The position numbers and the translations under genes were made by a program. The notes under the pieces are model-generated. The model was given only the letters and a program-made list of their open reading frames with translations, made no database searches and had not been told where the DNA came from. 32,926 nt of DNA from Methanothermococcus okinawensis (GTDB taxonomy: Archaea > AGJL01 > Methanococci > Methanococcales > Methanococcaceae). Positions 1-32,926 of this stretch are shown here, piece after piece (positions within the stretch are counted from its first letter, which is position 1; each line of letters starts with the position of its first letter). Location: assembly GCA_015662355.1 (NCBI GenBank), contig DQUI01000063.1, forward strand, positions 1-32,926, in the 5' to 3' direction.

Positions 1-1580
1 CTTACCTCTAAGTTTTTTACAATCTCTTCATCAAGTATTTTAAATCCATACTGATACTGGAGCATCCTGTCTATTCTTATAATATCTCTGTCTATCTTCT
101 CTTTACTCTCCCTAGAGTTGTAGTAGCTGATATAGTAGTTGTAGGTAACAATATCCATAATCTTCTCTCTGTATCTCTCCATAAACTCCTTTACAAACTT
201 CTTATTGTGCTCCCTCTCAACATCGTAAAGTTCAGGTATCTCACTCTGTAGTAGGGGATAGATAATATCTATGTTCAGTGGTATCAGCCCAAATACGTCA
301 TCCTTTACAAGGACATCTACGTCACTTGGAGGGATGTTAAGGTTCTCACTGTAAGGTTTCTCCACATCTTTAGACACTGTAGTTATAAATATCTTCTCAA
401 ATTTTATCCTGTGTATCCTCTCCTTATGCCTTATAACCTCAGGTCTAAAGAGGCTCTCGTATCCCCCGTAGAAAAACCCAGACTTCTTAGTGACAGGATC
501 GAACTTCTCTATGAACTCCACATACTTTAAAGCCTGTCTGTAGGCCTCTAACAACCTTGGATGACATCTACACCTTAACTCCACCAACTCCCAGAGGGAA
601 CCTTCCCTGATAGCCTCCTTTACCCTACTCATCTCCTCGAAACTTACATAGAGGTTATGTTCTGCCAGTAACTTCTCCCTCTCCCTCTTCTCCATGTTGT
701 ATAACTCCCTTGGGGAGTACTCACTACATACAGGGCAGGAGCATGGGAACTGTTTAAGATCCTTTAAATCCTCTAGATAGTAAGTACCGTACTCTGTTAG
801 ATATCTGTCGTCCTTGGCGTAGAGTGCATAGGCGGCACTGTCAAATAGATCACATCCCAGGAGAACAGAGAGGGCAAAGAGTGTAGGGTGGCCACATCCA
901 AAGAGATGGACAGGTTTGTTAGTGGGCAGTCCCATTTTTGTGTTTAGGATAACCTCTACAAGGGTCTTATAGTCGTACTTCTCCAGGAGGGGCACAACTG
1001 CACCTATAGGGTATATGTCAAAGTCCATACTACCCATAACCTCTGCACATCTTCTCCTTAGATCCATGTATGTGGACCCCTGAATAGTTCCATTTAGGAG
1101 CATCCTATAATTCTTCCTCTTTTTCAACTCAAGGGCCTCTTTACCTCTTCTTATAGTTTCCTCTACATCTCTTTCAGCAACTTCCCTATCTACATAGGGA
1201 GGTGTAGGGATATCCAGTATAGTTCCCACGTCTACCCCTATCTGCTCCTGGAACTCTACTATCTCCAGGGGTTCCACGTCTATATCTCCGTATACACTAA
1301 GTTGGAAGGAGCCACTGTCTGTGACCACTACTTTGTCAAATCCTATAAGACTATGGACCCCTTTCTCCTGGGCAGCCTTTCTAAGTTCTGGATTAGAGTA
1401 TATAATATAGGAGTTTGTAATCACCACATCTGCAAGTTTTTTAATCTTCTCCATAGGGACAAGTTGTTTCTCTGGATTTGGATGTATAACAGGCATTAGT
1501 GTTGGAGTTTCAACTGTTTTACCCCTTATCTCTAACTTCCCAATCTTTCCCAACCCATCTCTCGCCTTTATCTGGAACAT
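1..1580 (-). CDS. tgtA: tRNA-guanine(15) transglycosylase (archaeosine pathway TgtA), C-terminus truncated by window edge
   Basis: Reverse-strand open frame from ATG at 1580 running off the left edge: MFQIKARDGLGKIGKLEIRGKTVETPTLMPVIHPNPEKQLVP...VVTDSGSFQLSVYGDIDV...PVHLFGCGHPTLFALSVLLGCDLFDSAAYALYAKDDRYLT...FPCSCPVCSEYSPREL. TGT signatures DSGSFQ and the C-x-C-x2-C zinc region are present. Not in the ORF track because there is no stop in the window. Confidence 0.95.
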   Translation of the reverse strand, partial: MFQIKARDGLGKIGKLEIRGKTVETPTLMPVIHPNPEKQLVPMEKIKKLADVVITNSYIIYSNPELRKAAQEKGVHSLIGFDKVVVTDSGSFQLSVYGDIDVEPLEIVEFQEQIGVDVGTILDIPTPPYVDREVAERDVEETIRRGKEALELKKRKNYRMLLNGTIQGSTYMDLRRRCAEVMGSMDFDIYPIGAVVPLLEKYDYKTLVEVILNTKMGLPTNKPVHLFGCGHPTLFALSVLLGCDLFDSAAYALYAKDDRYLTEYGTYYLEDLKDLKQFPCSCPVCSEYSPRELYNMEKREREKLLAEHNLYVSFEEMSRVKEAIREGSLWELVELRCRCHPRLLEAYRQALKYVEFIEKFDPVTKKSGFFYGGYESLFRPEVIRHKERIHRIKFEKIFITTVSKDVEKPYSENLNIPPSDVDVLVKDDVFGLIPLNIDIIYPLLQSEIPELYDVEREHNKKFVKEFMERYREKIMDIVTYNYYISYYNSRESKEKIDRDIIRIDRMLQYQYGFKILDEEIVKNLEV

Positions 1581-1620
1581 AGAGTCACCTTTCCCTACTT
1601 CTGTTAACGTTATAAAAAAG

Positions 1621-2427
1621 TTACATCTCTTCAATCTCCCTTATAATGTCCATAACCTCTTTATCCTTCCTCTTTATGGCGATATCCTTAATCTTCTTGA
1701 GAATATTCAAGTTCTTGTTAAAGAGTCTCTTGTACTCCCTACAGTACTCTAAAATATCCCTGTAGAACTCCTCCAATATCTTCCTGTTGTAGGCTGACAA
1801 CTGATAGGCTATAACACCCTTTAAAACACTCTCACTGGAGAAGAGGTAGAGGGGATGTATCCATATGATAGTCATATCCCCGTCTCTCTCTACAATATTT
1901 TCCACAATATCTAAATCCATGAATATATCTGTGTATACGATAAAGTTGTAGTTCTCCATCCCCTCTACCTCCCTTAACTCCTCACTTATTCTCTCCACAA
2001 TATCGTAGAACCTGTCAAGTTTTTTATCTAGCTCCTCCTCAGAGAGTTCGTTCCACTTCAATATTCTCTCCCTATGCTCGTATGTGATGTCCCTGTTAGG
2101 TCCAATAACCTTGTAGTTCCTGTCTACCTTGAAGGAGTACTCCCTAGATATCTCCGAAGATAGAAGTATCTCCAAGGTGTCGTTGTGGACATCCTCTAGA
2201 TTAACACCTTTGAGGGTATACCTCCTATCCTCCACCTTGAAGGACGGTAGTGATTCACAGTCCTCTAGAGATTCTACAGATCTCCTCTCCCCTGTATCCC
2301 TATCTACTAGGAGTAAACCTTGGAACTTTACATGATAGTTACAGGCCCTTATAAGGTCTTTAGAGTACTCGTCTAAATTTTTATAGATGTCTATAAGTAG
2401 CCTTCTTATAAGTCTTTTAGACTCCAT
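1621..2427 (-). CDS. conserved hypothetical protein (about 268 aa) in the tgtA cluster
   Basis: ORF 1621..2481. The internal ATG at 2427 (MESKRLIRRLLIDIYK...) is the more likely start because the longer form overlaps the upstream gene. No family recognised confidently. Confidence 0.75.
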   Translation of the reverse strand: MESKRLIRRLLIDIYKNLDEYSKDLIRACNYHVKFQGLLLVDRDTGERRSVESLEDCESLPSFKVEDRRYTLKGVNLEDVHNDTLEILLSSEISREYSFKVDRNYKVIGPNRDITYEHRERILKWNELSEEELDKKLDRFYDIVERISEELREVEGMENYNFIVYTDIFMDLDIVENIVERDGDMTIIWIHPLYLFSSESVLKGVIAYQLSAYNRKILEEFYRDILEYCREYKRLFNKNLNILKKIKDIAIKRKDKEVMDIIREIEEM

Positions 2428-2456
2428 AGTATCACTGAAAAAATTTTTACAGTAAT

Positions 2457-2966
2457 TTACCCCCCTTCCCTTAAATACCATCCTTTATCTATAACGTTCT
2501 TAATGATCTTTCCTCCTCCGTAGTTACCAATACCGAGAAACTCCCTATCTACGTTAAATATAGCCAGTCTTCCCCCACCTTTCAACTCTAAAACAGAGGA
2601 TAAAAATATATCCCTACCGTATAGGAAGAGAGTCTCTCCCTTCCTATTTACTACGGCGTAGTTTTTAACGATGTCCTTAGATATAAGATCCATCCCCTCT
2701 AGGGATAGTGTAAATTTAACCTTGTTTTTATCTCTCTTAAAATTTCCAAATATTAGCCCTGCCCCGTAGATACTGTTAAACAGGTGAAGATTTTTTAAAA
2801 CATCCTCGGTGGCGTAGATAACGTTGTATCTATCTCTATCGTATAGGAGGTATAGATGCTGGAATTTAAAATTTTCTATATCCTCCCTACTGAGGTAATA
2901 ACTTAAGGTGTTTTTTATACTTTCTATCTCCTCTCTATTTAACGCCCTATACTTCATTAATCTCAC
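2457..2966 (-). CDS. NIP7-like PUA-domain protein (ribosome biogenesis NIP7 homolog)
   Basis: C-terminal ...ETLFLYGRDIFLSSVLELKGGGRLAIFNVDREFLGIGNYGGG resembles the eukaryotic NIP7 PUA region (FLYGNHVLKSGL...VVVYSMADIPLGFGVAAKS) by eye. The real start may be the internal Met (MKYRALNREE). Confidence 0.7.
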   Translation of the reverse strand: MRLMKYRALNREEIESIKNTLSYYLSREDIENFKFQHLYLLYDRDRYNVIYATEDVLKNLHLFNSIYGAGLIFGNFKRDKNKVKFTLSLEGMDLISKDIVKNYAVVNRKGETLFLYGRDIFLSSVLELKGGGRLAIFNVDREFLGIGNYGGGKIIKNVIDKGWYLREGG

Positions 2967-3715
2967 TGTTTTACTTTATCTTTAACTATCCTATCTCCCT
3001 TAAAGAATGACTTAACATCTGACATAATATATTTTAACACATCCACCATAACGTCAACTATCTTTCTGGTAGTAATATGGGAGTGGGCCTCTGGATGATA
3101 CTCCACATCGATGTACTCCTCCAATATCTTTGCCCCTTTTTTAGCTAGCTGTATAGCGATTAAATGCTCTACACTGTATCCTTCACCGAAGTATATATCC
3201 CTAAGGAGATCAGCCCTTATAATCCTGAAGCCACACTGGATATCCCTGAAGAGGTAGGGCCTACCTACGTAGAGGGATATAAGAATAGACATAAAAACAC
3301 TTGCTAGGAAGTTGGATATCTGCCTGTGGATAGGAATGGAGGAGTACTTCCTTATACCGAAAACAGCATCCCCTCCACATTCCCTCAGTTTTTTAAGCAT
3401 CTTTGGAATGTCCTTAGGCTTGTGCTGATAGTCCCCATCCATAAATAGAATGTAGTTGTATCCTAACTTTAGGGCTAACTCTGTCCCACTTTTAAGGGCC
3501 TTTGACTTACCTTCATTCCTCTCCTTGAATATGGTGTATATCCTGTTCCTATGTTCCCCTCTACTAAGATACTCCTGAATAACCTTTTTAGTGTTATCTG
3601 TACTTCCATCATCTACAACTAGTACATCTACAGGGATAGTGTTTAAATCCTTTAAAACCTTTAAAATATTTTTCTCCTCGTTGTAGGTTGGAATTATTAC
3701 TACAGTTCTCTCCAT
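2963..3715 (-). CDS. glycosyltransferase family 2 (dolichyl-phosphate sugar synthase-like)
   Basis: VVIIPTYNEEKNILKVL...VLVVDDGSTDNT...ILFMDGDYQHKPKDIPKM...QCGFRIIR: GT-A/GT2 motifs. Confidence 0.9.
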   Translation of the reverse strand: MERTVVIIPTYNEEKNILKVLKDLNTIPVDVLVVDDGSTDNTKKVIQEYLSRGEHRNRIYTIFKERNEGKSKALKSGTELALKLGYNYILFMDGDYQHKPKDIPKMLKKLRECGGDAVFGIRKYSSIPIHRQISNFLASVFMSILISLYVGRPYLFRDIQCGFRIIRADLLRDIYFGEGYSVEHLIAIQLAKKGAKILEEYIDVEYHPEAHSHITTRKIVDVMVDVLKYIMSDVKSFFKGDRIVKDKVKQ

Positions 3716-3809
3716 ATAGTTTCCTCATAAAATAGGTTATAAAAATAGTAAAAAAAGTTTAAGATTATTATTTTTATACTTTACCTATTATATTAGTTAG
3801 GGATAGATT

Positions 3810-6125
3810 ATGAAAAAGAGGATAGTTGTAAAGGGTATAGTCCAGGGGGTTGGATTCAGGCCTTTCATCTACAGGATAGCCAGGGAGAACAACTTGAAAG
3901 GTTATGTAAAGAACATGGGAAATTACGTTGAGATAGTAGTAGATGGGAATGAGAAAGATATAGAGAACTTTTTAAGGGATATAAGGGATAAAAAACCCCC
4001 TCTAGCCTCTATAGAGGAAATAGAGATAGGGGACTACAACCTCCCCCTCCATTACAGAGGTTTTACTATAGAGGGAAGTGGTGGAGGGGGAGAAGGTGTT
4101 GGCACAGTACCTCCAGATGTATCTATATGTGAGGAGTGTTTAAGGGAGATGTGGGACAGGGGGAACAGGAGATACAGATATCCCTTTATAGCATGTACAA
4201 ACTGTGGCCCTAGATTTACTATAGTAAAGAGACTACCTTACGACAGGGATAACACCTCCATGGCCCAGTTCCCCCTATGTGAGGAGTGTCTAAGGGAGTA
4301 CACTAACCCCCTAGATAGGAGGTTCCACGCCCAGGCGACCTGCTGTCCAAGATGTGGGCCGAAGGTGTATTTGCTAGACAGTGATGGAAATATACTGTAT
4401 CAGGGGGACGATGCTATAGTTGAGGGGGTGAAACTTCTAAATGAAGGTAATATCCTAGCTGTGAAAGGTATTGGAGGTACCCATCTTGCCTGTAGATGTG
4501 ATAGAGATGACGTTGTCTTAAAACTTAGAAGGAATCTAAATAGACCTACTCAACCTTTTGCAGTAATGGCTAAGGAGGAAGATGTTGAACTCTTTGCAGA
4601 GATAGAGGAAGAGTGGGCGCTTCTAAAGTCTCCAAGGAGACCTATTGTAGTAGTTAAGAAGGGAAAGGATTATAGTAGTTACTTCTCAAGATACGTCTCC
4701 AACTTAGATACAGTAGGGGTCATGCTACCTTACTCTGGGTTACACTACCTCCTCTTGGAGTCTTCAGAGGCCCTGGCCTACGTGATGACCTCTGCAAATT
4801 TCCCTGGACATCCTATGGTCAAAGACAACAGGGAGATAGTTCAGAAGTTGAAAGGTGTTAGTGATTACTTTTTAATCCACGACAGGGAGATTGTAAATAG
4901 ATGTGACGACAGTGTAGTGAAGAAGGTGAACAGTAGAAAGGTGTTCCTCAGAAGGTCTAGGGGATACGTCCCAGAACCTGTTGTAGTATTAAATCACAGG
5001 GATATTAGGGAAAACAGGGAGAACATAATTGCAGTAGGTCCTGAGATGAATTCAACGGCATGTTTAGTAAAGGGTAACAGATTCTATCTATCTCAGCACA
5101 TTGGCAATACCTCAAAGTACGAGACGTTTAAATTCCTGAGAGAGGGGATAGAAAACCTACTGAGGATTACGGACACTAGAGATATCCACGGGGTTGTATG
5201 TGATCTACACCCAGGTTATAACTCTACAAGGCTGGCTAAGGAGTTGGCAGAGAGATTTGATGCAGAACTCTACAGCATACAACACCACAAGGCCCACACC
5301 TACTCCCTCCTTGGAGACGAGGACAACTTTCAGGAATCTATAGTTATTGCAGTAGACGGTATAGGTTATGGAGAGGATAATAAGATCTGGGGTGGTGAGG
5401 TCTTCATATACAGGGACAACACTATAGAGAGGCTAGGGCACCTGGAGGAGCAGTACATGCCTGGTGGAGATTTATGTACAGAGTATCCCCTTAGGATGCT
5501 AATGGCTATACTCTACAAGAGACTAAACAGGGAGGAGTTGCTAGAGTTTATAGGGAGCTATAACATCTTGGATTATAGGACCTTGGAACTTATACTCTTC
5601 CAGCTAGATAGGGGGATAAACGTTATAGAGACTACATCCTGTGGTAGAGTACTAGACGCTATATCTGCCATGCTCTCCATCTGTCATAGAAAAACCTACG
5701 ATGGGGAACCTGCTATAAGGTTGGAGAGTTTTGTAAGATCTAGAGGTTATGGAGACAGGGAGTATAGGAGATGTCTAGAGATAGTAAGAGAGGATATAAA
5801 GATAAAGAACAGTAGACTTATTACCAGCGACCTAGTTTACAGGGCCTACAACATGCTGTTAGAGGGGTATGAGAGGGAATTCATAGGGCTCTATATCCAT
5901 CTAGCTATAGGTGAGGGTCTCTCCTCCATGGCTGTAGAGTTTGGGGAGAGGGAGGGTGTAGAGTATATAGGTCTCACTGGAGGAGTATCCTACAACAGTA
6001 TAATCTCTCAGGTGGTGAAAAGGAGAGTTGAAGAGGAGGGTTTTAAATTCCTCTATCACAGTAGGGTGCCAAATGGAGACGGAGGTATAAGTTTCGGCCA
6101 AGCTATAGGATATATTTTAAAGTAA
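3810..6125 (+). CDS. hypF: [NiFe] hydrogenase maturation carbamoyltransferase HypF
   Basis: N-terminal acylphosphatase domain (VKGIVQGVGFRPFIYRIA), two zinc fingers (CEECLREMW...CTNCGPRFT; CEECLREY...CCPRCGP), YrdC-like domain, Kae1-like C-terminal domain. Confidence 0.97.
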   Translation: MKKRIVVKGIVQGVGFRPFIYRIARENNLKGYVKNMGNYVEIVVDGNEKDIENFLRDIRDKKPPLASIEEIEIGDYNLPLHYRGFTIEGSGGGGEGVGTVPPDVSICEECLREMWDRGNRRYRYPFIACTNCGPRFTIVKRLPYDRDNTSMAQFPLCEECLREYTNPLDRRFHAQATCCPRCGPKVYLLDSDGNILYQGDDAIVEGVKLLNEGNILAVKGIGGTHLACRCDRDDVVLKLRRNLNRPTQPFAVMAKEEDVELFAEIEEEWALLKSPRRPIVVVKKGKDYSSYFSRYVSNLDTVGVMLPYSGLHYLLLESSEALAYVMTSANFPGHPMVKDNREIVQKLKGVSDYFLIHDREIVNRCDDSVVKKVNSRKVFLRRSRGYVPEPVVVLNHRDIRENRENIIAVGPEMNSTACLVKGNRFYLSQHIGNTSKYETFKFLREGIENLLRITDTRDIHGVVCDLHPGYNSTRLAKELAERFDAELYSIQHHKAHTYSLLGDEDNFQESIVIAVDGIGYGEDNKIWGGEVFIYRDNTIERLGHLEEQYMPGGDLCTEYPLRMLMAILYKRLNREELLEFIGSYNILDYRTLELILFQLDRGINVIETTSCGRVLDAISAMLSICHRKTYDGEPAIRLESFVRSRGYGDREYRRCLEIVREDIKIKNSRLITSDLVYRAYNMLLEGYEREFIGLYIHLAIGEGLSSMAVEFGEREGVEYIGLTGGVSYNSIISQVVKRRVEEEGFKFLYHSRVPNGDGGISFGQAIGYILK

Positions 6126-6175
6126 CACCTTACCAGTAGATAACCTCCCCCGAGAGCTTTTAGGGGTAGGATAAC

Positions 6176-7057
6176 ATGGAACGAATAGAGTACGAGATAA
6201 AGCACGCCATAAAACACATGATGGAGACCCACTATCCTAGAAAAAAATTATGGGATATGGATCTTAAGGTAAAGGATCTAGTAAGGGGTATTAGGGCAGG
6301 GGATGACAGCGTAGTTATAGGTAGGAAGGTAATAAACATGGAGGGACCATATCCCTTAAAGTTAGGTTCAAAAACTGCCCTTATACATACATCCTGTGAT
6401 GTTGTAGCCATGGGGGCAAGACCTCTCTACGCCTTAAATGCAATACAGGCCCAGAGTGAGGAAGAGATAAAGATGGCTATAGAGGGTCTGAGGAGACAGT
6501 CCTTAGGTTTGGACATTCCAATCCTTGGGGGAAACACCCAGAGTGAAGAAGGTTTAAACTCCTGTATATCTGTAGTAGTATTTGGTGAGTTAGTAGGGGA
6601 TAGGGTAATTACAGATGGAGGTGCCCAGGTTGGAGATGTTGTACTTATGCTAGGACATCCTGTAGAGGGGGATATTGGGGAGAGAATCCAGAGGGCTAAA
6701 AACAAGTATTGTACATTTTTACGTATAGTGGAGGAGGGCATTGAAGTTAACGCCTGTAAGGATGCCTCCAGAGGAGGTTGGCTATGTAACATACTTGAGA
6801 TGATAGTAAAGGCCAAGGTAGGGGTTGAAATAACTGCCCTACCTTATCCCCGCTCTACTAGATATTTAGGGACTTATATCCTATGTACTAGGGAGGAGAA
6901 CCTAAAGGACATCCTAGATATATGTGTAGAGAAGAGATGCCCAGTTATCCCCTTTGGGAGAATTATGGAGAGGAAGGTATTTAAGATAGGGAAGAGGGAG
7001 TACATCACTGAAGAGGATTTCATGGATATTGTTGCCAAGTTTCCCTATAAACCATAG
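6176..7057 (+). CDS. AIR synthase-related (PurM/HypE/ThiL/SelD superfamily) protein
   Basis: GDDSVVIGRKV...SCDVVAMGARPLYALNAIQ...LDIPILGGNTQSEEG...VGDVVLMLGHPVEGDIGE...ACKDASRGGWLCNILEM: AIR-synthase-like ATP-binding motifs. No HypE-type C-terminal Cys. Confidence 0.8.
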   Translation: MERIEYEIKHAIKHMMETHYPRKKLWDMDLKVKDLVRGIRAGDDSVVIGRKVINMEGPYPLKLGSKTALIHTSCDVVAMGARPLYALNAIQAQSEEEIKMAIEGLRRQSLGLDIPILGGNTQSEEGLNSCISVVVFGELVGDRVITDGGAQVGDVVLMLGHPVEGDIGERIQRAKNKYCTFLRIVEEGIEVNACKDASRGGWLCNILEMIVKAKVGVEITALPYPRSTRYLGTYILCTREENLKDILDICVEKRCPVIPFGRIMERKVFKIGKREYITEEDFMDIVAKFPYKP

Positions 7058-7133
7058 TTAGTCCTATTTTTAAGGAAAAATTATATATAGAACCTTAATG
7101 TGGACAAATTTAAAAATTTAAAAAGGTGGTGGA

Positions 7134-8861
7134 ATGTTTCTAAAGAAGAGGCATCTAGAGATACTGAAACTTATGAAGGATGTAAGTAAAAGGGAGGAGT
7201 TAAAAAGTAAACTACCTGAAGAGTTCGAGGTAAGAATAGCAGAACTGTTTATTCTAGGATTTATCGAGATATCTGGGGGGGACATTACCTTTACAGATGT
7301 GGGAAGGAGAATGTTAGAGTTAATCGACAAGATACCTATAGAGGAGATACCTGATGTATACATAAACTCTGAGATAATCAAGATTATGGAACTCCTGGAC
7401 AAAACAGGTTATGTCCCAGAGAGTTGGAACAGTTTACTATTAGAGAGATATCTGGCAGACTCTGAAGGATTAACTGAAGTGGGAAAGGAGATACTTAATA
7501 TCTACAGGGAATCCCATCCAGTTGTATACTTAACCCCAGACATACTGAACTTTGTAAAGGGTATGCCAAAGATTGGTCTCTACGATGAACTTATAACTTA
7601 CAAGAACACCAAGAAACAGGGGGACAATATATTAAATGCACTTCAGGCTATGAGGCTACTGAGCATATCCCCTACTACTGAAGCAGGTAAGGCCTTCGCC
7701 ACAACAGTGGCACTTAAGGAGGTATTGAAGATAGCCTCCATGGTCCCTAAATTAACTAGGGCGTTAATTTTGAGGAAGGAAGATTTCGATGCAATGAGGA
7801 GAGGGGATTTCAGTGAAGAGATGGTAGACAGTGGTTTCTGTGAAAAGGGGGAAATTACAGCGTTAGGACAGTCCATGTTAAACACCTACAATGAGATAGG
7901 TAAAACCTATCAGGAGATAACACCTGTCTATGTACTGGAGGAGGAGATTACAGTTTTAAAAACTATCGAGATTATCAAGGAGAAGTATGAGACCAACCCA
8001 GAGGTGCTACCTACATACAAGGAGATAAGAAAGAGAAGTGGTATTGAAGACCTGGGAGAGATCCTCCACACTTTAGAGTTCAAGGAACTGATAAGGAGAG
8101 AGGTTATAAAGAATAAGGACACCTACTGGATGACAGAGTTTGGTGAAAAAATTAAGGACTTAGGAACAGTAACTACAGATGGGATGAAGGCTATTACCTA
8201 CCCTGAACACAACGATACCCCTATTGCTGAGTGGGTATTAAAGGGTAAGGAGGAGAATGTAGTAGACAGGGGTATTACAGACAAAGGTAGTTTCCTACTG
8301 AAGTTCACAAGATCTATTAAGAGGAAACCTTATCTAACTAAGTACGATATATCTGCCTTAATAAACATGCCTGTAAAGAGGTATATCCACAGGGACGAAC
8401 TTGTTGAGCTTATACAGAAACATGTTGGTGGTGAGGAGGAGGCAATTATTAAGGCCTTAAATGAGGCAGAGTCTAAAGGGTTGATAAGAGAGCTACAGAA
8501 TAAGATGCTTATCTTAACAGAACTTGGAGAGGGTGTAAAAAAGGCTGTGGAGATGGGGAAGGTACAGGAACTTCTATCTACAAAGTTTGCAATAACTCCC
8601 ACTACCTTCAATATACTACTGGCTATATACAACAACAGGAAAGAGTTTGACAGGGTATGGAGGGAAAAAAGCGAGATTGGAGCACATAAGGAGAACGAGA
8701 TCATACTCCTAGCTAAATTGCTCCCATTAACTATAGACGAAATAAAGAAAAGTTTAGTTATTTTGAAAAACGTAGGATTAATTGGTAAGAAAGGTCTTAC
8801 AGATGCAGGAGTTAAACTGGTAGAGTCATACCTCAACTTCTGGAGAGGTATGAACACTTAA
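7134..8861 (+). CDS. DUF505-like protein, repeated winged-helix-like modules
   Basis: 575 aa intact ORF with GGTGG upstream of ATG. Multiple LTxxGxxxL modules. DUF505 assignment is from memory of the archaeal family. Confidence 0.6.
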   Translation: MFLKKRHLEILKLMKDVSKREELKSKLPEEFEVRIAELFILGFIEISGGDITFTDVGRRMLELIDKIPIEEIPDVYINSEIIKIMELLDKTGYVPESWNSLLLERYLADSEGLTEVGKEILNIYRESHPVVYLTPDILNFVKGMPKIGLYDELITYKNTKKQGDNILNALQAMRLLSISPTTEAGKAFATTVALKEVLKIASMVPKLTRALILRKEDFDAMRRGDFSEEMVDSGFCEKGEITALGQSMLNTYNEIGKTYQEITPVYVLEEEITVLKTIEIIKEKYETNPEVLPTYKEIRKRSGIEDLGEILHTLEFKELIRREVIKNKDTYWMTEFGEKIKDLGTVTTDGMKAITYPEHNDTPIAEWVLKGKEENVVDRGITDKGSFLLKFTRSIKRKPYLTKYDISALINMPVKRYIHRDELVELIQKHVGGEEEAIIKALNEAESKGLIRELQNKMLILTELGEGVKKAVEMGKVQELLSTKFAITPTTFNILLAIYNNRKEFDRVWREKSEIGAHKENEIILLAKLLPLTIDEIKKSLVILKNVGLIGKKGLTDAGVKLVESYLNFWRGMNT

Positions 8862-8866
8862 AATTT

Positions 8867-9121
8867 TTATTGATCTATTTTCTCCACTTCAATATAGTAG
8901 TCGTGGATAACAGGGTTGGCAAGTAATCTCCTACACATCTCCTCAACCCTCTCCCTTATCTTATCCTTATCATCCCCTTCAACAAGGAGCTCTATACACT
9001 TGAAGGTGTCCACATCCTTAACCTCTTTATAACCAAGAAAGTTTAAGGCCCTCAGGATAGTCCTACCCTCTGGATTCAACACCCCTCTTTTTAATCTTAT
9101 AGTTATTACAGCCCTGTACAT
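8867..9121 (-). CDS. purS: phosphoribosylformylglycinamidine synthase subunit PurS
   Basis: 84 aa: VITIRLKRGVLNPEGRTILRALNFLGYKEVKDVDTFKCIELLVEG...CRRLLANPVIHDYYIEV, PurS family. Adjacent to purC. Confidence 0.95.
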   Translation of the reverse strand: MYRAVITIRLKRGVLNPEGRTILRALNFLGYKEVKDVDTFKCIELLVEGDDKDKIRERVEEMCRRLLANPVIHDYYIEVEKIDQ

Positions 9122-9144
9122 TATAACTCCCTAGTTATATTTTT

Positions 9145-9873
9145 TTATATACACCCTATCCTCTTTGCCACGATCTCGTACTTACTTAGAACATCCCCCA
9201 TATCTTTTCTAAATACGTCCTTGTCCAACACATCCCTAGTCTCCTTATCCCACAACCTCATAGTATCTGGGCTTATCTCATCAGCTACTACAAGTTTCCC
9301 ATCCCTTGTCCTTCCCACCTCAATCTTAAAGTCTACAAGTATTATCCCCCTCTCATCGAAGAACCTCTTAAGTACGTCATTTACTTTCAGGGCCAACTCC
9401 CTCAACTTCTTCAACTCCTCCTCAGTAGCTATACCTAGGGCAACGGCAATATCCTCGTTTAACATAGGATCTCCATACTGGTCACTCTTGTAGTCAAACT
9501 CTACAATAGGTCTTTTTAACTCCTCCCCCTCTTTGAAGGGATATCTCCTACATAGACTTCCCGCTGCAATATTTCTTACAATCACCTCTATAGGTATAAT
9601 GTCCACCTTCTTTGCAACTATGTATACAGGATCTATATAGCCTAGATAGTGGGTAGGTATACCCTCCTTCTCCAGCACCTCAAACAACTTTGAGGATATA
9701 AGGGCGTTAAGGTGCCCCTTTCCCTTCTTTACATCTCTCTTTTTTCCATCCCCTGCAGTTATATCGTCTCTAAACTCTATAAGTACTCTATCTTCGTCTA
9801 TCTCGTATATAGATTTAGCCTTACCACTGTAGATAGGTTCCTTTTTAACTATTTCCTTAACGTCTATATCCAT
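9145..9873 (-). CDS. purC: phosphoribosylaminoimidazole-succinocarboxamide synthase
   Basis: YSGKAKSIYEIDEDRVLIEFRDDITAGDG...PIEVIVRNIAAGS...LVDFKIEVGRTRDGKLVVADEISPDTMRLWD: SAICAR synthetase signatures. Confidence 0.97.
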   Translation of the reverse strand: MDIDVKEIVKKEPIYSGKAKSIYEIDEDRVLIEFRDDITAGDGKKRDVKKGKGHLNALISSKLFEVLEKEGIPTHYLGYIDPVYIVAKKVDIIPIEVIVRNIAAGSLCRRYPFKEGEELKRPIVEFDYKSDQYGDPMLNEDIAVALGIATEEELKKLRELALKVNDVLKRFFDERGIILVDFKIEVGRTRDGKLVVADEISPDTMRLWDKETRDVLDKDVFRKDMGDVLSKYEIVAKRIGCI

Positions 9874-10031
9874 TGTCTCACCTTATTTTTCTAATACTAT
9901 ATTTAAAAGACTATAAATATATTGTTTTTTAATAATTAGCTAAATCCTTGAGATTTTATTAAAATTTAAATAGATTATAGTACTATCAATATATAAAGCG
10001 AGATTTGTGGGCATCACGGAGGGATGATAAT

Positions 10032-11267
10032 ATGGATTTTGGCACTACCAAGTACGTCATATATGCTGAACTTGTTGCAGATGGATACGTGGAAAAAAAT
10101 GATATAATCGGTGCAATATTTGGTCAAACTGAGGGATTACTCGGTGGGGATCTAGATCTAAGGGATCTTCAGAAGAGTGGTAGAATTGGACGTATCGACG
10201 TGGAGGTTATCAACGACAACGACGGAAAATCTTATGCAAAGATAATCCTCCCCTCTAGTTTAGACAGAATCGAGACAGCTATTATTGCCGCTACCTTAGA
10301 GACTGTAGATAGGGTAGGCCCCTGTGCAGCTAGGATAGAGGTAAGGGATATAAGAGATATTAGGGCTGAGAAACGTCAGTATATCACTAACAGGGCAAAG
10401 GAGCTTTTAGAAACACTTATGAACAGTATGACTGATATCCAGGACATAGCTGAGGAGATAAGGGAGTATATTAGAACTAGGGAGATAGTGGAATACGGTG
10501 AAGAGAAGTTACCTGCAGGTCCCAATATAGACAGTTCAGACAGTATAATAGTAGTAGAGGGAAGGGCAGATGTTCTAAATCTACTAAGGTGTGGGATTAA
10601 AAATGTAATAGCAGTTGGAGGCACCTCTATACCTAAGACTATAGTGGAGTTATCCAGGAAGAAGATCACCACTATATTTATCGATGGTGACAGAGGAGGG
10701 GAACTTATACTGAAGGAGTCCCTTCAGCGGTGTGATATAGACTATATAGCAAGGGCTCCTAAGGGCAGGGAGGTGGAGGAACTCTCCAAGAAGGAGGTAC
10801 TGAAGTATTTAAGGTTGAGGGTGCCAGTGGAACAGTATCTCCAACAGATACATACAGGGATGGATATCCCTAGGGGAGAGGATGGAGATGCTCCCTTAGA
10901 GGTGATAAAAGATAGTTTAAACAATAACGGCAACTCTACTAAGGAGTTGTTAACCTTCAAGGTATTCAAAAGTGGAGATCAGGATTTACAGTTAAAATAT
11001 ATCCAGCTGTCTATTAAGGAGATAGAGGGAACTAATAAGATAAAACTGATATCTCCAACCTTTGAAAAGATACTATCTATAGAGGAGTTGTCAGAGGATC
11101 TACTTCCTGAGGTATCCTTCCTCATCTCCGATGCCCCTATAACCCAGAGGATAATAGATAGATTTTTCAACGGTCTAAACTCTAATTTAGTTATAATTGG
11201 GAGGGAAATATACGTAACTAAAAAACCCTCTAACTTGAAGATCTTAAGGTATGAGGATGTGATGTGA
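10032..11267 (+). CDS. dnaG: archaeal DNA primase DnaG
   Basis: Start chosen at ATG 10032 (MDFGTTKYVIYAELVADGYVEKNDIIGAIFGQTEGLLG). Toprim motif SIIVVEGRADVLNLLRCGIKNVIAVGG. The track's 9-residue extension is judged spurious. Confidence 0.95.
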   Translation: MDFGTTKYVIYAELVADGYVEKNDIIGAIFGQTEGLLGGDLDLRDLQKSGRIGRIDVEVINDNDGKSYAKIILPSSLDRIETAIIAATLETVDRVGPCAARIEVRDIRDIRAEKRQYITNRAKELLETLMNSMTDIQDIAEEIREYIRTREIVEYGEEKLPAGPNIDSSDSIIVVEGRADVLNLLRCGIKNVIAVGGTSIPKTIVELSRKKITTIFIDGDRGGELILKESLQRCDIDYIARAPKGREVEELSKKEVLKYLRLRVPVEQYLQQIHTGMDIPRGEDGDAPLEVIKDSLNNNGNSTKELLTFKVFKSGDQDLQLKYIQLSIKEIEGTNKIKLISPTFEKILSIEELSEDLLPEVSFLISDAPITQRIIDRFFNGLNSNLVIIGREIYVTKKPSNLKILRYEDVM

Positions 11268-11296
11268 TTAGCTCTATTTTTTATTTAGGTGATGAT

Positions 11297-11614
11297 ATGC
11301 ATAAAGATGAGCTTATACAACTTCATCAACTTTTAGTATACATGAGGAAGGTATTGAAAAAGAAGTATGGAGATGCTATCGACAAGTATTTTACAACCTA
11401 CGACCAGTTAAAAATATACCCCCACCATATACATAGAACTAAGTCAGAACATACCTATGCCATATTCCTACTGGCAAGTGGTATAGCAAAGGTGTTGTCT
11501 GAGTATGGAAACGTTCCAAGGAGTGTATCCAGTAGGTTAAAGAGTACAGGTGAAAAAATAGAGAGGGAACTTATTAGGCAGAGGAGATTAAACAGTAAAG
11601 TTAAAAAGTTATAG
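11297..11614 (+). CDS. UPF0058 family protein
   Basis: MHKDELIQLHQLLVYMRKVL...YFTTYDQLKIYPHHIHRTKSEHTYAIFLLASGI. Start at ATG 11297 preceded by GGTGAT. Confidence 0.85.
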   Translation: MHKDELIQLHQLLVYMRKVLKKKYGDAIDKYFTTYDQLKIYPHHIHRTKSEHTYAIFLLASGIAKVLSEYGNVPRSVSSRLKSTGEKIERELIRQRRLNSKVKKL

Positions 11615-11618
11615 GGAG

Positions 11619-12062
11619 ATGGACATGGAGAAGAAGATTACACTTATTGGTAGTAAATTGGCGAAGACCGGTAATGAGTTTATCTATTACGGAATGTTAA
11701 AGGAGTGTGAAAGTTGTAAGTCTAAGAAGATATGCCACGAGGGTATGGTTGTAGGGAGGAGGTACAGGATCCTCGGTGTTAGATCTGCAGATCATCCCTG
11801 TGGCGTCCACGAAGGGGGAGTTAAAGTTGTAGAGATTCAACTGTCCCAGGAGATACCTATGCTGATAGAATCTAGGAAGGCGTTAGAGGGTTTAACCCTA
11901 TCTGACAGTATAAGATGTAACAACATAGTCTGTGAGAACTACTTCCTATGTAATCCAGAGGGTTTAACTGAGAAGTACAGGATTATAAAGGTATTTAAAG
12001 ATAAGATATCCTGCTCAAAAGGGTACTCCCTGAGAAAAGTGATAGTATCTCCAGTGGATTGA
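11619..12062 (+). CDS. UPF0179 family protein
   Basis: KKITLIGSKLAKTGNEFIYYGMLKECESCKSKKICHEG...GRRYRILGVRSADHPCGVHEGGVKVVEI: cysteine-rich UPF0179 pattern. Confidence 0.85.
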   Translation: MDMEKKITLIGSKLAKTGNEFIYYGMLKECESCKSKKICHEGMVVGRRYRILGVRSADHPCGVHEGGVKVVEIQLSQEIPMLIESRKALEGLTLSDSIRCNNIVCENYFLCNPEGLTEKYRIIKVFKDKISCSKGYSLRKVIVSPVD

Positions 12063-12090
12063 AAGATATTTATAAAAAGAGTGAAATATA

Positions 12091-12150
12091 ACTGCTCAGC
12101 TGTCCCCGATGTCATCACAGATCAGTGAAGTCGGCACTCATCATTGCAGT
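12091..12150 (-). ncRNA. C/D box guide sRNA
   Basis: Minus strand reads ACTGC-A-[ATGATGA C]-GTGCCGACTTCA-[CTGA D']-TCT-[GTGATGA C']-CATCGGGGACAG-[CTGA D]-GCAGT. Boxes: C 12138-12144, D' 12122-12125, C' 12112-12118, D 12096-12099. Two 12-nt guides; terminal stem 12091-12095 with 12146-12150. Confidence 0.92.
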
Positions 12151-12173
12151 GCAACGTTATAGATGTAGTTCCC

Positions 12174-12187
12174 TATATAAATATTTA
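12174..12187. promoter_or_regulatory. TATA-like element, usable by the sRNA (minus) and the downstream marker-15 gene (plus)
   Basis: tatataaatattta: AT-rich near-palindrome about 25-30 nt from both the predicted sRNA 5' end (12150) and the GTG start at 12205. Confidence 0.5.
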
Positions 12188-12204
12188 TCATCTACGGTGA
12201 TAAT

Positions 12205-13440
12205 GTGACAGTGAAGATAGCAGAGTTAACCTGTGGCCCTGAGTACAGTGGAGTTCAAGGGGAAATTGAAAAGGCTGCAAGGGAGGTTGGAGGGGAGATA
12301 ATATTCCCTGAAGTAGATCTAGATTATATAGAGAGGGTCAATAGGGAGTTAGGTTTTGATGTAGCCTCTACAAATTTAAAACTTATGCTTGCAAGGGCCA
12401 TGTCCATTATAGAGGGGAACACAGATGCAGATGCTGTATTTGTAGCCACATGTTTCAGATGTGCAGAGGGTGCCCTTGTGAGAAATGAGGTTAGAAAACT
12501 TATTCAGCAGTACACAGATCTTCCTGTTGTTATGTACTCCTTTACAGAGAGGACCAAGGCATCAGAGCTGTTAACAAGGATGGAGGCCCTAGTGACTGTA
12601 GTGGAGAGAAAGGCACTGTTAGTTAGAAAGAGACAGGAGGGTATTAGCCTAGGTATAGACAGTGGATCTACAACTACAAAGGCTATAGTTATGAAGGATA
12701 ACGAGATCGTTGGAAAGGGATGGGTTTATACCAGGGACGTTATAGAGTCTGCAAAGGAGGCTGTAGATGAGGCGCTGAAGGAGGCAGGGTTAAAGATGGA
12801 GGATATTGAAACTATAGGAACTACAGGTTATGGAAGACACACAGTAGGGGAGTACTTCAAGGCAGATCTTATACAGGAGGAGCTAACTGTAAACTCCAAA
12901 GGCGCTGCCTTCCTAGCAGATAAACAGGAGGGGGAGGCAACAGTTATAGATATAGGAGGTATGGACAACAAGGCTATCTCCCTTAACAACGCCATACCTG
13001 ACAGTTTCACCATGGGAGGTATCTGTGCAGGTGCCAGTGGAAGGTTCTTCGAGATCACTGCAAGGAGGTTAGGGGTGTCCCTTCAGGAGTTAGGAGAGAT
13101 GGCTGCAGAGGGAGACTGGAGAAAGATTAAGATGAACAGTTACTGTATAGTCTTTGGTATCCAGGACCTAGTTACAGCTCTGGCAGAGGGTGCCGATCCA
13201 AAAGATGTGGCAGCTGCAGCTGCCCACTCAGTTGCAGAACAGATATACGAGCAGCAACTTCAGGAGGTAGATGTAAGGGATCCTGTAATACTTGTAGGAG
13301 GTAGTAGTCTCCTTAGAGGTATGGTACTGGCATTGGAGGAGATACTAGGTAGAAAGATAGTAGTACCCCCTTACTCCCAGCATATAGGTGCAGTAGGTGC
13401 AGCAATTCTAGCCTCTGGATACAAGTACTTCAAGGAGTAG
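12205..13440 (+). CDS. methanogenesis marker protein 15 (BadF/BadG/BcrA/BcrD-type ATPase family)
   Basis: [27 protein letters not shown]...[13 protein letters not shown]...[14 protein letters not shown]...[19 protein letters not shown] start after GGTGAT. Confidence 0.88.
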
Positions 13441-13452
13441 ATAATCTAGTTT

Positions 13453-15660
13453 TTATTCCCCCTTATACCTCTCAGTGAGTACCTCTTTTATCTTCCTTGC
13501 AGTTGCCTTACCTATACCCTCTACCTCCATAAGCTCCTCCTCAGATGCGTTAACTATGTTCTCTATAGTTCCAAAATTTAGTAGTAGATTCTCTGCAGTT
13601 ACAGGACCAACATCTGGAAAGCTCTCAACTATAAACCTCTGCCTCTCCCTTAAGGACATAGGTCTCTTTCCAGTTCTAATCTCCACAGGCCTCTTATTCT
13701 TAAGTTGTTCCCTCTCTGCTAACTTTAACAGTATATCTGCAGTTTCCTCTGGATCCCTGGAAAAGAGCACTGGGATGTGATAGTCTAACACTATAGAGAG
13801 AATAGCTCCTTTTATTACATTCTCCTCAAGTCTCTCAAATCTATCTCCCTCGATAATTAAAATAGGTTTTTCATAATTCTTCAACTCCTTTAACTGTTTA
13901 AAGAGTCTCCCATCTATTATAGAGTTTTCAAAGTCCTCAGAGGTCTTCCTCTCTACAACAACCCTGTCACTGAGTACATAATCTCCAAACTCTAAATTTT
14001 TAAACTCTAACTCTGCCCTTCCAAATAGAAGTTTTCCAATAGTTCTCTCCCTGTGATCAATCACTATCTTAGGTTTTTTCTCCTCCTCTAACTTAGTGGT
14101 ATCTTCCCCCTTTATATAGAGGTCCAAGGGACCCCTGTACTCCTCTACCTTTTTCTCCCTCAACTTTTTATTTAAGGTCTTCACCATCTCCCTTAGTATC
14201 CTCTTCATATTCCTCTCCTTCTGTATTGCAGACCAGTAGTACACCTCATCTCTAGTGTTCTCAGTTATAAGGATTATACACTCTCCCCCTTCACCCCTTG
14301 AGGCCCTACCTTTTCTCTGGATAAATCTAATCTCAGAGGGTACTGGTTCGTAGAATATTACGTAGTTAACACTGCTAATGTCTATACCCTCCTCTGATAC
14401 ACTGGTGGATACTAAGACATTTATATCCTCATCTTCCCTGAACCTCTCCAAGGTTTTTATCTGTTCCTTCTGAGACATCCCCTTACCTCCCCTGTTAGAC
14501 TGACCCATAAAGGGAAGTGCTCCAATGTTGTTCTCCCTGAGGAGGTTAACGATCTTCTCCACAGTATCCCTGTACTGGGCAAATAGGATAATCTTCTCCC
14601 CTCTATTTTTAGTTAAGATATTCTTTACTATCTCAAGGAGTTTGTTCAACTTTGGATGATCTATATCTAAGGTTCTCAACTTGTACACTGCCTTAAGCAC
14701 CTTGGTGTCCCTAACGATCTCCCTGGCAGATCTTGTATTCTGCCTACCTAGTTTTTCGAAGTAGTTTAGAAATGCCTCCTTCCCCTGGCACTCCAATATC
14801 TCCAATGCGTAATCTAACTTTATAGCCTCAGACACTATCCTCATCAACTGATACTTGGAGTCGTCCCCTATCTCCATAACCTTCCTCTGTAAAGCTAGAA
14901 GTTCCGATCTATTTATCAGTGTAGAGTGTATCAGTTTAGCGTCCCTTAGTATCCTCAACCTCTCCTTAAGGGCACTTCTAATTAGACTTATACACTCTAG
15001 ATACTCCTTAGGTAGTTTTACCTTTACAGTTTTTATCTTTACAGTTTTAATATACTTCTTAACATCTAGGTCCTCAGGGGTTCTTATCTCCACGTGCTCA
15101 ATTCCAAGGTTCTCACACACCTCTAGGACCTTGTCTATATCAGACCCTGGGGAGGCAGTTAATCCAAGAACCCTTACCTTACCTTTAAACTTAGAGGCTA
15201 CAAAGGTATAGGAGTGATTACCTGTTGTATGGTGGGCCTCGTCTACTATAAGGAGGACGAAGTCATCGATAACTACCCTTCCTGCCACTATATCATTTTC
15301 AACTATCTGGGGTGTTGCTATAAATATCTTCCCTGTCTTCCAGAGTTTTTTCCTCTTTTCAGGGGGTATCTTTCCAGTTAAAACTACTATCTCCTCTTCT
15401 GGGATGTTTAAAAAATTCTTTAAACTGTTGTAGTGCTGCTCCACCAAGGGACGGGAGGGGGCTATAATTAGCACCTTCCCATCTCTCTTAGATAGTACTC
15501 CTGCAATTGTCAACGTGGCAATAACTGTTTTCCCAAGACCTGTACCTAGGACACATAGGGTGTTCTTCTCCAGGGCCTTGGCAACAATTAACTCCTGATA
15601 GGTTCTAGACTCTAAGGTGTTAGGTTTTATAAGAGGGTGATTTACATACATGGGACTCAC
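13453..15660 (-). CDS. hef: Hef helicase/XPF-family nuclease
   Basis: SF2 helicase motifs (GTGLGKT, LIVDEAHH, GLTASPG, QRKGRASRG) plus XPF/ERCC4 nuclease (GDYVLSDRVVVERKTSEDF) and C-terminal HhH (FPDVGPVTAENLL...VEGIGKATARKI). Confidence 0.97.
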   Translation of the reverse strand: MSPMYVNHPLIKPNTLESRTYQELIVAKALEKNTLCVLGTGLGKTVIATLTIAGVLSKRDGKVLIIAPSRPLVEQHYNSLKNFLNIPEEEIVVLTGKIPPEKRKKLWKTGKIFIATPQIVENDIVAGRVVIDDFVLLIVDEAHHTTGNHSYTFVASKFKGKVRVLGLTASPGSDIDKVLEVCENLGIEHVEIRTPEDLDVKKYIKTVKIKTVKVKLPKEYLECISLIRSALKERLRILRDAKLIHSTLINRSELLALQRKVMEIGDDSKYQLMRIVSEAIKLDYALEILECQGKEAFLNYFEKLGRQNTRSAREIVRDTKVLKAVYKLRTLDIDHPKLNKLLEIVKNILTKNRGEKIILFAQYRDTVEKIVNLLRENNIGALPFMGQSNRGGKGMSQKEQIKTLERFREDEDINVLVSTSVSEEGIDISSVNYVIFYEPVPSEIRFIQRKGRASRGEGGECIILITENTRDEVYYWSAIQKERNMKRILREMVKTLNKKLREKKVEEYRGPLDLYIKGEDTTKLEEEKKPKIVIDHRERTIGKLLFGRAELEFKNLEFGDYVLSDRVVVERKTSEDFENSIIDGRLFKQLKELKNYEKPILIIEGDRFERLEENVIKGAILSIVLDYHIPVLFSRDPEETADILLKLAEREQLKNKRPVEIRTGKRPMSLRERQRFIVESFPDVGPVTAENLLLNFGTIENIVNASEEELMEVEGIGKATARKIKEVLTERYKGE

Positions 15661-15698
15661 CTTAAATAAAAATATTTAAAAAAGAGTAAAAATAGGAA

Positions 15699-16931
15699 CT
15701 ATCTACCTAACTGGGCATGGGCTCTAGCTAAATGTCCAGAGGCTAGAGCTCCAAGGAGGGACAACTCTCCAGCTAAAACTGCCCCTCCAACAATCTCTGC
15801 AAATTTAAGGGCCTTGCCACTACCACTACATCCTAACATCTCTAGGCACTCCCTCTGTGTCTCCACCCTTGTACCTCCTCCCACTGTACCTAGAGGTACA
15901 TCTGGTAGAGTAACTGAAAAGTACAACCCATCCTCCTCAGCCTCTGCAACAGTTATACCTATGCTTCCCTCTACAATGTGGGCCTCATCCTGTCCAGTTG
16001 CAAGGAATATAGCCCCTATGATGTTGGCGTAGTGGGCGTTGAATCCCATGGAGTTAGAGGCTGCTGAACCTATAAGATTTTTATAGAGGTTAACCTGCTC
16101 TATTGCCTTTGAGGTGGTTTTTAAGTATCTCCTTATCTCCTCCTCCTTTAAAAACACCTCTGCAACTATAGATTTACCTCTCCCCTCTATCATGTTCATA
16201 CCACTGGCCTTCTTATCTACACATAGGTTACCACTTAGGGCCACTGTATGTACCTTTATACCTCCGTTCTCCTCCTTGGCCATCTCCTCCTCTATAAATT
16301 TACAGGCCTTCTCTGTTGCAATTGTTACCATGTTCATACCCATAGCATCTCCAGTGTTATAGGCAAATCTTGGATACACATACCTCCCAACTACAACTAT
16401 AGGATGAATAGAGATTAACTTACCATGTCTCGTTGTACTCTCTGCAACCTCCTTTATTCTGTGGAAGTTTTCCAATATCCAATTTTTTAGCTTTATAGCC
16501 TCTACTACAGAGGATGTTTTAAATACTGGAGCCCTTGTCATCTTGTCATCGATTACCCTAACTGTACATCCCCCACAGCTGTTTATAACCTTACAACCTC
16601 TGTTAACTGAGGCTACAAGGGCACCCTCTGTAGTAGAGAGAGGTATGTAAAACTCCCCCTTGGCATGTTCCCCTCTTATCTTCAAAGGTCCTGCAAAACC
16701 TAGGGGTATCTGGATAGCACCTATCATATTTTCGATGTTCTTCTTTATAGCCTCCCTCTCATCTATGGAGTATTTTCCCAGGTGCTCAAACTTTACCCCA
16801 GTAATCTCTTCAATATATCTCCTTCTAACCTCTACAGCATCCCTTGGATCTACTATATCCTCAAGTTGATAAGGTTTGATCTCCCCTTTTTTTAACTTCT
16901 CCAGGATCTCTTCTATATTTTTCTTATTCAT
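15699..16931 (-). CDS. hmgA: hydroxymethylglutaryl-CoA reductase (class I)
   Basis: IPLSTTEGALVASVNRGCK...RFAYNTGDAMGMNMVTIATEKA...GTVGGGTRVETQRECLEMLG: HMG-CoA reductase signatures. Confidence 0.97.
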   Translation of the reverse strand: MNKKNIEEILEKLKKGEIKPYQLEDIVDPRDAVEVRRRYIEEITGVKFEHLGKYSIDEREAIKKNIENMIGAIQIPLGFAGPLKIRGEHAKGEFYIPLSTTEGALVASVNRGCKVINSCGGCTVRVIDDKMTRAPVFKTSSVVEAIKLKNWILENFHRIKEVAESTTRHGKLISIHPIVVVGRYVYPRFAYNTGDAMGMNMVTIATEKACKFIEEEMAKEENGGIKVHTVALSGNLCVDKKASGMNMIEGRGKSIVAEVFLKEEEIRRYLKTTSKAIEQVNLYKNLIGSAASNSMGFNAHYANIIGAIFLATGQDEAHIVEGSIGITVAEAEEDGLYFSVTLPDVPLGTVGGGTRVETQRECLEMLGCSGSGKALKFAEIVGGAVLAGELSLLGALASGHLARAHAQLGR

Positions 16932-16933
16932 GG

Positions 16934-17488
16934 CTATCCCCTTTTTAGCCTACAGGTGATTATATTTACAGGGTTTCTAGCGAGCATCATATGGCCGTTT
17001 TTTATCTTTTTCCCATAACTTACTACAACGTTTACAACCTCTGTATCGTATCTCTCTATGTCCTGGAGGTAGTTCAATATCTTTGCAGTATTTTCAAGGA
17101 CTATAGTGTTTATCACTATAACCTCTGTATTCCTCTCTGTGAGAATATCTAGAATTTTATATATATTCTTTGTACCTCCCACAAAGGCCTTGTTAAAATC
17201 TAAGGACTTTAAAACCTCCTCCCCTCTCCCCTTTATCAACTTACAGTTTTTAACGTTGAAGAGTTCCAAGTTTCTCCTGGTAGTCTTTATAGCATCTTCA
17301 CAGTAGTCTATGGCGTATAGGAACTTACACCTTCTAGCTATCTCTACAGTCATACCTCCGCTACCACATCCAATATCCACTACAACGTCATCAGGCTCTA
17401 AACGTAATTTAGCAATACTTATAGCTCTAATCTCCTCCTTGGTAAGGGGAACACCCTCTGTTCTAAAAAAATCCTCGTCTCTAATCAT
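16934..17488 (-). CDS. cbiT: cobalt-precorrin decarboxylating C15-methyltransferase (CbiT)
   Basis: [51 protein letters not shown]: CbiT N-terminus and SAM motif. Start taken at 17488; the track start at 17569 is judged too far upstream. Confidence 0.92.
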
Positions 17489-17588
17489 ATCTTCCCCTCC
17501 TTTATATACTGCAAAAATTATAAATAGGGATGTCCCTATAGTTATCCTACCCTCTTTTATTCTAATCATGGTTATAGGTGATCCTTCA

Positions 17589-18557
17589 ATGGCAGATAAA
17601 TTAACTGATATACCTGGAGTTGGCCCTTCAATTGCAGAGAAACTTATTGAGGCTGGATATACTGATTTTATGAAAATAGCAACAGCCTCTATCGGTGAAC
17701 TTGCGGAGATCGACGGTATAAGTGAGAAGGCGGCAGCTAAGATAATAGCCCATGCAAGGGAGCTGTGTGACCTAGGATTTAAAAGTGGTATGGATCTTCT
17801 GAACCAGAGGAGAACAGTATGGAAGTTATCTACAGGTAGTAAAGAGTTAGACAGGATATTAAACGGTGGATTGGAGAGCCAATCTACTACAGAGTTTGCA
17901 GGTATGTTTGGAAGTGGTAAAACCCAGATTGTACATCAGGCCTGTGTAAATCTCCAGTGTGACGATATGATAACTGCAGATAAAGAGGTACTCAGTGAGA
18001 AGGAGTTGGAGGATAGAAAGGCAGTATATATAGATACTGAAGGTACATTTAGGCCTGAGAGGATTATACAGATGGCTGAGGCCCTAGGGATGGAGGGTCA
18101 GGAGGTCCTTGACAGCATCCTTGTTGCAAGGGCATACAACTCAGACATGCAGATGCTCTACGCAGAGAAGGTAGAGGAGCTGATAAGATCAGGGCACAAC
18201 ATAAAACTAGTTGTTGTAGACTCCCTTACAAGTACCTTTAGAAGTGAATATGCAGGGATGGGTAAACTTGCAGAGAGACAGCAGAAACTTGCGAGACATA
18301 TGGCAACCTTAAACAAGTTGGCAGACCTATACAACTGTGTAGTACTTGTAACTAATCAAGTTGCAGCAAAGTTAGATACCTTCTATGGACCTTCAGAGCA
18401 GCCTATAGGTGGACACATTGTAGGTCACGCTGCAACCTTCAGATTCTTCCTCAGAAAGAGTAAAGGGGATAAGAGGGTAGCTAAGTTGTACGACTCCCCA
18501 TATCTCCCAGACTCTGAGGCAGTATTTAGAATAACTGAGAAGGGAATCCACGACTAA
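17589..18557 (+). CDS. radA: DNA repair and recombination protein RadA
   Basis: [53 protein letters not shown]; Walker [13 protein letters not shown] at 17589 preceded by GGTGATCC. The track start at 17310 is an artefactual extension. No intein. Confidence 0.97.
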
Positions 18558-18560
18558 ACG

Positions 18561-19034
18561 TTATTTATAAAGTTCCCTAACTCTTCTATCTCCCTCTATA
18601 ACTTTCTCCCTCTGTTTTTTTCTGTACTCCTCTAACTTCCTGGATAACTCCTGGTCAGAGAGTGCTAGAATCTCCAGGGCTAAAAGTGCCCCGTTGTCCC
18701 CTCTATCTATCCCTACAGTTGCAGTTGGTACACCTGGAGGCATCTGAACACAACTTAGAAGGGCGTCCATCCCATCTAACTTACTCTCTACAGGAACTGC
18801 TATTACAGGCTTTGTTGTTAAAGATGCTACAACCCCTGGAAGATGTGCTGCAAGTCCTGCAATAGCTATAAATACTTTAGCGTTACTGTTCTTCACTATC
18901 TCCTCAACTAGGTCTGGGCTCCTGTGGGCAGAGGCAACCCTAACTTCAAACTCCACTCCAAACTCCTTTAAAATAGATATACCCTTTTCAGCTATTTTTA
19001 AGTCACTTTCACTACCCATTATTATACATATCAT
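18561..19034 (-). CDS. purE: N5-carboxyaminoimidazole ribonucleotide mutase (PurE)
   Basis: [39 protein letters not shown]...[27 protein letters not shown]. Confidence 0.97.
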
Positions 19035-19112
19035 AGTATCACCTTAGTTTTTATATAGAAGTTATCTATTAGAGGTATTTATTATTTTTTAAAAAAAGAA
19101 AAGGGGGAGATA

Positions 19113-19520
19113 GTGAAAGAGAGAACCTTTGTAATGATAAAACCAGACGCTGTAAAGAGGAAGTTAATAGGAAGAATTATCCAGCGTTTTGAAGATAAAG
19201 GGCTGGACATAGTGAAGATGAAGATGCTAAAGATACCTAGGGAGTTGGCAGAGAAACTCTACGAAGAGCACAGGGATAAGGACTTTTTTGAGGAGTTAGT
19301 TGATTTCATCACCTCACATAGAGTTGTTGCCATGGTAATAGAGGGGGAAGAGGCTATATCTGTAGTTAGGAAGATGATAGGAAAAACCAACCCCTTAGAG
19401 GCAGATATGGGGACTATAAGGGGGGACTTTGGATACTCTGTACCTGATAACCTAGTACACGCCTCAGACTCTGAGGAAAATGCTAAGAGAGAGATTCAGC
19501 TGTTCTTTGGAGAATATTAA
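19113..19520 (+). CDS. ndk: nucleoside diphosphate kinase
   Basis: [37 protein letters not shown]...[16 protein letters not shown]...[14 protein letters not shown] (active-site His motif). GTG start. Confidence 0.97.
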
Positions 19521-19626
19521 TACTATTTTTTTAATTCATATTTTGTGAATAAAAGTTCTCATATAGAAAACTTTATATAACTTTTTAAGATTACCCTCTA
19601 ATGTCAAAAATTTTTGAGGTGATTAG

Positions 19627-21144
19627 ATGAATAAAAAAATAGGGTTGTTAGGAGCCCTATTTGTTATATCTCTTCTCCTCGCCTTCCAGATAGGTGTGGC
19701 GAAGAGCTACAGTGGAGAAAACCTACCTATTAAAGCTAGAGGGGTAAAGAATGTTATAATACTCATTGGAGATGGAATGGGTGTTGGTCAGGTGGAGATA
19801 ACAAGACTTTGTCATGGGCATCTCCACATGGAAGACATGAGCTATGGAGGTTATGAACTTACAGGTTCCTTAAGTGGTCCAGTTACAGATTCTGCAGCTG
19901 CAGGAACTGCCATAGCAACTGGATTTAAGACGTACAACAAGATGATATCTACGGTAAAGGTAGGAGGTAAGGTTGTAAATGTAACTACCCTTTTAGAGCT
20001 GGCAAATTACAGTGGTAAATCTACAGGTTTAGTAAGTACTACAAGGATAACCCACGCTACTCCAGCAGTATTTGCGTCCCATATAGATAACAGGGACAAG
20101 GAGAAGGAGATTGCAAAACAACTAATAGAGCATAAGGTTAACGTGTTATTTGGAGGAGGTAAGAGGGAATTTGACAGCGAAACCTTAGAGTTGGCAAGGA
20201 AGAGAGGATATGAGATAGTATACACTAAAGATGAATTGAAGAATGTAGATGGAGATCACGTGTTAGGTTTATTCTCTGACAGTCACATACCCTACGTATT
20301 AGACAGGGACAACGATACTGTAGGATTACTGGACATGACAAAGAAGGCTATAGAGTTGTTGGAGAAGGATCCAGATGGATTCTTCCTCATGGTTGAAGGT
20401 GGAAGAATAGATCACGTATGTCATGCCAACGACGTTCCATCTGTTGTAGCAGAGACTAAAGAGTTTGACGACGTTGTAGGTTACTGTCTCGATTACGCAA
20501 GGAAAAATGGGGATACCCTTGTAGTAGTTCTAGCAGACCATGAAACTGGTGGACTGGGAGTAGGAACAGATTACGGAGATCCAATAGATGAGGATAGAAT
20601 ACTCAGTGTCAACGCATCTGTAGATAAGATGGCTAAGGAGATAAAGAATGGGGGAAATCCAAGGGAGGTTATAAAGAAATACACTGGATTGGATTTAACA
20701 GAGGAAGAGGTTAAAAGGATCAAAGAGGCTATGAACTCTGACAACAAGTACGCCCTTGGAAACGCCATAGGAGAGATCCTCAGTGAGAGGGTAGGGGTAA
20801 GATTCATATCCCACAAGCACACTGGGAACCCAGTTCCTATACTGGCATACGGTCCTGGAAAGGAGTACTTCAAAGGATTTAGACACCATGTAGATACAAG
20901 TAGGGAAATTGCAGATATAATGTTATTTGGTGGAGAGAGGTACGTAAATGTCAATGGAATAGGGGTAATAAAGGGAGATGCAGATGGAGATTATAGAATA
21001 GACCTAGATGACGCCTATATAACACTTAACTACTACGTAGGTAAAACAGCGTTAAACAGTGACGAGAAGAGATTAGATATGGATGACAACGGAATAATTG
21101 ACTACATGGACGTAGTAAAGATAATGGAGTTGGTAGAATCCTAA
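19627..21144 (+). CDS. secreted alkaline phosphatase with C-terminal dockerin-like module
   Basis: Signal peptide MNKKIGLLGALFVISLLLAFQIGVAKS; NVIILIGDGMGVGQVEI; VTDSAAAGTAIATGFKT (active-site Ser); VLADHETGGLG; HKHTGNPVPILAYGPG; C-terminal GDADGDYRIDLDDAYITLNYYVG...LDMDDNGIIDYMDVVKIMEL. Confidence 0.94.
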   Translation: MNKKIGLLGALFVISLLLAFQIGVAKSYSGENLPIKARGVKNVIILIGDGMGVGQVEITRLCHGHLHMEDMSYGGYELTGSLSGPVTDSAAAGTAIATGFKTYNKMISTVKVGGKVVNVTTLLELANYSGKSTGLVSTTRITHATPAVFASHIDNRDKEKEIAKQLIEHKVNVLFGGGKREFDSETLELARKRGYEIVYTKDELKNVDGDHVLGLFSDSHIPYVLDRDNDTVGLLDMTKKAIELLEKDPDGFFLMVEGGRIDHVCHANDVPSVVAETKEFDDVVGYCLDYARKNGDTLVVVLADHETGGLGVGTDYGDPIDEDRILSVNASVDKMAKEIKNGGNPREVIKKYTGLDLTEEEVKRIKEAMNSDNKYALGNAIGEILSERVGVRFISHKHTGNPVPILAYGPGKEYFKGFRHHVDTSREIADIMLFGGERYVNVNGIGVIKGDADGDYRIDLDDAYITLNYYVGKTALNSDEKRLDMDDNGIIDYMDVVKIMELVES

Positions 21145-21154
21145 AATAACTTTT

Positions 21155-22828
21155 TTATTTTTTTATATGTCTGATATTTACTAACTTCCCCTTTTCAGCT
21201 CTTTTCATCTCAGAACCACTGAGTATAGCTCTTCCCACTCCCACTACTTCATTTTCATAGATAACTACTACCTCGTCCCTTACAGAGATACTTTCATCAC
21301 AGTCCACAAATCCTGGGGGAAATAGGGACCCCTTTTTTACTTCAAAGTTAACCTCTATCCAATTTACCTTTCCAAGTAATTTACCTCCCTCGTACGTTAG
21401 GATATAGAGGCCAGTCTCTGGATTTATAGAGCATATCTGAATTAATCTATTATCCCTCTTTATAAAGAACTTTTTAACATCTCCTTTAACTATTACATCA
21501 TCGGGGATAAAGTTCTTTCTAAATTGGAACTTTGAAAGCTCCCTGTAGTGGTGAAGTTCCTCCATCCTCCTTAAATTTCTCACCTCCCTTTCCCTTATGT
21601 TGTACTTCTCCTTTAACGCTAGGAGGGTATTCTTTAAGGTTTTCAAGGACTCTGGAGATGTGGGATCTCCTTTAGATGTTACTATAAGATCTCCGTATCT
21701 CTCACAGGTGTCCCTTAATATCTCCAGGTAGTGATCAGGTAGATGGGCCACTATCTTTAAATGCTGAAACTTCTCCCTCCCCCTTCTCAAGAGGTTGTCT
21801 AACTCCCTGTTGATAAACTCTATCTCCTCCAAGGACCACCTACCTGTAACTGGGATGTCGTAGTTTACTACACCTTCTAGAGCCCTGGGAACTACTCCAT
21901 AGGGGGAGGTAATAATAACCTCCTCCACTGGGAGACCTGCAGAAGTTATAGCCTTTATAAAGTAGCTGTGGGACTTAGATTGGGAGTAAGGTTTCCTGGA
22001 GGAGCACGGTAGTAAAACTACAGTATCTGTAAATAATTCGTAGTTCCTAGCCCTCTCAATATACTTCTTTACCTCAGGTACCTCTGTCTCATCTATGGTA
22101 ACTATTATCCTCTTCCCCTTAGATAGGGGGATATTTCTCAGGTCTGGCTCATACCTCCTATAGTTTGCCCGGAGATAGGGATCTGATACACTGGTCTCCT
22201 CAACTAAATTCCTGAGCATCCCCTCTCTTATACAGTATCTAGCCTCCATGAGCACCTGGGAGATAACCTCTATATTGTGCTTTACTATCTCCTCTCTATC
22301 TCCCCCTGTAGGTATCATTCTGTTCTTAGTAAAGTAGTATCCAAGGGATCCGTAGTAGTAGGCAGAGGAGTAATCGAAATAATCCACCCCTAGATATATC
22401 AGTAGAGGGATCTCCCAGGGTAGGGCAGTTGGGAAGTAGATAGCAGTGTTTGGAGAGATAGAGGCCCTTATCCCTTGAATCAGTTGTACTAACTCCTTCC
22501 TCTTTATAAGTCTCCTGGCGTCCCCTACTATCACTAGATCTAGGTTGTCTTTTAATATACTGTCAAGGATGTCTAGGTGTTTCCCCACGTTAACTAAGAG
22601 ATATCTAATAGTACAATCCTCCAGTTCAACAGTGCCCTGGAGTTTATCCCTGTTTATACTAAGTAGATGCTCTGCCACCTCCCTTGGAGAATCAAAGGGT
22701 ATCTTTAACAGGGGAGGTTTTATACCCTTAACTATATCCCTGTCTATTATCTTTGGAGTATAACTTCCCTCTTTTCTATAACTCTCCTTACACATCCTAC
22801 CTATGTCGTAGTGTACAGGTTCTAACAT
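21155..22828 (-). CDS. arcS: archaeosine synthase subunit ArcS
   Basis: LLPCSSRKPYSQSKSHSYF (PC-x3-KPY-x2-S-x2-H motif of ArcS), TGT-like TALPWEIPLLIYLGVDYFDYSSAYYY, C-terminal PUA-like region. Confidence 0.92.
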   Translation of the reverse strand: MLEPVHYDIGRMCKESYRKEGSYTPKIIDRDIVKGIKPPLLKIPFDSPREVAEHLLSINRDKLQGTVELEDCTIRYLLVNVGKHLDILDSILKDNLDLVIVGDARRLIKRKELVQLIQGIRASISPNTAIYFPTALPWEIPLLIYLGVDYFDYSSAYYYGSLGYYFTKNRMIPTGGDREEIVKHNIEVISQVLMEARYCIREGMLRNLVEETSVSDPYLRANYRRYEPDLRNIPLSKGKRIIVTIDETEVPEVKKYIERARNYELFTDTVVLLPCSSRKPYSQSKSHSYFIKAITSAGLPVEEVIITSPYGVVPRALEGVVNYDIPVTGRWSLEEIEFINRELDNLLRRGREKFQHLKIVAHLPDHYLEILRDTCERYGDLIVTSKGDPTSPESLKTLKNTLLALKEKYNIREREVRNLRRMEELHHYRELSKFQFRKNFIPDDVIVKGDVKKFFIKRDNRLIQICSINPETGLYILTYEGGKLLGKVNWIEVNFEVKKGSLFPPGFVDCDESISVRDEVVVIYENEVVGVGRAILSGSEMKRAEKGKLVNIRHIKK

Positions 22829-22897
22829 GTTATCCTCCTATAGTATAAAAAATAATTATTATATTATCAAATTACAATAAATACCCTTGGTGAAACA

Positions 22898-24070
22898 ATG
22901 CGTCATGTGAGAATAAATAACGGTCATAACAGTTGTGATATCTATATCCTAGGTACAGCCCATGTTTCAGAGGACAGTATAAAAGAGGTAGAAGAGGCTG
23001 TAAAGGAGATAGACCCTGATATAATAGCAGTTGAGTTAGACAGTGAGAGGTTCCTTGCCCTAGTAAATAGAGAGGGGGGCAGGGATTTAAAGGATGTTAA
23101 CATATGGGAGATGTTAAAAAGTGGAGATATTGGATTATTCCTACTTCATACGATCCTTGCAAGTTTTCAGCGGGACATAGGGGAGAGGTTCAACGTTAAA
23201 CCTGGTAGTGAGATGAAGAGAGCTATAGAGTTAGCTAAACTATACAAAAAACCTCTCTTTCTAATAGATAGGCCTATACATGTTACACTTAAGCGGGCAT
23301 TGAATATTATGCCCTTTAAGGAGAAGATAAAATTACTCTTTTACTTATTTGAAGGGGATGAAAGTAGTAGCAGGTTAGACAGGGGAGTTATAAGGGAGAT
23401 GATAGATAACGCCGAGAAGTTAGTGGAGATATTGAGGGATATATCTCCTACCCTTTACAAGGTTTTTGTAGATGAGAGAGATAGATACATGGCAAAGAAC
23501 ATCTTTGACAACAGTATTGGAAGGGAAAAGATACTAGTTGTAGTTGGGGCAGGTCACGTTAAGGGAATAGAGGGTTATCTGAAGAAGCTGGAGAGAGGGG
23601 AGATAGATATGGATCTAAATGAACTTATGGAGATTAAGAAGGGGAGGAGTTATCTAAAAATAGTATTCTCCGTGGTGTTAATGGGGATAGTGCTCTACGG
23701 GATATATATACTATCCTCCAACCCTGAGGTTTTGAAAAAATTTACAATAGAGTGGATAGTGATAAACGGCACCTTGTCTGCCTTAGGGGTAATTCTTGCA
23801 AGGGGTAAGTTGCCCTCTGTTATCTCTGCATTCCTTGTGGCCCCTATAACCTCCCTGATACCTGTTATTGGAGCAGGTTATATTGTAGGGTTGGTAGAGT
23901 TAAAGTGTAGAGGTATAACCCAGGAGGATATTCAACATCTACTTAGATGTGAGAGATTAGAGGAGTTGATGGATAACAACCTTATGAGGGTATTGATGGT
24001 GGCAGCCCTCTCCAGCCTAGGAAGTGCCATAGGTACCTTCTACTTTATACCTAGGTTCTTAGGACTTTAA
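22898..24070 (+). CDS. TraB/PrgY family membrane protein
   Basis: [37 protein letters not shown]...[21 protein letters not shown] plus C-terminal hydrophobic segments. Confidence 0.9.
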
Positions 24071-24721
24071 AAGAATCCTGTATATATTCTTTAAATCTTC
24101 TATATCTATCTGTCCAGGTGCAGAGGATTTACTATTCATAGAGGCAAAGGTTAGTATACTTCCAAAGTAAGTTCCAAGTATCCTCGTTAACTTACCCTTC
24201 TCCCCCATTCCTATACCTATAACCCTCCCTTCAAACTCCTGTATAGCCATTAAAATTTTTAGAATATCTCTTTTAGTATTAACCATAGTGGCAAATTTAC
24301 CTATATCACCAATACGAAGTTCTTTATCTACAATATCTAGAAGAGTTGTATAAGAAGGGGTCTCTTCAAAGTTGTGATAGGATAGGATGATTTTGGTCTT
24401 TCCACCTATCTCATCTCTAAAATTAACAAGTTCTATATTCTTCCTTTCACTTAACTCTATATCAATATACTTTGCACTGTTTTCAATGGCTAACCTGTAT
24501 AACTCTATCCTTCTGTTATAACTTCCTCTGTATCTACCTCCCTCCCAGTGAGCTCTTATAGTAATAATAGAGGGGTATTTAGCCATCTCTACAATATCTT
24601 CCTCCTTTATCTCTCTCAGGTAATCCACCCTAAACTCTACAATATCTGCAACCTCTAGGGCTCTCTCTGCACTAACTAGGGCGTCCCTAATATTGCCCTC
24701 TACTATGGGAATACATATCAT
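24059..24721 (-). CDS. aroD: 3-dehydroquinate dehydratase, type I
   Basis: [14 protein letters not shown]...[14 protein letters not shown]...[14 protein letters not shown]...[12 protein letters not shown]...[28 protein letters not shown]. Confidence 0.95.
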
Positions 24722-24734
24722 ATTTTTCCCTCTA

Positions 24735-25961
24735 CTACAATCCCTTCTTTAATACCTCCCAGGTACTATCGAATATAACGTTACTACTACAGAAGTTAGG
24801 GAGATATACAGCAGCCTTGCCTGAATTTGTTGCAACATTTCTATAACCTATCTCCTCAATAGGGGCTACAACCATACAGGTGTCACATACAACCTTACCT
24901 CCAGCCCTCTCAATAATTGTAGTATATCCCATCCTGTCTGCAATAGCCTTGATATGTATACAGGTGCATACCCATAGGTCGCACTTAAATCCTGTCCTCC
25001 CTAGGTTGTTCTTCACTATAAAGTCTACAACCTCTTTTATCTCCCCTAAACTACAGTGGGGGCATCCTATACATATAAGGTCAGGTCTCTCCTCTGTAGT
25101 GTTTAATCTGTAATACTCCTCCTCTATATCTTCTCTACCTATACTTATCCTCTCAGAGGTGTCTATCTCTATCCTGCCCATTTTACACTCTGGAGTAATG
25201 CCCTCAACGTGATAGAGGGCCACCCCACCACTGGCAGCGAGGGAGGCGCCCAGTGCCTTCAACTTCGTATACTTATCCCTGGAGATAGGACTTTTAAATA
25301 TAAAGTATGGGACTTCATTCTTTACTATTCTTCCAACTAAAGATCCTAGGGCTCCATAGTGGGATATATCCTTTAACTCTGTTTCCACCTCCACAGTATA
25401 ACTTGGCATCCTGTTCTCATCTAGGTGATATCCGTATAGAGGTGTCTTTCCAATTAATGCAGAGGCTAAGGCAGAGGGACCTCCCTCTCTATTTGTCCTA
25501 GCTCCAATAACAGAATTTGCATAAGATACAGCAGAGGATTCTGCCCAGGCTATATGATCCCCGTAGATAGGGACGTTACCAGATAGATAGGGGGTACAGG
25601 TGCACCCTATCTCAACACCTATCTTTTTAAAACACTCTATTATCTCCAGTTGCCTCTCTACAAAATCCCTTGGGAAGTTAAGTTCCTCGTATCTAGAGAG
25701 GTCCATACCTGCAGGGTTTAAGGTTGTAGGTACTGCCACCTTAACGTCCCCCTTGGAGATGTCCTTTAAGAAGTTTAACCCCTCCTCTCCTATAGTCTTA
25801 TAGGAGACCCCAGAGACCTGGGCTGAGGATATCTCTACAAGTCTCTCTGCCCCGTATATCTCTCCAAGGGATACTAAGAGGTTCATAGCTACCTCTAGAA
25901 CCTCCCCGTATTCTCCGTTGTATATCCGTTCCTCCTCCCTTGTTAAATACAACATTATCAC
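24735..25961 (-). CDS. aconitase X / phosphomevalonate dehydratase large subunit
   Basis: [49 protein letters not shown]...[55 protein letters not shown]...[11 protein letters not shown]: aconitase X (DUF521) signatures. Confidence 0.92.
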
Positions 25962-25963
25962 CT

Positions 25964-27475
25964 TTAGAATTTATTGACCCTTTTAATAACCATACCTTCA
26001 ACCCTTACTGGATGTATCCTCCTAGCTAGTTTAACTGCAGATTTTAACCTCTCCTTAGAACTGGAGTATAACCTGTAGAGTGTATCTCCCCTGTTAACCT
26101 TAAAACCTCTTTTCACGTGGAGTAGTACTCCAGCCTTTTTATCCCTGGGAGCACCAGCCTCTTTAGCTATATCTGTTATTCCCCTGTTAGATACAGATAT
26201 AACATATCCATCCTTTGGAGAGGGGATGTCCTCGAAGTATCTTCCTAACTCCACATCCTCAGAGTTTGTTATACCTCCCCCCTGCTCAATCACTATCTCC
26301 TTAAATTTCTCCAGGGCCTTTCCAGAGTAGAGGATATCTTTGGCCACATCTACCCCAGAACCTATCTGTGCCACACCTCCTAACTCTAGGAGTATAGCTG
26401 CGAGAGATAGGGATTTCTCAATTAAACTCTTTGGAGCAGATTCAGGATCCTCAAGAGCCATAAGTGCCTCCCTGGCCTCAAGGGCAGGTCCCACAGCCCT
26501 ACCTATTGGCTGCCCACCGTAGGTGATAGCACACTCTACGTCTATACCTATCCTCTCACCTAGTTCTATAAACTTCCTTGCAAGGGCGTAACCTTCCCTC
26601 TCATTTTTTATCTTAGTCCCTGATCCAACAGGTATGTCAATTACTGTATAGTTAATACCTGCTGCAATCTTTTTAGCCATAACACTGGATAGTAGTTGAG
26701 GTTGAGGATCTATAGAGAGGGGTCTCTCTACGTTTATAATTATATCATCTGCAGGGGCTAGATTTACACTTCCTCCCCAGACTAAACATCCGTTGGTAGC
26801 TTCCACTACCCTCTTCATCTCCTGGGCATCTAAATCCACCCTTGTAAGTACCTCCATCACATCTGCTGTCCCAGCTGCAGAGGTTATCGCCCTAGAGGAT
26901 GTTTTAGGGATAACTATACCTGCAGAGGCTACAATAGGTACAGTGATTAAGGCGTACTTGTTCCCAGGAACCCCTCCAATACTGTGAACATCTACCACTG
27001 GATGCCTCTCCCACTGAAGTCTCTCACCAGTTTCCCCCATCCTCTTAGTCATCTCCACAATCTCCCCCATCTCCATCCCATGTATATAGGTAGAAACTAT
27101 AAAACTTGTTAACTCTATGTTGGAAAGTTTCTCCTGAACTATCTCATCTACTATAGTATGTATCTCATAGGGTTTCAACACCTGGCCATCCATCTTCTTC
27201 TTTATATACTTTAGGGACTTTGGTCTAGGGGCATGTCTTAACCTTACCTCCTCTCCATCCTCAATACCCTCTATAATATCTCTACTGATACCTAGTTCCC
27301 CCTCGTTAACCATCTTTTTTGTGGTGTATAACACTCCGATAAAGGACCCCTTTGAACTCTCCACTAACACCCTATCCTGTGGATAGTACTCTGTCCCCAC
27401 TATGTCCCTCTCATTTACTATTACGCCGTTGTTTCCCAGATCTATATCCAGGAGTCTTGCCTTGAGGAACAACAT
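25964..27475 (-). CDS. AMP phosphorylase (archaeal thymidine phosphorylase-like)
   Basis: VDVHSIGGVPGNKYALITVPIVASAGIVIPKTSSRAITSAAGTADVMEVLTRVDL: nucleoside phosphorylase signature with archaeal N-terminal extension. Confidence 0.93.
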   Translation of the reverse strand: MLFLKARLLDIDLGNNGVIVNERDIVGTEYYPQDRVLVESSKGSFIGVLYTTKKMVNEGELGISRDIIEGIEDGEEVRLRHAPRPKSLKYIKKKMDGQVLKPYEIHTIVDEIVQEKLSNIELTSFIVSTYIHGMEMGEIVEMTKRMGETGERLQWERHPVVDVHSIGGVPGNKYALITVPIVASAGIVIPKTSSRAITSAAGTADVMEVLTRVDLDAQEMKRVVEATNGCLVWGGSVNLAPADDIIINVERPLSIDPQPQLLSSVMAKKIAAGINYTVIDIPVGSGTKIKNEREGYALARKFIELGERIGIDVECAITYGGQPIGRAVGPALEAREALMALEDPESAPKSLIEKSLSLAAILLELGGVAQIGSGVDVAKDILYSGKALEKFKEIVIEQGGGITNSEDVELGRYFEDIPSPKDGYVISVSNRGITDIAKEAGAPRDKKAGVLLHVKRGFKVNRGDTLYRLYSSSKERLKSAVKLARRIHPVRVEGMVIKRVNKF

Positions 27476-27578
27476 AGTTATCCACCTTTCTCCATTACTA
27501 TCTAACTAGTATACATAGTTATAAATAAAATTATCAGGATTCTATTCACTCTCATAACTTTATTAACAAGGTGATTCT

Positions 27579-29618
27579 ATGAAAAAGGATCTGACAAATG
27601 TGGACATATACGCTATAGTGGAGGAACTTCAAGGGGAGATAGTTAATGGTCTCTTAGATAAGGCATTTCTACTAGACTCTCAAGGGGGGAAGGAGTTAAT
27701 ACTTAAGGTGCACGTTCCAGATGAAGGTGCAAAGGAGATAGCCATAGGTGTAGGATCTTACAAGTATATCACCTTAACAGAGTACAACAGGGAGAAACCT
27801 AAAAATCCCCCCTCCTTTGCAATGCTACTTAGAAAGTACTTGAAGAACAGGAGGATAGTAAATGTGGAGCAGCACAACTTCGACAGAATAGTCAAGATAA
27901 CATTCCAGTGGAAGGAGAGTATCTACAAACTTATTGTGGAACTCTTCGGTGAGGGAAATGTAATACTACTAGACAAGGAGGATAGAATCATTCTACCACT
28001 AAAGATGGAGCGATGGAGTAGTAGGGAGATCATATCAAAGAGGGTATACAAATATCCACCTCAGAGGGATCTTACACCTTTTAACCTGGAGCACTCCTAC
28101 GGGATATTTAGGAGTAAGTTCCAGGAGGAGAGGTATAGAGGGATAGAGTGTGTAAGGGTTATTTCAAGGATCTTCGGTCTAGCAGGGATATACGCAGAGG
28201 AGATATGTTACATTGCAGGGGTAGATAAAAAAACTGTAAATCCCTCTGAGGAGGAGATAGAGAAACTGTATAGGGGGTGTATAGAGTTCTTCAACAAACT
28301 GTTTCAAGATAGAAAACCTCATATAGTGTTAAAGGATGGGGAGTACGTGGACCTGTCTCCAGTGGAACTGATAAAGTACAGGGATTTTGAGAAGAAGTAC
28401 TACGAGAGATTTAACAACGCAGTGGACGACTACTTCTCCTGTTATATATCAAAGAGGATAGGGGAGGAGGTGGAAAGTAAAATACAGAAGATGATAAAGA
28501 GACAGGAGAGGATACTTGAGAGTCAGATAGAGACGTTGGAGAAGTACGAAAAAATGGCCCAGGAGAATCAGATAAAGGGAGATCTCATATACGCCAACTT
28601 TAACATAGTGGATGAGATTCTAAAGGCCCTTAGAGAGGCAAGGGAGAGGATAGATTGGGAGGACATAAAAAGGATAATTAAGGAGAACAGGGATAACCCC
28701 CTTCTCAGTAGGATAACCTCTATAAGGGAGAAAAGTGGGGAGGTTGTACTGAGACTATCTGCTGAGTACGGGGAGGAGGTTTTAGAGAGGGATATTACAC
28801 TGGACATAAGGAAGAACGCCTTTGAAAATGCAGAGGAGTACTACAGTAAATCCAAGAAGTTTAAAGGTAAAATGGAAGGGGTTAAGAAGGCTATAGAGAT
28901 AAGTAGGGAGAAACTTGAGAGGCTAAAGAGGGAGGAGGGGGAACAGGAGTTGATGAAGGACAGGGAGAAAAAAGCCCCTGTAAAGAAGAAGAGGAAAAAG
29001 AGGAAGTGGTACGAGAAGTTTAAATGGACAGTTATTGAAGGTTATTTAATACTCGCTGGAAAGGATGCAACAACAAATGAGATACTTATAAAGAAGTACA
29101 CAGACAGTAGAGATATAGTACTCCATACACAGATGGAAGGTGCACCATTTACAGTGATTAAGATGGATAGGGATATAGAGGAGTTGGAGGGGGGGAAAAG
29201 GGAGAGGTTACTTATGGAAACTGCAAAATTTGCAGCATCCCATTCAAAGGCCTGGAAGTTAGGATTAGGTAGTACAGATGTCTACTGGGTAAGACCTGAG
29301 CAGATCTCCAAAACTGCAGAGAGTGGAGAATATCTTAAGAAGGGGGCCTTTATGGTAAGGGGGAGGAGGAACTTTATAAGGGGTGTACCTCTAGGACTTG
29401 GCATAGGTATTCTAGAGTATGAGGGGGAGAAGAAGTTAACTACAGCACCTCCAGGGAGTGTGAAAAACTTTGAGAAGTATGTAATGTTAAAACCTGCCAA
29501 GAGGAAGAAGGGAGAGCTTATAAAAGAGCTCAAAGGGATATTCAAGGATTACCACATAGATGACGAGGACGTCCTCAGGGTCCTACCTCCAGGGGAGAGT
29601 GATATAGTTAGAAAATAG
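27579..29618 (+). CDS. rqcH: Rqc2/RqcH/NEMF homolog (NFACT family)
   Basis: MKKDLTNVDIYAIVEELQGEIVNGLLDKAFLL...FAMLLRKYLKNRRIVNVEQHNFDRIVKI...NFACT-R region YLILAGKDATTNEILIKKYTDSRDIVLHTQMEGAPFTVIK...AKFAASHSKAWKLGLGSTDVYWVRPEQISK. Confidence 0.95.
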   Translation: MKKDLTNVDIYAIVEELQGEIVNGLLDKAFLLDSQGGKELILKVHVPDEGAKEIAIGVGSYKYITLTEYNREKPKNPPSFAMLLRKYLKNRRIVNVEQHNFDRIVKITFQWKESIYKLIVELFGEGNVILLDKEDRIILPLKMERWSSREIISKRVYKYPPQRDLTPFNLEHSYGIFRSKFQEERYRGIECVRVISRIFGLAGIYAEEICYIAGVDKKTVNPSEEEIEKLYRGCIEFFNKLFQDRKPHIVLKDGEYVDLSPVELIKYRDFEKKYYERFNNAVDDYFSCYISKRIGEEVESKIQKMIKRQERILESQIETLEKYEKMAQENQIKGDLIYANFNIVDEILKALREARERIDWEDIKRIIKENRDNPLLSRITSIREKSGEVVLRLSAEYGEEVLERDITLDIRKNAFENAEEYYSKSKKFKGKMEGVKKAIEISREKLERLKREEGEQELMKDREKKAPVKKKRKKRKWYEKFKWTVIEGYLILAGKDATTNEILIKKYTDSRDIVLHTQMEGAPFTVIKMDRDIEELEGGKRERLLMETAKFAASHSKAWKLGLGSTDVYWVRPEQISKTAESGEYLKKGAFMVRGRRNFIRGVPLGLGIGILEYEGEKKLTTAPPGSVKNFEKYVMLKPAKRKKGELIKELKGIFKDYHIDDEDVLRVLPPGESDIVRK

Positions 29619-29670
29619 TATCGAAAAGTTTATATAGCAGTAGTGCATCTTTAATATATTGGATTTAGGT

Positions 29671-29760
29671 GCGGAGGTGGCCCAGCCTGGTACGGCGCGG
29701 GACTGCTAATCCCGTTGGGCGTTATGCCCATCCCGAGTTCAAATCTCGGCCTCCGCGCCA
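29671..29760 (+). tRNA. tRNA-Ser (anticodon GCU), CCA encoded
   Basis: Acceptor GCGGAGG/CCTCCGC, anticodon arm CGGGACTGCTAATCCCG, long variable arm TTGGGCGTTATGCCCATC, T arm CCGAGTTCAAATCTCGG, 3' GCCA. TATA-like TTTATATA about 40 nt upstream; T-rich downstream tract. Confidence 0.96.
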
Positions 29761-29795
29761 TCTCTATTTTTTTAACGTTAGTTATATTAATATTT

Positions 29796-30824
29796 TTAAA
29801 TATTCGAATTATCTTCATACCTCTCCTCTAGTTTTATCCTAAATATAGCATCGAAGGCCCCAATAACTAAAGGTCCTATTGCAAAACCTCCTAACCCCAA
29901 GGTTAGAGGGCCCATTAAAAAGGCTATTAGAACTAGGGCTGGATGGATACTACTCTCATTTTTTACTATTAGGGGTCTTACTAGGAAGTCAGGTAGAAGG
30001 GTTAAGAATATTAAACCGAAGATCAGAACCCCTATTCCCTTCCACACCTCCCCTAAGAGGATGTAGTAGAGGGCTAGAGGTATATAGACAGTCCAACTAC
30101 CTACAACAGGGAGTAGTGCAAATATACCTGTTAAAATTGCCAGTATGAAGGCATTAGGTATTTCCAATATATAGAACCCTATAGCAGCTATAATACCTAT
30201 AACTACAGATGTTAAGGCACTCCCTATAAAGAGATTTTTATAGGACTGATTTAATTTATTTAAAAACAACTCTGTTGCCCTATAGTACTCCCTAGGGACG
30301 TAGGAGAGTATCACCTTTTTTACAGCCTCCCCATCCTTTAGGAAGTAATAAGTTAAAAATATAATTACAAGTACCTTGAGGAATATAATTGGAAGGGCCA
30401 TGATCTGCAGGGCTATACTCCTTATATGAGGCTCTAGATAGCCCCAGATTAAAAGTATATGTTGTATCAACCTGTCCTCTTCTATACGGAACTTATAACC
30501 TATCTGTTTAGATATCTCATTTAGGATGCTGTTTAAAGAGTTTATTATACTTTGAATATCCAGTTGGAGTATAAAAACTGCTAAATCCCTTAACACTACA
30601 ATACCTACTACTACAGTGGGAAGGATAAAGATAAGGAGACATATCAGTGCAGACAGGGATCTCCCAAAGTATCTCTTAAGCCCGTCGTATATAGGTTTGC
30701 CCATATAGGCAAATGCACAGGAGAGGGCTATAGCGTCTATAAAGGGGTGTACTAAGTATAAAACCAGTAGAAATACAGACACTACAAAGATCCTAGTTAA
30801 TATCTTGAACTCTGTACTGTCCAT
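29796..30824 (-). CDS. AI-2E family transporter / UPF0118 permease
   Basis: Polytopic hydrophobic protein: VHPFIDAIALSCAFAYMGKPIYDGLKR...LTYYFLKDGEAVKKVILSYVP...ILTGIFALLPVVGSWTVYIPLALY. Confidence 0.9.
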   Translation of the reverse strand: MDSTEFKILTRIFVVSVFLLVLYLVHPFIDAIALSCAFAYMGKPIYDGLKRYFGRSLSALICLLIFILPTVVVGIVVLRDLAVFILQLDIQSIINSLNSILNEISKQIGYKFRIEEDRLIQHILLIWGYLEPHIRSIALQIMALPIIFLKVLVIIFLTYYFLKDGEAVKKVILSYVPREYYRATELFLNKLNQSYKNLFIGSALTSVVIGIIAAIGFYILEIPNAFILAILTGIFALLPVVGSWTVYIPLALYYILLGEVWKGIGVLIFGLIFLTLLPDFLVRPLIVKNESSIHPALVLIAFLMGPLTLGLGGFAIGPLVIGAFDAIFRIKLEERYEDNSNI

Positions 30825-30899
30825 CTCTATCCCATCTTTTAATATAGGTTGTTAACATCTATCTCAGTAATATCTATTAAAGTTATGCCTGGTGAAAAG

Positions 30900-32165
30900 A
30901 TGGAGAACTATCAAGTTGGAGATCTTGTATATGTAAAAACAAAAGATACCCAATACAGAGGTATAGTTATGCCCTCCTTAGAGGAGGATATGCTAGTTAT
31001 CAAGATGGAGAACGGATACAACGTAGGTATCTCCAAGGAACGTATAGTATCTATAGAGAAGATAGATAGGGGAGAAACTCCAAGATATAAAAAAGTGGGG
31101 ATAACTCCAAAGAGGAGGGAGGATCTAAAGAATATCTCCATCTTATCCACTGGGGGTACTGTTGCATCTAGGGTGGATTACAACACTGGAGCAGTTCACC
31201 CTGCATTTACTGCAGAGGATTTAATAAGTACATTTCCAGAGTTGTTAGAGATAGGTAATATATCAGCTAGACCGCTGATGAACATACTCAGTGAGAACGT
31301 CCTCCCCCTTCACTGGAAGAGGATAGCAGAGGAGATAAAGAAAGAGGTGGATAGGGGAGCTGAAGGGGTTGTTATAACCCATGGCACAGATACTATGCAT
31401 TACACCGCAGCTGCATTATCCTTTATGTTAGATACAAACATCCCTGTTGTACTTGTAGGTGCCCAGAGAAGTAGTGACAGGCCCTCCTCAGACGCCCCCT
31501 TGAATCTCATCTCTGCAGTGATAGCTGCCAGTGAGCCTATAAAGGGTGTCTACGTGGTGATGCACGGAGAGAGTGGAGATACCTTCACCTATCTCCACGA
31601 GGGGGTAAAGGTTAGGAAGTGCCACACCTCTAGAAGGGACGCCTTTAGATCTATAAACACAATACCCCTTGCAAAGATATATCCCACTTCAGGGAGGATA
31701 GAGTATCTAAGGGATGTAGATAGATTAGAGGGGGAAGATCCTAAAGTTGAGATAAACACTAACTTAGAGGAGAAAGTAGCCCTAATAAAGATATACCCAG
31801 GGATAGATGGGGAGATAATAAACTACTATATAGATAGGGGATATAGAGGTATTCTACTAGAGGGTACTGGCTTGGGACATGCCCCAGAGGCTATCTTCCC
31901 TAATATAAGATACGCCTTAGACAGTGGCCTCTTAGTAGCCATGGCATCCCAGTGTATAAATGGAAGGGTAAATATGAACGTGTACTCCAACGGTAGAAAA
32001 CTTCTAGAGTTAGGGGTAATACCCTGTGAGGATATGCACCCTGAAGTGGCACTAGTTAAGATGATGTATCTCCTTGGAAACTATCCCCTAGAGGAGGCCA
32101 AGAGACTACTAACTGTGAATCTTAAAGGGGAGATAAAGAAGTCTACAAGGTTCGACTGTTACTAG
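30900..32165 (+). CDS. gatD: glutamyl-tRNA(Gln) amidotransferase subunit D
   Basis: [30 protein letters not shown]...[20 protein letters not shown] (asparaginase-like motifs). Start at ATG 30900 ([17 protein letters not shown]) preceded by GGTGAAAAG. Confidence 0.95.
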
Positions 32166-32214
32166 CTATCAAAGGGACAAAAGTTTTATATATCAATATC
32201 TCCAATAGAGCTTG

Positions 32215-32275
32215 AGTAAGAAAAGTATAAAAATAATTTTTGGATTTTAATTATTTTCTTACTTTTTTATTTTTT
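32215..32275 (+). repeat. inverted repeat with a following T-rich tract in the rps6e upstream region
   Basis: AGTAAGAAAA (32215-32224) is an exact reverse complement of TTTTCTTACT (32254-32263). TAATT/AATTA extend it across a bulge. Followed by TTTTTTATTTTTT. Confidence 0.6.
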
Positions 32276-32299
32276 AAAAAACTAATTTTAGGTGATAGA

Positions 32300-32671
32300 T
32301 TGCCTAAGTTTAAAGTAGTAGTATCTGAGGACAGTGGTAAAACCTATCAGTTAGAGGTTGAAACATCTGCATTGATCGGTAAAAAAATAGGAGATGTTAT
32401 AGAGGGATCCCTTATAGGTCTAGAGGGGTACAAGTTAAAGATTACTGGGGGATCTGACAAATGTGGTTTCCCAATGAGACCTGATATCCCTGGTACAGGT
32501 GTTAAAAGAGTACTACTTAGTAAAGGTCCTGGATACAGACCTAGGGAGAAAGGTATTAGGAAGAGAAAAAGTGTTAGAGGTAACACAATTTCCGAGGATA
32601 TCGTCCAGGTGAATACTAAAATTGTAGAGTACGGGGATAAACCTGTTGGAGAGTTGATTGGACAGGGATAA
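32300..32671 (+). CDS. rps6e: 30S ribosomal protein S6e
   Basis: PKFKVVVSEDSGKTYQLEVETSALIGKKIGDVIEG...GYKLKITGGSDKCGFPMRPDIPGTGVKRVLLSKGPGYRP. TTG start at 32300 preceded by GGTGAT; the track's 20-residue extension is spurious. Confidence 0.94.
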   Translation: MPKFKVVVSEDSGKTYQLEVETSALIGKKIGDVIEGSLIGLEGYKLKITGGSDKCGFPMRPDIPGTGVKRVLLSKGPGYRPREKGIRKRKSVRGNTISEDIVQVNTKIVEYGDKPVGELIGQG

Positions 32672-32711
32672 GCTAACTTTTTTATATTAAAAGATTTTTG
32701 GGGGTGAGAGG

Positions 32712-32926
32712 GTGTTTAAACCTAAGAAAGTTAGCCCAGAGGAGAAGTTAAAACAGATAGCCCAGATGTTAGACAACATAATAAACGACACAACAGTTCC
32801 AAGAAACATAAGGGCTGCAGCACAGAATGCAAAGGAGGCTATTCTAAATGAGAAGGAGGAGTACATAGTAAGAAGTGCCACTGCAATACAGTACCTGGAC
32901 GATATAAGTGACGATCCAAATATGCC
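32712..32926 (+). CDS. UPF0147 family protein, truncated by window end
   Basis: GTG start at 32712: MFKPKKVSPEEKLKQIAQMLDNIINDTTVPRNIRAAAQNAKEAILNEKEEYIVRSATAIQYLDDISDDPNMP. Open to the edge, so absent from the ORF track. Confidence 0.9.
   Translation, partial: MFKPKKVSPEEKLKQIAQMLDNIINDTTVPRNIRAAAQNAKEAILNEKEEYIVRSATAIQYLDDISDDPNM

Follow-up and report, generated by a model that had tools for sequence, protein, structure and literature searches.

The minus strand between the UPF0179 and methanogenesis marker 15 genes of this archaeon carries a string of C and D boxes in the order expected of a guide RNA. Is this a working C/D box double-guide sRNA gene, and if so, which nucleotides would it address? 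We examined the locus within its window, the whole stretch of 32,926 nucleotides that was analyzed, and followed it through related genomes.

A C/D box double-guide sRNA gene in the intergenic region

Read from position 12150 to 12091, the minus strand is ACTGC-A-ATGATGA-GTGCCGACTTCA-CTGA-TCT-GTGATGA-CATCGGGGACAG-CTGA-GCAGT, with one unpaired A between the closing stem and box C (Table 1). Stem, boxes, 12-nt guides and 3-nt spacer correspond letter for letter to the architecture described in a first-pass annotation, and the matches to PF03684 and TIGR03286 agree with the position it gave between UPF0179 and marker 15. T-rich stretches lie downstream of the relatives' sRNAs as well. The TATA-like element could equally be assigned to the divergent marker 15 gene. 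Apart from the sRNA, the only RNA gene that turned up in the window was a tRNA-Ser(GCU) at 29671-29760 on the plus strand.

Table 1 Coordinates of the sRNA gene, its parts and its flanking features in the window.
Feature	Position	Strand	Remarks
C/D box double-guide sRNA gene	12091..12150	-	core from C to D 12144..12096, plus closing stem
Closing stem 5' arm, ACTGC	12146..12150	-	compensatory changes, 35 orthologues
Box C, ATGATGA	12138..12144	-	sequence and relatives
D' guide GTGCCGACTTCA	12126..12137	-	predicted pairing with 23S GGAAGUCGGCA; predicted methyl site equivalent to E. coli 23S 1670
Box D', CTGA	12122..12125	-	sequence and relatives
D'-C' spacer, 3 nt	12119..12121	-	mostly 2-10 nt among relatives; a single one has 59 nt
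Box C', GTGATGA	12112..12118	-	sequence and relatives
D guide CATCGGGGACAG	12100..12111	-	predicted pairing with 23S CUGUCCCCG(G); predicted methyl site equivalent to E. coli 23S C1994
Box D, CTGA	12096..12099	-	sequence and relatives
Closing stem 3' arm, GCAGT	12091..12095	-	compensatory changes among orthologues
T-rich stretch 3' of the sRNA (around TTTCACTCTTTTTATAA)	12070..12086	-	candidate terminator, proposed from sequence
TATA-like TTTATATA	12173..12180	-	candidate promoter element, slightly more than 20 nt upstream of the stem; a weak signal in AT-rich DNA
UPF0179 gene (PF03684)	11619-12062	+	flanks the sRNA
Methanogenesis marker 15 gene (TIGR03286, 751 bits)	12205-13440	+	flanks the sRNA

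Single motifs such as CTGA and TGATGA are frequent in AT-rich DNA, and a box-like string might arise by chance or persist as a decayed, functionless remnant. The complete arrangement behaves differently: a strict pattern (RTGATGA, 9-14 nt, CTGA, 2-12 nt, RTGATGA, 9-14 nt, CTGA) has a single site in the 32.9 kb, the sRNA at 12150..12091, and produced 0 matches in 1418 simulated windows of equal length (order-2 Markov, both strands searched), against which a looser C/D pattern gave 2 matches. The gene is moreover kept in 35 of 36 genomes, with co-variation both within its stem and between guide and target, as detailed below. Judged from the sequences, chance or decay has next to no probability left and is already refuted by the conservation.

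An Rfam search at gathering thresholds returned nothing at the sRNA locus. With thresholds opened, the strong matches there were all C/D RNAs, the best having E values of 7e-7 to 1e-6: sR1 (RF01152) with 7e-7 and snoPyro_CD (RF00095) with 1e-6, the latter scoring 36.7 bits where gathering demands 45. The locus thus resembles the archaeal C/D box double-guide sRNAs of the sR families, RF00095 and RF01152 in its boxes, 12-nt guides and k-turn stem, but differs from the Rfam C/D families in that none reaches its gathering score, and hence represents a guide pair without an Rfam family of its own. Folding of the sRNA strand alone was unexceptional (z = -0.34), as expected of a k-turn guide RNA.

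The sequence features that mark archaeal C/D box sRNAs are present. The boxes are exact copies of RUGAUGA and CUGA, internal C' and D' boxes exist, both guides fall within about 10-14 nt, the terminal stem covaries in 35 orthologues, and both guides are complementary to the 23S rRNA of relatives with the N+5 base paired. The genome also encodes the partner proteins, the Nop5 (PF01798, PF21667) and fibrillarin (PF01269) genes being adjacent on contig C52. Conservation, the covarying stem, the joint variation of guide and target, and the presence of Nop5 and fibrillarin all support the double-guide reading of the first-pass annotation.

Conservation of the sRNA across the Methanococcales

We searched 41 genomes, including 36 Methanococcales (the genome itself, 11 of the same genus, 10 more of the same family and 14 of a second family). 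Orthologues with both guides were present in 33 of the 36, namely 22/22 in the first family and 11/14 in the second. Two further second-family genomes, G025 and G034, kept the gene and the D guide and had the D' guide replaced. No orthologue was found in the sole remaining genome, G035, which is 81% complete and split into about 270 contigs.

Loss of boxes or guides in close relatives had been named beforehand as evidence that would speak against the gene; instead, both are nearly invariant among the orthologues (one, in G015, has an identical D' guide), and it is the D'-C' spacer that varies, from 2 to 10 nt and once reaching 59 nt. This long spacer (G012:C1:1455244-1455355, L030) is unusual for an archaeal C/D sRNA and could form a hairpin of its own (GTGAAA...TTTCAC). 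A contig labelled Bacteroidales (L145, around 2602-2720) begins with an sRNA of the G012 type and then diverges; probably it is a methanogen contig that was mis-binned or is a chimera.

The closing stem is maintained via compensatory changes. Across the 35 orthologues, pair 3 is TA in 22, CG in 11 and GC in 1; pair 4 is AT in 16, CG in 11, GC in 6 and TA in 1; and pair 5 is AT in 22 and TA in 10. Genomic surroundings are less constant. UPF0179 and/or marker 15 lie next to the sRNA in nine genomes of its own genus, AMMECR1 takes this place in nine second-family genomes as well as in G025 and G034 (most Methanocaldococcus-type genomes), and the remaining genomes have other neighbours. Since the neighbours differ while the RNA persists, the sRNA constitutes a gene in its own right rather than a side product of transcription from an adjacent gene.

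The D' guide and its predicted 23S target

The genome bin was found to contain no 16S or 23S genes, and targets were therefore sought in relatives, using the 16S rRNA of 10 relatives and the 23S rRNA of 24 genomes in which the target region could be read. In the nearest relatives supplying targets, the sRNA regions are 92-95% identical. Complementarity to a stable RNA, as the first-pass annotation had supposed, was found for both guides in the relatives' 23S rRNA, over 10 bp for D' and 8-10 bp for D.

The D' guide forms its 10 bp with 23S GGAAGUCGGCA / GGAAGUCGGCAA. In all 23 genomes having both guide and readable target, positions 2-11 pair with at most one G-U, and position 5 lies opposite a G that aligns with E. 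coli 23S C1670. Shuffled guides reached 10 bp in 41 of 3000 trials; for the D guide, 9 bp were reached by 175 of 3000 shuffles. Taken singly, the guide matches are thus only moderately unlikely, and the evolutionary evidence is the strong part.

The 16S motif that the first-pass annotation had named for this guide, AUGAAGUCGGAAUCGC, did not hold up. In Methanococcales the site reads TGAAGGCGGAAT or TGAAGCCGGAAT, with mismatches at positions 6 and 10, and it was rejected as the D' target in favour of 23S GGAAGUCGGCAA. A different 16S site, UGAAGUCGUAAC / UGAAGUCG in the decoding region, pairs with the D' guide over 8 bp and is a possible second target by complementarity.

Could G1494 at this decoding-region site (UGAAG*UCGUAAC) be the real D' target in place of 23S? 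In several genomes the 8 bp run without a break from position 1, and methylation of 16S G1494 has been predicted for Methanococcus maripaludis, in which only 7 C/D sRNAs are listed (Dennis et al. 2015, PMC4644070); the source of that prediction is possibly the M. maripaludis orthologue of the present sRNA. However, the C and G at guide positions 9-10 never vary and are mismatched to 16S and paired to 23S, whereas position 1, beside box D', varies (A/G/T). In 16S rRNA of the Methanocaldococcus and Methanotorris types, position 1 is a C, leaving 7 bp, and in G025 guide and 23S changed together while 16S did not. We therefore regard 16S as the principal D' target as improbable and retain the 23S site as the predicted one.

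Three-way covariation of the D guide, its target and helix 61

The D guide pairs with 23S CUGUCCCCG in the relatives, and its position 5 aligns with E. coli 23S C1994. In this case the first-pass annotation was right: the 23S motif it had named, GGCUGUCUCCACC around E. coli 1994, is where the D guide pairs in the relatives.

Position 8 of the D target is C in the first family and G in the second, and the guide is altered to match. Counting from position 2, first-family guides have a paired run of 8.55 on first-family targets and second-family guides one of 9.18 on second-family targets; in both cross-combinations it falls to 6.0. The changed position sits inside helix 61, the other strand of which has changed too (CCAGCCG to CCGGCCC). 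The D guide, its target and the opposite strand of helix 61 hence form a three-way covariation.

The same 23S site in other archaea

A wider scan used the D' module pattern with either base allowed at the methyl position. Beyond the Methanococcales it gave eleven Thermoproteota and Nanoclepta loci (L128, L129, L130, L135, L136, L140, L141, L146, L156, L158 and L162), all reading TGCCGAGTTC and thus carrying the compensating base, along with scattered bacterial matches that look like chance. Among these genomes only Nanoclepta has a 23S record; its 23S rRNA reads GGAACUCGGCAA, with the base C as predicted. Together with the TGCCGAGTTC guides, this indicates that distant archaea, too, have C/D RNAs directed at the E. 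coli 1670-equivalent site. These RNAs share the site with the Methanococcales sRNA, the guide base compensating for C versus G. They differ in having other, varying partner guides, and common descent is without support. The Nanoclepta partner guide has its best 23S match 335 nt downstream of the D' site.

Replacement of the D' guide in two genomes

In G025 the base at the D' methyl site of 23S is C instead of G. Its sRNA (L122, about 1420-1475) has the D' guide AAACTTTTAACT and the D guide AGCCTGGGACAG; the latter still pairs at 11 positions with the 1994 site, and for AAACTTTTAACT no convincing rRNA target was found. Loss of the sRNA from G025 was considered and ruled out, as the gene can be read upstream of AMMECR1. 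The G034 sRNA (L117 301-480 / L121; G034:C30:about 10245-10310) retains the D guide and has AAGGGTTATAGG as its D' guide. This replacement forms 10 bp with ACUAUAACCCUC of the relatives' 23S rRNA, which we would place in the helix-69 region. Guide modules have elsewhere been reported to be fluid (PMC4644070).

A separate, complete C/D box sRNA was seen in G025 (G025:C1:about 538870-538940, L118), with the guides AAATTTCGCTAT and CTACTCCCGCAG; AAATTTCGCTAT matches 23S GUAGCGAAAUUC at 11 positions.

Proposed mechanism and the position of the targets at helix 61

The locus is very probably an archaeal C/D double-guide sRNA gene that is transcribed on its own into an RNA of about 60 nt, which together with L7Ae, Nop5 and fibrillarin would direct 2'-O-methylation at two predicted 23S nucleotides. 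We infer transcription, RNP assembly and methylation for an RNA whose anatomy, conservation and co-variation are observed directly. After assembly with the three proteins, the sRNA would base-pair to 23S rRNA. Through the D' guide, a 2'-O-methyl group would be placed on the asterisked G of GGAAG*UCGGCA, which corresponds to E. coli 23S 1670; through the D guide, another would be placed on the asterisked C of CUGUC*CCCG, corresponding to E. coli C1994.

The two sites are about 300 nt apart and lie just past helix 61 on opposite strands (CCAGCCG/CGGCUGG), distant in sequence and near in secondary structure. Given this position, one may speculate that the sRNA also holds the two strands together while the 50S subunit assembles, and that it stops the end of helix 61 from closing. 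Helix 61 has been named a methylation hotspot, and long-range guides including Ignicoccus sR114 and Thermoproteus sR51 are listed as possible chaperones (PMC4644070, Table 3). Like the present sRNA, these two have a pair of 23S sites about 300 nt apart and close in secondary structure; their sites fall near E. coli 1650-2010 as estimated from the anchors in that paper, so that the likeness in position is approximate, and no orthology is claimed.

Such parallels, the flanking of helix 61 by the two targets and the Nanoclepta sRNA, which combines the D' site with a second site 335 nt away by the best match of its other guide, would fit an RNA that acts mainly as a folding chaperone joining the helix 61 strands, with methylation secondary. 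We consider this rather unlikely, as G025 and G034 replaced the D' guide and did not lose the D guide, which argues that bridging is dispensable. Predicted methylation at the two 23S sites remains the preferred reading. A combined scenario, in which an order-wide sRNA clamps the helix 61 strands with its two guides and one guide was retargeted in a Methanocaldococcus lineage in step with the rRNA base, is conceivable, although we hold it only tentatively.

Meaning for the Methanococcales

Seven C/D sRNAs are catalogued for M. maripaludis C5 (Dennis et al. 2015, PMC4644070), and the main text of that paper gives no prediction for M. maripaludis beyond 16S G1494. The seven may already include the orthologue of the present sRNA. 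As far as sequence comparison can tell, the locus is a real guide RNA of a well-known class, and the comparative support for its predicted targets is unusually good. Few archaeal guide RNAs have been traced across a whole order, and the present one occurs in nearly all genomes examined. Its guide co-varies with 23S rRNA, which yields concrete predicted methylation sites beside helix 61, and G025 and G034 offer a natural instance of one guide module being swapped and the other retained. If the clamping and retargeting scenario were true, these genomes would form a natural series for telling the methylation role of double guides from a chaperone role.
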